Of a DNA stretch of 64,000 bases, positions 1 to 64,000 are shown in pieces. The number at the start of each line of letters is the position of its first letter. Within the stretch, counting starts at the first letter, position 1. The notes under the pieces were generated by a model. It did not search any database, had not been told where the DNA came from, and saw nothing but the letters and a program-made list of their open reading frames with translations. The DNA comes from Synechococcus sp. WH 8020. GTDB lineage: Bacteria > Cyanobacteriota > Cyanobacteriia > PCC-6307 > Cyanobiaceae. The position numbers and the translations under genes were made by a program. The stretch lies in contig NZ_CP011941.1 of assembly GCF_001040845.1 (NCBI RefSeq), positions 763,744 to 827,743 on the forward strand, in the 5' to 3' direction.

Positions 1-1693
1 TGACGCCAAGCACCACATGGACACCGGGCAATTCCGTGGTGATTCGCCTGATGGCTTCGATGGTTTCACAGCCGTTGCGGCGGTCCTCCTCGATGCCCGT
101 TGAGATTGGCAGCGCCAGAGGGTCGTAGAAGATCTCGTGAGCGGGGATCCCGAATTCGACCGCATCCCTGTAGGCGCGCTGGGCGATGGCGAATTTGCGC
201 TCCGCTGTCCTGGCCATGCCGTCTTCATCGATGGTGCCGATCACCACCCCCGCGCCATAGGTGCGAGCTAGTTCCAATACCTTGAAGAAGCGTTCGTCGC
301 CGTCCTCGTAATTAGTGGAATTCAGCAGGCATTTGCCACCGGCCACCTTGAGGCCGGCTTCCATCTTTTGCCACTCGGTGGAATCGAGCATCAATGGCAA
401 GTTGACGTTGGTGACCAAACGGCTCACCAGGTCATGCATATCCTTTTCGCCATCGCGACCGACGTAGTCGACGTTTACATCAAGCACGTGGGCGTTTTCC
501 TTCACCTGGCCGCGGGCGACCGCTACGAGGCCATCCCAATCTTCGGAATTAAGGAGGTCCCTGACTTTTTTTGAGCCACTGGCATTGAGCCGTTCACCGA
601 TGATCAGAAATGAGTTGTCCTGGTGATAGGGCGTTGTTCCGTAGATCGAGGAAACGGAAGCTTCAGCCCCAAGCAGTGGGCGCTCCTTTCTGAGGACTGG
701 GGTTCGTACCGGGCGGTCAGCCGGACGCATCTCCTGCGACAGCTCTGAGAGAGCGGCAATGTGAGCGGGGGTGGTGCCGCAGCAGCCACCGATCACCTGA
801 ACGCCTAAATCCTCGATGAAGTGGTGCATCGCCATCTTCATCTCAACAGGAGTCAAGCGGTAGTGAGCCACACCACCGATGTTCTCCGGCAGTCCGGCGT
901 TTGGTATGCAGCTCACCACGAAGGGAGCATGGTCACTGAGATATTTGACGTGCTCCTTCATCTGCTCGGGACCGGTGGCGCAGTTGAGGCCTAAAACATC
1001 AATGGGGAAAGGCTCAAGAATCGAAACCACCGCTGCGATATCGGAGCCGACGAGCATCGTGCCGGTGGTTTCCATCGTGACGCTGACCATCAATGGTCGT
1101 CGTTCACCGGCCACCTCAAATGCCTGTTCAATGCCACCCAGAGCCGCCTTGATCTGCAGGGGGTCCTGACAGGTTTCGATGATGAAGAGATCCACATCCC
1201 CTGCCAGCAAGCCTCTGGCCTGCTCGGCAAAGGAATCGCGCATCTCATCGAACCCCACATGGCCGAGGGTCGGCAGCTTTGTGGTGGGGCCCATCGATCC
1301 CGCCACAAATCGGGGTTTCTCAGGGGTGCTGTAGCGATCAGCCATCTCCCTGGCCAACCGCGCAGCCTGAACATTGAGTTCGTAGGTTTGATCCTGAAGC
1401 TCGTATTCCGCTAGTACTAGGGAGGTGGCTCCGAACGTGTCGGTTTCGATCACATCGCAGCCCGCCTCAAGGAACTGGCGATGGACCTCCTGCACGGCAT
1501 CGGGCCTTGTGACCACAAGATTCTCGTTACAACCCTCGAGGTCAACGCCACCGAAATCATCTGGACCGAGATCCATCTGTTGAAGCGACGTACCGGTGGC
1601 ACCGTCGAATACCAAGACGGGACGCGACGGATCATGCAGACGTTGTAGAAAGCGGGAAGCGTTCAGGGTTGAAGTCTTTGTGACGGCCTGCAT
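1..1693 (-). CDS. metH: Methionine synthase, B12-dependent (MetH), N-terminal part; 3' end outside window
   Basis: Transfers a methyl group from methyltetrahydrofolate to homocysteine through cobalamin, in the cytosol. About 564 codons are visible in one open frame that runs off the window. The N-terminal half is a homocysteine S-methyltransferase domain: it opens with [11 protein letters not shown] near residue 27 and carries the zinc-binding GGCCGTTP motif around residues 300-310 (near position 775-800). A pterin-binding domain follows, starting at [10 protein letters not shown] (near position 590) with [15 protein letters not shown] after it. The cobalamin and activation domains would lie beyond the edge. 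The start at 1693 gives MQAVTKTS and has an AAGGA-type ribosome site upstream. The gene follows ilvE on the same strand after 58 bases, which contain an 8-base inverted repeat. CobN in this window serves cobalamin synthesis, which MetH needs. Confidence 0.95.
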
Positions 1694-1707
1694 CGCTCAC
1701 TTTCCTT

Positions 1708-1738
1708 GATCAAGTGATTCTAAGAACGGGACTTGATC
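1708..1738 (-). promoter_or_regulatory. Inverted repeat in the metH leader
   Basis: GATCAAGT and ACTTGATC form a perfect 8-base inverted repeat separated by 15 bases, between ilvE and metH and ending about 15 bases before the metH start codon. There is no T-run, so it does not look like an intrinsic terminator. It could be an operator or an RNA hairpin that ends just before the ribosome site. The role is inferred from position only. Confidence 0.4.
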
Positions 1739-1751
1739 GCTAAGCCGATCC

Positions 1752-2669
1752 CTAGGGTTCAAGTTCGATCCTGGTCACCCAGTGGCTGAATTCAGGGTCT
1801 CTTCCCTCCGTAATCGACACCAGGCGTTTTCTTAACGCATCCATCACCGGTCGGTTGGTCGGTAAGAGCGTGGATTCGAGTTGGCGAATCGGCGTGATTT
1901 TCGCCGCAGTTCCTGTCAGGAAAACTTCATCGGCGATACACAGTTCGGTTTTATCAACGGGGCGCTCGACCACCTGCAATCCCATGTGCTTGGCCAGCTC
2001 AATCACGCTGGAGCGGGTGATTCCCTCAAGTATGTCCTGGTCCACGCCAGGTGTGATGAGGACGCCGTCGCGCACCAAAAACAGATTCATGCCACTGGCT
2101 TCGCTGACCTTTCCCCGGGTGTTCATCAGCAGTGCTTCATCGAAGCCGCTCGTGACGGCTTCCGTTTTGGCAAGGGAGCTAGTGATGTAAGCACCGCTGA
2201 TTTTTCCGCGCAGGGGGAGTGAGCGATCCTCCTGCCTGGTCCAGCTACTAATACGGCAACTCACACCATCGGGGGAGAGGTAATCGCCCAGCTCTAAACC
2301 GTAAATCAGGAAATCAGTCTCGATGTTGTGCAGACGGGGTGCGATGCCTAGATCACTGGTGTAGACAAACGGCCTCAGGTAGATCGGCGTGGTGGGCTTG
2401 TTAGCCCTCAGCACGGCAATCAAAGCCTCCATCACGGTGTCTTCGGTTAGGTCAGCGAGCAGGAGCTTGGCGCTTTGGGACAGACGCCGGGCATGGCGGT
2501 CTGGTCGAAACAACAGCATGCCGCCAGGCTTTTCGGGATCTGGAATCGCACGCATCCCACCGAAAGCACCAGTGCCGTAGTGAAGGGCATGCGTAGCGAT
2601 CGAAACCTTGGCCTGGTCAAAGGGGATGCAGCGGCCTTCAAACCAGGCGTAGGGAAGGAACTGATGCAT
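1752..2669 (-). CDS. ilvE: Branched-chain amino acid aminotransferase
   Basis: Pyridoxal-phosphate enzyme of fold class IV that carries out the last step of leucine, isoleucine and valine synthesis. The 305-residue length is normal. The N terminus has the family segment HALHYGTGAFGGMRA (residues 27-41). The PLP lysine is probably K156 in LRGKISGAYITSSL. The C-terminal half has the cofactor-binding segment EGITRSSVIELA and EVFLTGTAAKI. The start at 2669 gives MHQFLPYAWFEG, as in cyanobacterial homologues. It is divergent from cobN, with 76 bases between the start codons, and co-directional with metH. D-amino acid aminotransferases share the fold, but the overall sequence favours IlvE. Confidence 0.93.
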   Translation of the reverse strand: MHQFLPYAWFEGRCIPFDQAKVSIATHALHYGTGAFGGMRAIPDPEKPGGMLLFRPDRHARRLSQSAKLLLADLTEDTVMEALIAVLRANKPTTPIYLRPFVYTSDLGIAPRLHNIETDFLIYGLELGDYLSPDGVSCRISSWTRQEDRSLPLRGKISGAYITSSLAKTEAVTSGFDEALLMNTRGKVSEASGMNLFLVRDGVLITPGVDQDILEGITRSSVIELAKHMGLQVVERPVDKTELCIADEVFLTGTAAKITPIRQLESTLLPTNRPVMDALRKRLVSITEGRDPEFSHWVTRIELEP

Positions 2670-2745
2670 CGCTCATCGCTCGATCCTCAAATTTTCTCAC
2701 TCCCCTCGCTCTGTTGGTGAGATGTGATCAGACCAGAATGGAGAC

Positions 2746-5700
2746 ATGCATCGACTGAGCAGTCTTCCTGGCGCTGAAAGCAACGAGGTTTTCACCGTTG
2801 TTGAGCAACCGCCGGCTCCCATCCTTTTTCTCACGAGCGCTGCGACCGACATCAGTACGCTCTCAGCCTGCCTTCAGCAGCCAGAGCTAGGCCACTGGAA
2901 CGAGCAATTGCGTGCTTTGCCACTCGATTGTCTGCGCCATCCAGCTCAAATTGATCATTATTTGGCCACAACGGGGTGTACGGCTCGGGTGCTCGTGGTG
3001 CGCTTATTGGGCGGGCGGGGCCACTGGAGCTACGGGCTTGAACAGTGCCGTCGTTGGCAGTCTTCTGCTCAAAATCGGACCTTGATCGTCCTGGCGGGGA
3101 CCGTTGATCAAAATGATGAACTCCATCCGATTGGATCGGTGTCGTCCGCGCTGTCTCAACAGCTGGCTCTGTTGCTGCGTGAAGGCGGGATGTCCAACAT
3201 GACCAAGGTTTTGAAGGCGATTCACCCCTTCATCAACCGCTGCAAGGCACCTGAACTCCTCAATGTCGGTATCGATCTTCAGCCCGAACGGATGGCTGAT
3301 CCAGCTCCGTTTGATTGGTGTGATGAACCTGGTGCGAAGGTCGGAGTCCTGCTCTATCGGGCTCATGCCCGTGCCGCAGACACGGACTGGTGTCATCAAC
3401 TTTTAACGGCGTTGCGAAGCCGTGGATTATCACCGCGTGCCCTGTGGGTGAGCAGCTTGAGAGATCCCGTGGTCCAAGAGGGGGTGCAACGAGCATTTCA
3501 AGCGCAGGATGTGCAGCTAGTGGTCAGTACCACGGCGTTTGCATCGGTGCAGTTTCAAGAGGCAGGGCTTGGCACTCCGCTTTGGGATGGCCTTGATCTG
3601 CCCGTGTTGCAGCTGCTTTGCTCTGGACGATCCAAGCAGGATTGGGACGCTACAACCCAGGGTCTTGATCCCATTGATCTCTCCCTTCAAGTGGTTCTTC
3701 CTGAGTTGGATGGCCGCATCACCACAAGAATCGGTGCCTTCCGGGAAGTTCAAGATTCGGAATCCAGTTTGTCGACGGCTGTTAAAGGTTTGGTTCCCGA
3801 CTCCGTTGGGCTGAATTGGCTGGCCGACCATGCCCGTTGTTGGGTGGATCTTCGTCAAACGGAAGCAGCAGAGAAGCGCGTGGCATTGGTGCTTGCGAAT
3901 TACCCAGTTCGCAATGGACGTTTAGCCAATGGGGTTGGTCTGGACACACCCGCCAGCACCATCAATATTTTGAACTGGCTTGCTGAAGCGGGCGTTGAGC
4001 TGGGCAGCGAGTCGCGTCCCGATTCGTCTGAGGCGCTGATGGCCCAATTGTTGTCTAGACGCAGCAACGATCCCGAGAGTTTTCACCTTCAGCCCCTGAC
4101 CTATCTACCTCTCCACCACTATTTGCGCTGGTGGAGTCAGCTCCCACCTGGCGCACGAGCTCTGATTGAGCGTCGTTGGGGCTCACCAGAACAGGCCGTG
4201 GATCTGGAGGAGAAGGGGTTTGCTGTCCATGGTTTGCTTCTGGGTCATGTGGCCGTGTTGATTCAACCCAGCCGCGGCTATGACCCCGATCAGATCAGTG
4301 ATCTTCATTCGCCTGATCTTCCTCCCCCTCATCGTTATTTGGCCCAATATCTTTGGCTGCAGGAGGTGCACGCCACCCAGCTGATGGTCCATGTGGGGAA
4401 GCATGGCAGTGCCGAATGGTTACCAGGCAAGTCGGTTGGACTGAGTGAAGCCTGTGGTCCAGGGCTAGCGCTTGCTCCGATCCCTCACGTTTATCCCTTC
4501 ATCGTGAATGATCCGGGGGAGGGATCCCAAGCCAAGCGTCGGGGACATGCCGTGATCCTCGACCACCTCACTCCGCCCTTGGGTCGGGCTGGATTGCATG
4601 GATCTTTGCTGTCTCTGGAAGCCTTGCTGGATGAGTACGTCGAGGCTCGTCAAGTTGCTGCTGAACGCTGCGATGTACTCGAGCAGCAAATCAAGCAGTT
4701 GCTACAACACCTCGATTGGCCATCCTTCCCCGATGCATCGAATGATTCTTCCAGCGCGGCTAATCAAGACAACGCTTCTTGGGCCCGCTGTCTTGATCAG
4801 GTTGAGACCTATCTCTGTGAGTTGAAGGAGGCGCAAATCAGAACCGGCCTGCATCGTTTTGGCAGCCAGCCTGAACGCTCGGTTCAAAGAGAACTCGTGC
4901 TGGCTATTGCGCGATCGCCGTCGGGTGGCTGCCAAGGCATCACCCAGGCCATGGCCAAGGTGGTTGGACTGGAATGCGACCCCTGGTCGGATGAAGATGG
5001 TGCCCGTTTGAGCGACCACGACCGCAGAACCCTCGAGCAGTTGGGTTGTGATCATCCCAGACGTGTCTCGGCTGCTGTGAGTTGGCTCGATGGTCAAGCG
5101 CTTCGCTTGCTGGAGCAGATCACAGACGAGCCCGGTGAACCGCTATGTCCAGCGCTCCAGCAGTGGCTCCACGACAACAAGGAGCCTGCTCTCCTGCGCC
5201 TGCACGATGAGCTGTTACCGCGATTGTTGGCCTGTGCCTCGAGTGAAAAGAAGGCCTTCCTTGCTGCTTTGTCTGGACGACGGATCGCTAGTGGACCTTC
5301 CGGAGCTCCAACGCGTGGTCGTCCAGATGTATTGCCAACGGGGCGAAATTTTTATTCCGTTGATCTGCGGGGGCTTCCAACCGAAGCGGCCTGGGATTTA
5401 GGCCGGCGTAGCGCTGAGCAATTGTTGGATCTCTACCGACTCGAGGAAGGGGAAGATCTGCGTCACCTTGCCCTCTCGGTGTGGGGAACAGCCACGATGC
5501 GTAACGGCGGTGAAGACATCGCACAGATGTTGGCTCTTCTTGGCGTTCGACCTCTCTGGGATGGCCCAACACGGCGAATGGTGGACCTTGAAGTGATTCC
5601 TTTGAGCCTGTTGGCTCGACCCCGGGTTGATGTCACCCTGCGAATGTCAGGACTGTTCCGCGATGCCTTCCCTCAGCTTGTGGGTTGGGTGAATCGCGCT

Positions 5701-6510
5701 GTGCAACTCGTCTCAACCCTCGATGAAAGTGACGATGTGAATCCTCTTGCCTCGATCACCCGCGAGGAAGGCCCTCAAGCCAGGATTTTTGGTTCTGCAC
5801 CAGGTGCGTATGGCGCTGGATTGCAGGCCTTGATTGATTCGGGCCAATGGGACCATCAGGAACAACTTGGCGAGGCTTTTTTGGCTTGGAGTTCGTGGAG
5901 TTACGACGGCGACGTTCAAGCTCATGCCAACCGCACAGGGTTAGAACGAGCTCTTCGTCACGTGCAGGTGGTCCTCCATAACCAAGACAACCGGGAACAC
6001 GATTTACTCGATTCCGATGACTACTACCAGTTTCATGGAGGGATGACCGCAGCGGTGCGTCGCTCCGGAGGGACCAACGTGCGGCCATGGTTTGCAGATC
6101 ACTCTCGCCAGGAACGACTTCGCATTCATTCCCTCAGCCGTGAAATCGACAAGGTGGTGAGAAGCCGTTTATTGAACCCACGCTGGATCGAAGGAATGCA
6201 ACAGCATGGCTACAAAGGAGCGTTCGAAATGGGGGCCAGCCTCGATTATCTGTTTGCTTACGACGCTTCAACTGAAGCGGTTCCTGATTGGTGCTACGGG
6301 GCCATCTGTGATCAGTGGCTGCTTGAAGTCAACACACAAGAATTTTTAAGGCGGTCGAACCCCTGGGTTCTCAGAGATATGGCCGAACGCCTGTTGGAAG
6401 CTGCAAACCGAGGCTTGTGGTCTCAACCTTCCCCCGATCAGCTTGAGCAGATCCGGGGATTGGTTCTTCAGGCCGAGGAGGCCGTCGAGAAAGGAGGCCT
6501 CAGTTGTTGA
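2746..6510 (+). CDS. cobN: Cobaltochelatase large subunit CobN
   Basis: Large subunit of the ATP-dependent chelatase that inserts cobalt into the corrin ring during cobalamin synthesis. At 1254 residues it matches the CobN/ChlH superfamily. Family segments include QLMVHVGKHGSAEWLPGKS (about 545-563), the NDPGEGSQAKRRGHAVI region after it, a central LPTGRNFYSVD segment, and near the C terminus FHGGMTAAVRR and KGAFEMGASLDYLFAYDA. Magnesium chelatase ChlH is the close relative, but the CobN-type start and the LPTGRNFYSVD segment favour cobalt chelation. The start ATG has a close GGAG four to six bases upstream. The last 11 bases overlap the convergent hypothetical gene. ChlI/ChlD-like ATPase partners are not in this window. 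Confidence 0.93.
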   Translation: MHRLSSLPGAESNEVFTVVEQPPAPILFLTSAATDISTLSACLQQPELGHWNEQLRALPLDCLRHPAQIDHYLATTGCTARVLVVRLLGGRGHWSYGLEQCRRWQSSAQNRTLIVLAGTVDQNDELHPIGSVSSALSQQLALLLREGGMSNMTKVLKAIHPFINRCKAPELLNVGIDLQPERMADPAPFDWCDEPGAKVGVLLYRAHARAADTDWCHQLLTALRSRGLSPRALWVSSLRDPVVQEGVQRAFQAQDVQLVVSTTAFASVQFQEAGLGTPLWDGLDLPVLQLLCSGRSKQDWDATTQGLDPIDLSLQVVLPELDGRITTRIGAFREVQDSESSLSTAVKGLVPDSVGLNWLADHARCWVDLRQTEAAEKRVALVLANYPVRNGRLANGVGLDTPASTINILNWLAEAGVELGSESRPDSSEALMAQLLSRRSNDPESFHLQPLTYLPLHHYLRWWSQLPPGARALIERRWGSPEQAVDLEEKGFAVHGLLLGHVAVLIQPSRGYDPDQISDLHSPDLPPPHRYLAQYLWLQEVHATQLMVHVGKHGSAEWLPGKSVGLSEACGPGLALAPIPHVYPFIVNDPGEGSQAKRRGHAVILDHLTPPLGRAGLHGSLLSLEALLDEYVEARQVAAERCDVLEQQIKQLLQHLDWPSFPDASNDSSSAANQDNASWARCLDQVETYLCELKEAQIRTGLHRFGSQPERSVQRELVLAIARSPSGGCQGITQAMAKVVGLECDPWSDEDGARLSDHDRRTLEQLGCDHPRRVSAAVSWLDGQALRLLEQITDEPGEPLCPALQQWLHDNKEPALLRLHDELLPRLLACASSEKKAFLAALSGRRIASGPSGAPTRGRPDVLPTGRNFYSVDLRGLPTEAAWDLGRRSAEQLLDLYRLEEGEDLRHLALSVWGTATMRNGGEDIAQMLALLGVRPLWDGPTRRMVDLEVIPLSLLARPRVDVTLRMSGLFRDAFPQLVGWVNRAVQLVSTLDESDDVNPLASITREEGPQARIFGSAPGAYGAGLQALIDSGQWDHQEQLGEAFLAWSSWSYDGDVQAHANRTGLERALRHVQVVLHNQDNREHDLLDSDDYYQFHGGMTAAVRRSGGTNVRPWFADHSRQERLRIHSLSREIDKVVRSRLLNPRWIEGMQQHGYKGAFEMGASLDYLFAYDASTEAVPDWCYGAICDQWLLEVNTQEFLRRSNPWVLRDMAERLLEAANRGLWSQPSPDQLEQIRGLVLQAEEAVEKGGLSC

Positions 6511-7078
6511 GGTCGCGAACCATGTCCTTAAACGGATCAATCGATCCTGGCTTCGAGGATGGAGTCCGCGTCTGCATTTGAGGAGCAGGCTGCATTTTGG
6601 GTGGTTCGGATTTCAATTCTTCCTTGCGACCTGCAGGGGCTGCATTGGGAGCCATTGGTGCGTTGACACCTGCCGTACGCAACGCATTTCCCTTGAGTTT
6701 TTGATCTAGCTCCTCCTTTGTCATCGCCTCGGCGAAGGTCTTTTTCACAGGGGTGGGAATACCACTTGAAATCACAGAGGGGATCGAAGGTTCTTCGTTA
6801 GGTTTTTCAGAGCCCAATCCCTTGGAACGGGTCCCAACTTTGAGATCCATTGCATCAACTTCGGTCACCAGTTCCTTATTGCCTGGGTTGTCGGCGGATC
6901 CTGGGAAGGTACGGCGGATGGTTTTGGCCTCCCGCATGTAATCCACATTTCCGTAGGAGGAGGACGTGTCTGAATCGAGGTAGAAGGCCTCTGCTTTTGC
7001 TTTGACGTTGTCCTTAGGGAGGCCCTGTTGACCGTCCTTGTTGGAGCGTGACTTCAGCAGCCGATCGAAAAGACCCAT
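6500..7078 (-). CDS. Conserved hypothetical protein, Pro/Ala-rich tail
   Basis: Function not recognised. The product is 192 residues if it starts at MGLFDRLLKS; this ATG has GGATGG about four bases before it. An in-frame ATG three codons upstream (7087) is the alternative. The N-terminal half is polar with a segment containing DYMREAKTIRRTFPG, the middle has KTFAEAMTKEELDQKLKG, and the C-terminal third is low complexity, rich in Pro, Ala, Gln and Lys, ending in DPFKDMVRDLNN. There is no signal peptide or membrane segment. It is the last gene of the minus-strand run hemJ, PHP protein, this gene, and its stop overlaps the end of cobN by 11 bases. The start MGLFDRLL loosely recalls small division or membrane-associated proteins, but nothing decisive supports that. 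Confidence 0.75.
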   Translation of the reverse strand: MGLFDRLLKSRSNKDGQQGLPKDNVKAKAEAFYLDSDTSSSYGNVDYMREAKTIRRTFPGSADNPGNKELVTEVDAMDLKVGTRSKGLGSEKPNEEPSIPSVISSGIPTPVKKTFAEAMTKEELDQKLKGNALRTAGVNAPMAPNAAPAGRKEELKSEPPKMQPAPQMQTRTPSSKPGSIDPFKDMVRDLNN

Positions 7079-7105
7079 TGCAACCATCCAGATCGTTGAG
7101 TGAAT

Positions 7106-7762
7106 TTAGCGGCCTTTAAGGTCAATACCGTGAGTATCAGTGCCGCAAGTACGCAAAAGGCCAAGGTTTTTTAACTGTTGATCGATCGATTCACAGATCA
7201 ATGGCGTGGGTGACCAGCGTTGTTGCATGTCGTAGTCGTACCAGGCTTCACCACCATCGAAACCGAGCTCAGCGGCTGCATCGATTAAGACCGAGAACCC
7301 CAACCTGTACCGACCTGGATGGGCAAGGATTGCGATCCCGCCGGCTTCATGAATCGCTTTACGAACCTCGCCTGCCCTCAGAGGTGCACCAACCGCAGCA
7401 TCGCCGCTGGAGTAAGGCAACAAAGCGGTATGTCCTGGCGTAAAGCCCAGAGCTAGGACGTGAACCAAACAACCGCGCAGGATGCAACTGATTTCCATCC
7501 CACTCCAAAGCGTTGGAGTGTTCACGCCCTGATCGCGAGCACGCTCAAGCCAACGAACCATCGGACCATAGGCGGCGATCGAATGGTGATCGGTGACGGC
7601 AATGTGACTCAGCTTGCGCGCATTGGCTTGTTCAATCAGTGCAACCGGTTCCAGGCTTCCGTCACTGCAGACGGTATGGCAATGAAAATTGAGTAAACCT
7701 GGACAGCTCTCAGGCCCAACCGTGTTCAGAACAGCCCGCAGTGGGTGCTGGTCATGCGTCAC
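7106..7762 (-). CDS. PHP-domain metal-dependent phosphoesterase
   Basis: A PHP-family hydrolase of 218 residues, related to proteins that act on small phosphoesters such as nucleoside 3',5'-bisphosphate. The first metal motif is FHCHTVCSDGS near the N terminus, followed by AVTDHHSIAAY, the segment GMEISC, and AILAHPGRYR; the last metal site is CGTDTHG close to the C terminus. The GTG start at 7762 is chosen because AGGAG lies seven bases upstream; the frame stays open to 7852, but that part overlaps hemJ. The chosen start overlaps the hemJ end by 11 bases, suggesting translational coupling. The substrate cannot be told from sequence. Confidence 0.85.
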   Translation of the reverse strand: MTHDQHPLRAVLNTVGPESCPGLLNFHCHTVCSDGSLEPVALIEQANARKLSHIAVTDHHSIAAYGPMVRWLERARDQGVNTPTLWSGMEISCILRGCLVHVLALGFTPGHTALLPYSSGDAAVGAPLRAGEVRKAIHEAGGIAILAHPGRYRLGFSVLIDAAAELGFDGGEAWYDYDMQQRWSPTPLICESIDQQLKNLGLLRTCGTDTHGIDLKGR

Positions 7763-8345
7763 TGGCTGACTCCTGCGCGAGCGCTGCTTCGCGGAGACGT
7801 CGCCAGCGGGCATAAAACTGAATGGTGCCGGCCATAAACACCACGAGTCCAACGGTTAACCAGGTTGCTGCTCCTGTTGGAAATTGGGTTTTGAAGACCA
7901 CCAGCATCACCACGAGAACAAGCAACAGGGTTGGAAGTTCGTTGAGAGCACGGAGTTGCCTGCCGCTCCACTGGCAAACCCCAGCTTGCAGTTGTCCCAT
8001 CAGTCGATAACAGAACACGTGATAGGCCAGCAACAGAGCCACAAAGCCGAGCTTTGCGTGCATCCAGCCTTGCTGCAGCCAGGATGGTTGTGTGATCAAT
8101 AGACCTGCCGCCATTGTCACGGTGAGGATCAGGCCAGGTGTGGTGATGATGTTGGCCAGCCGCCTTTCCATCACTGCGTACTGCGCTTTGAAGGCTTCGC
8201 GAACAGGCGACTCCTCCTCGTCCGCTTCAACGTGATAGATGAACAGTCGAACGAGATAAAAGAGACCCGCGAACCAGACCACCACGCCAACGATGTGAAG
8301 GGTCTTGAACCACAGGTAAGCCTCAGGAGGAAGCGTCAGTGTCAT
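7752..8345 (-). CDS. hemJ: HemJ-type protoporphyrinogen IX oxidase
   Basis: Integral membrane protein of 197 residues in the HemJ family (formerly UPF0093), which oxidises protoporphyrinogen IX to protoporphyrin IX for haem and chlorophyll synthesis in most cyanobacteria. About four or five membrane segments are visible. The first holds the conserved histidine H17 in LHIVGVVVWFAGLFYLVRLF; further family segments are RRLANIITTPG, the HAKLGFV motif, and RALNELPTLLLV. The C-terminal tail is charged. It is the first gene of a three-gene minus-strand run with the PHP protein and the hypothetical protein next to cobN. Confidence 0.9.
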   Translation of the reverse strand: MTLTLPPEAYLWFKTLHIVGVVVWFAGLFYLVRLFIYHVEADEEESPVREAFKAQYAVMERRLANIITTPGLILTVTMAAGLLITQPSWLQQGWMHAKLGFVALLLAYHVFCYRLMGQLQAGVCQWSGRQLRALNELPTLLLVLVVMLVVFKTQFPTGAATWLTVGLVVFMAGTIQFYARWRRLREAALAQESASDA

Positions 8346-8380
8346 GACCCCATCAATCTCTCCTCAACAATAGAAAGCCG

Positions 8381-9787
8381 CTAGCTGAGCGAGTCAAGAA
8401 ACTGTTGCGCCTTGGAGTAATGCGTTTCCATTACCTCGGCTGCCATGCGATCGAGATTTCGAGTCATCATCGCCAATCTTGGTTGTGAACGAAAAAAGTC
8501 TCCATGACGATGAATAAAACTCCAGAACAAGCCATCCCATATCTCACACCACTCTCCGGGTTTGTAGTCAGACATTTTGCGAACGTAATTGGAGCCTGAT
8601 ATATAAGGTTTGCTCGTAAAGATTCCACCGTCTGCAAACTGACTCATCCCATAAACATTAGGAACCATGACCCAATCGTAAGCATCCACGAACAATTCCA
8701 TAAACCAAGTATAGATACGATTGGGATGGAAACCACAAAGAAGCATCGGGTTTCCCAGCAGCATCAGGCGCTCAATGTGATGACAATATCCAGTGTTCAA
8801 AGCACGTTTGATTGCATCATCAATCGGTGGAATTCCCGTGGTCCCTTGGTAAAATGCGTCTGGGATGGGGCGATCTTCAAAGTTCCAAAAATTGCTATTG
8901 CGCATCGTTACTCCATGGCGCAGATACATCGCAGCCATGAATTCACGCCAACCAATGATTTGCCTTAGAAAACCCTCCAGAGAATTCAGTGGGATCTCAC
9001 TAGATTCTGCAACGTCGAGCGTTTGGGTGAGAATCTGCTGGGGAGTAAGAAGCCCGAGGTTGAGCATCGGCGTCAAGACGCTATGCCACATCACACGGTG
9101 TTTGGAGCTGATGGCATCTTCATAGGTGCCGAAACCAGCCAGTCTTTGTTCCAAAAAGGTGTCAAGCCATTGTTTTGCTGATCGGTGATCAATAGGGAAA
9201 TCAATTGATGGTTCTTCAGGAACCGTGATTCCTTTGGGAAGTTTTTTACGGTTATCGGCGTCATAACTCCAGCGGCCACCCACAGGAGCTCCCTGATCAT
9301 CGATCAAAACTCCTAAGCGCTTGCGCTGCATTTGATAGAAATTGGCCATCATTGGTTTGCGTCGGCCGCTGAAATATTTATCCATCACTTCGGTTGGTGT
9401 CAGCAACATCGGAGTGGGTAGAAGATTGAGAATGCAATGGCGCCGTTCCAATGTCTTTTTGACTCTTTTATTCAACAAATCATCGATTGGATCGACCATG
9501 TAAAATGTTTGATATCCAGAATCAATTAGTTGGTTGAGAAGATCTGATGTTTGCTGATTCTGATTGGGTGTGAGTATGCAAACGCTAAAACCTTTGGACG
9601 CAAGATCCTTTTGGTAGGCAAGCATCGTTTGTTGATGCAACTTGAGCTTGCGTGGGTGGATGGTGAGCGGCCATTGAGGATCACCTCCGAGGATCAAGGC
9701 ATCTGCAATCAAGGCAATGCTGCGGTTGTCACAAATACCTGGATGGTGTTCGAAAAGCTGATGGGGAAAAACAAGTGTGATTTCCAT
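8381..9787 (-). CDS. Photolyase/cryptochrome-related protein of the FeS-BCP group, iron-sulfur ligands apparently lost
   Basis: A 468-residue flavoprotein related to deoxyribodipyrimidine photolyases of the bacterial (6-4)/cryptochrome group (PhrB/CryB-like). Recognisable segments are the start LVFPHQLFEHHP, the middle EGFLRQIIGWREFM, YCHHIERLMLLGNP, and NVYGMSQFADGG followed by TSKPYISGSNYVRKMSDY, then QPRLAMMTRNLDRM. Characterised members bind a [4Fe-4S] cluster with four cysteines. Here the segment after KMSDY runs straight to KPGEWCEIWDG, without the CxxC pair expected there, and only C414 remains at the last ligand position. It therefore probably lacks the cluster. FAD binding and DNA repair or light sensing are inferred from the family. 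Confidence 0.88.
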   Translation of the reverse strand: MEITLVFPHQLFEHHPGICDNRSIALIADALILGGDPQWPLTIHPRKLKLHQQTMLAYQKDLASKGFSVCILTPNQNQQTSDLLNQLIDSGYQTFYMVDPIDDLLNKRVKKTLERRHCILNLLPTPMLLTPTEVMDKYFSGRRKPMMANFYQMQRKRLGVLIDDQGAPVGGRWSYDADNRKKLPKGITVPEEPSIDFPIDHRSAKQWLDTFLEQRLAGFGTYEDAISSKHRVMWHSVLTPMLNLGLLTPQQILTQTLDVAESSEIPLNSLEGFLRQIIGWREFMAAMYLRHGVTMRNSNFWNFEDRPIPDAFYQGTTGIPPIDDAIKRALNTGYCHHIERLMLLGNPMLLCGFHPNRIYTWFMELFVDAYDWVMVPNVYGMSQFADGGIFTSKPYISGSNYVRKMSDYKPGEWCEIWDGLFWSFIHRHGDFFRSQPRLAMMTRNLDRMAAEVMETHYSKAQQFLDSLS

Positions 9788-9793
9788 AACGTC

Positions 9794-10108
9794 TTATCCG
9801 GTTTCTCCCGCTAGTCGGCAGGCACGCCGTCCCAGCGCTGTGGCTGGGATGCGATCCACCAGCCCTCCTCGTGGGCTGAGCTGCTGGTTTCGGCAGTCCA
9901 TCACGACACGCTCCCGATGCCCTTGTTGATCTTCCAAGCGCATCCGCAGTTGCCAGTGATTTTTGGCGCTGCGGGTGATCTCATCGGCGCACACCACACC
10001 TGTGCATAGGCCCGGTGCCGCCAAGGCTCGATCAGGATTTATCAGACAGATGGAGAATGCGATCAACACAGTGCAGAACAGGTTCGTGGCGTGAAAGCAG
10101 CGTTTCAT
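9794..10108 (-). CDS. Small secreted hypothetical protein with four mature cysteines
   Basis: Function not recognised. The 104-residue product opens with a signal peptide: MKRCF, a hydrophobic stretch, then DRALAAPG, with likely cleavage after ALA near residue 31. The mature part has four cysteines, two in [11 protein letters not shown], one in VVMDCRNQQ and one in GRRACRLAG, which could make two disulfides in the periplasm or thylakoid lumen. The ATG overlaps the uvrC stop by four bases (ATGA), so it is probably translated by coupling to uvrC, although a repair nuclease and an exported protein have no obvious common job. Confidence 0.7.
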
Positions 10109-12060
10109 TCCGTGTCCTCACCTGCCATCCCCACGTTGTCCTCATCCAGTTCCTGCGGATGAAAATAGGTGCGGATCTGTTTCGCCAGAGAGAGTCCAAC
10201 CCCTGGGGCTTGATGAATTTGCTCCACGCTCGCCAGCTGAATGGCGTCAATCGACTGAAAGTGAGCCAATAGATCACGCACCCGTTTCGGCCCTAGCCCA
10301 GGAATGTCAGATAGTCGTGAGCGCTTCATCCGCTGGCCACGCTGCTGTCGATGGAAGGTCACTGCGAAGCGATGCGCCTCGTCGCGCAAACGTCGCAACA
10401 ACGTCACTCCGAGTTGATCCGGTTCGCTCTCGAGGGGCTGCTTTGCTTCTGGGAGGAAAATCTCTTCGCGTTGTTTGGCCAAGGAACAAACCACTAGGTC
10501 CTCATGCAAATCCAACTCGCGTAAGGCCTCCATCACTGCGGACAACTGCCCCTTACCACCATCAATCATCACGACATCGGGCCAATCGTGGAGTCCATTC
10601 ATGTTCAGGCTGCTATTGGATTGACGACGGACCTCATCCAGGTCAGCACCTTCAGCTTTAACGCGGGCCCATTTTCGAAAGCGCCTGCGCATGATTTCTG
10701 CCATGGCCATGAAGTCATCGCTGTGGCCGGCCTGAATACTGCTGCTTTGGATTTTGTATCGGCGGTAATGCTGCTTGGCAGGAAGTCCGTCAATAAAGAC
10801 CACCTGAGAGGCCACAGCATCACTGCCCTGAATATGACTGATGTCATAACCCTCAATTCGTCTTGGAGGTGTGGCTAACTCAAGAAGTTGAGCGAGATCC
10901 TCATTCGCTAAGGCTTGCTGCTCCTGACTCTGACGAGCCCTGCCCAGTTCAAATTCAGCGTTACGCATCACCAAATCAATCAGGTCTGCTTTTTGGCGTC
11001 GTTGGGGATGCAACACCTGAACTTTGCGCTCTCTTTGCTCGCTCAGCCATTCAGTAATCAAGCTCTGTTGAGGTAGCTCATGCTGCACCAAAACTTCTGG
11101 AGGAATCTCAACAGCATCAACCTGGCTGTAGTGCTCTTCAATGACGCGCTGAAGAATGATTCCTGCCTCTAGATTTGTTGCATCTGCGGCGAAACCAAGT
11201 CTCCCCACAAGTTTTCCAGCACGCATCTGGAACAACTGAATGGCTGCAAAATGATCGTCTTGGGCAACAGCCAGAACATCTCTACTCACTGATGCATTAG
11301 GCAAGCTCATTTTTTGGTCAGCTGTTAATTGATCAATACCCTGAAGTTGATCGCGTATTCGTGCTGCAGATTCAAAATCAAGCCTCTCGGCGTAACGTTC
11401 CATTTGCTGGTTCAGGAGTTTCCTGAGTTCATCACTTCGACCCTGAAACACCATCGCAACTTTGCGTAATATTTGGTGATAATCCTCAGAGCTCACCTTC
11501 TCTTGACAAACTCCTGGACAACGGCCAATCGAATAATTAAGGCAGGTTCGATTGGGATAAAGTGGTCGTGGACGTTGGCGTAGTGGAAAAACACGTTTTA
11601 CAAGAAACAGGGTCCTTCTCAGTAAGCCCACATCCACATAAGGTCCATAAAACCGATCAAGTGGGCTTCTAAACCTTCGACGTCTAGTAATGAAAATTCG
11701 GGGGTAGGCTTCGCTCCAGGTAATGCAGAGATAGGGATATTTTTTGTCGTCTTTCAGCAACACATTAAAATGTGGTTGCTGGTTTTTGATCAGATTCGAT
11801 TCCAGAGCGAGCGCTTCAGCTTCGCTATCCGTCACGATGAATTCGATTTCACAGATTTGCCGCACCATCAAGCGGATGCGTGGACTCAGGTCATGGCTGC
11901 TTCGAAAGTAGCTTCGAACCCTGCTGCGCAAGGTTTTTGATTTTCCGACGTAGAGCAACCGGTCGTCGGCATCGCGCATGAGATAACAGCCCGGCTCTGG
12001 GGGGATCTCTTTCAGGCGCTGTTCCAGGCGCTCCGGTTGCTCTAGCAAAGGACGCTGCAT
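10105..12060 (-). CDS. uvrC: Excinuclease ABC subunit C
   Basis: Nuclease subunit of nucleotide excision repair; it cuts the damaged strand on both sides of the lesion within the UvrB-DNA complex. The 651 residues show the expected order: a GIY-YIG domain ([19 protein letters not shown], then SRVRSYF) in the first 100 residues, a Cys-rich stretch with [10 protein letters not shown], a UVR motif around 210-245 ([15 protein letters not shown]), the RNase H-like catalytic domain with [15 protein letters not shown] and [12 protein letters not shown], and paired helix-hairpin-helix motifs at the end ([29 protein letters not shown]). It is divergent from coaD across 55 bases and overlaps the next gene by four. 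Confidence 0.97.
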
Positions 12061-12115
12061 CTCTTGAATCTAGAGAACCTGCGCTGCATAGGATCCGATC
12101 AGTCCTTCATGGCTG

Positions 12116-12598
12116 ATGCGCGCTCTCTACCCGGGCAGTTTTGATCCACTCACCCTTGGTCATCTCGATTTAATCGAGCGTGGCTGTTCCTTATTCGGAG
12201 AAGTCGTTGTGGCTGTTCTCCAGAACCCAGGCAAGTCTCCCGCTTTTAGTCTTGATCAACGGTTGGAGCAAATCACTCAGGCAACCTCCCATCTGCAAGG
12301 GGTCACGGTGACCAGCTTCAACGGCCTAACCGTGAACTGCGCTCGCGAACACCATGCCCAGTTGATCCTGCGTGGATTACGAGCGATGAGTGATTTTGAA
12401 TACGAACTCCAAATTGCCCATACCAACCGATCTTTGGATTCAGAATTTGAAACGATTTTTCTCAGCACTGCAGCCCACTACAGCTTTTTGAGCAGTTCGG
12501 TTGTGAAAGAAGTGGCTCGATTTGGTGGCCGTGTGGATCACATGGTTCCGGCGGTGGTGGCGGAAGACCTCAAGAGGTTCTTTAATTCGGCTTTATAA
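12116..12598 (+). CDS. coaD: Phosphopantetheine adenylyltransferase
   Basis: Makes dephospho-CoA from 4'-phosphopantetheine and ATP in coenzyme A synthesis. The 160-residue length is typical. It shows the nucleotidyltransferase motif [16 protein letters not shown] at the N terminus with the HxGH-like TLGH, the central [17 protein letters not shown], and the C-terminal [12 protein letters not shown] motif (ISSS-type). The start [11 protein letters not shown] is the family start. The coiled-coil gene starts 10 bases after its stop, so the two are likely cotranscribed. Confidence 0.96.
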
Positions 12599-12608
12599 GC
12601 CAGTTGCG

Positions 12609-13559
12609 ATGAGCGAGATCCAGTTCTCCGTGCTCGACCAGCTCGATCAGCTCGAGGAAATTGTTCTCGAAGGTAGTCGCATTCCTTTTAGCGGTGGCAG
12701 GCTAGTCAATGAGCAGGACGCAGTCGAGATCATCGATGGCGTTAGAGAGGCCCTTCCCGGGCAGGTCGTGCAAGCTGATCAGTTGCTGCAAAAGAAGGAC
12801 GAATTCATTTCCTCAGCGCGCAGTCAGGCCGACGAAATTGTTCAAAAAGCCCAGCTTCAGCGCGAACAGCTTGTGAGTGCGGCTGCGGTTCGCCAGGAAG
12901 CTGAACGTCAAGTTAATGAAATGAGAGATCAAGTTCGCCAGCAGTGCGAACAGCTCCTCCAGAGTTCTCGCCAACAGGCCGCTCAAATGGAGCACGAAAT
13001 GCAGTCCAAGCAAGTTCAACTTGATCAGCAATATGCAACGCGTCGTCAACATTTAGAGCAAGAGGCTCTGCAACGCCGTCAACAACTTGATCAAGAAGCG
13101 CTCGAACTCAAGCGCCAATTGGCTGAGCATCATGAGCGAAGTCGACAGCAGTCTGCTCAGGAGTTAGAGCAAATCCGTCTGGAAGGGGTCAAACTCCAGA
13201 AAGAAGCTCAATCGGAAGCTGAGCGTATTCATAACGATGCTCTGCAGTTTCGTCAGCAGACTCAACAGCAGTGTGAATCGTTGATTCAGCGCACACGCCA
13301 AGAAGCAGCCTCTGTTCAAGACGGTGCTAACCGCTACGCCGAGCAAACCCTTGGCGAATTAGAGCAGCGACTCAAGGAGATGGCTCAGGTGGTGTTGGCT
13401 GGGCGCCAGGAACTCGTCAAGATTCAAATGATTCGCCCCGAGAGTTCCGCATCTGAGACAGAAGCTCTTGAACCAAACAATCGTCAGGGAAAAGCGGTCT
13501 CGATGAACAAAGCACGTCGTGCAGCTTCCCGTCTTAGATCGATGAAGGGCACGGGCTGA
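12609..13559 (+). CDS. Long coiled-coil protein, DivIVA-like / ATP-synthase-b-like
   Basis: A 316-residue protein. Residues about 1-60 form a short folded head (SEIQFSVLDQLDQLEEIVLEG, broken by a PFSGG turn), and residues about 65-265 are almost entirely heptad-like helix, very rich in Gln, Glu, Arg and Ala (EEIVQKAQ-type and QQLDQEALEL-type repeats). The tail is basic (NKARRAASRLRSMKG). No transmembrane segment is visible. Proteins of this shape in cyanobacteria are often annotated as DivIVA-like and linked to division or polarity; the similarity may rest only on coiled-coil composition. The start at 12609 is chosen because the longer frame overlaps coaD. The 3' end overlaps the convergent dacB by 26 bases. 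Confidence 0.8.
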   Translation: MSEIQFSVLDQLDQLEEIVLEGSRIPFSGGRLVNEQDAVEIIDGVREALPGQVVQADQLLQKKDEFISSARSQADEIVQKAQLQREQLVSAAAVRQEAERQVNEMRDQVRQQCEQLLQSSRQQAAQMEHEMQSKQVQLDQQYATRRQHLEQEALQRRQQLDQEALELKRQLAEHHERSRQQSAQELEQIRLEGVKLQKEAQSEAERIHNDALQFRQQTQQQCESLIQRTRQEAASVQDGANRYAEQTLGELEQRLKEMAQVVLAGRQELVKIQMIRPESSASETEALEPNNRQGKAVSMNKARRAASRLRSMKGTG

Positions 13560-14811
13560 GGTTGTACACGGTCCTCAAGATCTGGCCGATCGTTGCGTTA
13601 GGTCGGCTAGCACCATTCGAGATCATGCTCACGTAGCGAGGCCCGTCGTTCGTTTGGAGAATTCCTGAAATTGAGCGCACCCCGCTAATCGTTCCTGTTT
13701 TGCCCCAAAACTTGCCTTGGATCGGTGAACCGATGAAGTAGTTGCGCAGCGTTCCTCTCTGTCCAGCAATCGCCATCGAAGCTTGGTAATAAGCGGCGTA
13801 AGGGTGTTGATCCATCCGCATCAATAACGCAGCAATGGTCTGACTTGACACACGGTTGTTGCGCGAAAGACCACTGCCGTCTGCAACCCTGAGTCCCTCC
13901 ACAGAGATCCCTTGTTGCTGCATCCAACGGTGTGCGGCTGCCGATGCCGCTCTCACATCCCATTGGTCAGCAGCTTGTCTCAGCAAAACTTCTGCCGTGA
14001 AGTTATGACTTTCAGTGTTGGCAAGGCTCATCAAGGCATGCATCGGAGCAGAGGTCTCTTCATGCACCACGATTTGATCGTCGCTTTGTTGTCGCTGTTG
14101 GCTGTTTCGAATCGGTAGCACTTGTTGGACCTGGACGGATCCGCCGCGCCGCTTCACCTCTTTCTTGAACAACGTCTCTAACCGTTTGTAGGGATCGTTC
14201 ACAGCACCTCCTAGAGCGTTACTGGTCAGGGCAAGGCGAGTGATTGGGGCTCCATAGGCATAGGCGCGATCTGCGGGGTGCCAATCGTTCGGCCACCAGT
14301 TTTTGCGAGGTTCTTCCTGCACCATCAACTTCACGGATCCGGCTGAGGCTCCCCGTGCTCCTCCTTGACCCATAGCGGCCATGGCAAAACGCTGTAAACC
14401 GGCAATGCCAAGATCAGGATCCCCTTGACCCTTGAGTTCAAGGGTGCCATCAGCCCGTTGGACTAACTGAGTTCGCAAGCGGAAATCTGGACCTAATTGG
14501 TCGAGGGCGAAGGCGGTGCTGATGAGTTTTTGGTTGGAGGCTGGAATGCGTGCCATCCCGCCATTGACGTCACCCAGCAAATCACCATTGCTGTTAACCA
14601 CTGAAACGCTCCAGGATCTGGCAACGGGTGCGAGTAAGCGATTCAGAGCTTGCTGCAGAGGTGCACAGGAGCGTCCTCTCTGTTGGAGATCGGGAAGAGG
14701 CTGGTTGGACGGTGGTGGTGGAAGGGTAAGCAGTGGGGGCTGCTCGGCCTTACCAGGAATTGAGGCTGTAGTGCTTGCCGCCAGCGTTAGGACAAGGAGA
14801 GCTGCTTTCAT
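13534..14811 (-). CDS. dacB: D-alanyl-D-alanine carboxypeptidase / PBP4-type endopeptidase
   Basis: Low-molecular-weight penicillin-binding protein of the S13 family that trims or opens peptidoglycan peptides in the periplasm. It is 425 residues. The signal peptide is ALLVLTLAASTTAS at the N terminus. Active-site motifs are SNQKLIST (SxxK; the Ser is near residue 92), GSGLSRNN (SxN motif) in the second half, and the KTG motif in GKTGTISGVRS. The ATG overlaps the DUF4330 stop by four bases (ATGA), implying coupled translation. It ends the block dapF, cysteine desulfurase, DUF1995, DUF4330, dacB. Confidence 0.93.
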   Translation of the reverse strand: MKAALLVLTLAASTTASIPGKAEQPPLLTLPPPPSNQPLPDLQQRGRSCAPLQQALNRLLAPVARSWSVSVVNSNGDLLGDVNGGMARIPASNQKLISTAFALDQLGPDFRLRTQLVQRADGTLELKGQGDPDLGIAGLQRFAMAAMGQGGARGASAGSVKLMVQEEPRKNWWPNDWHPADRAYAYGAPITRLALTSNALGGAVNDPYKRLETLFKKEVKRRGGSVQVQQVLPIRNSQQRQQSDDQIVVHEETSAPMHALMSLANTESHNFTAEVLLRQAADQWDVRAASAAAHRWMQQQGISVEGLRVADGSGLSRNNRVSSQTIAALLMRMDQHPYAAYYQASMAIAGQRGTLRNYFIGSPIQGKFWGKTGTISGVRSISGILQTNDGPRYVSMISNGASRPNATIGQILRTVYNLSPCPSSI

Positions 14812-15329
14812 TGCACCTTCAAGCCACTAACCGTTCCATTGAGGCGGTAAAGCTCACCTTCAAGTTCGACGGGTATGCCGACTTTCAACTTGGTACCGGC
14901 CAGAACCACGCCAGATTTGGACACCGTTGCATCACCTTTCAGCACAAAGCGAGCATTCAATGTGCCCACAGTCGCTCGGTTTGGATCGGGTGCCGTCACG
15001 ACGGATCCATCAGGTTGAACCGCTGCTAGCACTCGGTTGATGTCATCGACGCGAATCAACTTGACGCTTCCAGCGGGTTGATTCCGAATGATGATGCTCG
15101 CCCGTCCTGAAGCAAGCGCTTTCTGGACCAATGCTTCAGGGTCTGCGGCACTCACCCGACGAACGTCCACCATGATTTGCACAGATTTCACAGACCCGTT
15201 CGCTTTTGCGAACGTATTAGAGAGCTTTGGACTCCAAAGCACCCCACCAACGGCGACCAGTGCAATCAGGCCAGCAGTGGTATCGAGAACTGACAACCCT
15301 CGTAATCGGTCTCTGAAAGCCATACCCAT
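14808..15329 (-). CDS. DUF4330 family membrane-anchored protein
   Basis: A 173-residue protein of the uncharacterised DUF4330 family, widespread in cyanobacteria. It has a short cytosolic start (MAFRDRLRGLSVLD), one membrane segment (TAGLIALVAVGGVLW, about 20-35), and an extracytoplasmic part of mostly beta character. That part contains VKSVQIMVDVRRVSAADPE and the C-terminal GTKLKVGIPVELEGELYRL, a segment resembling the beta strands of bacterial surface or secretion accessory proteins. It overlaps dacB by four bases, which makes an envelope role alongside the carboxypeptidase plausible but unproven. Confidence 0.85.
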   Translation of the reverse strand: MGMAFRDRLRGLSVLDTTAGLIALVAVGGVLWSPKLSNTFAKANGSVKSVQIMVDVRRVSAADPEALVQKALASGRASIIIRNQPAGSVKLIRVDDINRVLAAVQPDGSVVTAPDPNRATVGTLNARFVLKGDATVSKSGVVLAGTKLKVGIPVELEGELYRLNGTVSGLKVQ

Positions 15330-15370
15330 TGCCGATCACCTGGCCAGAGTAAAAGCCTTATTCAGGAACT

Positions 15371-16072
15371 TCAACTCCTTAGATCCTCGATGAAGCGGTC
15401 GACGGCTCCTAATTGGCGTCCAAGACTGTCACCTTCGCCATTGATTGCCATTTCAATAGCCTCAGCGTCTGGCTTTGAGGGCATCGTTCCCAAGAACCGA
15501 TAGCCATCAGGATCCGCTTTAAAGAGATGCCACATCTCCACTTCGGTTTGCAGGAGTGCCCCTGCAGCAAGCGGTTCTAAATGGAAAGCAGACCTCCAGA
15601 CCGAGAGAAATCCTTTGCGTCTGGCCCTAGCGACACTGCCGAGACCAACTCCAGCATCTTCAAGCTTTCCATTGAGCAGAACCACCGTTCCCTGCCAGCT
15701 GTTGCAGATCTGTTCGACCATCTCGTAATCACTTGGCTGCGGTCCAATGGCCAAGAGCAACCGACCTGTGATTTCGGGATCCACGGAAAGCATTAGATCC
15801 TTGAGGGCAAGGCAGTGGGTCGCCAGTTCGGGGCTTTCTCGCTGCGCCAGGGCCGCTGCCCCTGCATCAGGCCAGCCCAATACCACGTCCTGACCGCCAG
15901 CCTCTAACGCTTTGGCTAGTCGCAAAGCTGGTTTTAAGATCCTGAGTCCTTCGAAGCGCCAGGTCACGGTCCAGCGCCGTTGCTGACGATCGCTCAGAGC
16001 TTTCTTGAGAGAGTCGAGGGTCATCGACTCGGCCTGGACAAGATCGGCAGGAAGGGTGACGGACAAACTCAA
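15371..16072 (-). CDS. DUF1995 family protein (LPA3-like)
   Basis: A 233-residue protein of the DUF1995 family, shared by cyanobacteria and plants. The plant member LPA3 is an assembly factor for photosystem II, so a photosynthesis-related role is possible here, by family inference only. Visible segments are the start SVTLPADLVQAE, the RILKPALRLAKALEAGGQDVVLGWPDAGAAAL-type nucleotide-fold-like stretch (about 45-75), LLLAIGPQPSDYEMVEQI, VVLLNGKLEDAGVGLGSVARARRKGFL and the tail YRFLGTMPSKPDAEAIE. There is no signal or membrane segment. It sits between the cysteine desulfurase (37 bases) and DUF4330 (41 bases) on the same strand. Confidence 0.85.
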   Translation of the reverse strand: MSLSVTLPADLVQAESMTLDSLKKALSDRQQRRWTVTWRFEGLRILKPALRLAKALEAGGQDVVLGWPDAGAAALAQRESPELATHCLALKDLMLSVDPEITGRLLLAIGPQPSDYEMVEQICNSWQGTVVLLNGKLEDAGVGLGSVARARRKGFLSVWRSAFHLEPLAAGALLQTEVEMWHLFKADPDGYRFLGTMPSKPDAEAIEMAINGEGDSLGRQLGAVDRFIEDLRS

Positions 16073-16109
16073 CTCGATGGGAGGGCTTCGCGGGGAGAGT
16101 ACCTAGACG

Positions 16110-17297
16110 TCAGACACGATTGTGGTTCATGCGATCGATGGCGTTTTGAAACCGATCGTTGATCTCAGTCAAGGTTCCAGGATGAATCCAGTAGCCAAGA
16201 CTGAGTCGAAGCCCCGATCGTTGCCATAGGGGATCCACGCCCATCGCTTTAAGGATGGGGCTATCACTATCGCGGCCGGAGGAGCATGCACTCCCACTAC
16301 TTGCTGCGATTCCTTCACGATCCAGTGCTCGTACCAAGGCACGACCCGACATGGGCTGTCCGTAGCGATCGGAGACCAGCATTGAGATGTGGTGCGGTAA
16401 ACGCTCCGTGGGATGACCACTGAGACGGATTGCATCGTTTTGGCAAAGCAGGTCAAACAAGGCATCGCGCACGGTTGCGATTCCTGATCCTGATGATTCA
16501 ACTTGATTTACCTGACAAGAAGCGATGTCACGGAATGCTGCTGCCATTCCTTGCGCCAGGACGGGGCACTCAGTACCGGCGCGAAGACCATTTTCCTGTT
16601 CACCTCCGGCAAACAAGGGCTGGATCCGTTCAGCGATCTCCTGTCTGATCAGTAACAGACCGATGCCTCTTGGACCACCGCACTTGTGTGCTGAGGCCGT
16701 TAGGAGATCAACCGGAAGCTCATCCCAATTTGGACAACCCTGGCTCAGGACTTGGGTGGCATCGGTATGGAACGGAATGCGCTTTGAACGACATGCCTCT
16801 CCAACGGCCTGAATCGGTTGAAGCGTACCCACCTCGCTCTGACCCCAGATTAAAGAGACGAGTTTGGTTGGAGGTTGCAGGAACCGATCCAGATGCTGCA
16901 TTTGGATCTGTCCATAGGCATCCACGGGCCATCGTTCAATCGTCCATCCGCACGCAATCAATTGCTCAGCTGCTGCAGAAACAGCCGGGTGTTCTACAGC
17001 AGAGATCACCAATCGTCCTGGTGACATGGATTTGGCGACACCAAGCAGGGCGAGATGGGCTGACTCGGTGGCACCTGAGCTGAACAGAATGTTTGATCGA
17101 TCAGCTCTCAGGCTGTTGCTGATGGAAAGACGTGCACGTTCGAGTGACTCAGCAGCATCACAGCCGATTCGATGAAGGCTTGAAGGATTCCCCCAATTGT
17201 CTTGCTGCGCTCTGATCATGCAGGAGATCACGCTCTCCCTTAAGGGAGCGGTGGCACACCCATCCAGGTAAAAGTAGGGCTCTTCAGGGCCTCTCAT
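16110..17297 (-). CDS. Cysteine desulfurase, NifS/IscS-like class V aminotransferase
   Basis: PLP enzyme of 395 residues that takes sulfur from cysteine, for iron-sulfur cluster or thiocofactor supply. The start YFYLDGCATAPLRESV is the family N terminus. LFSSGATESAHLALLG gives the cofactor phosphate site, HTDATQVLSQG carries the conserved Asp and Gln, and the PLP lysine is in TASAHKCGGPRGIGLL. The persulfide cysteine is in ASSGSACSSGRDSD near residue 330, in a long loop as in group I desulfurases. It starts inside the end of dapF (14-base overlap). Which cluster system it serves is not clear, since no isc, suf or nif partners are present. Confidence 0.9.
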   Translation of the reverse strand: MRGPEEPYFYLDGCATAPLRESVISCMIRAQQDNWGNPSSLHRIGCDAAESLERARLSISNSLRADRSNILFSSGATESAHLALLGVAKSMSPGRLVISAVEHPAVSAAAEQLIACGWTIERWPVDAYGQIQMQHLDRFLQPPTKLVSLIWGQSEVGTLQPIQAVGEACRSKRIPFHTDATQVLSQGCPNWDELPVDLLTASAHKCGGPRGIGLLLIRQEIAERIQPLFAGGEQENGLRAGTECPVLAQGMAAAFRDIASCQVNQVESSGSGIATVRDALFDLLCQNDAIRLSGHPTERLPHHISMLVSDRYGQPMSGRALVRALDREGIAASSGSACSSGRDSDSPILKAMGVDPLWQRSGLRLSLGYWIHPGTLTEINDRFQNAIDRMNHNRV

Positions 17298-18426
17298 CGC
17301 GTTGAAAGCGGGACAGTGTTCGCTCCTCCAGGGAATCGCCAGCGAGGTTGATCATGGCGTCGAGTGAAGTTGATGATAAAAATTCTTGGACTAGCGCTTG
17401 AGCTTCATCGCGTAAGCAATGGTCAGGTTGTTGGCAGGTGTCTTGGCAATCATTCGCGCAGTCCAAACTGTTCTTGGCTTGCGTTGATGGTGTGGAAGCA
17501 TCGGCGCTTGATGGGGTTGTCTGTTCAACTGTTGCCGCTGATGTCTGCTGTTCCGGTCTTGGCTGTGGCAATAATTCAGGATTCAGAACTCCATCAAAAA
17601 CAGCTACGGCAGGTCCTGTCATAAACACGGAGCCTTCGGGATCGGGCCAGCTGATCTCGAGTGGACCGCCCGGGAGTTTTACCGTGGCCTCTGATCCCGA
17701 TAACCCGAGCAACGTTGCGGCAACGAGTGTGGCGCAGGCCCCCGTTCCGCAAGCAAGGGTTGGACCTGCTCCGCGTTCCCACACGCGGATTTCAAGGGTC
17801 TGTTCGTCGATCACTTCCAGGAAGTGAACATTGGTTTTGGCGGGAAATAAAGGAGCGACCTCCAGTGCCGATCCCCATGCATCAAAGGGAATGGACTTGA
17901 GGTCTTGCACGGGCACCACCACATGAGGATTGCCCATGCCCACAGCCGCGAGCTGAAGGGTGCAGCCCTGGAGATCAATGTCCCCTTGTGGAAGTCCAGA
18001 CCGTCCTTTCGGAAGCGTGGTTGGAATTTGATCCGAATTCAGAAATGGCTGACCCATATCAACTCGGATCTGTCCGTCTTCACATAGTTCAGGGACGATG
18101 ACGCCCGCCATGGTTTCGGTTCTCCAGGTTCGTCCTGGCTGATCTCCATCGCTATCAGCCAGAAAACGGGCTAGGCAGCGAATGCCATTGCCGCACATCT
18201 CTGCTTCGCTTCCATCCGCATTGAAAATGCGCATCCTCAGTTCTTCGCCCTGCTGTGGGGGCAGGGCCAAAATCAATCCATCGCCTCCGATCCCAAAGCG
18301 TCGATCACAGATCTGGCGCACCCAATTTGGATCTGGTTCGGTGATGTTGAGAGGAAGTTGTCCAGCACGACCTTCCAACAACACGAAGTCATTGCCTAAG
18401 CCCTGGTACTTGCTGAATTGGATCAT
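17284..18426 (-). CDS. dapF: Diaminopimelate epimerase with a Cys-rich C-terminal extension
   Basis: Converts LL- to meso-diaminopimelate for lysine and peptidoglycan. The epimerase fold covers residues 1 to about 284 with both catalytic cysteines: C78 in AEMCGNGIRC and C226 in LACGTGACATL. Usual DapF proteins end here; this one continues to 380. The extra part has a Pro/Gln/Ser/Thr linker (about 285-320), four cysteines at 323, 327, 331 and 337, and a helical end with ALVQEFLSSTSLDAMINLAG. The start at 18426 (MIQFSKYQGLGNDF) is the family start and has GGAG eight bases upstream; the frame is open to 18486 with weaker support. The end overlaps the cysteine desulfurase start by 14 bases. Confidence 0.93.
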   Translation of the reverse strand: MIQFSKYQGLGNDFVLLEGRAGQLPLNITEPDPNWVRQICDRRFGIGGDGLILALPPQQGEELRMRIFNADGSEAEMCGNGIRCLARFLADSDGDQPGRTWRTETMAGVIVPELCEDGQIRVDMGQPFLNSDQIPTTLPKGRSGLPQGDIDLQGCTLQLAAVGMGNPHVVVPVQDLKSIPFDAWGSALEVAPLFPAKTNVHFLEVIDEQTLEIRVWERGAGPTLACGTGACATLVAATLLGLSGSEATVKLPGGPLEISWPDPEGSVFMTGPAVAVFDGVLNPELLPQPRPEQQTSAATVEQTTPSSADASTPSTQAKNSLDCANDCQDTCQQPDHCLRDEAQALVQEFLSSTSLDAMINLAGDSLEERTLSRFQRDERP

Positions 18427-19170
18427 CTCCTCAAACTCCAGTATGGAACTGGGTTCCTTGAATGTTTCCATGACCAGTATTGACACCCATTACGATACGT
18501 TACATGTGCTATTTGATCATCCTATTCGACACTCGTGCTGAAGACGCTTAGCCCTTTGAAGATTGCCTATCGAGCCTCTCTGCTTCTGTCGTTTCTAGCA
18601 ATATCAAAGATAACGAGATTTGTCTCATAGCTTTACTGGCTCCTCTCAAAGTATTTAATTTGCTTAAGTCCTATTGAAATTAGTCACTACTGCAAACCGT
18701 ATGTCTTTTGGAATCGTAGATCTGAATTGCCCCGATCTTTTATTTGCTCGGCCTCACTCAAAGCCTTCTCAGTAATTAAAAGTCTAAGCATCATATTTAG
18801 TGATGGGTAAAGATCTCCTGTTCCGCTCTTGCTGGCCTGGCGCGACAGACCGAACGTTCGATGAATGCCCTGTCATGTCAATGCTTTTCAGCGATCAGCC
18901 AGCGTTGATCCAGCCAGCAGCCCTAGGGGAGCCCTTGCCCATGCTGTGTGTTCATGCTCGGTTGCTTTTCCTGATCGTGGAGGGAACGGACCTCCTTTGA
19001 CCTGTCATGAGTGACGCTATCAGGTAGATAGTGCGGCTCATATGTATTAAGTATACGATTCAGTGATTATATTGAAATGCATGGCTTCTTCTTGATTAGC
19101 CCTTTAAGCCCAATGTAATCTCATGATCATTAAAAACAGCAGGCTAAGGGGCGTTCGGAGGATTTCAGTA
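18427..19170. other. Gene-poor AT-rich stretch at the left edge of the accessory region
   Basis: No convincing gene of normal size. Base composition is AT-rich up to about 18800, then there is a more GC-rich patch at about 18800-19000 with an open frame on the plus strand and part of a small open frame on the minus strand. A hairpin GGAGG-GAACGGA-CCTCC lies near 18979-18995. No tRNA, terminator with T-run or repeat array was seen. Confidence 0.5.
18687..18794 (-). CDS. Possible 35-residue small protein or gene remnant
   Basis: Function not recognised. The frame from ATG 18794 to TAG gives a 35-residue, charged, helical-looking sequence containing LLITEKALSEAEQIKDRG and ending FQKTYGLQ. The same frame stays open upstream to about 18873 without another ATG, so this could be the tail of a decayed longer gene. 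No good ribosome site is present (GGAG lies about 18 bases before the ATG). Codon use looks plausible but the size makes chance hard to exclude. Confidence 0.25.
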   Translation of the reverse strand: MMLRLLITEKALSEAEQIKDRGNSDLRFQKTYGLQ

Positions 19171-19239
19171 ATGTCTACAAGCGACTTTGTCGTGGACTGC
19201 GTGCAGGCCTCGCTCGCTCGCGATCTCATCCAATTTTGA
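19171..19239 (+). CDS. Candidate 22-residue micro-ORF with a strong ribosome site
   Basis: ATG at 19171 preceded by GGAGG with nine bases of spacing, followed by 22 codons (begins MSTSDFVVDCVQ, ends RDLIQF) and TGA. The ribosome site is better than that of many annotated genes in the window. Nothing is recognised in the peptide; it has one cysteine and a mildly amphipathic character. It could be a real microprotein, a leader peptide or chance. Confidence 0.3.
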   Translation: MSTSDFVVDCVQASLARDLIQF

Positions 19240-19465
19240 GATAACCCTCCACAGAATTACGCATCATCTGAGCTGTATTCGGCATCGATAGGGGTGCGAG
19301 GTCACGTCTGTCCTTTCTGCTGGCTCCTCGTAGCTTCTCTTCCTAAGTCTCCTTTCCTATTGAGCATTGCTATCTCAAGGCTTGGTTCTCAGCGTTTCCG
19401 ATCTAGAGGATCTCCATAGGTCCATGTTTAATCGGTTCTTATAATGATCTGTCTGCAGTCATTCA

Positions 19466-19690
19466 ATGGAGTTCCACGGGTCTTTGCTTCAGCTAAAAGC
19501 TGCTGTTGAAAAACTTGGTGTGCCTTGTCATTGGGAGCACCGACACGATTTTGAATCTGCTTTTTTTGACGATGAAGTCAGTAACCTTAAATTGAATTGG
19601 TGGCCTTCCACAGGCGTCATTCAAATGGTTGGCGATCCTGAAGTCAGGGAGGACATGTGGAATCGTCTTCTATTGGCTTTAGATCTTTGA
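19466..19690 (+). CDS. Small conserved-looking hypothetical protein, 74 residues
   Basis: Function not recognised. The 74-residue frame begins MEFHGSLLQLKAAVEKLGVP, has a polar middle (HWEHRHDFESAFFDDE) and ends with KLNWWPSTGVIQMVGD followed by MWNRLLLALDL. The NWWPSTG segment and balanced composition look like a folded protein, possibly an alpha/beta domain in which the WWPSTG turn precedes a strand and a C-terminal helix. No clear ribosome site precedes the ATG. It lies alone in the accessory region between dapF and hfq, on the same strand as the DUF1651 gene. Confidence 0.55.
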   Translation: MEFHGSLLQLKAAVEKLGVPCHWEHRHDFESAFFDDEVSNLKLNWWPSTGVIQMVGDPEVREDMWNRLLLALDL

Positions 19691-20147
19691 TCTACCCCCC
19701 TCTTCGCTGGCTCTTTAGCGCCTTCCCCTCCTCATCGTGGGGTTTGATCAGTTCATCCTCAAGATGAAACACGCATGCAACTAGTGTCGTGTAGTTTTTG
19801 AGGAAAGAGGGGTTATCACCTGCTTGGTTGTCATCTGTGGTTCATCCAGAGATTGGAGAGAGTGGTTGTCGTTGATGGGCCTTTGATTCCATTTGACCTG
19901 AATCGTTTGGTTCCTTGGAGACGTACAGACCATTCAGGCCGCTTCTGAGCCGTACAAATCTGCATCAGGAGGACTAAGACGGACTATGAATGCTGAACAG
20001 CAAGCGAAGAGCATTCAAACGGTCTGATCGAGAGCTGACTCATCTTTTTCTCAGATTTCTCAGCATTCTCTCAGTTCACTATCAGATCTCTTTAGGCAAA
20101 GATTCATTGAAGTGCGGTAACTATAAACAATCATTGGTTTACCAACA
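19691..20147. other. Intergenic stretch without a supported gene
   Basis: No convincing gene. A weak hairpin of CCCC and GGGG (about 19725-19742) follows the 74-residue ORF and may end its transcript. An AGGAGG sequence near 19970 precedes a 13-codon frame starting at the ATG at 19986, and a second overlapping frame starts at 19990; neither looks like a known protein. No tRNA was seen. Confidence 0.4.
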
Positions 20148-20375
20148 ATGGAAGGCTGGCTGCAAGATTCTCAAAAGTATTGGTCTGTGAGATTTCATAG
20201 TGACCCGGACATACGTAATGACGATGCTCGCGTTCTGGTTGATCATGGACGAGAGATGCCTCCTGGACAACCTGCTCTGCTGTTGTCACGCAGATATATG
20301 AGGTACGAGGACGCTGTCAGTCTCTGGAAACATCTGATACGAGGTGGCTGGGAGGAAACAAATGCTGTTTGGTGA
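20148..20375 (+). CDS. DUF1651 family protein
   Basis: A 75-residue protein matching the DUF1651 family, which to my knowledge is nearly restricted to marine Synechococcus and Prochlorococcus and has no assigned function. The family pattern is visible: the start GWLQDSQKYWSVRFHSDP, then the central RVLVDHGREMPPGQPALLLS, then RRYMRYEDAVSLWKHLI and the end GGWEETNAVW. It is cytosolic, with no signal or membrane segment. Such genes often occur in variable parts of these genomes, as here: it stands alone between two non-coding stretches, near a recombinase gene. Confidence 0.82.
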   Translation: MEGWLQDSQKYWSVRFHSDPDIRNDDARVLVDHGREMPPGQPALLLSRRYMRYEDAVSLWKHLIRGGWEETNAVW

Positions 20376-20968
20376 GGCTAGCTAGGAGATTAAGCCGGTT
20401 ACGCAAAGTAGATCTGATGATAAAGCTTAGTGAGTCTACTTATCACTATTGGTTGGTTTTATTCGCTTCGTAAAGAGTTCGATCGTTGTTAGATCAGGTT
20501 ATTATAGGTCGTTTTCATCCGTCTCTTGCAATGATTCCCTGAAAAATACCTATCTCAGGTAGGTCTATCTATCGCAGAATGGGTGAAGTGGCATTTGTTT
20601 GTCGGATTGAAGAGGTATTCTTTTGTTGAGCCTGTGTCGCTAAGAAGCTGAGTATTTTGTGCGTGCGCTTTAGGGGCCTCTGGTGAGGGATTGATAGCAA
20701 TCTGACCAATTTTAATGATCGTCCGCCTCACTCCTAAATCCTCACTGAAGCAATTGGAACATGGTTTGATCTGTCACTGTCGTGGATTGGCGTGACGGGG
20801 CATCACTCTCATGGTCGCTGATCCTTGTAGAGATCATTCAGGCCGTAATTTCGGGTTTTTCTCCATGTCTTGACGATCTTTTCACAACGACTGGAAATTC
20901 TTGTTTTGATTTAAATCAGACAGTTCACTATTGGAAATTTTTTTGTAAAAGCTTTCATTCTCTGATTT
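20376..20968. other. Non-coding stretch between DUF1651 gene and integrase
   Basis: About 590 bases, AT-rich, with no supported gene on either strand. The short inverted repeat ACCTA-TCTCAGG-TAGGT lies near 20549-20565. The recombinase stop codon is at the right edge, so an attachment site could lie here, but no duplicated core was found by eye. Confidence 0.4.
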
Positions 20969-22216
20969 TTATTCCAACTGCTCCAATGCCTTCCGCATTG
21001 TCTCCAAACCCACTGAGCTATAGGTACCACTACCTTTGCTCTTTTTTGGACTGTGGCCAAGCAACTTGCCAATGGTCCTCTCATTTACTTCCTTTGTCCG
21101 AAGACACGATGCTGCCCAGTCACGTGTTGCTTTGGGTGATACACCGATGATGTCATTCCAGTGCATTCCTTCCGCCCAGCGTGCTCTATTTGGGTTGTAA
21201 GCCCAGGGGAATATCAAGCCAGAGTTACCGGCCGAGCACTCACTTCCCGAGCGCATGATCTCCATCAGCTTGGGATGTATGGGAATCGTTCTCTGTCTGA
21301 AAGCGCTCTTCAGGGGCCTTGTCTCATGTCCCTTGAAGCTGATCGTTCCCTCGTTCAGATCCATGTCTTCCCAACGGAGTCCTGCTGCCTCTGAGGCATG
21401 ACTCCCTGTCCATCTGAGGACATGCCAGAGCAGTTGATGGTGTTTAGGCAGGTTCTGCCATCTCTCATCGGCTTGGTCCAGTCTCACCACCTTCTTGACC
21501 CTGGCCTTGCTCGTCACCTTCTTGTTCAATCCTTCCATCGGGTTGCTTTGGATCCAACCCTCATCCACGGCCACGTTGTACAAGCCAGAGAGATACCTCA
21601 GGCGAGTCTTGGTCGTGCTGGCTGCTGTGGTCGTCAGCAGGTGCTTCCTGTAGTTCAGAGCGTCATCTCTGGTTAGCTCCGTAATGAATTGTTTGTGGGA
21701 GTGCTCCATCAGCTTCCCTAGATTCCTCTCCCACTCCTTCTTGGTGGACGGCGCAGGGCTCTTCGACAGGGTTGCAAGCTCTAGCAGGTCATCAGCCGTC
21801 TTGGGCGTCTTGGTGGTCCCCTTCAGGACTCTCTTGGTTAGGCGGTGGAGCTCCTCATCGTGAGGGTTGATGTTCTCTGGGTCATCAAGGCGTATGAACT
21901 CCCTGCTGGTCGTCTGCGCCAGATCGTGGCTGTCTACGTTTTTAGGGAACTGGTTCTTCATTGGCAGGAGTGACAGGAGCTTCTGCTCTGGCATGACCTG
22001 CTGGCCCCTGGCCTCCCTGATGAGCTGGTCGGTCTCTTTGAGGAACTCAACAGCGTTCTTCTTTGCCTCATTGAGTGTCTTGCCTGCCTTGCGGCGCCAC
22101 GTTGCGCACCCGATGCTGCCTCTGAGCTTTGGAGGGACAGACCGGATGAAATACCAGCCATCCCGACCTGTTCTTCGGGTGAGATAGCGAGGTTTAGAGG
22201 AGGTCGCCATAGGCAT
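20969..22216 (-). CDS. Tyrosine recombinase / phage-type integrase, first catalytic Arg replaced by His
   Basis: Site-specific recombinase of 415 residues. The N-terminal part (about 1-70) is an arm-type or DUF6538-like region (KPRYLTRRTGRDGWYFIRSVP); the core-binding domain covers about 140-230; the catalytic domain follows. Visible active-site residues are K303, K362 and R365 in SPKATRDWAAS, H388 in KLLGHSP and Y399 in GTYSSVG. The position that normally holds the first catalytic arginine (TGxRxSE) reads TGSHASE, with H273 encoded by CAT. That would normally impair the enzyme. The ATG at 22216 is chosen for GGGGG eight bases upstream; the frame begins at 22231. No adjoining tRNA or structural phage genes. 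Confidence 0.85.
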   Translation of the reverse strand: MPMATSSKPRYLTRRTGRDGWYFIRSVPPKLRGSIGCATWRRKAGKTLNEAKKNAVEFLKETDQLIREARGQQVMPEQKLLSLLPMKNQFPKNVDSHDLAQTTSREFIRLDDPENINPHDEELHRLTKRVLKGTTKTPKTADDLLELATLSKSPAPSTKKEWERNLGKLMEHSHKQFITELTRDDALNYRKHLLTTTAASTTKTRLRYLSGLYNVAVDEGWIQSNPMEGLNKKVTSKARVKKVVRLDQADERWQNLPKHHQLLWHVLRWTGSHASEAAGLRWEDMDLNEGTISFKGHETRPLKSAFRQRTIPIHPKLMEIMRSGSECSAGNSGLIFPWAYNPNRARWAEGMHWNDIIGVSPKATRDWAASCLRTKEVNERTIGKLLGHSPKKSKGSGTYSSVGLETMRKALEQLE

Positions 22217-22586
22217 GGACCAGTCCCCCAATTCCTACTTGTTTTGTCGCTCTGTGGATCAGATCTTCCTTTCGATTTCGACTGGACCTAACGCCTACGG
22301 CTGCTTTGCGTTGCTTGATGGTCAGGACATTCAACCCCGACCGTGATGGATGTACACATGTAGTGGCAAATTTGGAGTATCTCTTGTTGATAAACCCCAC
22401 ATGTGGAGCTGTCGATGGTTGTGGCGTTGATGCTGATGTCGTTGATGGTGTTGGTTGTTCTGGGAGATGACCTGCTCGCGCGTTAACCATCAAGACGCTG
22501 TCCTCACAGAGATTGATGAGGGCCGCGATGACGAGCTCTCTTGGGGGGACAGGCTTCATCGTTGATCGGTTTGCGTCGGGACTCAT
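22194..22586 (-). CDS. Possible small protein upstream of the integrase
   Basis: Function not recognised. The frame gives 130 residues from 22586, or 121 from an internal ATG at 22559 (MKPVPPRELVIAALINLCED). The N-terminal 35 residues look like a real helical segment with G/C-ended codons; the middle is Ser/Thr/Pro-rich and the end is basic. It overlaps the integrase start by about 23 bases. It could be a small accessory gene of the integrated element or a frame left over from a decayed gene. Confidence 0.35.
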   Translation of the reverse strand: MSPDANRSTMKPVPPRELVIAALINLCEDSVLMVNARAGHLPEQPTPSTTSASTPQPSTAPHVGFINKRYSKFATTCVHPSRSGLNVLTIKQRKAAVGVRSSRNRKEDLIHRATKQVGIGGLVHAYGDLL

Positions 22587-22759
22587 TGTTTTGGAGATCG
22601 ATCAACCGGCGCTGCTCTAGCTGCCCTGTTATCTATGCCCAGATTCTATGCCCAGTTGTTGGTCAATAGCTAGTTATCAGCGGGGATCTAAACTCTCGTG
22701 TCCTATGCTCCGGACCTTGCTGAATTGCAGCATGACATGTCCGATCCCTTTGTGATCCT

Positions 22760-22990
22760 ATGGAGCCAAGTTCCTTTGATCCGAGCTTGCCCAGCATTCG
22801 TTTGCTGCAGACATGGATTCGCGAACGGAAAATTCTCAGCCTTGAATTAAATGATGGACGTCGGCTGATTGGAGTCCTGATCTGGCAAGACCAACATTGT
22901 TTGGCCCTGCAACCCACTGACTCTGATGAACCGGTTTTGATCAGTCGAACCGCCATGCAGCTGGTCAGGCCGTTGCCCCGAGGTCTTTGA
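22760..22990 (+). CDS. hfq: Cyanobacterial-type Hfq
   Basis: Small Sm-fold protein of 76 residues. The family start LPSIRLLQTWIRERK is followed by the Sm1 strands LNDGRRLIGVLIWQDQHCLAL and the Sm2-like VLISRTAMQLVRPL. Cyanobacterial Hfq differs from the enterobacterial type in the RNA-binding residues; in Synechocystis it is reported to act in motility by binding the pilus ATPase PilB1, and whether the marine form does so is unknown. It is shortly upstream of leuS on the same strand. The family start at 22760 fits other cyanobacterial proteins. Confidence 0.88.
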   Translation: MEPSSFDPSLPSIRLLQTWIRERKILSLELNDGRRLIGVLIWQDQHCLALQPTDSDEPVLISRTAMQLVRPLPRGL

Positions 22991-23032
22991 AAACAGCATT
23001 TGTGTCACGATCTCTCCAAATGGTCCTTTGCC

Positions 23033-25636
23033 GTGACGGCTTCCTCGTCCCCATCCTCTAACGCAGCCTCTTCGGCCACTGATCGGTATCAACCCCTAGC
23101 GCTCGAAGAGCGATGGCAAGCGCTTTGGAAGGATCAGCGCCTCTATGAAACGCAGATCCCGAAGCCAGGGCAGCGAGCTTTTTATGCCTTGTCGATGTTT
23201 CCGTACCCCTCGGGAACACTTCATATGGGGCATGTCCGCAATTACGTGATTACGGATGTGATTGCTCGGGTGCAACGCATGCGGGGTGATGCAGTGCTGC
23301 ATCCCATGGGGTGGGATGCCTTTGGCTTACCCGCCGAAAATGCCGCGATCGAACGGAAGATCGACCCCGGTGTTTGGACAGACAGCAACATTGCTCAGAT
23401 GCGCGGCCAATTGGATCGTCTGGGGTTATCGATTGATTGGGATCGCGAGGTGGCAACCTGCCACAGCGACTACTACCGCTGGACGCAATGGTTGTTCCTG
23501 GAACTGCATTCCGGCGGCCTTGCCTATCAAAAGGAAGCCACTGTCAATTGGGATCCCGTTGATCAAACGGTGCTCGCGAACGAGCAAGTGGATGCTGATG
23601 GTCGCTCCTGGCGTTCGGGAGCGTTGGTGGAAAAGCGAGATTTGCGCCAATGGTTTTTACGCATCACGGATTACGCCGATGCCCTGCTTGATGATCTCGA
23701 TCAACTCCAGGGTTGGCCTGAACGTGTCCGCACAATGCAAGCGAATTGGATTGGCCGCTCCATTGGTGCGGAGATCGATTTCCAAGTGGAAGCCCATCAA
23801 GGGACTTCCATCACCGTTTTCACCACGCGTCCAGACACGTTGTTTGGAGTGAGCTATCTGGTTTTAGCTCCTGATCACGCCCTCGTTGACCAACTCACCA
23901 CAAACGAAGAACGCATCTCGGTGACTGCGTTCAGGGATCTCATGGCTGAACTCAGTCAAGAGGAGCGTACGTCTGATGATCAACCAAAACGCGGCGTTCC
24001 GACCGGCGCTTTCGCTATCAATCCGGCCAACGGTCAATCGATTCCCATCTGGATTGCTGATTACGTGCTGGCTGATTACGGAACGGGCGCTGTCATGGGT
24101 GTACCGGCCCATGACATTCGAGATTTTTCATTCGCTCGACAACACGAATTGCCTGTTCAAAGGGTGATTGAAGTCTCTGGCACCAATGAACATCTCAGTG
24201 ATGGTGAAGCCTGGACAGGACCAGGAACACTGATTCATAGTGATGGCTTCAGCGGTTTAAGCAATGAAGAGGCTAAAACTGCGATTACAAATCATGGGGC
24301 CGAAAACGGTTGGGCTCGGGCTAAACGTCAATACAGACTTCGCGATTGGTTGATCTCAAGGCAAAGATATTGGGGGTGTCCCATTCCAATCATTCATTGC
24401 GATGATTGTGGTGCTGTTCCGGTCCCCCGCGACCAGCTTCCTGTGGAATTGCCAACTGGAATTGATCTGAAAGGGGCTGGAGGATCACCTCTCAATCGTG
24501 CAGAGGATTGGGTCAATGTGACCTGCCCCAAATGTGGCAAACCAGCTCGTCGTGAGACCGACACGATGGACACTTTTATGTGTTCATCGTGGTATTTCCT
24601 TCGATTTGCGGATCCTCATAATCGAGATCTTCCATTTGATGCAACCTCCGTTAATCGATGGTTGCCTGTCAAGCAGTATGTGGGGGGGATTGAGCATGCA
24701 ATTCTCCACTTGTTGTATGCGCGCTTTTTTACTAAGGCATTAAAAGATCGGGATTTACTGGAAACCAAAGAACCCTTTGAACGCTTGTTAACGCAAGGCA
24801 TGGTGCAGGGCATCACCTACCGCAATCCAAGAACTGGGCGTTATATCTCCCCGGCAGCCGTCCAGGACGAATCCAATCCCCTCGATCCGGATGACGGTGG
24901 ACCCTTAGAAGTGTTGTTCGAAAAAATGTCCAAGTCGAAGCACAACGGTGTGGATCCTGCGGCTGTGATTGATCGTTATGGCGCCGATACGGCTCGGATG
25001 TTCATTCTTTTCAAAGCTCCTCCAGAAAAGGATTTGGAATGGGATGACGCTGATGTAGAGGGGCAATTTCGTTTCTTGCAGCGTCTTTGGCGTTTGGTGG
25101 ATGCGGAGGTGAACCATGGCGAAACCTCCACCGCAACGGGCGAATCAGACAGCGATATCCGTCGTGCCGTGCACCAGGCAATCAAAGCTGTTAGCGAGGA
25201 CCTCAGTGATGACTTTCAGTTCAACACCGCGATTTCGGAGCTGATGAAGCTCAGCAATTCCCTTTCCTCTGGCTTGGCGCAAGCCTCACCTGGAGTGCGG
25301 ATGGAAGCGATGTCAGCTCTTGTGCGCTTACTGGCGCCATTTGCACCGCATTTGGCCGAGGAGTTTTGGCAACGACTCGGCGGTGAAAACAGTGTTCACT
25401 GTCAGCCGTGGCCTGACCATGATCCAGAGGCCCTGGTCTTGGAGTCCATTGAAGTGGTGATTCAGGTCAAAGGAAAGGTAAGGGGATCGATGTCCGTGGC
25501 CGTTGACTGCAGCAAGGACGAACTAGAGCGCTTGGCTCTTGCGAGTGATGTGGCCCAACGCTGGTTGGAAGGCAAGCCGCCGAGACGAGTCATTGTGGTT
25601 CCAGGAAAGCTCGTCAACCTGGTGCCGAGCTCTTAA
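23033..25636 (+). CDS. leuS: Leucyl-tRNA synthetase
   Basis: Class I aminoacyl-tRNA synthetase that charges tRNA-Leu. It is 867 residues. The HIGH-type motif is in [14 protein letters not shown] near residue 50, the CP1 editing domain covers about 225-420 (with [10 protein letters not shown]), a Cys-containing zinc-like segment ([19 protein letters not shown]) comes before the KMSKSKHNG motif near 630, and the anticodon-binding and C-terminal domains close the protein (VQVKGKVRG-type end). The GTG at 23033 (VTASSSPS) is preferred; a TTG at 23000 would add 11 residues. It follows hfq and is convergent with pgi, with only four bases between the stops. Confidence 0.97.
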
Positions 25637-25640
25637 CGGG

Positions 25641-27239
25641 TCAGCCTTTGCTGAAGCGCAGTGAGGCTGGACTATCCCAACTTCCCTGTGCCACGTATCC
25701 ACGATTGTTCCCCGTGAGATGACGCAGGATCCAGAAAATAGCCTCATCCGTGCCTGATCCAATGGCCTTTTGGATTTCCACGGCAGACCTGGACACTCCG
25801 TCGGACAGGACCTCTTCCACTTGCTTCTGCAAATTCAAGATGGCAGCAGCGGCTTTTTTGCCCGCTTCAACGCCTGGTTGGTGATAGGCATTCACATTCA
25901 CCAATTCTCCGTATAAACCAACGGCGCGTTCAAACAAGGCGATCAGCGCTCCGAGACGGCGCGCGTCAAAGCGACGCATGCTGATACTCAAGCTTTGACG
26001 TCCGCCTTCCGTGAGCGCTGATCGCGTGCCTTGCAGGAACCCATCAAGGAAGTCACCAGGGCGCTCCCCTTCGATCGAAGGGATATCTTCCACATCGCGC
26101 AGAACCTCGATGAAGGTCACGAAAAAATTGTCGATGCCGTCACGAAGTTGCTGGACGTACGCGTGTTGGTCGGTTGATCCCTTATTCCCATACACCGCAA
26201 TGCCCTGATGCACTTCCTTGCCATCACGATCAAGGCGTTTGCCGAGTGATTCCATCACCAGCTGTTGGAGATAACGACTGAAGACCTCGAGACGATCGCG
26301 GTAAGGGAGCACGACCATGTCGCGTTTGCCTTTGCCTTCACCCGCGGCATACCAGGCTGCTGCCATCAAGGCTGATGGATTGCGACGCACATCAGGACAG
26401 CGAGTGGCTTCATCCATTTGGGCAGCCCCCGCCAAGAACCCACGGATATCGCAACCGATCAATGCGCCAGGCAGTAAACCCACAGCACTCGTGATACTGG
26501 TGCGACCACCAATCCAGTCGAACATATCGAAACGCTGGAGCCAGTTCTCTTGTTCGGCTTGTTGATCGAGCTTGCTGCCTGCCATGGTGACAACCACTGC
26601 TTGCCCCGTCCAACTGCCTCCGAGAGCTTCAAGACGATGTCTTGCTTGTTCCATGCCGAGGTGGGGTTCAGGTGTCCCCCCCGACTTGCTGACCGTGATC
26701 ACCAACGTTGTACAAAGACGTTCTCCGAGGTCTGCAAGAACCCGGCTCATGCCATTGGGGTCAACGTTGTCGAAAAAGTGGAACGGAAGCCCTACTTGAT
26801 GGTCCTGAAGAGCGCGAACCATGAGGAGAGGTCCGAGGGCACTCCCTCCGATCCCGATCCAAAGAACATCCGTAAAGGGCTTTCCGTTGGGAGCCTGGAT
26901 GGATCCATCAAGAATCGACTTTCCAAATTCATCGATGGCGTCGATTTCAGCTGAGATGCTTGCCCCAACTCCTTGATCAGGCGCTAATTGCGGTTGACGT
27001 AACCAATAGTGCCCAACTTGACGTTGCTCATCTGCGTTGGCGATCGCACCTCCTTCTAAGTCCTCCATCGCCTTGAAAGCTTGGTCCAGGCGGGGGGTGA
27101 GAGTCTCGAGATCAGAACTGTTGAGATGCATCCGACTGACATCGAGCCAAAGGCCTAGATCGTCGTGATACCAAAGCAAATCGCAAAAGCGTTGCCACTG
27201 GGTCTGGCTATCGATGGCGCTGAAATCCGGGAAGCTCAT
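25641..27239 (-). CDS. pgi: Glucose-6-phosphate isomerase
   Basis: Interconverts glucose 6-phosphate and fructose 6-phosphate in glycolysis, gluconeogenesis and the pentose phosphate pathways. It is 532 residues. Sugar-isomerase segments are visible: GIGGSALGPLLMVRAL, VSKSGGTPEPHLGMEQ with the phosphate-binding SKSGGT, the DWIGGRTSITSAVGLL motif, EVHQGIAVYGNKGSTDQHAYVQQL, and the C-terminal AYHQPGVEAGKKAAAAI with its lysine. The start MSFPDFSAIDSQTQW is the only good one. It is divergent from the lysozyme-like gene. Confidence 0.95.
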   Translation of the reverse strand: MSFPDFSAIDSQTQWQRFCDLLWYHDDLGLWLDVSRMHLNSSDLETLTPRLDQAFKAMEDLEGGAIANADEQRQVGHYWLRQPQLAPDQGVGASISAEIDAIDEFGKSILDGSIQAPNGKPFTDVLWIGIGGSALGPLLMVRALQDHQVGLPFHFFDNVDPNGMSRVLADLGERLCTTLVITVSKSGGTPEPHLGMEQARHRLEALGGSWTGQAVVVTMAGSKLDQQAEQENWLQRFDMFDWIGGRTSITSAVGLLPGALIGCDIRGFLAGAAQMDEATRCPDVRRNPSALMAAAWYAAGEGKGKRDMVVLPYRDRLEVFSRYLQQLVMESLGKRLDRDGKEVHQGIAVYGNKGSTDQHAYVQQLRDGIDNFFVTFIEVLRDVEDIPSIEGERPGDFLDGFLQGTRSALTEGGRQSLSISMRRFDARRLGALIALFERAVGLYGELVNVNAYHQPGVEAGKKAAAAILNLQKQVEEVLSDGVSRSAVEIQKAIGSGTDEAIFWILRHLTGNNRGYVAQGSWDSPASLRFSKG

Positions 27240-27344
27240 CTCTTGCGGAGAACCTTCATCCCCGAACCTATCCGTGATTGTCCGAGATGCCCACGAATTG
27301 GAATATCGAGGTTATTCTCTCCACGGAAACGTGGAGTGTCTTTT

Positions 27345-28121
27345 GTGAGTCTTTTTGGACGTCAGGTTGTTGCCACAGCGGGAGTTCTGGGCTTGATCTG
27401 TTTGTCCGTAGCTCACCTTCGCAGCACCGCTCAACTGCCATTGATTGATGCTGAGATCCAGACGCAGCCGATCCAGGGAGATCCGAGTGTCTTCAGCCCA
27501 GAAGAGCTCTTAATGCTGCAGCGTCGGTTTGGTGTGCATGGGCCACAGACTCGACTCGCTCAGTTGTTCACCCGAGGGATGGATCAATTCCAGCCCTTGC
27601 GAACCCAAACAGTCAATCGACTTCAAGCACTAAAGCCAGTCATCAAAAGAGAATCGAGACGCTATCGGGTCAACCCGATGTTAGTGACAGCGATCTTGTT
27701 TGATGAAATCCAGCATTCGAAGCCCGGAGAAGATCTGCCATTTGTTGTGCACTCAGGTTTTGTGTCAACGCACGGGCCTGCTCAGCTTGGAATTAGTGAG
27801 TTAATTCATCAAGGTCGTCTTCCGTTGAATCCATCAAAAACTGAAATCGCTGAAGCCAGAAATCTGTTGATGAATTCTGAAGCCAATGTTGAATTACTTG
27901 CGGCAAAAATAGCTCGGCTCAAGAAAGAATTGGGACTGGCTCCCGATCAAGTCCTAATAGCGAGTCGTTCATATGTTGATGCTAAGGCGATCGCAACACT
28001 GGCTTACCTTCACAACGGAAAACTTGATTATCCCAGGCGAGTGTTGCGCTACATGCAAGATACTGAGTTGCATGGCTTGATCTTTTCAGAGTCTCGCTCC
28101 ACCAATCAACTATTGATTTAA
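27345..28121 (+). CDS. Exported lysozyme-like (transglycosylase-fold) protein
   Basis: A 258-residue protein with an N-terminal export signal (FGRQVVATAGVLGLICLSVAHL). The second half resembles the lytic transglycosylase/lysozyme-like fold: IKRESRRYRVNPMLVTAIL puts a glutamate before a short helix, as at the catalytic Glu, and the motif HGPAQLGISEL recalls the conserved Gly-Pro-x-Gln-Leu-Gly of that fold. Peptidoglycan cleavage is therefore likely but the enzyme type is uncertain. The GTG start at 27345 has GGAG seven bases upstream; the frame is open further upstream, but that part overlaps pgi. It is convergent with the amidase gene, 58 bases apart. Confidence 0.75.
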   Translation: MSLFGRQVVATAGVLGLICLSVAHLRSTAQLPLIDAEIQTQPIQGDPSVFSPEELLMLQRRFGVHGPQTRLAQLFTRGMDQFQPLRTQTVNRLQALKPVIKRESRRYRVNPMLVTAILFDEIQHSKPGEDLPFVVHSGFVSTHGPAQLGISELIHQGRLPLNPSKTEIAEARNLLMNSEANVELLAAKIARLKKELGLAPDQVLIASRSYVDAKAIATLAYLHNGKLDYPRRVLRYMQDTELHGLIFSESRSTNQLLI

Positions 28122-28179
28122 GGATTGACCTCATTAAGTAAATAGGCTCTTGATGAACTAAGAATTCTGTCCTGAGTCG

Positions 28180-29100
28180 TCAGGGACAAAGAACTTGTAA
28201 TGCGGCTAAACGTGTTTGAAGTTGATCCCAATCAAAACTTCTTGGGTCACCCCGCTCTCCACCAAGATCAACGTGCCTGTGGGTCGTAATCGCCGCTGGA
28301 GTAAATCCAAAACGATCGATCCAGTCTTTTAGTACAAGCGCTAATGAATCATATTGTTCACGTGAGTATCCGCTATGGGTTGATCTGCTATTACCGCCAT
28401 CTTGAGGTGTTTCCAGGCTTAGGTGAAGGGCAAAATTATTGACTGAGCCCCTTATTTTTGGATTGGTGACGGCCCACTCACCAAGAAAAGCCGAATAGCC
28501 CGCTCCATAGGCGCGCTTGAGTGGATCCACAAGGTCAACGATCTTCCCATCGAGACCAATCACTGTGTGATAACTCACTTGATCTGCATCTCTGGGATGG
28601 GGAGTCATAAAGGTATTCACAGCTGATTGAAGCGAGTACACCGTTTCATGGAGTACAACGACGCGCGGATCAGGATTGAGAGTTGCTCCCCAGGGATTAA
28701 TCCTGAAGCGTTCTCCAAAATTGGTAGGATCTGTAGCTACGGATACTCTCCGTTGCTTGAGTGTGCGTTGTTGAGCAACTAGCCGATGTTTGACCTTCTC
28801 GTCAAAGCCTGAACATTGCTTGGCAAGAGGTGAAGACCAGGAGATCGCCCTTGGGGGTTGCGGTTGTCCGGATGGCTCAACTTGTTGACGTTCTCGCTTC
28901 GTCTCGCTGCCCACTTCATCAAGAAGATCGAGGAGAGATGGACTGCTCGCTTTAAGCGCACCACTTTGGTCATTGCTTAACCAGGCCAGAGCACCAATAC
29001 CAAGAACCAGAGTTCCACTACAGAGAATCAGAGTCGCACCACGATGGGATAGGTGAGACTGCACTCGCTTCCAGATTTCAGTTACACGATAGAAAACCAT
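28180..29100 (-). CDS. N-acetylmuramoyl-L-alanine amidase, Amidase_2/AmpD-like
   Basis: Zinc amidase that cleaves the bond between N-acetylmuramic acid and L-alanine in peptidoglycan. It is 306 residues with a membrane segment near the N terminus (LILCSGTLVLGIGALAWL, about 23-41). The catalytic domain spans roughly 120-300: the first zinc ligand is in VVVLHETVYSLQSAV, SYHTVIGLDGKIVDLV follows, and the second ligand set is ITTHRHVDLGGERGDPRSFDW. The C-terminal half is closest to PGRP/AmpD enzymes. Its start overlaps the end of the M61 peptidase gene by 19 bases. Confidence 0.88.
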   Translation of the reverse strand: MVFYRVTEIWKRVQSHLSHRGATLILCSGTLVLGIGALAWLSNDQSGALKASSPSLLDLLDEVGSETKRERQQVEPSGQPQPPRAISWSSPLAKQCSGFDEKVKHRLVAQQRTLKQRRVSVATDPTNFGERFRINPWGATLNPDPRVVVLHETVYSLQSAVNTFMTPHPRDADQVSYHTVIGLDGKIVDLVDPLKRAYGAGYSAFLGEWAVTNPKIRGSVNNFALHLSLETPQDGGNSRSTHSGYSREQYDSLALVLKDWIDRFGFTPAAITTHRHVDLGGERGDPRSFDWDQLQTRLAALQVLCP

Positions 29101-30779
29101 CGATCACGTAATTCTTTTTGTGATGACGATGCACCAGCGTCCCAGGTGATCTCCCAGCGCTCAACAATTGGATCCTTTTTCTTCAGGATTGTCGTGCTGA
29201 GACGCCCGCGACGTGCATAAAGCACTGGAATGTGTTCGGGACCTTGAAGGAGTGCTTGCCAATGCTCAAGACCTCTGATACGCCAATCATGAGCTCCGAC
29301 GATCTCGTCTCCTGGTACGAGACCTGCTTGTTCGCCAGGACTGTCAGGGCGCACTTTATTGATCAACAAACGATCGTTTTGCTTAGACAATTGCATCCCA
29401 ACGTCTGCATGCTTCGAGTGAATCGGAACGGCAATCAAACCGAGGGAATTCAGGCAGTCATGAATTGGAGCGTCAATCGTTGTTTCAAGCCAGGTTGGTA
29501 AAACCTCGGCTAGTGACTTGTTGTGATCAGCTACGACCTGGATTAAATCTTTTGGTTCATACCCCTTGCCATAACGCCCTAAGCGAAGCCAAAGATCTCT
29601 CACAACAGAGGACAGAGCCGAACCAGATTGTCTTAGCTGTACATCAAGGCAAAATGAGACAACAGTTCCAAGTCGGTAGTAACTGATTTGGGCAACAGAA
29701 TTGGCAGGTGTTTGCTTATAAAGCCTTAGCCATGCTTCTCTTGAGCTATCAGCCAATGATTGAATCCTGCATCCGGGATTTAGGAGTACATGAGAGATGT
29801 CTTTCCCTAAATCCTCAAGCAACGTTTGACGATCAGATTTTGACGCTAAAAGCGTCAGGGTTAGATCAAAATAGCTGGTAATTCCTTCTGCAAACCAAAG
29901 CCCATCGCTAATCTCAGCCCTATCGTATCGATAGGGAACATAGGCACCAGGCCGAAGCCTTCGCACATTCCATTGGTGAAAGTATTCATGGCCAATCAAC
30001 TGCAGAAGCTGTCGATAGCCATCCTTTTTTGTCAGTGCATCCCATGAAAATTGAAGCACTGAGGAATGATCATGTTCTAAACCGCCATACCCTTGATCTA
30101 GTAGTTGAATCACTAATTGATAACGATTTCCAGCCGGTGGAGGGGTGCCCATCAAGGTGCAAGCTGCAGTGCAGACGGCTTCGATATCGGCTTGAAAGGT
30201 GGGAGGCCAACCCATCGGTGGCACGCCAATCGTCAACAATTCATGCTGATGCCCACAAACTGCAAAGGGACGTGAGTGAAAAGGACCGGCGTGGACGGGT
30301 GCATCGACGAGATGGTCGAAATCTTTAGCTTCATACCCAGCGTCAACCTGTGGCAGGGGCAGATGTCCCAACCAACCGTCTGGCAACAACAGCCGGAGGT
30401 GATGCGGATTCCAGCGTTCTCCATCAATCAGCATGACCACTGCGGGAAGGCACAGGGATGCGAAATCTGGATCCAAATGATTGGTGCGGACCGTGAGCTG
30501 ACGTGCTTCCAGCGTGTAGGTCAAGCAAACGGGATCGAGACTGACTAGTTCCGCGGTCCAGCACGATGGTGCTACACGCTTGGTGCTAACAGCCAGACCT
30601 GCTTGCTCAAACTGAAGACTGTGAAGATGCTGTGCGTGGTCTCGAACCGTGTAGGACCCAGGAGTCCATATGGGCATCAGCCATGATTGCTGAAGGACAC
30701 GAGGTGTCCACTCGAGTTTCACTTTGAGTTGCTGACTTGCAGGCTCACAGAGATCGATCGAAATCCTGACGCGATCCAT
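29082..30779 (-). CDS. M61-family peptidase with a C-terminal PDZ domain
   Basis: Zinc aminopeptidase of the glycyl-aminopeptidase family, 565 residues. The metal motif is IGHEYFHQWNVRRLRPG (HExxH), with the third ligand in GLWFAEGITSYFDL. The first 170 residues form the beta-rich N-terminal domain. A PDZ domain lies near 470-550 (LLINKVRPDSPGEQAGLVPGDEIV). No signal peptide is seen, so it appears cytosolic. The ATG overlaps the ycf35 stop by one base (TGATG), and the 3' end overlaps the amidase start by 19 bases, indicating one transcript. Confidence 0.92.
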   Translation of the reverse strand: MDRVRISIDLCEPASQQLKVKLEWTPRVLQQSWLMPIWTPGSYTVRDHAQHLHSLQFEQAGLAVSTKRVAPSCWTAELVSLDPVCLTYTLEARQLTVRTNHLDPDFASLCLPAVVMLIDGERWNPHHLRLLLPDGWLGHLPLPQVDAGYEAKDFDHLVDAPVHAGPFHSRPFAVCGHQHELLTIGVPPMGWPPTFQADIEAVCTAACTLMGTPPPAGNRYQLVIQLLDQGYGGLEHDHSSVLQFSWDALTKKDGYRQLLQLIGHEYFHQWNVRRLRPGAYVPYRYDRAEISDGLWFAEGITSYFDLTLTLLASKSDRQTLLEDLGKDISHVLLNPGCRIQSLADSSREAWLRLYKQTPANSVAQISYYRLGTVVSFCLDVQLRQSGSALSSVVRDLWLRLGRYGKGYEPKDLIQVVADHNKSLAEVLPTWLETTIDAPIHDCLNSLGLIAVPIHSKHADVGMQLSKQNDRLLINKVRPDSPGEQAGLVPGDEIVGAHDWRIRGLEHWQALLQGPEHIPVLYARRGRLSTTILKKKDPIVERWEITWDAGASSSQKELRDRWFSIV

Positions 30780-31150
30780 CAGGACATGGCTCGCTCAGCT
30801 CCCTGTTGCTCTGTTGTTGTGAGGGAAGGAGTAAAGGTGGCCCCGTCTGCCGAGCGCAGCGCTGACCTCAGGGCGTAGGCCCGCAAAATAGTTTTGAGAT
30901 GGGTTTGATGTCCTGCGGAATCGTTGGTTTGACCAAGATCCAGCATCAACGCCAACGATCCATCGTCATCACGCCTCCAGCCCATTTGTAGCCCGCTGCG
31001 ATTTGTGGCAACCAACTCAGCTGAATAAATATCCTGCCCAAATGCTTTGATCAGGCCTGGACGCTGTACAAGATAGTTTTCTGCCAACAGAGTTTCCTCA
31101 AGAAGCTCGAGGTCGGTGATGACGGTTGGCAGGATAGTCAGATGGGACAT
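30779..31150 (-). CDS. ycf35: Ycf35/DUF1257 family protein
   Basis: A 123-residue protein of the DUF1257 family, known as Ycf35 in red-algal chloroplast genomes. The start is MSHLTILPTVITDLELLEETL, followed by the characteristic QRPGLIKAFGQDIYSAELV, and GSLALMLDLGQTND. The molecular role is unknown. The frame is open upstream to 31186, but the family starts at MSHLT, and the longer form would cover the purN start. It is the first gene of the run with the M61 peptidase and amidase and divergent from purN with almost no spacer. Confidence 0.88.
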   Translation of the reverse strand: MSHLTILPTVITDLELLEETLLAENYLVQRPGLIKAFGQDIYSAELVATNRSGLQMGWRRDDDGSLALMLDLGQTNDSAGHQTHLKTILRAYALRSALRSADGATFTPSLTTTEQQGAERAMS

Positions 31151-31156
31151 GAGCAC

Positions 31157-31870
31157 ATGATGCCCGCGCACTCGAACCTTAGCCACTGTGTTGATGATTC
31201 ACTCGATTCAGGTCTCGCGCTCATCTCCCCATTGATTCAGACGTGGCCACAGTTCGAGCCACGTCTGCGTCTCGGTGTGATGGCCTCTGGCAATGGAAGT
31301 AATTTCGAGGCGATTCAAGACTCGATTTCTGCCAAAGCGCTGCATGCCGACATTCACCTCTTAGTGGTCAACAACCAGGGTTGTGGTGCAGAACAGAGAG
31401 CACAACGTCTCAATATTCCTTGCCAATTATTGGATCATCGTCAGTTTGAGACGAGAGAAAGTCTTGATCACGCTCTTGTTCAATCGTTTCTTGATGCTGA
31501 TGTGGAGCTGATCGTGATGGCTGGCTGGATGAGGATTGTGACTCCAGTGTTGATTCAAGCCTTTCCAAACAGATTGCTCAATATCCACCCATCCCTCCTG
31601 CCCAGCTTCAAAGGTCTCGATGCGGTTGGACAAGCTCTACAAGCGTCGGTACGGATCAGTGGTTGCACTGCTCATCTAGTAAGGGCTGATGTGGATACCG
31701 GACCGGTCATTGCCCAAGCGGCTGTTCCAGTCCTTGAGGACGACACGCGAACGTCCTTGGCTATACGAATTCAATCTCAGGAACATCGCATTTTGCCCTG
31801 GGCAATCGCTCTTGCAGGATTGAAGTGGCGCCAGACCGTGGAGCCCCTGACCAGCACAGGTCAGGGGTAG
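31157..31870 (+). CDS. purN: Phosphoribosylglycinamide formyltransferase
   Basis: Transfers a formyl group from 10-formyl-THF to GAR in purine synthesis. It has 237 residues with the start used here. Family motifs are RLRLGVMASGNGSNFEA (phosphate-binding loop), VMAGWMRIVTPVLIQAF, the IHPSLLPSFKGLDA segment, and GCTAHLVRADVDTGPVI. About 30 N-terminal residues precede the usual start of the fold. Several ATG codons lie at 31142-31160; the first would overlap the divergent ycf35 start, so 31157 is used, with low certainty. The end overlaps argC by 10 bases. Confidence 0.92.
   Translation: MMPAHSNLSHCVDDSLDSGLALISPLIQTWPQFEPRLRLGVMASGNGSNFEAIQDSISAKALHADIHLLVVNNQGCGAEQRAQRLNIPCQLLDHRQFETRESLDHALVQSFLDADVELIVMAGWMRIVTPVLIQAFPNRLLNIHPSLLPSFKGLDAVGQALQASVRISGCTAHLVRADVDTGPVIAQAAVPVLEDDTRTSLAIRIQSQEHRILPWAIALAGLKWRQTVEPLTSTGQG
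31844..31867. terminator. Hairpin inside the purN/argC convergent overlap
   Basis: CCCCTGACC and GGTCAGGGG form a perfect 9-base stem with a 6-base loop at the shared end of purN and argC, lying in the coding sequence of both. No T-run follows on either strand. It probably ends or stabilises one or both transcripts, inferred from position and symmetry only. Confidence 0.5.
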
Positions 31871-32925
31871 AACGGAGCTAGCGGTAAACCTGTTTCACCT
31901 GGCAGGCCTGCCATGAGGTTCAGGCATTGAAAAGCCTGTGCGGCCTGTCCTTTCATCAAGTTGTCCACAGCGCTCATCAAGACAAGCCGTCCGGTCCGGT
32001 TGTCGACTTGCACCGATAAAAAAGCCCGGTTGGTGTGTTTAGCCCATTTCGTTGCTGGGTAGGTGCCAACAGGCAACACCGTGACACACGTGTGATGGCG
32101 GTAGAAACTATCAAGAACAGTGGTGCAGTCTTCGGCTGTTAGTCCGGGGTCGCGCAATCTGGCGTACACCGTTGACAGCAGCCCTCGCACCATGGGAACG
32201 AGATGTGGTGTGAACTGCAACTGGATGCCACATCCGGCAACCTCACTGGCCATCTGCTCAATTTCTGACGTGTGGCGATGGCCTACAACGCCGTAAGGAC
32301 AGATCGATTCAGAGGCCTCCGCTAACAGAAGATGTTCTTTAGCAGCACGTCCGCCACCGGATGTGCCCGTCTTTGCATCGATGATCACACCGTCTTGTTC
32401 GATCAATCCTTGCTTGAGGAATGGCAACAAAGGCAGCAAGCTCGCGGTGGGAAAACAGCCAGGGGCCGCAACCAATCGTGCAGTTGCAATGGCCGATGCA
32501 TTCCATTCAGGTAACCCGTAGACGGCTTCAAGACACAGGTCAGCATCCCTGCGCTTGCAAGAGAGAGCCTCCTGGGCGTAGACCCTCGCCCACTGATCGA
32601 GCGAGCGGTAGCGGTAATCAGCGGAGAGATCCACGACTCGAACACCACGTTCCAGAAGTTCAGGAACCATTCCGCTCGCCAATCCATTGGGAAGGCTGAG
32701 CAAAGCCAAATCAGCGCACTCGGCAATTCTGCTGGGGTCAGGACTCTCCACAACGGGATCATCCGGTAGCGACAAAAAGGGGCAGAGCTCACTCCAACGC
32801 TTGCCAGCACTGCGTTCTCCGCCGAGCAAGCTGATCTCAAATTCGGGATGGGACTGCAACAGCCTCAGGCTTTGCAAGCCCCCATAACCGGATGCACCGA
32901 TAACCGCAACTCGTTTGATCGCCAT
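31861..32925 (-). CDS. argC: N-acetyl-gamma-glutamyl-phosphate reductase
   Basis: NADPH-dependent reductase for the third step of arginine synthesis, 354 residues. The N-terminal Rossmann loop is VAVIGASGYGGLQSLRLL; the catalytic cysteine is in LVAAPGCFPTASLLPLLPF; the sugar-acid site is covered by GTSGGGRAAKEH and the C-terminal RFLSVQVDNRTGRL. Length and motifs are normal. Start MAIKRVAVIGASGYGG is the only sensible one. It is divergent from ribBA across 101 bases. Confidence 0.95.
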   Translation of the reverse strand: MAIKRVAVIGASGYGGLQSLRLLQSHPEFEISLLGGERSAGKRWSELCPFLSLPDDPVVESPDPSRIAECADLALLSLPNGLASGMVPELLERGVRVVDLSADYRYRSLDQWARVYAQEALSCKRRDADLCLEAVYGLPEWNASAIATARLVAAPGCFPTASLLPLLPFLKQGLIEQDGVIIDAKTGTSGGGRAAKEHLLLAEASESICPYGVVGHRHTSEIEQMASEVAGCGIQLQFTPHLVPMVRGLLSTVYARLRDPGLTAEDCTTVLDSFYRHHTCVTVLPVGTYPATKWAKHTNRAFLSVQVDNRTGRLVLMSAVDNLMKGQAAQAFQCLNLMAGLPGETGLPLAPFYP

Positions 32926-33026
32926 GAACTGAGCGGAATGATCGGCTGATCGTACTGGCGTCGATCATGATGAGAGCTTGTTGGATACCTAGAACGCTGA
33001 GCCATTCAGCCGTAGCTTCCGAGGGC

Positions 33027-34637
33027 ATGGATCCGAACTTTGACTCCATCCCCGATGCCCTCAACGCCATCCGGAATGGCGAGTGCGTTGTTGTTGTCGA
33101 TGATGAACGCCGTGAAAACGAAGGAGATTTGATTTGCGCTTCGCAATTCGCGACGCCAGAGCAGATCAATTTCATGGCCAAAGAGGCTCGCGGTTTGATC
33201 TGTCTTGCCATCGAAGGAGATCGTCTCGATGCTCTTGACCTCCCCTTGATGGTTGATCGCAACACCGATGAAAATCAAACGGCGTTCACGGTGAGTATTG
33301 ATGCCGGCCCTGAGCACGGTGTCTCGACCGGAATTTCAGCTGAAGATCGCTCTCGCACGATTCAGGTTGTGCTTCAGGCCGATGCCAAGCCTTCTGATCT
33401 AAGGCGTCCAGGGCACGTGTTTCCGTTGAGGGCCCGTTCTGGAGGTGTGCTTAAACGTGCTGGACATACGGAGGCTGCGGTTGATCTCGCTCAGCTCGCA
33501 GGGCTGATCCCATCAGGAGTCATTTGTGAAATTCAGAACTCCGATGGCTCGATGGCTCGTCTTCCAGAACTTCAGATTTACGCCAAACAATTTGGCTTGA
33601 GGCTGATCAGCATTGCTGACCTCATCAGCTATCGGCTTCAGAACGAACGCTTTGTTCGTCGTCATGCACAGTGTGTGATGCCCAGTCAGTTTGGACAGTT
33701 CCAGGCGGTTGGATTTCGCAATGAACTGGACAACAGTGAGCATGTTGCTCTGGTGAAAGGTGTCCCTGGGCAATTGCAGGAACCTGTGTTGGTTCGGATG
33801 CATTCAGAGTGCCTGACTGGGGACGCCTTTGGTTCTCTTCGCTGTGACTGTGGTCCACAACTGGAGGCCGCCCTGTCGCAAATCGAGCAAGAAGGAGAAG
33901 GCGTTGTTGTTTATTTGAAGCAAGAAGGTCGTGGCATTGGCCTGATCAATAAGTTGAAGGCCTATAGCCTTCAAGATGGAGGTCTAGACACCGTGGAAGC
34001 GAATGAGAAGTTGGGATTTGGAGCAGATCTACGAAATTACGGAGTGGGAGCACAGATCCTTAGTGATCTTGGAATTCATCGCCTAAGGCTACTCACCAAT
34101 AATCCTCGCAAAATTGCAGGACTCGGTGGATATGGTCTGGAAGTTGTGAGTCGAGTCCCGCTGATCATCAATCCAGGAGATCATAATGCCAATTATTTGG
34201 CCACAAAACGGGATAAATTAGGTCATCTATTTAATGCCAATAGTGCAGCTGATGTCGTTACTCTTGCCTGGGATTGCGGTGAAGATTTGATCGCTAAACT
34301 TCCAGATCTTCTTAAAAGGGCAGAAGAATCAGCGTCGAAATTAAGTCTTACCCTGCAACCAGAACAAACACCACGGCTCCTTGCTCTTTGGGAACGTCCG
34401 CAATTTGTTTGGACTGTTTCAGGTGATCTCACCGCAATTGAGTTGTTCCTCAAAACGTTGGCCTCTTGGACAGAAACAAAAAGACTCGGTTTCTTGAAAA
34501 CGGCGAAAGCAGAACAACGTCTTCACCCTTCATTACAACTTAATCGTGAAGAAATGGACCTTTCATTATTATTGGATAATACAAAAAATGGCTGGTCAGG
34601 ACATTCTGACCAGCCAATCTTAATTCACTGGTCCTAA
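33027..34637 (+). CDS. ribBA: Bifunctional RibBA: DHBP synthase and GTP cyclohydrolase II
   Basis: Starts riboflavin synthesis by two reactions. The N-terminal RibB domain (about 1-205) has [17 protein letters not shown] and [17 protein letters not shown]; the RibA domain (about 210-400) has the zinc cysteines in [18 protein letters not shown] and the loop [14 protein letters not shown]. It has 536 residues, with about 115 extra residues after the RibA core (from about 420) that are not catalytic in the usual enzyme. The start at 33027 has GAGGG upstream; the frame is open earlier. The 3' end holds a hairpin that seems to be the ppiB terminator. Confidence 0.93.
34583..34615 (-). terminator. 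Intrinsic terminator of ppiB, placed inside the end of ribBA
   Basis: On the minus strand, GGCTGGTCAG and CTGACCAGCC form a perfect 10-base stem with a 6-base loop, followed at once by a run of six T. It lies 27 bases after the ppiB stop and inside the last codons of the convergent ribBA. This is a clear rho-independent terminator by sequence. Confidence 0.85.
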
Positions 34638-34641
34638 CGCA

Positions 34642-35067
34642 TCAGTCGGTGACCGTCACACTTTCAATGCGGCTGCCATTTTTCAAGGCGAGAACCACAT
34701 CCATGTCACCGGTTTGCCCAAATACGGTGTGCACACCATCAAGGTGGGGCTGAGCTTCGTGAACAATGAAAAATTGGCTTCCACCGGTGTTGGGACCGGC
34801 GTGGGCCATGGAAAGAATCCCTGGGGCATGCTTCCGGTTGTTGATTTCGCAATCAATGGTGTAGCCAGGACCGCCTGTTCCAGGCATTCCCTTGGCTCCT
34901 TCACGGCTGTTGGGGCATCCACCCTGAGCCATAAAACCATTGATGACGCGATGAAAGGCAAGACCGTCGTAAAAGCCTTCGCGCGCCAGCTTCACAAAAT
35001 TGGCGACGGTGTTCGGCGCATCTTGATCGAACATTTCCAGCTTGATCTGGCCGGCATCCGTTTTCAT
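34642..35067 (-). CDS. ppiB: Peptidyl-prolyl cis-trans isomerase, cyclophilin type
   Basis: Cytosolic cyclophilin of about 141 residues that catalyses proline isomerisation. Family segments are [21 protein letters not shown] and [16 protein letters not shown], then [22 protein letters not shown] with the active-site GSQFFI, and [11 protein letters not shown]. The start [12 protein letters not shown] is chosen by homology; the frame is open another 22 codons upstream. Its upstream region overlaps the mtnP promoter side (mtnP starts at 35154). Confidence 0.9.
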
Positions 35068-35153
35068 CAGGACTGTCGTCAAGGCACCAAAAGCAAAAAC
35101 CAATCTTAGGCAAGCGGGCAAGATGAGTGTCAAAGTGCGCCCTTTTTAAAAGA

Positions 35154-36071
35154 ATGACCACACTCCATTCCTCCCTCCAAGACGCACGCGTTGGTGTGAT
35201 CGGTGGTAGTGGCTTGTATTCGATCGAGGGCCTCGAATCCGTAGAAGAGGTCACGCTGGAGACTCCATTTGGCGCTCCCTCTGATTGTTTGCGTGTCGGC
35301 CAACTGAATGGCGTTGAGGTGGTGTTTCTTGCCCGTCATGGACGCTCGCATCACCTACTCCCTAGTGAGGTTCCCTATCAGGCCAATATTTGGGCCATGA
35401 GGTCCTTAGGGGTGCGCTGGTTGATCTCGGTTTCCGCTGTTGGATCTCTTCAGGAACATCTCCGCCCTCGCGACATGGTTGTCCCCAATCAATTCATCGA
35501 CAGAACGATGCAGAGGCCCCAGTCCTTCTTTGGTGGTGGCTGTGTTGCCCATGTCAGCTTGGCGGATCCGTTTTGTGAGCGATTGAGTGATCTGCTTGCT
35601 TCTGCTGCTACCGCCGAGATGCCTTCTGGGCATCGCCTGCATCGAGGTGGCACCTATCTGTGTATGGAAGGTCCGGCATTCTCGACAAGAGCTGAAAGTG
35701 AGCTGTATCGCAACTGGGGTTGTGATGTGATTGGCATGACGAATCACACCGAAGCTCGATTAGCAAGAGAAGCTGAAATCGCCTATGCCTCCCTCAGCAT
35801 GGTGACTGATTTTGATTGTTGGCATACCGAGCACGACGCTGTGACCGTTGAAATGATCATTGGCAACCTCCAAGCAAATGCCGCTGCCACGGGGCCAATC
35901 CTCTTTGCTCTGATGGAGAAACTAGGCCGTGAACGTCCTTCTTCTCCAGCCCATCACGCCCTTAAGGATGCCTTGATGACTCCTCCAGCTGCCGTTCCTG
36001 CGGCAATCCGCCAACGCCTTGATTTATTTACGAGTTCCTATTGGGGGCCTGCGACTGCTCCAGCCGACTAA
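35154..36071 (+). CDS. mtnP: S-methyl-5'-thioadenosine phosphorylase
   Basis: Phosphorolyses methylthioadenosine to adenine and methylthioribose 1-phosphate in the methionine salvage pathway. It has 305 residues. The N-terminal phosphate loop is VGVIGGSGLYSIEG; LARHGRSHHLLPSEVPYQANI, RDMVVPNQFIDRT, the YLCMEGPAFSTRAESELYR segment and GMTNHTEARLAREAEI define the purine nucleoside phosphorylase family II. The ATG at 35154 is used; upstream ATG at 35127 overlaps the ppiB promoter. The last 44 bases overlap the convergent murQ. Confidence 0.93.
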   Translation: MTTLHSSLQDARVGVIGGSGLYSIEGLESVEEVTLETPFGAPSDCLRVGQLNGVEVVFLARHGRSHHLLPSEVPYQANIWAMRSLGVRWLISVSAVGSLQEHLRPRDMVVPNQFIDRTMQRPQSFFGGGCVAHVSLADPFCERLSDLLASAATAEMPSGHRLHRGGTYLCMEGPAFSTRAESELYRNWGCDVIGMTNHTEARLAREAEIAYASLSMVTDFDCWHTEHDAVTVEMIIGNLQANAAATGPILFALMEKLGRERPSSPAHHALKDALMTPPAAVPAAIRQRLDLFTSSYWGPATAPAD

Positions 36072-36999
36072 GGGGTTCATTAAGGTGGATTCCGATCGAA
36101 CCAAGAGCAGCGCGCAGGTTGCCGTCGTGATTGGCCAGCAGGATATGGGCCTGTTCAAGATCCATGGATCCAGCCGCCATCACCAGAGCCCGTTTGACCG
36201 ATCCCTGGGCTTCCGTCAGCAGGGGAAGACCTTGCTCGCGAGATAGGCCAGCAAGATCCGTCAAGATCCTCAGAGACCGGTCGACAAGCTTGCTGTTGCT
36301 GGCAGAGACATCAACCATGCGGTTCCCGTAGACCTTTCCCAACTTCACCATCACCCCGGTGGAAAGGATATTGAGTGCCATTTTTGTTGCTGTTCCCGCC
36401 TTCAAACGCGTCGATCCAGTCAGCAGTTCTGGGCCTGTGATCAAGCGGACGTCCAGGTGACAGGGCATGGGTGCCTGTTCTGCAGGCACGCATGCCATCG
36501 CGATCGCCAAAGCATCCAAATCAACGGCGTATTGCAGGGCACCGAGTACATAAGGAGTAGTGCCACCAGCGGCAATGCCAACCAAACAATCGTCTGCGCT
36601 GAATTGATGACCTTTGAGGTCGTCTACTCCCCCCGTCTCTAGATCCTCAAGTCCCTCTGAACTGCGCAGAAGGGCAGGAGCACCTCCGGCCAAAACACCC
36701 TGGACCAATTCTGGTGGGCTGCAAAACGTGGGGGGACATTCAGCAGCATCCAAAACACCAAGTCGGCCTGAGGTTCCTGCTCCGATGTAAAAAAGGCGAC
36801 CGCCTCTGCTTAAACGCAATGCAACAGCATCGATTGCAGCACTGAGAGCGCCTGAGGCACCTTCAACAGCTAATTGAGGTTTGCGATCTTCATCGATGAA
36901 CAACTTCACCAGGTCGTCTGTGGACAACACGTCCAAATCAGCGCTTCGCGGATTCGACTGCTCTGTAGTGAGGTAGCCCCGATTTTCAGAAGGATTCAC
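36028..36999 (-). CDS. murQ: N-acetylmuramic acid 6-phosphate etherase
   Basis: Cleaves the lactyl ether of MurNAc 6-phosphate to give GlcNAc 6-phosphate, in recycling of cell-wall sugars. It has 323 residues with a SIS domain. Family segments are NPSENRGYLTTEQSN-type start, LFYIGAGTSGRLGVLDAAECP, PELVQGVLAGG, VGIAAGGTTPYVLGAL and LKAGTATKMALNILSTG. The GTG start has GGAGG seven bases upstream and overlaps the DUF3110 stop (GTGA). It belongs to the run dnaK, dnaJ, DUF3110, murQ. No kinase or permease of the usual MurNAc pathway is adjacent. Confidence 0.93.
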   Translation of the reverse strand: MNPSENRGYLTTEQSNPRSADLDVLSTDDLVKLFIDEDRKPQLAVEGASGALSAAIDAVALRLSRGGRLFYIGAGTSGRLGVLDAAECPPTFCSPPELVQGVLAGGAPALLRSSEGLEDLETGGVDDLKGHQFSADDCLVGIAAGGTTPYVLGALQYAVDLDALAIAMACVPAEQAPMPCHLDVRLITGPELLTGSTRLKAGTATKMALNILSTGVMVKLGKVYGNRMVDVSASNSKLVDRSLRILTDLAGLSREQGLPLLTEAQGSVKRALVMAAGSMDLEQAHILLANHDGNLRAALGSIGIHLNEPLSRLEQSQAPNRNS

Positions 37000-37397
37000 A
37001 GTAAATCCTCCAGACGACGGCGAACATCATCCAGACCATCGCTTGAGCTTGATGGTTGAACGCTATCGACCGATTGATCTTCTGTTTGCCAATTGCTGAC
37101 GTCTCGATTGGAACTGGGAGGGGCCAGCATCAAGCGTTCATCATCTGTTTTAGGGACAAAACCAGTTTCGACAAGTCGCGCTTCATACCCAGCCTCCGTG
37201 CAGAACAGCTCCACCTCGTGTTGATCGAGAGCTTCCACAGTCGGTGTTGGGAAATCCTGGGCCTCTAACAGGCCTGCATACCGTTCGGCGTCGTCGGAGT
37301 TTTCAAACATCAAAACCACCGTTGTCCCAGACAACTCCAGGGAATGGATGCCCTCACTGTCCTGACCAGCGTCGTAAAGAAGGACGTGAACGAGCAT
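36996..37397 (-). CDS. DUF3110 family protein
   Basis: A 133-residue protein of the uncharacterised cyanobacterial DUF3110 family. The folded part is residues 1 to about 95: MLVHVLLYDAGQDSEGIHSL, a segment around VVLMFENSDDAERYAGLL, and VELFCTEAGYEARLVE. The pattern resembles a small alpha/beta ferredoxin-like domain. The remainder is a Ser-rich acidic linker ending in a short helix DDVRRRLEDLL. Its stop overlaps the murQ start by four bases, and it begins 44 bases after dnaJ. Confidence 0.85.
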   Translation of the reverse strand: MLVHVLLYDAGQDSEGIHSLELSGTTVVLMFENSDDAERYAGLLEAQDFPTPTVEALDQHEVELFCTEAGYEARLVETGFVPKTDDERLMLAPPSSNRDVSNWQTEDQSVDSVQPSSSSDGLDDVRRRLEDLL

Positions 37398-37441
37398 GAG
37401 CTGTTTGAGGTCCCTTTCAGTCTCTCATCGAAAGACCTGGA

Positions 37442-38350
37442 TTAGATCCGCCCTTGGTCCAAGCTCAGTTCCTGAAGCCTCTGGTAAAGGGCTTGTTCGT
37501 CTTCGTTCAAATGGGCAGGTATCACGATGACCACTTCCACCAGTTGATCTCCTTGTCGGTCGTTCCAGACCAGGCCGCGTTCGCGTAATCGCAACAAACG
37601 ACCACTCGATGACCCTGGAGGCACCTGAAGGGTGACGGATCCCGACAGCGTTGGAACATCCACCGCGCATCCAAGGGCGGCATCAGGAGGAAACAGTTCC
37701 AAGCGGTACAGCACGCGCAACCCATCAATGCGTAGCCCCTCAGCGGTCACCACTTGCAACTGCAAAAAGTGATCACGTCCGCCAGGTGCCACTCCCTCCA
37801 AACGGAGGCGCCAGCCATCCCCAGCAAATGGAGGCGTCTCCACCTCGATCACCGTTCCATCGGAAAGCTCCAAATTCACTGCTGTTCCGTGAAGGGCCTG
37901 GTCGGGGGTCAAGACAACCGTCGTTTCGAGATTGTCTTGTGAGCGAACAGGCGGAGGCGGTTGGGGAGATGGGGTTGGTCTGTGCTCCGATTGCGCTTGA
38001 TCCTCCTTGTGAGTGGGTTCAGCTCGATCAGGCTCTGGTGGATCACCAATGCCCAGAACAACAGCGAGATACTCCTCGAAATCAGGGAACCCTGAAGCAA
38101 ATGGATCTTTGCTGTTACTGCGACCCGAGCGACGTTGTTCCCAGGCGACACGCCTGTCGTGATCACTGAGGACGGCGTAGGCCTCATTGACGAGTTTGAA
38201 GCGCTCTTCAGCTTGGCGATCGTTCCCATTGAGATCGGGGTGCCAACGCCTTGCCTCACGCCTGAAGGCCCTCTTCAGCGCGTCTGCGTCACTTCCTGGA
38301 TCGAGACCAAGGAGGGCCCAATAATCGGGCTCAGCGATAGAAGTCATCAT
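37442..38350 (-). CDS. DnaJ-like co-chaperone, no zinc finger (CbpA type)
   Basis: J-domain protein of about 302 residues that works with the Hsp70 next to it. The J domain (about 5-75) has YWALLGLDPGSDADALKRAF and the HPD motif in RRWHPDLNG. A Pro/Glu/Gln-rich linker follows (about 100-160). The C-terminal half carries beta-rich substrate domains (VVLTPDQALHGTAVNLELSD and LQVPPGSSSGRLLRLRERGL). No CxxCxGxG zinc repeats are present. The start at 38350 overlaps the end of dnaK by 20 bases; a longer frame reaches 38446 but lies in dnaK. Confidence 0.9.
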   Translation of the reverse strand: MMTSIAEPDYWALLGLDPGSDADALKRAFRREARRWHPDLNGNDRQAEERFKLVNEAYAVLSDHDRRVAWEQRRSGRSNSKDPFASGFPDFEEYLAVVLGIGDPPEPDRAEPTHKEDQAQSEHRPTPSPQPPPPVRSQDNLETTVVLTPDQALHGTAVNLELSDGTVIEVETPPFAGDGWRLRLEGVAPGGRDHFLQLQVVTAEGLRIDGLRVLYRLELFPPDAALGCAVDVPTLSGSVTLQVPPGSSSGRLLRLRERGLVWNDRQGDQLVEVVIVIPAHLNEDEQALYQRLQELSLDQGRI

Positions 38351-40325
38351 CCCAGGGGTCGATTCCTCGACGTCCACTTCTGATTCTTTCGTCGGAACGA
38401 CTGTTACCTGTGGACCAGGGGTCATCGTCCCAATCGTCGTCTGCAAAGAGTTCGTCTTTCAACGTCCCCAGCGTGCTGCGAATGCCTTGAAGCGGACCCG
38501 TATCGCTGCTTCGTTCTGCAGAAAGGCGTCGGTTTAAACCGAAGAGAGCTTCCTGAAGGCCGCTGACGCCCATCTCCAATTGCTGAGGATCATCTTGCTC
38601 AAGCAGATCTTGGACATCTCGCATGGCCATTTCAACGGCTCTCTGCTGTCGTTCAGCGCCATATGGACCGAGTTCTAGAGCGGCATCGCGCAGACGTCGC
38701 TCCGCTTGCGCCACCAAAGTGAGGGCTGAATTGCGCCGCTCAATCGCCGCACGCCGACGCCGGTCTTCATCTGCGCGAGCTTCCGCTTCGGCTAAAAGTG
38801 CTTGTAATTCGTCTTCGTTGAGATTCGATCCACCTTGGATCGTGACGGATTGTTTTCGACCCGTCGTGCGATCGGTTGCGCTGACCTGAAGGATTCCGTT
38901 GGCATCAATGTCAAAAGCGACCTGAATTTGCGGGACACCACGGGGCGCAGGAGGAATCCCTGATAAGCGGAAACGGCCTAGGGACTTGTTGTCTTGCGCC
39001 ATTTGTCGCTCACCCTGCCAAACGTGAATTTCCACGGATGATTGGTTGGCACCAGATGTGCTGAATACGTCGGATTGACGGACTGGAATGGGTGTATTCC
39101 GTGGAATCAAGACCTTCATGAGGCCTCCCACAGTTTCCAAACCAAGGGACAGGGGTGTGACGTCATTGAGCAGAAGATCTCTCAGCTCACCGGTAATGAT
39201 TCCGGCTTGAACGGCTGCCCCTACAGCAACCACCTCATCGGGATTGACGGATTGACAGGGGTCATGAGGAACCAACGTTCTCACCAGCTGCATCACCATG
39301 GGCATCCGGGTGCTGCCACCCACAAGCACAACATCGTCAATGTCTTCTGCAAGCCAGCCTGAATCGCGAAGAGCAGCCTGAACAGGGGTCAGCAGTCGAT
39401 CAAGCAGATCAGGACACAGGCCTTCAAATGTTTTGCGATCGAGGGTGGTCTCGATGTGAAGGGGGCCTTCCTCACCGGTCGCGATAAAAGGGAGGGAAAT
39501 GGGTGTTGTGGAAATGCCTGAAAGTTCTTGTTTGGCTTTTTCAGCCGCTTCAGTAAGACGTTGAAGCGCTTGGCGATCCCTGCGAAGATCAATTTGATGT
39601 TGCTTGAGAAAGGCTTCAGCAAGCCAATCAACGATGAGTTGATCAAAGTCATTACCGCCCAGCTGGGTGTCGCCATTGGTGGCCTTGACATCGAAGACGC
39701 CATTGGCGATCCGGAGAAGTGAGACGTCAAAGGTGCCTCCACCAAGATCGAAAACAAGAACGCGACGAACAGCACTTCGATCAAAGCCATAGGCAAGGGC
39801 TGCAGCCGTGGGCTCATTGAGAATTCGCTCAATCGACAAACCAGCGAGACGTCCTGCGTCTCGAGTGGCCTGGCGCTGGGCATCATTGAAGTAGGCCGGA
39901 ACCGTGAGAACGGCTGCGTCAACTGTTTCGCCTAGATAGGTACTGGCGTCATCAACAAGTTTGCGCAAGATGCTTGAGACAAGCTCTTCAGGCGCATATT
40001 CACGTTCGGTTTGAGGGCATGCCACACGAACGTTGCCCTGGTTGTTCGCACTCACGGTGTAGGGAACGGTGAGCGTGTTGTCGTCGAGCTCATCCCAAGC
40101 GCGTCCTACAAAGCGCTTGAGGTTTGAAAATGTGTTGCGAGGATTAAGGACGAGCTGGCGCCTTGCAGGCTGGCCTACCAGCAGCTCATCCTCTTTGGTG
40201 TAGCCCACAACCGATGGAGTTGTCCTAGTTCCTTCCGCGTTGGCAATCACCACCGGTCGACCCGCTTCAAGCACGGCGACTACGGAGTTCGTGGTTCCCA
40301 GGTCGATTCCGACGATCCGGCCCAT
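38331..40325 (-). CDS. dnaK: Hsp70 chaperone DnaK
   Basis: ATP-dependent chaperone of 664 residues. The nucleotide-binding domain starts with [21 protein letters not shown] and has [14 protein letters not shown] and [13 protein letters not shown]; the linker segment is [14 protein letters not shown]; the substrate domain follows ([36 protein letters not shown]). The C-terminal tail is strongly acidic and Asp/Trp-rich (DDWDDDPW, then DPWDDDFYR) rather than an EEVD or KK tail. Cyanobacteria have several DnaK copies; which paralogue this is cannot be settled here. It overlaps dnaJ by 20 bases. Confidence 0.93.
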
Positions 40326-40467
40326 AACCGCGCATTTGGTGTCTCCAAGCTAACGGGCCAAACTCCAATCACCAAGCTTCTATGTGTTCGGATCCTGTGG
40401 TGTTCTTTCCCTTACCTTCCAAACAGCAGGCGTAGGGATAGGGTTTAACAATCTGTCTGCCAGCAGA

Positions 40468-41415
40468 GTGACCAATTTCAAGGCTCAATACCTGCTGCGA
40501 AGCAGACCAGCAGCAGAAAAGTTTGTGGATGGCAGTTTTCAGAGGCTGGTCGTGGTCATGGCCTCCATGGTTGCGCTGATTCTCATCTCAATTTTTGTGG
40601 TGGTGTTTTGGGGATCATTGGAGTCGATGGGGCGGTACGGACTGAAATTTTTGGTCACGTCCAATTGGAATCCCGTTGATGATGAATACGGAGCGTTCAC
40701 GGCGATCTATGGAACACTTGTGACCTCTCTGTTGGCACTTGTTATTGCTGTTCCTTTAGGAGTTGGTACTGCAATATTCATTACAGAAGACATCATTCCA
40801 CTGAAGATCAGAAATATTATTGGCTTGATGGTAGAGCTGCTAGCTGCCATTCCCTCTGTGGTTTTAGGTTTGTGGGCGATCTTTATTTTAGAGCCATTTA
40901 TTCGACCTTTTCTCATGTTCCTTTATGAGGATTTTGGATGGATACCATTTTTTAGTACGGAACCATTGGGACCAGGTATATCGCCAGCTATTTTGATTCT
41001 GGTTGTGATGATATTACCGATCATCACTGCCATAGCCCGTGATTCATTAAACCAAGTGCCGATGCAACTCCGCCAAGCTGCCTATGGAGTTGGAGCGACG
41101 CGCTGGGGAGCCATTCTGAATGTCATTTTACCTGCAGCTGTATCAGGAATTGTTGGTGGAGTGATGCTTGCCCTCGGGAGAGCAATGGGAGAAACCATGG
41201 CGGTCACGATGATTATAGGAAACTCAAATGTCTTTAGTTGGTCCTTGCTCGCTCCTGGCAATACGATTTCAGCCATGCTTGCCAACCAGTTTGGAGAGGC
41301 AGATGTTGGGCAACTCTCTTCACTGATGTATGCAGCATTTGTTTTAATGATTCTTACTTTGCTGGTCAATATATTGGCTCAGTGGCTTGTAAAACGTCTC
41401 AGTCTAAAGTATTAA
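40468..41415 (+). CDS. pstC: Phosphate ABC transporter permease PstC
   Basis: Inner-membrane permease of the high-affinity phosphate uptake system, 315 residues from the GTG used here. Six membrane segments are visible, the first at VVVMASMVALILISIFVVVFW. The EAA-like coupling loop is SLNQVPMQLRQAAYGVGATRWG, followed by ILPAAVSGIVGGVMLALGRAMG. The start is uncertain: the frame is open from 40384, and the GTG at 40468 begins VTNFKAQYL close to other cyanobacterial PstC. It is three bases from pstA and divergent from dnaK. No phosphate-binding protein gene is adjacent. Confidence 0.92.
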   Translation: MTNFKAQYLLRSRPAAEKFVDGSFQRLVVVMASMVALILISIFVVVFWGSLESMGRYGLKFLVTSNWNPVDDEYGAFTAIYGTLVTSLLALVIAVPLGVGTAIFITEDIIPLKIRNIIGLMVELLAAIPSVVLGLWAIFILEPFIRPFLMFLYEDFGWIPFFSTEPLGPGISPAILILVVMILPIITAIARDSLNQVPMQLRQAAYGVGATRWGAILNVILPAAVSGIVGGVMLALGRAMGETMAVTMIIGNSNVFSWSLLAPGNTISAMLANQFGEADVGQLSSLMYAAFVLMILTLLVNILAQWLVKRLSLKY

Positions 41416-41418
41416 TAA

Positions 41419-42324
41419 ATGAACTATCCCTCATCAACTATTCGATCTGAAGCTCGAGTTCCGGACCTGAGCTACAAGGGTTTTTTAAAGAGAAATCTTG
41501 GTAGTCGTTTTTTATCATTTTTGGCCGGTGTGTTTTCATTTCTTTGCGTTTTGCCGTTGATTGCGGTTCTTGCTTATGTTTTGATCAAAGGTATTTCTAC
41601 GATTAATGTTGATTTCTTTACCCAACTCCCGCCTCCTCCAGGCGGGCAAGGTGGAGGAGTTGGTAATGCCATTCTTGGAAGTATTGTTGTTACAACGATA
41701 GCGGCCTTGATTGCAATTCCCATCGGCGTTGGTGGTGGTATTTACTTAGCCGAATATTCCACTGGCCGTGTCTTTTCACAATTCATTCGATTTGGAACGA
41801 ATGTACTTGCTGGTGTCCCGTCAATCATTGCTGGCGTTTTCATTTATGGAGTGATTGTTTCTACTCGAATCCTTTTTGGCCATACCTTCAGCGCGATTGC
41901 GGGAGGAACTGCTCTGTCTGTTTTGATGCTTCCCACTGTGGTCAAGACAACAGATGAAGGCTTGAAACTTGTTTCCAACGACCTGCGACGTGCTGCTTAT
42001 GGAGTTGGTGCATCTCGTTTCGTGACTATCAGTCAAATTACGCTCCCTAAGGCTTTTACTCCAATTGCAACTGGGGTGGTGTTGTCGATCGCTAGAGCCG
42101 CTGGAGAAACAGCACCATTGATTTTTACAGCTCTGTTCTCTCCGTTCTGGCCGAATGGCATCTTTGATCCTATTGCAACTCTATCTGTCTTAATTTATAA
42201 TTTTTCTGCACAGCCTTATGATCTGCAAAACCAACTCGCTTGGTCAGCATCCTTTCTTCTCGTTGTGTTCATATTCGCCCTCAATCTTCTCGCTCGTTGG
42301 TTTGGGAGGATGGCAAATAAGTGA
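41419..42324 (+). CDS. pstA: Phosphate ABC transporter permease PstA
   Basis: Second membrane subunit of the phosphate transporter, 301 residues with about six membrane segments. The first is FLAGVFSFLCVLPLIAVLAYVL; the Pro-rich periplasmic loop is FFTQLPPPPGGQGGGVG; the coupling loop is SNDLRRAAYGVGASRFVTIS, followed by LPKAFTPIATGVVLSIARAAGETAP, typical of PstA. It starts three bases after the pstC stop and pstB starts 54 bases after its stop. Confidence 0.94.
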   Translation: MNYPSSTIRSEARVPDLSYKGFLKRNLGSRFLSFLAGVFSFLCVLPLIAVLAYVLIKGISTINVDFFTQLPPPPGGQGGGVGNAILGSIVVTTIAALIAIPIGVGGGIYLAEYSTGRVFSQFIRFGTNVLAGVPSIIAGVFIYGVIVSTRILFGHTFSAIAGGTALSVLMLPTVVKTTDEGLKLVSNDLRRAAYGVGASRFVTISQITLPKAFTPIATGVVLSIARAAGETAPLIFTALFSPFWPNGIFDPIATLSVLIYNFSAQPYDLQNQLAWSASFLLVVFIFALNLLARWFGRMANK

Positions 42325-42378
42325 TATCGATGATTAAAGGCTTCAATTAATCAATTTCCGGTTCTGAACTTTTCTCTC

Positions 42379-43197
42379 ATGACAGCCCTTTCATCAACAG
42401 AGTTGCGGGAACCAAATCTCGATACTTGCCTGTCGATTCAAAATACAACAATTAGTTATGGCGAATTTGAAGCCTTAAAAAATGTTTTCTGTGATATCCC
42501 AAGAGGCAAGGTAACGGCTTTTATTGGACCCTCGGGTTGTGGCAAGTCAACTCTCCTAAGAGGTCTTAATCGAATGAATGATTTGATTGAGGGTTGTACT
42601 CTTAAAGGAAGAATACTTTTTGACGGTGCGGATTTATACGCTCCTGAAGTTGACCCAGTCGAAGTTCGTCGTCGCATTGGAATGGTATTTCAACAACCCA
42701 ATCCCTTCCCAAAGAGCATCTATGAAAATATTGCTTTCGGTGCTCGCATTAATGGATATAACGGCGATATGGATGAATTGGTTGAACGCTCACTACGTCA
42801 AGCAGCAATATGGGATGAATGCAAAGACAAACTTAAAGAGAGTGGAAATTCCCTTTCCGGTGGCCAACAGCAACGTCTTTGTATTGCACGCACCATAGCG
42901 ATCGAGCCTGAAGTGATCTTGATGGATGAACCATGTTCTGCACTCGATCCGATCTCAACCTTGAAAATTGAGGAAACCATCCATGAGCTTAAAAATAATT
43001 TCACGATCGTAATCGTGACTCATAATATGCAGCAGGCTGTACGTGTCAGTGACATGACAGCATTCTTTAATGCTGAGGCTGTAGACGGAGAATCAGGAAA
43101 AGTGGGGTATCTCGTAGAATTTAATGACACAGATAAGATTTTCAATGCTCCCTCACAGCAGGCTACTAGGGATTACGTCTCTGGTCGTTTTGGTTGA
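42379..43197 (+). CDS. pstB: Phosphate ABC transporter ATPase PstB
   Basis: ATPase subunit of the phosphate transporter, 272 residues. Walker A is [20 protein letters not shown], typical of PstB. The Q-loop is [20 protein letters not shown], the signature [15 protein letters not shown], Walker [17 protein letters not shown] and the switch [13 protein letters not shown]. The end [20 protein letters not shown] is the family tail. No phoU or pstS follows; about 300 bases without a gene separate it from tRNA-Ser. Confidence 0.96.
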
Positions 43198-43460
43198 TTG
43201 AATCGGTATGACGACCCCCTGTCTTTACTTCCTGTAGGACTATTTCCGATTGAATTGATTGAATAGATCAAGGAGCCCTTGATGCTCTCCACCCATTCAT
43301 GAGCTTTGATGTTCATCTAAGAGATTTTTTGATTCCGCTTCATTCGCTAAAAGTGCTCCGTCTGTCGTTCTTTCTTGATGTGTGTGGATCCAACGATGCC
43401 AGATCGCTGATGCCCCCCTTTCAATGGTTGACTCTTTCAATGGCTGACTCGAGTCCAATC
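43198..43460. other. Non-coding stretch between pstB and tRNA-Ser, with a 16-base tandem duplication
   Basis: No gene is supported here. A 16-base unit, TTTCAATGG-Y-TGACTC, occurs twice in tandem at 43419-43434 and 43435-43450, differing at one base. The second copy runs into the palindrome GACTCGAGTC (43446-43455), just beyond the tRNA terminator. A 6-base inverted repeat (AATCGG/CCGATT) lies shortly after the pstB stop but has a long loop. Confidence 0.5.
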
Positions 43461-43484
43461 AAAAACCCCTCGCAAAGCAAGGGG
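43461..43484 (-). terminator. Rho-independent terminator of tRNA-Ser
   Basis: On the minus strand CCCCTTGC and GCGAGGGG pair over eight bases (one T-G pair) with a TTT loop, followed by TTTTTG. It lies 14 bases after the tRNA-Ser 3' end. The stem and T-run are clear by sequence. Confidence 0.85.
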
Positions 43485-43498
43485 TGGATGAGCTTCAA

Positions 43499-43585
43499 CG
43501 GAGAGGGAGGGATTCGAACCCTCGATAGAGTTGCCCCTATACAGCATTTCCAGTGCTGCGCCTTCGACCACTCGGCCACCTCTCC
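43499..43585 (-). tRNA. tRNA-Ser(GGA)
   Basis: An 87-base class II tRNA. The acceptor stem GGAGAGG pairs with CCTCTCC, the D arm is GCCGAGTGGTCGAAGGC, the anticodon stem CAGCA/TGCTG closes the loop CTGGAAA with anticodon GGA, a long variable arm follows (TAGGGGCAACTCTA), and the T arm is GAGGGTTCGAATCCCTC. The discriminator base is G, as in tRNA-Ser. The CCA end is not encoded. It reads codons UCC and UCU. Confidence 0.96.
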
Positions 43586-43631
43586 AGTGGCTGAAGTGAG
43601 AATGTAGCAGGGCGTTTCCTGAGGGCCTGAT

Positions 43632-44000
43632 ATGAGACCAAATCACACAGTCACAATTCACTGGCTACAGGCTGGACGAACGATCACCCATCAGGTTCCA
43701 GAGGGGGAGTACATCCTCCAAAGCTTCGAGCAACAGGGAGATCCACTCCCTTTCTCCTGCCGTAATGGTTGCTGTACGTCCTGCGCGGTAAAAATCAAAG
43801 CGGGATGCCTCGATCAAGCAGAGGCCATGGGACTCTCAAAGGAGCTCAGGCAACAGGGTTATGGACTGCTTTGTGTTGCAAGAGCGCTGGGACCTCTTGA
43901 AGCAGTCACACAAGATGAAGATGAGGTGTATGAGCTTCAATTCGGTCGTCATTTCGGACGCGGGCGGATACGCCACGGCATTCCACTGGAGGAGGAGTGA
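43632..44000 (+). CDS. [2Fe-2S] ferredoxin of FdC2 type with C-terminal extension
   Basis: Plant-type ferredoxin of 122 residues. The cluster ligands are C43, C48 and C51 (CRNGCCTSC) and C81 in GLLCVARALG. The C-terminal extension starts with TQDEDEVYELQFGRHFGRG, a segment that I associate with the FdC2 subfamily conserved between cyanobacteria and plant chloroplasts, where loss impairs photosynthesis. It is therefore probably not the main photosynthetic PetF. The ATG is 31 bases from the tRNA-Ser 5' end on the other strand. Its stop TGA overlaps the next ATG by one base pattern (TGATG). Confidence 0.88.
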   Translation: MRPNHTVTIHWLQAGRTITHQVPEGEYILQSFEQQGDPLPFSCRNGCCTSCAVKIKAGCLDQAEAMGLSKELRQQGYGLLCVARALGPLEAVTQDEDEVYELQFGRHFGRGRIRHGIPLEEE

Positions 44001-44866
44001 TGTCTTCAGCACTTGATTGTCGTCAAGTTGCCTACGATGCTCAACTTGACGAATCCAGCCTGCGAAAGCTATCTGAGGTAGCCCGAACTGCTGCAAATCT
44101 CGGAGCGACCGTGCTGATGAAGCATTACGGCCGCCTCAGCAGTATCAAAAGCAAGGGCCGCGTTGGCGACTTAGTCACAAACGCCGATTTTGCCGCTGAA
44201 CAAGTGGTACTCGACTATCTGAGGGAACACACTCCCTCGATTGCGATCCTTGCCGAAGAATCAGGCCCGAGCGGGAGCCCAAGTTCTCTGTGTTGGTGTG
44301 TCGATCCCCTTGATGGAACGACCAATTTTGCCCATGGGTATCCGTTCTTTGCTACTTCAGTGGGTTTGATCTGGAAGGGGACCCCACTGCTGGGCTCAGT
44401 GGCAGTGCCCTTTCTGAACGAGACCTATTGGTGTTCCCCTCAGATCGGAAGCTTTGTGAACGACACACCCATTCAGGTGAGTGATTGCAGCTCATTGCAA
44501 GACAGCCTTCTTGTGACGGGATTTGCCTACGACAGGCACGAACGGATCGATAACAATTACGCCGAGTTTTGTTGGTTAACCCATCGATGTCGTGGGGTTC
44601 GTCGGGGAGGAGCCGCTGCCGTTGATCTTGCTTTCGTTGCCACTGGACGTTTAGACGGCTACTGGGAGCGTGGTTTGGCACCATGGGATCTCGCCGCTGG
44701 TGCAGCGTTGGTGGCCTGTGCGGGTGGTTCTGTTGGTGATTACAAAGACACCCCATTTGATGTTGAGCAAGGCAGGATTCTCGCGACCTCACCCGGGCTA
44801 CACCTGCCTTTAAAACAAGAATTGGCCAGCGTGACCGCTTTTGAACCCAAGCTTTATGGAGCTTGA
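44000..44866 (+). CDS. Inositol monophosphatase family protein
   Basis: Mg-dependent, Li-sensitive type phosphatase of 288 residues. Motifs are the acidic EESGP near 85, the metal site WCVDPLDGTTNFAHGY (DPLDGT), RRGGAAAVDLAFVATGRLDGY, and GLAPWDLAAGAAL (WDxAAG). Natural substrate could be inositol 1-phosphate, PAP or another sugar phosphate; histidinol phosphate is another possibility because hisZ is next, but that is speculation. ATG at 44000 is used, with GGAGGAGG just before it; GTG at 43997 is possible. It follows the FdC2 gene directly, and hisZ starts 47 bases after its stop. Confidence 0.88.
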   Translation: MSSALDCRQVAYDAQLDESSLRKLSEVARTAANLGATVLMKHYGRLSSIKSKGRVGDLVTNADFAAEQVVLDYLREHTPSIAILAEESGPSGSPSSLCWCVDPLDGTTNFAHGYPFFATSVGLIWKGTPLLGSVAVPFLNETYWCSPQIGSFVNDTPIQVSDCSSLQDSLLVTGFAYDRHERIDNNYAEFCWLTHRCRGVRRGGAAAVDLAFVATGRLDGYWERGLAPWDLAAGAALVACAGGSVGDYKDTPFDVEQGRILATSPGLHLPLKQELASVTAFEPKLYGA

Positions 44867-44913
44867 GGTTCAGCAGTCATAAGATTGTTGTTCGTGATTT
44901 GTTGACTAGCTGG

Positions 44914-46092
44914 ATGGCCCTGCAACCCGCCACGGGCGCTCGAGATCTGAATCCGAAGCAAGTCCAACAAAATCAGTATTTGCGGGACCAGTTAGCGACG
45001 GTGTATCGCCATTGGGGATACGACGAAGTGTCGCCACCACAGGTTGAGAGGCTCGACACACTTATGGCAGGTGGTGCCATTGCCAGCCATGACGTGGTTC
45101 GACTTGTGGCTGATGACCCGCTCGGTCTCAGGCCCGAGATGACAGCCTCGATTGCGAGAGCCGCTTGTACAAGACTGAAAGACCGAGCGCGGCCACTACG
45201 ACTTTGTGCCTGCGGAACCATTTTTGAATGCCGAGCAGCAGAAGAGGGGGGATTGTCTATTGAAGAGAAGCTGCACAGTGGTGTTGAGCTTTTCGGAGTG
45301 AAAGATCTGGCAGCAGAACTCGAACTCCTGACGCTGCTCTTACAGGCTATGAATGCTCTCTCCCTGCTTGGGGAGCATCAGCCACAACTTCTGATTGGCC
45401 ATACGTCATTGATGGAATTGGTGTTGGCCCCATTTGAGCAACCGCTTCGGGAAGAAATCCGCAGCTGCTTAATCCAATACGACCGACTCGGTCTAGAAGC
45501 CATGGGACTTGAAGCTTCAGATCTCCAACGGCTGGTGAACCTTCTGGACTGTCGCGGCACACCCATGACAACCCTTGAACTGTTGGAAGAAAGTTTCGGT
45601 TCGCAACCTGTTTTGACTGACCTGACACGATTGTTTCTGCATCTCAGTCCACTTGCTGAACAACAATCTCTCGCACTTCAATTGGATCCCACCTTTCACC
45701 CTCACCATCAGCTCTACGACGGTTTTGTTTTCCAACTTGTTTGTCAGGGGGTTTCAGCTCCAGTGGTGATTGCCCGTGGAGGACGTTACGACGGTTTGGT
45801 AGAGCGATGTGGTGAAAGTGAGTTGAAGGCTGGAGGTGTGGGATTTAGTTTCTGTCTCGACGATATTCGCGACCTTCCTGGCTCTAACACTGAAATTGCG
45901 AAAGCCGAATCACGTATTTTAATTTGCTGGAGCGATGATTCAAGCCTTGAAAAGGCTTTAGTGAAACAGACGCGCTGGCATGCTCAAGGGAAAATCGCCG
46001 AATGTGATCTCAAGTCTTGTCACAACCGTGAAGAAGCAGAGAGGCGTCTCCAGTCATCCGGATGCAACACCATGGACTGGCTCTCTGATTAG
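44914..46092 (+). CDS. hisZ: ATP phosphoribosyltransferase regulatory subunit HisZ
   Basis: Catalytically dead relative of histidyl-tRNA synthetase that makes the short form of HisG active and feedback-regulated. It has 392 residues from the ATG at 44914 (MALQPATGARDLNPKQ); a TTG-started frame reaches 44863. The class II synthetase core is seen in VYRHWGYDEVSPPQVERLDTL, then PEMTASIARAACTRL and GRYDGLVERCGE near the end. There is no anticodon-binding domain of HisRS. HisG is not in the window. Confidence 0.9.
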   Translation: MALQPATGARDLNPKQVQQNQYLRDQLATVYRHWGYDEVSPPQVERLDTLMAGGAIASHDVVRLVADDPLGLRPEMTASIARAACTRLKDRARPLRLCACGTIFECRAAEEGGLSIEEKLHSGVELFGVKDLAAELELLTLLLQAMNALSLLGEHQPQLLIGHTSLMELVLAPFEQPLREEIRSCLIQYDRLGLEAMGLEASDLQRLVNLLDCRGTPMTTLELLEESFGSQPVLTDLTRLFLHLSPLAEQQSLALQLDPTFHPHHQLYDGFVFQLVCQGVSAPVVIARGGRYDGLVERCGESELKAGGVGFSFCLDDIRDLPGSNTEIAKAESRILICWSDDSSLEKALVKQTRWHAQGKIAECDLKSCHNREEAERRLQSSGCNTMDWLSD

Positions 46093-46118
46093 ATTGCCCT
46101 CGATAGGAACCAATCGCT

Positions 46119-46343
46119 ATGGCACACACGATCGTCACTGACATCTGCGAGGGGGTAGCTGACTGTGTCGACGCTTGTCCAGTTGCCTGCATTAAGCCAG
46201 GCAGTGGGACAAACAAGAAGGGAACAGATTTTTATTGGATTGATTTTGATACCTGCATTGACTGTGGTATTTGTCTACAGGTCTGCCCTGTAGCTAACGC
46301 CATCGTTCCTGAAGAGCGAGCAGACTTACAAACGCCTGGATGA
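46119..46343 (+). CDS. Bacterial-type ferredoxin with eight cysteines
   Basis: A 74-residue iron-sulfur protein with cysteines at 10, 16, 20 and 24 and at 46, 49, 52 and 56. The second set, CIDCGICLQVCP, is a classic [4Fe-4S] site. The first, CEGVADCVDACPVAC, has wider spacing, as in 7Fe or 8Fe ferredoxins, so the first cluster may be [3Fe-4S] or [4Fe-4S]. Two-cluster ferredoxins of this type occur across cyanobacteria; the electron donor and acceptor are unknown. It starts 26 bases after the hisZ stop and is followed by a palindrome-rich leader before htpG. Confidence 0.9.
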   Translation: MAHTIVTDICEGVADCVDACPVACIKPGSGTNKKGTDFYWIDFDTCIDCGICLQVCPVANAIVPEERADLQTPG

Positions 46344-46409
46344 TGTCCATCGATCCCAGCATGATCGGATATCGCATTTCAATCCCATAAGGCTGAACTG
46401 TGATTAAGA

Positions 46410-46446
46410 GGTTCGGAGAACCCCCTCAATCCGCCGTTGTACAACG
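46410..46446 (+). promoter_or_regulatory. Two adjacent inverted repeats upstream of htpG
   Basis: GGTTC-GGA-GAACC (46410-46422) and the perfect palindrome CGTTGTACAACG (46435-46446) lie 12 bases apart in the 142-base gap before the htpG start. They do not match the CIRCE consensus. They could be a binding site for an unidentified regulator or an RNA structure; the role is inferred from position. Confidence 0.4.
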
Positions 46447-46485
46447 AAGGGGCCATCACTAAAGTTGAGCTTTAATTTTGGTGTT

Positions 46486-48390
46486 ATGGCGGTGTTGGAC
46501 GAGCAGGGACAAATTCAGATTCATACCGAGAATATTTTTCCGATCATTAAGAAGGCCGTCTACTCCGGCCATGAGGTGTTTTTGAGGGAGTTGGTCAGCA
46601 ATGGTGTTGATGCGATCAATAAGCGCAGAATGGCCGCTATGGCAGGCGACTGCAGTGAGGGAGAAGATGGCAAAATCAAAATTCATTTAGACCGCGAGGC
46701 CAAAACTCTTACGATTTCCGACAACGGAATTGGTATGTCTGCAGATGAGGTTAAACGCTATATCAATCAAGTTGCCTTTTCTAGCGCTGAAGACTTTCTC
46801 GAGAAATATAAGCAAGAAGACGATGCCATCATCGGCCACTTCGGTTTAGGTTTTTATTCGAGCTTTATGGTGGCGGAGAGCGTTGAATTGCTCACCAAAT
46901 CTGCCAAGCCTGATCATGAAGCGGTGCGTTGGTCCTGCGATGGTTCGCCCAATTTCAATCTAGCTGCAGCAGAACGCACCGAAGCAGGCACCGATGTGAT
47001 CTTGCATCTGATGGAGGAGGAGCTGGAATATATAGAGCCAGCCAGAATCAAAACTCTAATCAATACGTACTGTGACTTTATGTCAGTACCGGTGCAACTT
47101 GAAGGGGAAACTGTTAACAAAATGGTGGCTCCATGGCGTAAAAATGCCAGAGAGCTTTCGGATCAAGACTACATTGATCTTTACAATTATCTTTATCCTT
47201 TCCAGGGTGATCCGTTGCTTTGGGTTCACTTAAATACTGATTATCCCTATAATTTGCAAGGCATTCTTTTCTTTCCGAAGCAAACAGGAAGAGCTGACTG
47301 GGAAAAGGGAGAAATTAAGCTGTACTGCAATCAGGTGTTTGTAAGCGATTCAATCAAGGAGGTTGTACCACGCTATCTCCTTCCTTTGAGAGGCGTGATT
47401 GATTCGCCTGATATTCCTTTAAATGTCAGCAGAAGTGCACTACAAACCGACCGTCGAGTGCGCTCCATAGGTAATTTTGTTGCAAAGAAAGTTTCTGATC
47501 GCCTTCGCAGTCTTAAAAAGGAGGATCCGCAAGCCTACGCAGAGGCTTGGGAATCCCTTGCACCGTTTGTGAAGATCGGGGCTATGGAAGATGACAAGTT
47601 TGCAGAGCAAGTAGAAGAACTTGTGATGTTCGCTACCAGTGCAACCGCCTCTACTGAAGATTCATCAGATCCAATCAGTGGGAACGAGCGGAGTTTTACA
47701 ACCCTTGATGGCTATAGGGGCCGTATGGCTGGTGATGAGAAATTAATTTTGTATTGTACAGATGAAATATCACAATCAGCAGCACTTAATTTATGGACTT
47801 CACAGGGACGAGAAGTTTTGTATGCAGATACAGTAATTGATAGTCAGTTCATTCCATGGCTTGAAACACGCCACGAAGAACTTAAGTTCCAACGTGTTGA
47901 TGCTGAATTAGATTCTTCGCTGAAGGAAGAATCACCTGAGCTAAGTGATGGAGACGGAGAAACAAAAAGTGAGAGCTTGCGCAAGTTGATTAAAGATGCT
48001 CTTTCAAACGACAAAGTGACGGTTCAGGTGCAATCTCTCAAATCAGGCGCCGAGGGTCCAGCAGCGCTCATTTTGCTACCAGAGCAAATGCGTCGGATGA
48101 ACGACATCGGTGCATTGATGGATCAGCGACTACCTGGATTGCCTGACTATCACGTGTTGCTCGTGAATCAAAAGCATCCGCTAGTGGAAGGTCTGCTGAA
48201 ACTCCAGGCTGGTGGCGTCATTGTTGGCGATGCAGGTCAATCACCGAGCGAAATGCTTGCACGAGACCTAGCTCAACATTTGTACGAGACAGCAAAGCTG
48301 TCTGTGGGGGGGCTTGATCCAAAAGAACTCGCAAACTTCCAAACCAATAATTTGCAACTGATGTCTCGACTGATGGAGCGAGGGATCTAA
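46486..48390 (+). CDS. htpG: Hsp90 chaperone HtpG
   Basis: ATP-dependent Hsp90 family chaperone, 634 residues from the ATG at 46486 (MAVLDEQGQIQIHTENIFP). The GHKL ATPase domain has FLRELVSNGVDAINKR, the ISDNGIGMSADEVKRY segment and the GHFGLGFYSSFMVAE lid region. The middle domain is marked by QGILFFPKQTGRADWEKGEI and PLNVSRSALQTDRRVRSIG. The C-terminal third is divergent. A TTG-started frame reaches 46465. Two inverted repeats lie between the 4Fe-4S ferredoxin and this gene. Confidence 0.93.
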   Translation: MAVLDEQGQIQIHTENIFPIIKKAVYSGHEVFLRELVSNGVDAINKRRMAAMAGDCSEGEDGKIKIHLDREAKTLTISDNGIGMSADEVKRYINQVAFSSAEDFLEKYKQEDDAIIGHFGLGFYSSFMVAESVELLTKSAKPDHEAVRWSCDGSPNFNLAAAERTEAGTDVILHLMEEELEYIEPARIKTLINTYCDFMSVPVQLEGETVNKMVAPWRKNARELSDQDYIDLYNYLYPFQGDPLLWVHLNTDYPYNLQGILFFPKQTGRADWEKGEIKLYCNQVFVSDSIKEVVPRYLLPLRGVIDSPDIPLNVSRSALQTDRRVRSIGNFVAKKVSDRLRSLKKEDPQAYAEAWESLAPFVKIGAMEDDKFAEQVEELVMFATSATASTEDSSDPISGNERSFTTLDGYRGRMAGDEKLILYCTDEISQSAALNLWTSQGREVLYADTVIDSQFIPWLETRHEELKFQRVDAELDSSLKEESPELSDGDGETKSESLRKLIKDALSNDKVTVQVQSLKSGAEGPAALILLPEQMRRMNDIGALMDQRLPGLPDYHVLLVNQKHPLVEGLLKLQAGGVIVGDAGQSPSEMLARDLAQHLYETAKLSVGGLDPKELANFQTNNLQLMSRLMERGI

Positions 48391-48451
48391 GCAGACACTT
48401 TGCTAATATTTCCACTCGGCCATTGGCCACCGCTTTCTTAAGGACGCCGTT

Positions 48452-48688
48452 ATGTCACGGGTGTGTCAGCTCACAGGAACTCGCGCCAACAATGGCATGG
48501 CTGTGAGCCACTCGCATATACGTACCAAAAAGCTTCAACAGGCCAATTTGCAGCAGCGCCGGTTGTGGTGGGCCGAAGGGAAGCGTTGGATCAATCTGCG
48601 CATCACGACTCGTGCCCTGAAGACCATCCAGAAAAAAGGTTTGGATGCTTACGCACGCTCTTTGGGAGTCAACCTCGGAAAACTCTGA
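48452..48688 (+). CDS. rpmB: 50S ribosomal protein L28
   Basis: Ribosomal protein of 78 residues, basic, with the family start [20 protein letters not shown] and the end [17 protein letters not shown]. The small GGCCATTGGCC palindrome upstream (48418-48428) might be part of a leader. It is between htpG and the peroxiredoxin, all on the same strand. Confidence 0.97.
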
Positions 48689-48722
48689 GTTTCTCTAGAA
48701 TTTCCGAACTGACATCGGTTCG

Positions 48723-49274
48723 ATGAAAAGACGATCCCTACTCCAGACAGCTGTTCTGGGAGCAGGGATTTTTTTATTGGCCCCCACCCGTGTCCGCGCG
48801 TTGGGAGGACAAGCTCCCCAGACCGGAATCAAAGCACCTGACTTTGACCTTCCTGGGTTTAGCCCTGTGCAACCTGACCAAAAGCACTGGAGCCTGACCG
48901 ATTTTCAAGGTCGTTGGTTGGTGCTTTACTTTTATCCGAGGGATTTCACTTCTGGTTGCACGATTGAAGCCCACGGATTTCAGGACGCATTGCCAGCTTT
49001 CAAAAAGAAAGGTGCAGAGGTCGTCGCCATTAGTGCAGACTCTCTCAGCGACCACGAATCATTTTGTAGCTCTGAGGAGCTTAAGTTTCCTTTGCTTTCT
49101 GATCCTGATGGCGTTGTGAGCAAGGCCTATGGATCTTGGATGGCGCCTTACTCGATGAGGCACACCTTTCTTATCGATCCAGAGTCCGTCCTTCAGGCTG
49201 TCTGGACAGGGGTGCGCCCCGTAGGTCATGCCAATGAAGTGTTCACCCGACTCAACCAGTTAGAGACCAGTTGA
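48723..49274 (+). CDS. Exported peroxiredoxin, PrxQ/Bcp family
   Basis: Thiol peroxidase of 183 residues. The start MKRRSLLQTAVLGAGIF followed by LLAPTRVRA is a signal peptide with a twin-arginine look (RRSLL), so it may be exported to the lumen or periplasm. The peroxidatic cysteine is C79 in FTSGCTIEAHGF. The position five residues later, where many PrxQ have the resolving Cys, is His. The only other cysteine is C115 (HESFCSSEEL), 36 residues away, the same distance as in an alpha3-type PrxQ from memory, so a C79-C115 disulfide is likely. Start ATG follows rpmB by 34 bases. Confidence 0.88.
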   Translation: MKRRSLLQTAVLGAGIFLLAPTRVRALGGQAPQTGIKAPDFDLPGFSPVQPDQKHWSLTDFQGRWLVLYFYPRDFTSGCTIEAHGFQDALPAFKKKGAEVVAISADSLSDHESFCSSEELKFPLLSDPDGVVSKAYGSWMAPYSMRHTFLIDPESVLQAVWTGVRPVGHANEVFTRLNQLETS

Positions 49275-49342
49275 GTTCTCAGCGCGTGTTAGAGATGGGG
49301 GGTTGACCATGGCTCGGTAGAGCTAGGAAAGAGAGGTGAAGC

Positions 49343-50827
49343 ATGGCGGTCACAAAGGGGCAAAGTCCATTCATTCTTCTGTATCACCGGACCCCATTTG
49401 ACGAGGGAAGAGATGAAAAGGGAAATAGGATTTGGTGCGATCAGAAAAGTCCCAATGGAATTATCCCGACTTTAAGGAATTTATTTCGAACGAGAGAAAA
49501 CGGTACTTGGATTGCATGGAGGAAAGTTGACAAAGTTGAAGATGCTCATGATGAAAACATCTCAATGTCTAATCCGAAACCATTTACTCTCTGCAGGATC
49601 CCACTAGAAGAAGATCAAATCTCTAGTTTTTATCATGTAACCTCTAAGGAATCGTTCTGGCCAATTTTACATACTTTTCCTACACATTTTAATGTCAACA
49701 ATGCAGATTGGGGTATTTTTGAAGAGGTTAATCTAAGGTTTGCGAAAGCCGCATGTCATCAGGCAGCCGAGTCAGCAACCGTTTGGGTTCATGACTATAA
49801 CTTGTGGCTTGTTCCTGGTTATATCAGAGAATTACGGCCTGACCTGAAGATTGCATTTTTCCATCACACACCTTTTCCAGGAAATGATGTATTTGCCATT
49901 TTGCCCTGGCGCGAACAGATTCTCGAAAGTCTTTTGTGTTGCGATGTTGTTGGATTCCATATTCCACGTTATACCGAAAATTTTGCACGTGCTGCTAACT
50001 GCCTATTAGGAGCTAAAAAGGGATCGAAGCAACCTGTGAACTCTCGATTTGTATCGACTGGTTCGGCATTAACTGAACCATCGGAAACCCCTTGTTTACA
50101 TTACAAGGGACGTAAGATTCAACTTTTGTCGTCACCAGTAGGAACATCGCCAGATGTTATCCAAGAACTTGCAGCACGAGCTGATGTTCAAGAGTTAGCC
50201 GATAAAATTGACGATGACACAAAAAAAGGTAGAAAGCTAATTCTTTCTGCTAGCCGTGTTGATTATACAAAGGGCAATGAAGAGCTTTTACTTGCCTTCG
50301 AACGTTTACTGGAGCGTCGTCCAGATTGGCATGGAAAAGTTGTTCTGATGCTGGCTTGTGTTGCAGCTGCAAGCGGGATGAAAATCTATGAAGACACGCA
50401 ACGCACCATTGAAGAGACCGCTGGTCGTATTAATGGACGATTTAGTTTGATTGATTGGGTTCCTATCCGATTCTCAACACGTCGTATCCCTTACGAAGAA
50501 ATGGTTGCATGGTTCACACGTTCAGATATCTGTTGGATCACACCACTTCGAGATGGATTAAATTTGGTAGCTAAAGAATATGCTGCTGCACGTAAGGACC
50601 GCGGAGGAGCATTAGTTCTCTCTGAGTTTACGGGTGCCTCTGTTGTGCTTGATGGAGCGATTTTGACCAATCCCTATTCACATCGTCAGATGGATGATGC
50701 GATTGAAAGAGCGCTAGAAATGCCCAAAGACGAGCAAATACTACGAATGAGCCGAATGAGTAGTGCTGTTGAGAGTTTCACAGTGAGTGATTGGGTTCAC
50801 GAACAGATGGATGCACTTGAACACTAA
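49343..50827 (+). CDS. ggpS: Glucosylglycerol-phosphate synthase
   Basis: GT20-family glycosyltransferase of 494 residues that joins ADP-glucose to glycerol 3-phosphate, the committed step to glucosylglycerol, the salt-stress solute. Visible segments are ILLYHRTPFDEG, VWVHDYNLWLVPGYIREL, IAFFHHTPFPGNDVFAILPW and the C-terminal ALVLSEFTGASVVLDGAI. It is closer to GgpS than to trehalose-phosphate synthase in the N-terminal part and because it sits with the glucosylglycerol transporter. The ribosome site GAGG lies about seven bases before the ATG. The phosphatase that removes the phosphate is not in the window. Confidence 0.93.
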   Translation: MAVTKGQSPFILLYHRTPFDEGRDEKGNRIWCDQKSPNGIIPTLRNLFRTRENGTWIAWRKVDKVEDAHDENISMSNPKPFTLCRIPLEEDQISSFYHVTSKESFWPILHTFPTHFNVNNADWGIFEEVNLRFAKAACHQAAESATVWVHDYNLWLVPGYIRELRPDLKIAFFHHTPFPGNDVFAILPWREQILESLLCCDVVGFHIPRYTENFARAANCLLGAKKGSKQPVNSRFVSTGSALTEPSETPCLHYKGRKIQLLSSPVGTSPDVIQELAARADVQELADKIDDDTKKGRKLILSASRVDYTKGNEELLLAFERLLERRPDWHGKVVLMLACVAAASGMKIYEDTQRTIEETAGRINGRFSLIDWVPIRFSTRRIPYEEMVAWFTRSDICWITPLRDGLNLVAKEYAAARKDRGGALVLSEFTGASVVLDGAILTNPYSHRQMDDAIERALEMPKDEQILRMSRMSSAVESFTVSDWVHEQMDALEH

Positions 50828-50838
50828 GCTCAAGACCG

Positions 50839-52110
50839 ATGACCAAAGTTATTTTCCCAAGACGATTACTAGGCCTTCTTATTGCTGTTTTAATTTGTAG
50901 TACATCCTTTGCCCTTGTCCAGGCAACAACGATTGAATCAGTTTCGTTTTTGATGGCAGCCCCTTTTGCTGATGCGACTCAAGATTTGGTGAAGCAGTTT
51001 AATCAAGAGCATCGTGGTGTCATTAATTTGAAAGTAATTAGGGGTCCACTGGAAACAGAAGCCATGTCTGATTTAGCTATCAGTAGCTTGCTTTTAGGTA
51101 AAGCTCCCTTTGATGTCTTATTGATGGATGTCACATGGCTACCAAAATATGCAGCAGCTGGTTGGATGGTACCTCTTGAGGATTATTTTAATGACAATGA
51201 TATTAACGGATTAGCGACAGGTGCACGGGAAGGCAATTCATATAATGATCATCTTTATCGTTGGCCATTGACGGCAGATATGGGGTTACTTTATTACAGA
51301 ACTGATTTGATGGATCAGCCACCAGAAACTCCAGAAGACTTGATTTTAATGAGTCAATCCCTGCAAAATAATCAAAAAGTAGATTGGGGCTATGTCTGGC
51401 AAGGTCGTCAGTATGAAGGCCTTAGTTGTGTCTATTTGGAAATGATAGATGGCTTTGGTGGTGATTGGTTGCAGACCAGTACCAATCAAATTGGATTAAA
51501 TTCAACTCCCGGTGTTGAAGCAGCGGCATGGTTACAGGACCTCATCGATCAAGGTGTTAGTCCAGAGGCAGTCACCAATTATGCGGAATCTGAGGCGTTG
51601 CAGAGCTTCAAAGTTGGTGATTCTGCATTCATGCGCAATTGGCCCTACGCCTGGGCTGAACTTCAAAAATCGGATAGCGCTGTTAAGGGAAATGTTGGTA
51701 TTACGACCATGGTTGCTGAACCTGGACACTCCACTGCCACGCTTGGAAGCTGGGGTCTAGCGGTTCTACAAGGGTCTTCGCATGTGGAGGCTTCGATCGA
51801 AGCCATTCGTTTTCTCACATCTGAGTCTGCACAAAAGGAGTTATTTCTCAAATATGGATATACACCAACACAACAACGTGTTTTTGATGATCCACAATTA
51901 CTCCAAGAATCACCAATCCTCGCTGAATTTGGGAAGGCTCTTAAAGTCGCTAAACCAAGGCCTCAAACGCCGTTATATGCTCAAATCAGTGATGTTTTAC
52001 AACGTCAACTCAGTTCGATTTTAACTCGTGAGCAAACTCCACAGTTAGGGATGGATATAGCAGACATTAATACCAAGCAAATTCTGATTTCAGCGGGGGA
52101 TGGCTCATGA
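50839..52110 (+). CDS. ggtB: Glucosylglycerol ABC transporter, substrate-binding protein
   Basis: Periplasmic solute-binding protein of the family-1 type, 423 residues. The N-terminal signal is RLLGLLIAVLICSTSFALVQA, with a likely cut after QA near residue 29; a lipobox is not clear. The mature protein has features of sugar-binding proteins such as DYFNDNDINGLATGAREGN and KVDWGYVWQGRQYEGLSCVY. Position directly after ggpS and before ggtC/ggtD/ggtA identifies it as GgtB by context. The stop overlaps the ggtC start by four bases. Confidence 0.88.
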   Translation: MTKVIFPRRLLGLLIAVLICSTSFALVQATTIESVSFLMAAPFADATQDLVKQFNQEHRGVINLKVIRGPLETEAMSDLAISSLLLGKAPFDVLLMDVTWLPKYAAAGWMVPLEDYFNDNDINGLATGAREGNSYNDHLYRWPLTADMGLLYYRTDLMDQPPETPEDLILMSQSLQNNQKVDWGYVWQGRQYEGLSCVYLEMIDGFGGDWLQTSTNQIGLNSTPGVEAAAWLQDLIDQGVSPEAVTNYAESEALQSFKVGDSAFMRNWPYAWAELQKSDSAVKGNVGITTMVAEPGHSTATLGSWGLAVLQGSSHVEASIEAIRFLTSESAQKELFLKYGYTPTQQRVFDDPQLLQESPILAEFGKALKVAKPRPQTPLYAQISDVLQRQLSSILTREQTPQLGMDIADINTKQILISAGDGS

Positions 52111-52988
52111 TTTCGTTTCTTTTAGCCCCAGCTCTGCTGTTACTTTTAGTTGTTTTTATTGGGCCCTTATTTCGTTATGGCTGGCTTAGTTTTCATGCCG
52201 ATTCCGTGATTACAGGATTAATTGCGATTCCAAATGGAGGAGCCAATTGGCTAAGGCTTTTGCAAGATCAACGGTTTTGGCAGGACTTAGCCCAAACACT
52301 GCGCTTCGCAGGCGTCTCAGTGGGGCTCGAGCTGCTTCTTGCACTCATGATTGCACTCTTACTTGACCAGAGCTGGCGGGGTCGTGATGCGGTGCGCACT
52401 TTGGCACTCATTCCTTGGGCCTTACCCACAACAGTGATGGCGCTGGGTTGGCGTTGGATTTTTAATACCCCTTATGGCCCAATTGATCAATTCACAAGGA
52501 TGATTGGTCTTCACTCATTGAATATTCTTGGTGATCCCAGTTTTACCTGGATGGCAACAGTATGGGCCGATGTTTGGAAAACGACGCCATTTGCAGCCTT
52601 GATCCTGCTTGCTGGCTTGCAGACGATTCCAGTCGATCTTTATGAAGCAGTACGCTTAGAAGGAGGCAATGCTCTCATCTGTTTGCGACGAATAACACTT
52701 CCATTGTTGCGGCCCTATATTTTACTTGCTTTGCTTTTTAGACTCGCGCAAGCTTTTGGCGTGTTTGATTTAATTCAAGTCCTCACTGGTGGTGGTCCAG
52801 CGAGTAGTACTGAAAGTGTTGCTTTATATGCTTATTGGAATGCACTGCGGTTTTTGGACTTTGGATATAGCGCTACCATTATCATGGCCAGCTTTATACT
52901 TATTAGTTTAATTTGTTTTATTGCTTGGATTGTTTTGCAATTGTTGATTCCTGTTCATCCAAAAACAAGTCATTCTATCGAGCCATGA
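52107..52988 (+). CDS. ggtC: Glucosylglycerol ABC transporter, permease GgtC
   Basis: MalF-like permease of 293 residues, about six membrane segments (first: FLLAPALLLLLVVFIGPLF). The coupling loop has YEAVRLEGGNALICLRRITLPLLRP, split here between EAA and RIT segments. It starts within the ggtB stop (four-base overlap) and its end overlaps the ggtD start by four bases (ATGA), so the three genes are probably translated together. Confidence 0.9.
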   Translation: MISFLLAPALLLLLVVFIGPLFRYGWLSFHADSVITGLIAIPNGGANWLRLLQDQRFWQDLAQTLRFAGVSVGLELLLALMIALLLDQSWRGRDAVRTLALIPWALPTTVMALGWRWIFNTPYGPIDQFTRMIGLHSLNILGDPSFTWMATVWADVWKTTPFAALILLAGLQTIPVDLYEAVRLEGGNALICLRRITLPLLRPYILLALLFRLAQAFGVFDLIQVLTGGGPASSTESVALYAYWNALRFLDFGYSATIIMASFILISLICFIAWIVLQLLIPVHPKTSHSIEP

Positions 52989-53797
52989 ATCGACGATTCC
53001 TCATTGGTCTACTACTGCTTTGGTCTTTGGGGCCATTGATGTGGCAGCTTTATACCTCCTTTTGTAATGATCAAGCTTTAACTCAACCCTTTTCATCCAT
53101 TGACCATCGTTGGACATTGATGCATTATCGCAATGTATTGACATCCAATCCGCCATTTTGGCGTTATCTTATCAATAGCTTAATTGTTGGAATATCCAGT
53201 ACATTGCTTTGCTTACTACTAGCACTACCTGCTGCCTATGCATTGAATCGAATTCCGAGAAAAATTTCAATCCTCAGTCGATTAGTCCTTGTTGGAGCTG
53301 CTTTGTTCCCCTATGTATTGCTATTCTTGGCTTTACTTGAGTTAGCACGGGCATTAAATCTGGGCAATCAACTTCTTGCTTTAAGCTTCCCTTATGCTGC
53401 CCTCTCGCAACCGCTGGCGATCCTGCTGCTCAACAGTGCATTTAAGGACCTCCCCCCTGAATTAGAGGATGCTGCAAAACTAGAAGGTCTCTCTCTTTTC
53501 CAAAGATTGCGTTGGATTCTGATCCCTCTTGTTTCACCAGCCACAGCTAGTACTGCAATCCTGGTGTTTCTTTTTTCTTGGAATGAGTATCCAATTGCCT
53601 TAACTTGGATAAGCGAATCAAGTAAATTAACATTGCCTGTTGCAATGGCGAGAATAGCTGGCTCATCAATTTATTCCGTTCCCTATGGTGCTTATGCAGC
53701 GGCAACTGTACTTGGTTCTATTCCTCTAGTTCTACTTGTTTTGATCTTTCAAAAACCGATTGTATCTGGTCTTACTAGCGGAGCGGTTAAAGGATGA
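52985..53797 (+). CDS. ggtD: Glucosylglycerol ABC transporter, permease GgtD
   Basis: MalG-like permease of 270 residues with about six membrane segments. The start MNRRFLIGLLLLWSLGPLMW is followed by INSLIVGISSTLLCLLLALPAAYAL, and the coupling loop is LEDAAKLEGLSLFQRLRWI. The ATG at 52985 is chosen because it overlaps the ggtC stop by four bases; the open frame reaches 52913 but that part lies within ggtC. Confidence 0.9.
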   Translation: MNRRFLIGLLLLWSLGPLMWQLYTSFCNDQALTQPFSSIDHRWTLMHYRNVLTSNPPFWRYLINSLIVGISSTLLCLLLALPAAYALNRIPRKISILSRLVLVGAALFPYVLLFLALLELARALNLGNQLLALSFPYAALSQPLAILLLNSAFKDLPPELEDAAKLEGLSLFQRLRWILIPLVSPATASTAILVFLFSWNEYPIALTWISESSKLTLPVAMARIAGSSIYSVPYGAYAAATVLGSIPLVLLVLIFQKPIVSGLTSGAVKG

Positions 53798-54765
53798 CTC
53801 TTCAAATTCAAAATTTGGGTCGGCGTGTTGGGCAACAATGGATTGTGCGTCATCTCAACCTTCAGGTTGATGATGGTGAATGTGTTGCTTTAGTTGGTCC
53901 ATCTGGCTGCGGAAAGAGCAGTACTTTGAGACTCATTGCTGGACTTGATCCAGTGTCTGAAGGGGAGATCCTTTTTGATCAAGCTAATGTCACGCATGCA
54001 AAAGCAGCTCAAAGAGCTGTTGGAATGGTATTTCAGAGTTATGCCTTGCTTCCGCACTTGAGTGTGCTGGCAAACTTAGAGCTTGGTTTGCGGGTACGTG
54101 GAGTTCGTGCGCCTGAGCGCCAACAGCGAATTGAAGCCATGCTCGATCTTGTGCAATTGCAGGACCGTGCTGATGTGTTGCCGGCACAGTTGTCTGGAGG
54201 TCAAAGGCAACGGGTGGCGTTGGCAAGGGCGTTGTTGCGTGATCCTGATGTGTATTTGCTCGATGAACCTATGAGCAATTTGGATGCCCAACTTCGGGAG
54301 GAGTTACGTCCAGAGCTTCGTCGCCTTGTTCTGAATCGTCAAAAACCAGTCATCCATGTCACTCACGACCAGCATGAGGCGATGGCGATTGCTGACCGTA
54401 TTGCAGTTCTACACTCTGGTCGCATTCAACAGGTTGCTACTCCTGCTGAGCTCTATCGTCGTCCTGAAACTTTGTTTATTGCCAGGTTTATTGGGAGACC
54501 ACAGATTAATTCCTTTAGACATGACGATGGTTACGTTTGTGCCATTAGGCCCGAGTCCCTCTACTTTGCCAAGGAGGGTGTTCCTTGCAAATTAATCTCT
54601 CGCGAATGGCTTGGTAGTTCTCAGCTCCTTTACCTTGATTCACCTCAAGGGCCATTGAGGTTATCTTGTTCAACGGCTGTTGCCATACCTGAGTCTATCC
54701 ATGTTTCATGGAATGTCTCTGATGAGCATCATTTCGATTCCACAAGTGGACATCGGCTTCCATAA
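53794..54765 (+). CDS. ggtA: Glucosylglycerol ABC transporter, ATPase GgtA
   Basis: Sugar-type ABC ATPase of 323 residues. Walker A is [19 protein letters not shown], the Q-loop FQSYALLPHLSVLANLELG, the signature LSGGQRQRVALARAL, Walker B VYLLDEPMSNLD and the switch VIHVTHDQHEAMA. The C-terminal regulatory domain is shorter than in MalK (about 370 residues), ending soon after the RPESLYFAKEGV segment. It overlaps ggtD by four bases. It closes the ggpS-ggtBCDA set and is convergent with csaB. Confidence 0.9.
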   Translation: MTLQIQNLGRRVGQQWIVRHLNLQVDDGECVALVGPSGCGKSSTLRLIAGLDPVSEGEILFDQANVTHAKAAQRAVGMVFQSYALLPHLSVLANLELGLRVRGVRAPERQQRIEAMLDLVQLQDRADVLPAQLSGGQRQRVALARALLRDPDVYLLDEPMSNLDAQLREELRPELRRLVLNRQKPVIHVTHDQHEAMAIADRIAVLHSGRIQQVATPAELYRRPETLFIARFIGRPQINSFRHDDGYVCAIRPESLYFAKEGVPCKLISREWLGSSQLLYLDSPQGPLRLSCSTAVAIPESIHVSWNVSDEHHFDSTSGHRLP

Positions 54766-54827
54766 CCCGCTTTGTTTTTCTTCAATATGTATGAGTTTCA
54801 CTTTCTTTTCTTGATTTTTAGTTCAGT

Positions 54828-55910
54828 TCATTGATTGAGATCTTCCAAGACTGATCTCAGGACTCTCTGGTGTTCGTAGGACTGTTCGCGAATGCTTTGA
54901 AGGTGTAGCTTTGATGGTGGATTTGACATGCATTGACACCAACTTTCCAACATAATTTCTAGGCTAGGTAATTCTGCTAAATCAACCCAGGGCACGTCTG
55001 CGGTTCTTGCTGCTGCCTCTACTTTTGGGTCGTAGCTGAGTGCAGCTGAAGGGCATTGACTTGCAATTGCCAGTATTAGTGCATGCAATCGCATTGCAAG
55101 TACTAAACTTGCTTCTTTGAAGATGGTCTGAGCATGTTCTATGTTTTCGGCTAGAACTGTTTGTGAATTTAGGTAGAGCGTGTTGGGTACCAATCCCTTT
55201 TCGTTCAATGCTTGGAGCAAGCTCGCATCTTGATGGGTATGAAATGCAAACCAAGTCACTGACTTTCCCGTAGTTTTACTGAGTTGATCGACTCCTTGAA
55301 GCAACAGTGACCAATCGCTAGCTGTTAACAAGTTGGTTGGGCGCCAACACAACACAATATTTCCCCCTCCTTGATGCTCACTCATTGGATGAGTCCAGAC
55401 CGGATCTGGAGCTACTGTCATCGAGGTTGTAATTCCAAGTCGCTTCGCCAGTTGCATCGATGCAGCATCTCTCCATGTAATCGACGTCGCACCATTCAGC
55501 ACCAGCCCTACGAGATAGCGACTCCACGAATGTCTAAGTGGACCGAGTCCTTGTCCCCACAACAGCACCGGTTTACGCTTAATTCGCGCCACCACAATCA
55601 AAATAATGTAATAAATAAGGCTTCGAAAACTTGTGCTGTCTTGGAGAAGGCTTCCACCTCCAAGGACCACAACCTGCACCTTCTTAATGCTTTTGAGGAC
55701 AGTCTTCAACGACCTCCTGTTCACCACTGATCCACGGGGGACAATCGTGTGAACAGCGTCGAAATCATGGGCCGTAATCAGGGGATGCCAGCCTTGAGGC
55801 AACTGTTTGCTCAACACCTCAAGTAAGGCGTCATCTCCGAGGTTGTGTTCTCCGTAATAGCCACAGAGGAGAATGCGCCTTGGCGATGAAGACGAAGCCA
55901 GGCCAGACAT
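54828..55910 (-). CDS. csaB: Polysaccharide pyruvyl transferase, CsaB-like
   Basis: Adds pyruvate ketals to a cell-surface polymer; in some bacteria this lets S-layer-type proteins bind. It has 360 residues. Start segment ILLCGYYGEHNLGDDALLEVL is the family's glycine-rich first loop. VVVLGGGSLLQDSTSFRSLIYY, LLWGQGLGPLRHSWSR and, later, ASLVLAMRLHALILAIASQCPSAALSYDPKV are typical. Cytosolic. The start codon is at 55910, 72 bases from the divergent DUF2499 gene. Confidence 0.9.
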   Translation of the reverse strand: MSGLASSSSPRRILLCGYYGEHNLGDDALLEVLSKQLPQGWHPLITAHDFDAVHTIVPRGSVVNRRSLKTVLKSIKKVQVVVLGGGSLLQDSTSFRSLIYYIILIVVARIKRKPVLLWGQGLGPLRHSWSRYLVGLVLNGATSITWRDAASMQLAKRLGITTSMTVAPDPVWTHPMSEHQGGGNIVLCWRPTNLLTASDWSLLLQGVDQLSKTTGKSVTWFAFHTHQDASLLQALNEKGLVPNTLYLNSQTVLAENIEHAQTIFKEASLVLAMRLHALILAIASQCPSAALSYDPKVEAAARTADVPWVDLAELPSLEIMLESWCQCMSNPPSKLHLQSIREQSYEHQRVLRSVLEDLNQ

Positions 55911-55982
55911 TCAGAACACCATGGATGCATCCATTATCCGCGCTTAGGCCGCCTACGTTGGTGAAAGGCTCGGTTGTGAAGC

Positions 55983-56285
55983 ATGCATGCCCTTTCACTT
56001 GGCACATGGTGGATTCATGTGGCGTCAGTCTTTGAGTGGTTGTTGGCGATGGTGCTGATCGCTCAGCGCGGTTCAAAACGCTCTCAAACGAGCATGATCT
56101 GGCTCTCTGCAGCCATGATTCCTGCCTTGATCAGTGCCATGGCTGCCTGCACTTGGCACCTCTATGACAACACCGAGAGCCTTCGTTGGCTTGTCACTCT
56201 TCAAGCCAGTACAACCCTTGTAGGAAATGTCACGTTGGCCATTGCTGCTTGGAATTTGCAACGCGACGACATGGTGAAGGGATGA
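55983..56285 (+). CDS. DUF2499 membrane protein
   Basis: A 100-residue protein with three membrane segments, belonging to the DUF2499 family found in cyanobacteria and plants. Visible segments are LGTWWIHVASVFEWLLAMVL, the central AMIPALISAMAACTWHLYDN and LQASTTLVGNVTLAIAAWNL. The C-terminal stop is fused to the next gene's start by four bases (ATGA). Its job is not known; a plastid-linked distribution and the neighbouring psaK suggest a photosynthesis-related membrane. Confidence 0.85.
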   Translation: MHALSLGTWWIHVASVFEWLLAMVLIAQRGSKRSQTSMIWLSAAMIPALISAMAACTWHLYDNTESLRWLVTLQASTTLVGNVTLAIAAWNLQRDDMVKG

Positions 56286-56611
56286 CATTGAACTTTGATC
56301 CAGCTCCCCTCTTTGCCTTCTCGTTGATTCCCTATTTGGTGTTTCTGTACCACCTAGGCCGCAGTAGCAAACTGCCAAAATTGACCATTCTTGGTTTTCA
56401 GCTCACGCTTTTGTTTGTCGCCGTCACAATTGCTGCCGCTGTTTTTGCCCTCGTTCGATACGACTCTGAATTGGTGGCTGTGGATTGGCTTCATGGTGGT
56501 GCTGAAGCCTTTCTGACCTTGAGCAATGCCTGCATTGTTGCCGGGCTGCTTCGATCGAAGCCGGAAGAACCAGTGAATAACTCTTACGAGGAGGAGATCT
56601 TGGGCCGTTGA
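56282..56611 (+). CDS. DUF3593 membrane protein
   Basis: A 109-residue membrane protein of the DUF3593 family, again with plant homologues. Segments: APLFAFSLIPYLVFLYHLG, LGFQLTLLFVAVTIAAAVFAL and WLHGGAEAFLTLSNACIVAG. ATG at 56282 lies in the DUF2499 stop, so they are probably translated together. psaK starts 33 bases after its stop. It likely forms a complex with DUF2499, inferred only from coupling and shared distribution. Confidence 0.85.
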   Translation: MTLNFDPAPLFAFSLIPYLVFLYHLGRSSKLPKLTILGFQLTLLFVAVTIAAAVFALVRYDSELVAVDWLHGGAEAFLTLSNACIVAGLLRSKPEEPVNNSYEEEILGR

Positions 56612-56644
56612 AATCGGAAGATAAGGTGTCGCTTGCTGTGTTGC

Positions 56645-56902
56645 ATGTTTACTCCTCTTCTGGCTATCGCTCCAGCCACCCTTTCCTGGTCCCCCAAAGT
56701 TGGCCTTGTGATGGTGGTCTGCAACATCATTGCCATCGCGATTGGCAAAGCCACGATTAAGCATCAAGACGTAGGTCTCAAACTGCCTGGTTCAAAATTC
56801 TTTGGTGGTATGAGCCACGCCAGCATGGTTGCCACCACAAGCCTTGGTCACATCATCGGTTTTGGTGCCATCCAGGGACTCGCAGCCCGAGGTGTTCTTT
56901 AA
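56645..56902 (+). CDS. psaK: Photosystem I subunit PsaK
   Basis: Small membrane subunit at the edge of photosystem I, 85 residues with two membrane helices. Start MFTPLLAIAPATLSWSPKVG, then VMVVCNIIAIAIGKATI and the PsaK segment LPGSKFFGGMSHASMVATTS, then LGHIIGFGAIQGLA. ATG at 56645 is used; the frame is open from 56633. A 13-base-stem hairpin lies shortly after its stop, before the convergent dxs. Confidence 0.93.
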   Translation: MFTPLLAIAPATLSWSPKVGLVMVVCNIIAIAIGKATIKHQDVGLKLPGSKFFGGMSHASMVATTSLGHIIGFGAIQGLAARGVL

Positions 56903-56923
56903 GTTTCCCTCGAAATGGGAGTG

Positions 56924-56952
56924 CATCTGAGGCAGCATTGCTGCTTCAGATG
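56924..56952. terminator. Hairpin between convergent psaK and dxs
   Basis: CATCTGAGGCAGC and GCTGCTTCAGATG pair over 13 bases (one G-T pair) with an ATT loop, 21 bases after the psaK stop and next to the dxs stop. No clear T-run follows on either strand, so it could be a bidirectional terminator of weak type or a 3' end stabiliser. Confidence 0.6.
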
Positions 56953-56954
56953 AT

Positions 56955-58916
56955 TCATGCTGAGCCAGCTGAAGACACTTCAGCTGGTGCAATCTCTTCG
57001 AGGCTGAGGGACCCTGTTGTTGAAAGCAGGAAATGCTGCTTGATTCGGACTGCCATTTGATCCGGTGTCAAACCCAAGGCTTCAAAGCTTTGCTGGGGAG
57101 TTGCATGATCCACCAGTCGATCAGGAATACCTATGCGGAGCATGGGAATCGCTAACCCTTTCTCCTGGAGCGATTCAAGAACAGCTGAGCCAAAGCCACC
57201 AGCTAACGCTCCCTCTTCCATCGTGACAATCTTGCCAATCTTCTTCGCTATGGGATGAATGAGTGCTTCATCCAGCGGCCGTAAATATCGGGCATTAATC
57301 ACAGAAACCTCTACCCCCACTGCTGCCAAACATTTCGCCGTCGCCACTGCCTTTGGCACCATGGCTCCATAAGCAACGACCAAGATATCCTTACCCTCAC
57401 GTACGACTTCACCACAGCCAATCGGGAGAGCCTCCCAGCCTTCTTCCATCAATGGCACCCCTTCACCAGGGCCACGAGGAATTCTCAAAGCTGTGGGGCC
57501 ATCATGGTTGAGGCAAGTCACCAGCATTCGTTGAAGCTCCGCCTCATCCTTGGGCGCCATCACGGTGAAATTGGGAATTGCACGCATGTAGCTGATGTCG
57601 TATTGGCCTTGGTGGGTTGGGCCATCAGCACCGACAATTCCAGCCCTATCCAATACAAACGTCACCGGCAGTTTTTGAATCCCTACATCGTGGATTAGCT
57701 GATCAAAGGCTCTCTGTAAAAACGTGCTGTAGATCGCGACCACTGGCCTCAATCCATCGCAAGCCATGCCTGCGGACAGGGTGACGGCATGCTGTTCAGC
57801 AATGCCAACGTCGATGTATTGGTCGGGGAGTGCTTTTTGGAGGATATCCAGGCCAGTTCCAGTCGCCATCGCTGCTGTAATTCCAACAACTTTTGGATTC
57901 TGTTCGCAGAGTTTGACAAGAGTTTGACCAAACACCTTGCTGTAACTCGGTGGTTTTGGCGTTTTGCTAGGCCTCGCTTTGCCTGTACTGAGGTTGAAAG
58001 CTGACTGCGCGTGGTAACCAACTTGATCAGCTTCTGCGTAGGGATACCCTTTGCCTTTCTTTGTAACAACATGAACCATGACCGGACCGCCCACGCGATG
58101 AGCGGATTGAAACGTTCGCGTCATTTCAGCAATGTCATGACCATCGATCGGACCGATGTAGGTGAAACCAAGCTCTTCAAAGACGGCGCCAACTTTTGGA
58201 ACAGCGAGTCGTCGCATGCTCTCCTTGAGCCGATTCAGCTCAGGTGGAATCTCTCCCCCCATGAAGGGGAGATTTCTTACGCTTTCTTCAACGCTTCCAG
58301 ACAAAAATTGAATTGGTGGGCTTAATCGCATCCGATTCAGGTAGGTCGACAGCGCTCCAACAGGTGGAGAAATCGACATGTCGTTGTCGTTTAAAACAAC
58401 GAGAAGTGGAGTGGATGGAAGATGACCTGCATGGTTGATCGCCTCTAAGGCCATACCACCAGTCAGCGCCCCATCACCAATCACAGCAACGCATTTGTAA
58501 TCAAGACCTTGCCGATCTCGGGCTATGGCCATTCCCAAAGCTGCCGAGATGGATGTGCTGGCGTGCCCAGCACCGAAATGATCAAAACGACTTTCCGTTC
58601 TCTTGAGGTATCCGGCAACTCCTCCCTGCTGACGCAGGGAGTCGAAGCTTCCATAGCGTCCAGTAATCAATTTGTGCGGATACGCCTGATGACCCACATC
58701 CCACACCACCTTGTCTTGATCAAGATCAAGGGTTTGGTAAAGGGCCAGTGTTAATTCAACAACTCCTAATCCGGGTCCGAGATGGCCGCCACTGTTGGAC
58801 ACCACTTCCAAATGGCGTTCACGAATTTGCTTGGCCACATCCTCAAGCTGGGTCTCCGACAGCCCATGCAGCTGATTGGGATGGGTTAATTCGCTCAGAT
58901 GCATACCCATCCTCAC
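56955..58916 (-). CDS. dxs: 1-deoxy-D-xylulose-5-phosphate synthase
   Basis: Thiamine-diphosphate enzyme that starts the MEP pathway for isoprenoids, carotenoids and chlorophyll side chains. It has 653 residues. The TPP motif is [18 protein letters not shown] with [15 protein letters not shown] after it. The central [21 protein letters not shown] is conserved, and the C-terminal transketolase domain contains [18 protein letters not shown] and [19 protein letters not shown]. The start [16 protein letters not shown] has several Met choices; the third is likely. It is divergent from ilvA. Confidence 0.95.
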
Positions 58917-58983
58917 ACCGGTTCAGTCAATCTACGAGCCCCACCGACCCTTTGCGATCTTGAGCGGTTGTCAGACTGCAGCA

Positions 58984-60510
58984 ATGGATCATTATTTGCC
59001 GAGGATCCTGCGCGCCCGTGTCTATGACGTGGCCCGGGAAACCCCTTTAGAACTCGCCAACAATTTGAGCCGACGGCTGAGCAACAGCGTTTGGTTGAAA
59101 CGGGAAGATCTTCAACCCGTTTTTTCTTTCAAGCTGCGAGGTGCTTACAACCGCATGGCTCAACTCTCAGAGGCTGAGCTGTCACTCGGGGTCATCGCTT
59201 CCAGTGCTGGAAATCATGCCCAAGGTGTGGCCCTCAGCGCCTCCCATCTCCGCTGTAGAGCTGTGATCGTGATGCCAGTCACGACCCCTGGTGTGAAAGT
59301 TGATGCTGTGCGCCAGCTGGGAGCCGAGGTGGTGCTTCATGGTGAGACGTACGACGAGGCCTACGCCGAAGCCAGGTCACGGAGCGAAGCTGAGCAGCTT
59401 TGCTTTATTCATCCATTTGACGATCCTGAGGTGATCGCTGGACAAGGCACTGTGGGCATGGAAATCCTGCGCCAGTGTCATCAGCCACCCGACGCGATTT
59501 ACGTGGCGGTGGGCGGTGGTGGTTTGATCGGGGGAATTGCCGTTTACGTGAAGAGTCTCTGGCCTGACGTCCAAATCATTGGTGTTGAACCCCACGATGC
59601 AGCCGCCATGACCCTGTCCCTAGAGGCCGGTGAACGCATCCGTTTGCCTCAAGTTGGGCTGTTTGCGGATGGAGTGGCTGTTCGTGAGGTAGGTGAACAC
59701 ACTTTTGAATTGGCTCAAAAGTATGTCGATGACATCGTGACCGTTAGTACTGATGAAATCTGTGCAGCGATCAAAGATGTTTTTGAAGACACCCGCTCGA
59801 TTCTCGAACCCGCCGGCGCTCTCGCTGTTGCTGGTCTCAAAGCAGATGTGAGCCGAAGGTCGCTCCAGAATCAAAATCTTGTTGCAGTGGCCTGTGGCGC
59901 GAACATCAATTTCGCGCGTCTGCGTTTTGTTGCCGAACGTGCCGAATTGGGTGAAGAACGCGAAGCGATGCTCGCCGTGGAAATACCAGAACGTCCGGGC
60001 AGTCTTCGCTGTCTGTGTGAATTACTGGCCGACCGGAGCCTGACTGAATTTTCCTATCGAATGCGAGCTGGTGACCAAGCCCATATTTTCATGGGCGTTC
60101 AGGTGAGCGGGCCCGATGACAGATCGTCCTTGATTGGCCATCTCAACACGCACGGCTATCCATGCCTTGATCTCAGTGACGATGAACTCTCCAAAGTTCA
60201 TCTTCGGCACATGGTTGGAGGTCGGCTCCCTGCCAGTGCAACGACCAGCCATGTGCAGGAGCTGCTGTATCGCTTCGAGTTTCCAGAGCGACCAGGGGCC
60301 TTAATGCGCTTCGTTACGGCTTTGCATCGCGACTGGAGCATCAGCATTTTCCACTACAGAAACCATGGAGCCGATGTGGGTCGGATTGTGGTGGGTGTTC
60401 TTGTCAGTCCAAACGATCTCAAGGCTTGGCAATCCTTCCTTCGCGACCTTGGTTACAGCAGTTGGGAAGAAACGAGTAATCCTGCTTACCAACTGTTTCT
60501 TGGTGGATGA
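58984..60510 (+). CDS. ilvA: Threonine dehydratase, biosynthetic
   Basis: Deaminates threonine to 2-oxobutanoate for isoleucine synthesis. It has 508 residues from ATG 58984. PLP lysine is in PVFSFKLRGAYNRM, with the glycine loop AVGGGGLIGGIA and SSAGNHAQGVA. Two ACT-like regulatory domains follow the catalytic domain: they start at AVEIPERPGSLRCLCELLA and YRFEFPERPGALMRFVT. This is the feedback-sensitive form. A longer frame reaches 58876 but would overlap the dxs promoter and start. Confidence 0.95.
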   Translation: MDHYLPRILRARVYDVARETPLELANNLSRRLSNSVWLKREDLQPVFSFKLRGAYNRMAQLSEAELSLGVIASSAGNHAQGVALSASHLRCRAVIVMPVTTPGVKVDAVRQLGAEVVLHGETYDEAYAEARSRSEAEQLCFIHPFDDPEVIAGQGTVGMEILRQCHQPPDAIYVAVGGGGLIGGIAVYVKSLWPDVQIIGVEPHDAAAMTLSLEAGERIRLPQVGLFADGVAVREVGEHTFELAQKYVDDIVTVSTDEICAAIKDVFEDTRSILEPAGALAVAGLKADVSRRSLQNQNLVAVACGANINFARLRFVAERAELGEEREAMLAVEIPERPGSLRCLCELLADRSLTEFSYRMRAGDQAHIFMGVQVSGPDDRSSLIGHLNTHGYPCLDLSDDELSKVHLRHMVGGRLPASATTSHVQELLYRFEFPERPGALMRFVTALHRDWSISIFHYRNHGADVGRIVVGVLVSPNDLKAWQSFLRDLGYSSWEETSNPAYQLFLGG

Positions 60511-60573
60511 TGAGGAGTGAATAGCCAAAACATCTACCAGCGTTACTTTGAAGCCGGTTCATAGGGGGAGGTC

Positions 60574-61104
60574 ATGGCGCAAGGATTGGATCGAAGCAAC
60601 ATGCAGGAGCTCAATCTCTCCCTTCCAGCTCGCTTGGAGGCCATCCTTTATCTAAAGGGAAAATCTCTATCGGTTTCGGAGCTGGCCGAGCTAGCTGATG
60701 CCAGTGAAAAAGAAGCAGAGCAGGGCTTGCTCGCATTGGTCGCTGGCTATGCCCAACGGGATACCGCCTTGGAAATTCATGAAAACAGTGGCCGTTACAG
60801 CCTTCAGCTCCGGGCTGGTCTTGGTGAACTTGTTCGTAATCTTTTACCGGTCAACCTCTCCACGGCAACGCTCAGAACGCTGGCCACGATTGCTTTGAAA
60901 CGCCGAATCCTTCAGTCGGAGCTCGTTGAATTAAGAGGGTCAGGCGCTTATGACCACATCAAAGAGCTACTCAGCCAGAACTTCATTGAACGCAAACGCC
61001 AAAGCGATGGGCGTTCCTATTGGCTCAGTCTTTCTGAAAAGTTTCATCGCACATTTTCTGTGCTTCCTGATAGAGGGATCTCAGAACCGGATCAGGCTGC
61101 ATAA
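60574..61104 (+). CDS. scpB: Segregation and condensation protein B
   Basis: Winged-helix partner of ScpA in the SMC condensin complex. It has 176 residues, with the core from LPARLEAILYLKGKSLSVSEL to the second winged helix with GSGAYDHIKELLSQNFIERK. ATG at 60574 has GGGGGAGG upstream and is preferred over ATG 60601 (MQELNLSLP). Divergent but recognisable. It is between ilvA and yggT on the same strand. Confidence 0.85.
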   Translation: MAQGLDRSNMQELNLSLPARLEAILYLKGKSLSVSELAELADASEKEAEQGLLALVAGYAQRDTALEIHENSGRYSLQLRAGLGELVRNLLPVNLSTATLRTLATIALKRRILQSELVELRGSGAYDHIKELLSQNFIERKRQSDGRSYWLSLSEKFHRTFSVLPDRGISEPDQAA

Positions 61105-61135
61105 AGTTCATTCATAACTCTCTCAAGAAGCACCA

Positions 61136-61438
61136 ATGGATTTGAGTTTTGTTTCCACCTTTCTGCAGATCATTGCGCAGACCCTGCAGATTTATTCCTT
61201 TGTCTTGATCGTTCGAGTGCTTCTTACCTGGTTCCCGAATGTGGACATGGGAAACCCTGTGCTCAGCACGGTGAGTTCGATCACTGACCCTTACCTCAAT
61301 GCCTTTCGAGGCCTGATCCCTCCATTAGGTGGACTGGATCTTTCGGCCATTCTTGCGTTCGTTGCCCTGAGCTTGATGCAACAGCTCTTGGTGTCGGCCA
61401 GTTATGCCTTTGCAGGTGGATTTGGCACCTACGGCTAA
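61136..61438 (+). CDS. YggT/Ycf19 family membrane protein
   Basis: A 100-residue membrane protein with two hydrophobic segments (TLQIYSFVLIVRVLLTWFP near 16-34 and LSAILAFVALSLMQQLLV near 70-87). The segment SSITDPYLNAFRGLIPPLGG is typical of the YggT/Ycf19 family. Family members in cyanobacteria and plastids are linked to nucleoid or thylakoid organisation, but the molecular role is unclear. It starts 31 bases after scpB. Confidence 0.9.
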   Translation: MDLSFVSTFLQIIAQTLQIYSFVLIVRVLLTWFPNVDMGNPVLSTVSSITDPYLNAFRGLIPPLGGLDLSAILAFVALSLMQQLLVSASYAFAGGFGTYG

Positions 61439-61459
61439 GCCTGTCGTCAGCCATGGACC

Positions 61460-61789
61460 TCAGCGATGATCTCCGCTCCCCTTCAACTGCCCACGAGCTG
61501 ATCGGTCACGCAGTTTCCTGAGGTTTTGGTTGGCCACATCCTCCAGCTCATATCCCAGTTCACTCGCGAGTTGAGCCACGTACCAGAGCACATCACCAAG
61601 CTCCAGGGCGATCTCAGCTCGCACCTCTTCATCAAAGAGCCCAGCTCTGTCGCGCAGCACCTTCTTCACCTTGTCTGCCACCTCCCCGGCCTCACCACTG
61701 AGGCCCAGGGTCGGATAGATGGGATTGCTGCCAGCATCGGGGTATAGAGCCGTCAGCCTTGCAGCGGCCTGATAGGAATTCAGGTCCAT
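61460..61789 (-). CDS. MazG-like nucleotide pyrophosphohydrolase
   Basis: Small all-alpha NTP pyrophosphohydrolase of about 109 residues. The metal motifs are GLSGEAGEVADKVKK (ExxE) and ALELGDVLWYVAQLA (ExxD), in the expected order. The start at 61789 (MDLNSYQAAARL) fits the family and leaves room for two promoters before pyk; ATG at 61813 is possible. The open frame runs to 61936 but would overlap pyk. Substrate not known; a noncanonical or dCTP-like nucleotide is typical for the group. Confidence 0.85.
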   Translation of the reverse strand: MDLNSYQAAARLTALYPDAGSNPIYPTLGLSGEAGEVADKVKKVLRDRAGLFDEEVRAEIALELGDVLWYVAQLASELGYELEDVANQNLRKLRDRSARGQLKGSGDHR

Positions 61790-61878
61790 ACGAATCATGT
61801 TGAAGAGAGTCATCATCCAACAACTTTTCGAGTCCCAAAGGTCAAGACGGTAGATTCCGCAAGCTTCAAGACCTGTGG

Positions 61879-63663
61879 ATGGCTCAGATCGATCTAACCC
61901 GTAGAACCAAGATCGTGGCCACCATCGGGCCCGCAACGGAAAGTCCAGAAAGGATCCGTGAACTCATTCAAGCCGGAGCGACCACGTTTCGACTGAACTT
62001 CTCCCATGGAGATCACAGCGAGCACGCCGAACGAATCGCCACGATTCGGCAGGTGGCCCACGAATTGGGAGCCCATATCGGCATTCTTCAGGATCTTCAG
62101 GGTCCGAAGATTCGCTTAGGTCGGTTCGAAGAAGGTCCGATCACACTCGCGAAAGGCGATCAATTCGCCCTTACGGCGAAGCAGGTGCGATGCAATCAGA
62201 CGGTTGCAACAGTGACCTACGACAAGCTGGCCGAAGAAGTCTCTGCTGGCAGTCGCATCCTTCTGGATGATGGCCGCGTTGAGATGAAGGTTGATCGTGT
62301 GGATAGCGTCGACCAGACCCTCCACTGCTTGGTCACCGTTCCTGGCGTGCTGTCCAACAACAAGGGTGTCAACTTCCCGGATGTGCAGCTCTCTGTCCGC
62401 GCCCTAACCCAAAAAGATCGCCAAGATCTGGCCTTTGGTCTTCAGCAGGGTGTCGACTGGGTGGCGCTGAGTTTCGTTCGCAACCCCTCTGACATGCAGG
62501 AGATCAGAGAACTGATTCGTAAGCACGGATACAGCACTCCTGTGGTTGCAAAAATCGAAAAGTTCGAAGCGATCGATCAAATTGACGCGATTTTGCCGCT
62601 TTGTGATGGCGTGATGGTCGCTCGAGGTGATCTGGGGGTTGAAATGCCAGCAGAAGAAGTCCCTCTTCTTCAAAAAGATCTGATCCACAAAGCCAACAGC
62701 CTGGGGATCCCGATCATCACGGCGACCCAGATGCTCGATTCCATGGCCTCGAGCCCTAGGCCTACGCGTGCTGAGGTCAGTGACGTTGCCAATGCCATTC
62801 TCGATGGCACTGATGCGGTGATGCTGTCCAACGAGACCGCTGTTGGTGACTTCCCTGTTGAGGCTGTTGAAACGATGGCGACGATCGCTAGACGGATCGA
62901 ACGGGATTATCCTCAACGGCCCATTGATACGCATCTGCCGAGCACGATCCCGAATGCGATTAGTGGGGCCGTGAGCAGCATTGCCAGGCAGCTCAACGCG
63001 GCTGCGATCTTGCCTTTAACCAAAAGCGGTGCCACCGCCCATAACGTCAGTAAGTTCCGCCCCTCCACTCCGATCCTTGCGATCACCAGCGAAGTCAACG
63101 TGGCGCGCAAGCTTCAGTTGGTTTGGGGCGTGACTCCACTGTTGATAGAAACTCAGAAGAGCACCACCGCCACCTTCACTTTGGCGATGGCTTATGCCCA
63201 AGAGATCGGTGTGCTCAAAGACGGTGATCTTTGCGTGCAAACAGCAGGAACGCTTGCGGGAATCAGTGGTTCGACTGACCTGATCAAAGTGGGGATCGTG
63301 AGTGCTGTACTCGGACGAGGTACGGGTTTCGGAACTGGCTCTGTGAGCGGAAAAGTGCGCATTGCGATGTCTGCCAGTGATTGCGCCCGACTGGAACCAG
63401 GAGACATTCTTGTGGCTCGGGATACATCAGCGGATTACCTCGACGGCATTCGCGATGCGGCAGCTGTGATCACAGAACAACCAGGTGAGGACTCACACGC
63501 TGCGGTCATCGCCAAACGCTTAGGCGTTCCCGTGATTACTGGGGTCGCCAATGCCACACAAGATCTCAGAGAAGGCGAAGTGGTCACCTTGCACGTGAAA
63601 GATGGTGTGGTTCATCGGGGAACCGGCAGCAACCAGGCGATGAAATTAGACACCATGCTCTGA
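61879..63663 (+). CDS. pyk: Pyruvate kinase with C-terminal PEP-utiliser-type domain
   Basis: Makes pyruvate and ATP from phosphoenolpyruvate and ADP. It has 594 residues, longer than the minimal 470. The N-terminal barrel starts TRRTKIVATIGPATESPERI; the metal and substrate segments are RLNFSHGDHSEH, VVAKIEKFEAIDQID, GVMVARGDLGVEMPAEEVP and ITATQMLDSMASSPRPTRAE. About 110 extra C-terminal residues have the mobile-domain sequence EQPGEDSHAAVIAKRLGVPV, as in Bacillus-like pyruvate kinases. The start is the only clear one. Confidence 0.96.
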   Translation: MAQIDLTRRTKIVATIGPATESPERIRELIQAGATTFRLNFSHGDHSEHAERIATIRQVAHELGAHIGILQDLQGPKIRLGRFEEGPITLAKGDQFALTAKQVRCNQTVATVTYDKLAEEVSAGSRILLDDGRVEMKVDRVDSVDQTLHCLVTVPGVLSNNKGVNFPDVQLSVRALTQKDRQDLAFGLQQGVDWVALSFVRNPSDMQEIRELIRKHGYSTPVVAKIEKFEAIDQIDAILPLCDGVMVARGDLGVEMPAEEVPLLQKDLIHKANSLGIPIITATQMLDSMASSPRPTRAEVSDVANAILDGTDAVMLSNETAVGDFPVEAVETMATIARRIERDYPQRPIDTHLPSTIPNAISGAVSSIARQLNAAAILPLTKSGATAHNVSKFRPSTPILAITSEVNVARKLQLVWGVTPLLIETQKSTTATFTLAMAYAQEIGVLKDGDLCVQTAGTLAGISGSTDLIKVGIVSAVLGRGTGFGTGSVSGKVRIAMSASDCARLEPGDILVARDTSADYLDGIRDAAAVITEQPGEDSHAAVIAKRLGVPVITGVANATQDLREGEVVTLHVKDGVVHRGTGSNQAMKLDTML

Positions 63664-63681
63664 GTTTGGTCCTATTCGCTC

Positions 63682-64000
63682 ATGGCCAGCAAGTTGCCGC
63701 TTGCCGACACCGTCGGCATGGCTCTTACCACACTTAAAGCAAATCGCTTACGCAGCTTGCTCACGATGCTCGGCATCGTCATTGGAAACGCCTCAGTCAT
63801 CACGCTTGTAGGTGTAGGGCGAGGGGCCCAAAATTTGGCGGAGAACCAGCTCAGCAGTCTTGGAGCCAATGTTCTGTTTGTGGTGCCTGGGAGCAACGAC
63901 ACGCGCAGGCAGGGGGTGGAATTTCCTCGCACCTTGGTTCTGGACGATGCCACTGCGATTGCTACGCAGGTTCCAAGCGTGAAACGTGTCGCGCCACAAA
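63682..64000 (+). CDS. ABC transporter permease, MacB/FtsX-like, cut by window end
   Basis: The first 106 codons are visible. The protein opens with MASKLPLADTVGMALTTLKA, then NRLRSLLTMLGIVIGNASVI (first membrane segment) and VGVGRGAQNLAENQLSSLGA, the typical start of MacB-type permeases, followed by a periplasmic part VLFVVPGSNDTRRQGVEF. The rest lies past the window. Likely exports a lipid, peptide or lipoprotein. It starts 18 bases after the pyk stop. Confidence 0.88.
   Translation, partial: MASKLPLADTVGMALTTLKANRLRSLLTMLGIVIGNASVITLVGVGRGAQNLAENQLSSLGANVLFVVPGSNDTRRQGVEFPRTLVLDDATAIATQVPSVKRVAPQ

Follow-up and report, generated by a model that had tools for sequence, protein, structure and literature searches.

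A (6-4)-type photolyase gene without iron-sulfur ligands in the uvrC-hemJ slot of Synechococcus sp. WH 8020

Introduction

In a 64,000-nucleotide stretch of the genome of Synechococcus sp. WH 8020 (NZ_CP011941.1, positions 763,744 to 827,743; hereafter the window), a sequence-only reading had assigned one frame to the iron-sulfur group of photolyases and cryptochromes, while noting that the ligands of the cluster seemed to be missing. The locus raises the question of what kind of enzyme this is, how it would hold together without the cluster, and whether the ligands were lost within the picocyanobacteria. For asking what the [4Fe-4S] cluster contributes to (6-4) photolyases, be it stability, DNA binding or charge transfer, cluster-free and cluster-type enzymes occupying one chromosomal slot would be natural matched pairs.

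The gene and its assignment

The features discussed below are collected in Table 1. We searched the whole genome, a single contig of 2.66 Mb, and found the 468-aa coding sequence in one copy. All of the motifs quoted in the sequence-only reading (GMSQFADGG, SNYVRKMSDY, NLDRM, IPPI and KPGEWCEIWDG) are present in its translation. Two Pfam domains exceed their cut-offs, DPRP (6e-39, 134.6 bits) and FAD_binding_7 (3.5e-7, 30.3 bits), giving the protein the PhrB-like N domain and FAD domain that characterize subgroup M, a group of prokaryotic 6-4 photolyases named in PMC9178010. Each of the eight matches among the sequences of solved structures is a prokaryotic (6-4) photolyase or CryB. The protein falls below the cut-offs of the curated class I CPD photolyase models (31.6 bits against 506 for PRK10674 and 23.2 bits against 884.6 for the 8-HDF type).

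Table 1. Features of the phr2 locus; positions refer to the window
Feature	Position	Strand	Remark
phr2-type gene, cluster-free prokaryotic (6-4)-type photolyase, 468 aa	8381..9787	-	ATG start
uvrC	10105..12060	-	upstream of phr2, same direction
orf104	9794..10108	-	small ORF between uvrC and phr2; conserved in slot
hemJ (protoporphyrinogen oxidase)	7752..8345	-	downstream flank of slot
Ala28 at antenna-site Glu (E33 of PhrB)	9704..9706	-	A in 9/9 clade rows
D176, predicted Mg site (D179 of PhrB; D178 of Caulobacter enzyme)	9260..9262	-	137/137; PMC12082625
Residues 192-196, remaining interdomain linker, 5 residues	9200..9214	-	alignment
D224, predicted Mg site (D254 of PhrB; D253 of Caulobacter enzyme)	9116..9118	-	137/137; PMC12082625
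Pro321, first-ligand position (C350 in PhrB)	8825..8827	-	P in 136/137 cluster-free, C in 20/20 cluster-type rows
H336-H337, catalytic His pair (H365/H366 of PhrB)	8777..8782	-	H337 137/137, H336 136/137
Y395 and Y401, lesion-side Tyr (Y424, Y430 of PhrB)	8585..8605	-	both 137/137
Y408-D418, shortened loop without CxxC pair and fourth ligand	8534..8566	-	W413, W417, D418 fixed or nearly fixed in branch

Three other places in the WH 8020 genome belong to the photolyase family, with frames of 512, 552 and 306 aa. The last of these (L155) is a phr4-like FAD part with a four-cysteine pattern, and adjoining it is a 161-aa frame that, judged by eye, resembles the second half. The photolyase-family frames of this genome fit the gene set described for marine Synechococcus in PMC9426592.

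The AF2 model of the WH 8020 protein, built from 47 sequences, has a pLDDT of 91.8 and a pTM of 0.90, and that of a Prochlorococcus homologue reaches 92.9 and 0.93; the weakest block of the WH 8020 model is residues 381-390, with a pLDDT of 61. Superposed with VIA-align, the WH 8020 model matches the (6-4) photolyase of S. elongatus (8ijy) over the span 1-467 with a Z score of 41.8 and an rmsd of 2.1 over 455 residues. The scores for 4dja and CryB are 41.0 and 40.6, against 28.6 for the best of any other photolyase class, and each of the ten structures nearest to the model is a (6-4) enzyme or CryB. The predicted model shows the overall fold and domain arrangement of the FeS-BCP group.

The ligand positions

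We cut out and aligned the proteins from 168 loci. Three loci (L153-L155) gave no match, leaving 166 rows with WH 8020 itself, and 157 were kept after we dropped three copies of the WH 8020 gene (L001, L156, L157), two broken genes (L049, L050), two partial ones (L068, L124), one gene on a viral contig (L152) and one identical row. The 157 rows comprise 137 cluster-free proteins, many of them near-identical Prochlorococcus sequences, and 20 of the cluster type, 10 cyanobacterial and 10 from plasmid copies. The sample from named genomes is the best 80 of at least 581 confirmed places, picked by likeness to the query, and counts based on it are not estimates of prevalence.

Our reference for the ligand positions was PhrB from Agrobacterium pusense (L158), whose ligands we take to be Cys350, Cys438, Cys441 and Cys454. 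At these positions the WH 8020 protein has P321, a gap, a gap and E415. Every row with a CxxC pair, 20 out of 20, has all four cysteines. In the cluster-free branch the first position is occupied by Pro except for a single Ala, the CxxC pair is a gap in 137 of 137 rows, and the fourth position holds Glu in 59 rows, Asp in 27, other residues in the rest and Cys in none. The ten-residue deletion after Y408 is identical in all 137 rows, and the absence of the ligands is therefore not a matter of chance or of a local error. On this alignment, the sequence-only reading was right that no CxxC follows MSDY and that IPPI stands where the upstream ligand would be, and the comparison with PhrB and homologues that it had proposed yields no four-cysteine arrangement. 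Its statement that only C414 remains of the ligands does not hold: residues G411-W422, twelve in number, align without a gap in all 20 cluster-type and 137 branch rows, which places C414 opposite the residue just ahead of the fourth ligand (Ala for 19 of the 20 cluster-type rows), one residue away from the true position. Membership in a cluster-free branch of (6-4)-type photolyases, with all four ligands gone, is confirmed at the level of the aligned residues.

The two broken genes set aside above (L049 and L050, from genomes G100 and G113 of genus g69) consist of a photolyase gene in pieces, one with an internal stop; the first piece retains the first ligand cysteine. Among the plasmid matches, at L167 1837-2073 on an Acinetobacter plasmid, the cluster-type photolyase is followed by DUF2256 and TIGR03643 genes, and DUF2256 is also listed under the match on a Novosphingobium plasmid.

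Repair residues and lesion specificity

The roles of the PhrB-family residues and of the Mg site are taken from PMC4619345 and PMC12082625. The former describes H366 as essential in PhrB, the H366N mutant being without repair. The catalytic His pair, both lesion-side tyrosines and both Asp of the predicted Mg site are kept in the branch (Table 1), as are L341, M381 and W361 (L370, M410 and W390 of PhrB), each in 137 of 137 rows. Two residues differ: W342 of PhrB corresponds to Y313 and E403 to M374. Subgroup M is described in PMC9178010 as being without an intact electron chain and as having mostly Met at the E403 position, and Y313 and M374 of the WH 8020 protein are in line with that description. 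The conserved repair residues and the two Mg-site Asp favour (6-4) repair over a CPD role.

A CPD role has nonetheless been proposed for Phr2 of marine Synechococcus. The authors of PMC9426592 take the cluster-free form as a likely CPD photolyase, arguing from the missing Fe-S residues and from the UV-B phenotype: disruption of phr2 in strain RS9916 lowers UV-B survival about 1000-fold, and UV-B yields a smaller share of (6-4) lesions than UV-C. The argument from the missing cluster appears weak, because the His that PhrB needs for repair is conserved in the branch, and the cluster presumably does not set lesion specificity in any case. Since that His and both lesion tyrosines are invariant (137 of 137 rows) and the ten nearest structural neighbours are without exception (6-4) enzymes or CryB, we consider the CPD explanation unlikely.

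The protein might also be mainly a light receptor, a cryptochrome like CryB of Rhodobacter, whose fold it shares. The fixed repair residues and the position of the gene behind uvrC speak against this, as does the report in PMC9426592 that phr2 of RS9916 raises survival in Escherichia coli in a light-dependent manner, and we regard such a role as very improbable.

Distribution and phylogeny

Within the genus of WH 8020, a match to the gene was found in 29 of 30 other genomes, and the one without a match is 70% complete. DPRP matches occur in 159 of the 251 genomes of the family, 155 of these having exactly one and 4 having two; therefore the two types of enzyme seldom coexist.

We computed a tree with the ligand columns left out. 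Cluster-free and cluster-type proteins are separated with a support of 100. The rows of the cluster-free branch come from Bacteroidota, Verrucomicrobiota, Planctomycetota, Pseudomonadota, Myxococcota, Spirochaetota, Balneolota, a Lokiarchaeota MAG and cyanobacteria; many of them are MAGs, whose taxon labels may be wrong. For example, one MAG contig labelled Microbacteriaceae (L094) groups with Verrucomicrobiota, and another labelled Rhodobacteraceae (L077) has Prochlorococcus motifs; both may be mis-binned, the second judged by its motifs only. The spread of the branch over Bacteroidota, Verrucomicrobiota, Planctomycetota, Pseudomonadota and other phyla contradicts the earlier suggestion of a picocyanobacterial lineage trait.

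The genes of marine Synechococcus and Prochlorococcus nest inside Verrucomicrobiota and group together with an SH-aLRT support of 87. The WH 8020 protein is 57% identical to a Verrucomicrobiota homologue (L072) and 31% identical to a picocyanobacterial protein of the cluster type (L044). The AU test rejects a joint clade of marine Synechococcus and the picocyanobacterial cluster type (p-AU 2.6e-5) and also a grouping that unites every sampled ligand-free gene of cyanobacteria in one clade (p-AU 1.2e-7), with p values that are somewhat generous because the groups were named after a first tree had been seen. An outgroup made of the genome's own photolyases has terminal branches of 8-10 changes per column, which is too distant to polarise cluster loss versus gain.

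The WH 8020 protein had no match in the viral contigs or phages searched. A search among the viral contigs with the family alignment gave one match (L152, 2863-4413, + strand), a ligand-free photolyase of 36% identity on an 83-kb viral contig. Its neighbours, named by eye, include a DHFR-thymidylate synthase-like gene and others resembling genes of large DNA viruses.

The uvrC-hemJ slot

From 7106 to 12060 on the minus strand, uvrC, orf104, phr2, hemJ and a PHP gene share one orientation, and no overlap or gap between neighbours exceeds 35 bases. This arrangement suggests one transcription unit that would combine photorepair with excision repair and tetrapyrrole synthesis. Scanning 6400-12300 for a consensus promoter gave no site on the minus strand, and no Pfam family was found for orf104.

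Of 39 marine relatives (L002-L030, L051-L060), 38 have the ligand-free gene flanked by uvrC and hemJ. In the 39th (L017, genome G001) the photolyase is flanked by uvrC, orf104 and the PHP gene, and hemJ is missing. At the hemJ site of this genome, on the opposite strand, lies a gene for a HemG-type menaquinone-dependent protoporphyrinogen IX dehydrogenase (2350-2886 of L017, minus strand; 180 bits against a cut-off of 142), and no match to hemJ was found in this near-complete marine genome at E <= 0.001. Isofunctional enzymes have apparently been swapped at one site.

The four-cysteine type occupies the same slot in some other members of the family. In 9 of 12 picocyanobacteria with this type, uvrC and hemJ flank the photolyase within the stretch covered, one of them with about 3.2 kb in between; two show one flank, and G060 has neither within that stretch, uvrC and hemJ lying on the two sides of its photolyase gene about 22 kb apart. 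In seven family genomes that carry the ligand-free gene elsewhere, the gap between uvrC and hemJ is about 90-490 bases, too short for this gene; five of these (G035, G064, G363, G389, G047) were checked at the ligand positions and two (G398, G243) were assigned by identity only. In G048, uvrC is broken over contigs, and about 430 bases separate its end from hemJ.

The presence of both types in one slot might be explained by loss in place, with a local cluster-type gene decaying and then being re-stabilised. Against this stand the 31% identity to L044 compared with 57% to L072, the rejection of the joint clade and the seven genomes in which the cluster-free gene sits elsewhere and the slot is too short. 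We judge it highly improbable. Because of the synteny of the slot together with the tree, replacement rather than decay is indicated, and the likeliest course is that a horizontally acquired gene displaced the cluster type, more than once. That iron scarcity drove the replacement is a guess, and an iron-saving motive is weakened because the WH 8020 genome keeps the phr4-like four-cysteine frame.

The former cluster site

Some other means of stabilisation, as the sequence-only reading had argued, is likely to be needed: ligand mutants of PhrB were insoluble or not expressed (PMC4619345). The shortened loop is predicted with high confidence, with a mean pLDDT of 97 over residues 411-420 of the AF2 model. 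Between positions 300 and 450, 12 residues reach at least 95% conservation within the branch and differ from the cluster type. Those at the former ligand sites are P321 (136/137), W413 (137/137), W417 (136/137) and D418 (136/137), and these four may pack the space of the cluster. PMC4619345 also mentions 7% of family members without Tyr460 and also without the Cys; in our alignment the Tyr460 position is Tyr in 27 of 137 ligand-free proteins.

That a cluster is still bound through other cysteines or a partner we find barely credible: C335 (120/137) and C351 (135/137), the only other helical-domain cysteines of WH 8020 that are common in the branch, and C414 (100/137) might be called upon, as might the four or five cysteines aligned to residues 310-430 in 13 of 137 rows, but the extra ones of these 13 stand at differing places, C414 is often Gln (26/137), a further 5 rows have a single Cys in that range, and C335 and C351 lie at opposite ends of a helix (337-350) in the AF2 model. 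An alternative metal site made of C335, C351 and C414 was rejected on the pattern of cysteine conservation.

Linker and antenna site

The WH 8020 protein and those of 8 genus relatives have an interdomain linker of 5 residues. By comparison, it measures 32-38 residues in 126 of the 128 other ligand-free rows, 15 and 18 in the remaining two, and 30-40 in the 20 cluster-type rows. The nine genomes form one clade in the tree (support 99), which has lost about 27 linker residues. The antenna-site Glu, replaced by Ala throughout this clade, is kept in 125 of the 128 other cluster-free rows and in 20 of 20 cluster-type rows; further changes of the clade concern residue 33 (9/9) and residue 52 (8/9). 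Mean identity between WH 8020 and 19 long-linker relatives (18 of the genus and one of the family) is 50% in the antenna domain and 77% in the helical domain.

Despite these changes, dN/dS in eight genomes of the short-linker clade (the set does not include L009) is about 0.06 for the helical domain and 0.137 for the antenna domain. Both domains are under purifying selection, and therefore the antenna domain probably still does something. Relaxed selection on the antenna domain was not seen in these eight genomes, the corresponding value for nine long-linker relatives being 0.126. The fold of the short-linker clade is predicted to be kept. As for the antenna itself, the domain may hold DMRL, another flavin or nothing, and 8-HDF seems unlikely, because no cofH match above the cut-off turned up in 31 genomes of the genus (there is one weak match). 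The clade offers a natural case for asking if the enzyme can do without linker and antenna.

Proposed mechanism and history

We think it highly probable that the product of the WH 8020 gene is a cluster-free (6-4)-type photolyase that works as outlined here, and that the gene was acquired horizontally into the uvrC-hemJ slot. We infer that the protein would bind FAD together with a (6-4) lesion of duplex DNA; once excited by light, the reduced FAD would pass an electron to the lesion, to which H337 would give a proton, while Y395 and Y401 would hold the lesion and Mg2+ at D176 and D224 would stabilise the complex. The subdomain that surrounds the [4Fe-4S] cluster in other enzymes may be closed by protein packing, through the loop shortened by ten residues, Pro321, the tryptophan pair W413 and W417, and D418. 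Marine Synechococcus would have gained the gene horizontally, and it would have taken the slot formerly held by a cluster-type enzyme; in the WH 8020 clade the linker would then have shrunk to five residues and the antenna pocket been altered. A wider version of this history can be offered only tentatively: in open-ocean picocyanobacteria a verrucomicrobial-type cluster-free (6-4) photolyase may have taken the place of the native [4Fe-4S] enzyme (for marine Synechococcus, within exactly the same operon slot), after which the WH 8020 clade shed its linker and altered its antenna pocket, using a different antenna or none.

Comparison with known systems

The cluster-free trait is already published, as PromaPL, as subgroup M and as Phr2 of marine Synechococcus. 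The cluster-free Prochlorococcus relative mentioned in the sequence-only reading is indeed PromaPL, named in both PMC9178010 and PMC9426592. What we add is the replacement in the uvrC-hemJ slot and the short-linker form, neither of which was found in the papers searched. Nothing on cluster loss, transfer or linker loss was found in PMC9426592, whose text does not use the words horizontal, lateral, linker or syntenic, in PMC9498864 or in the other literature searched, which lay mostly outside subscription papers.

PromaPL and subgroup M share with the WH 8020 protein the absence of cluster ligands, the architecture and the clade, and the Prochlorococcus marinus homologue in our sample (L083) is 50% identical to it; the WH 8020 clade differs in its linker, shorter by about 27 residues, and in its lack of the antenna-site Glu. 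Phr2 of RS9916, to which the WH 8020 gene is presumably orthologous, is likewise cluster-free, has the PhrB-like N domain and lies downstream of uvrC, and all Synechococcus of subcluster 5.1 appear to have such a cluster-free Phr2 (PMC9426592); the difference is in its interpretation there as a likely CPD enzyme. With PhrB (4dja), CryB (3zxs), SePhrB (8ijy) and Cc(6-4)PL (9hnk), the WH 8020 protein has in common the fold (Z 40-42), the repair residues and the Mg-site Asp. It differs from all four in having no [4Fe-4S] ligands and a loop ten residues shorter, and from PhrB in particular by the substitutions W342 to Y313, E403 to M374 and E33 to A28.
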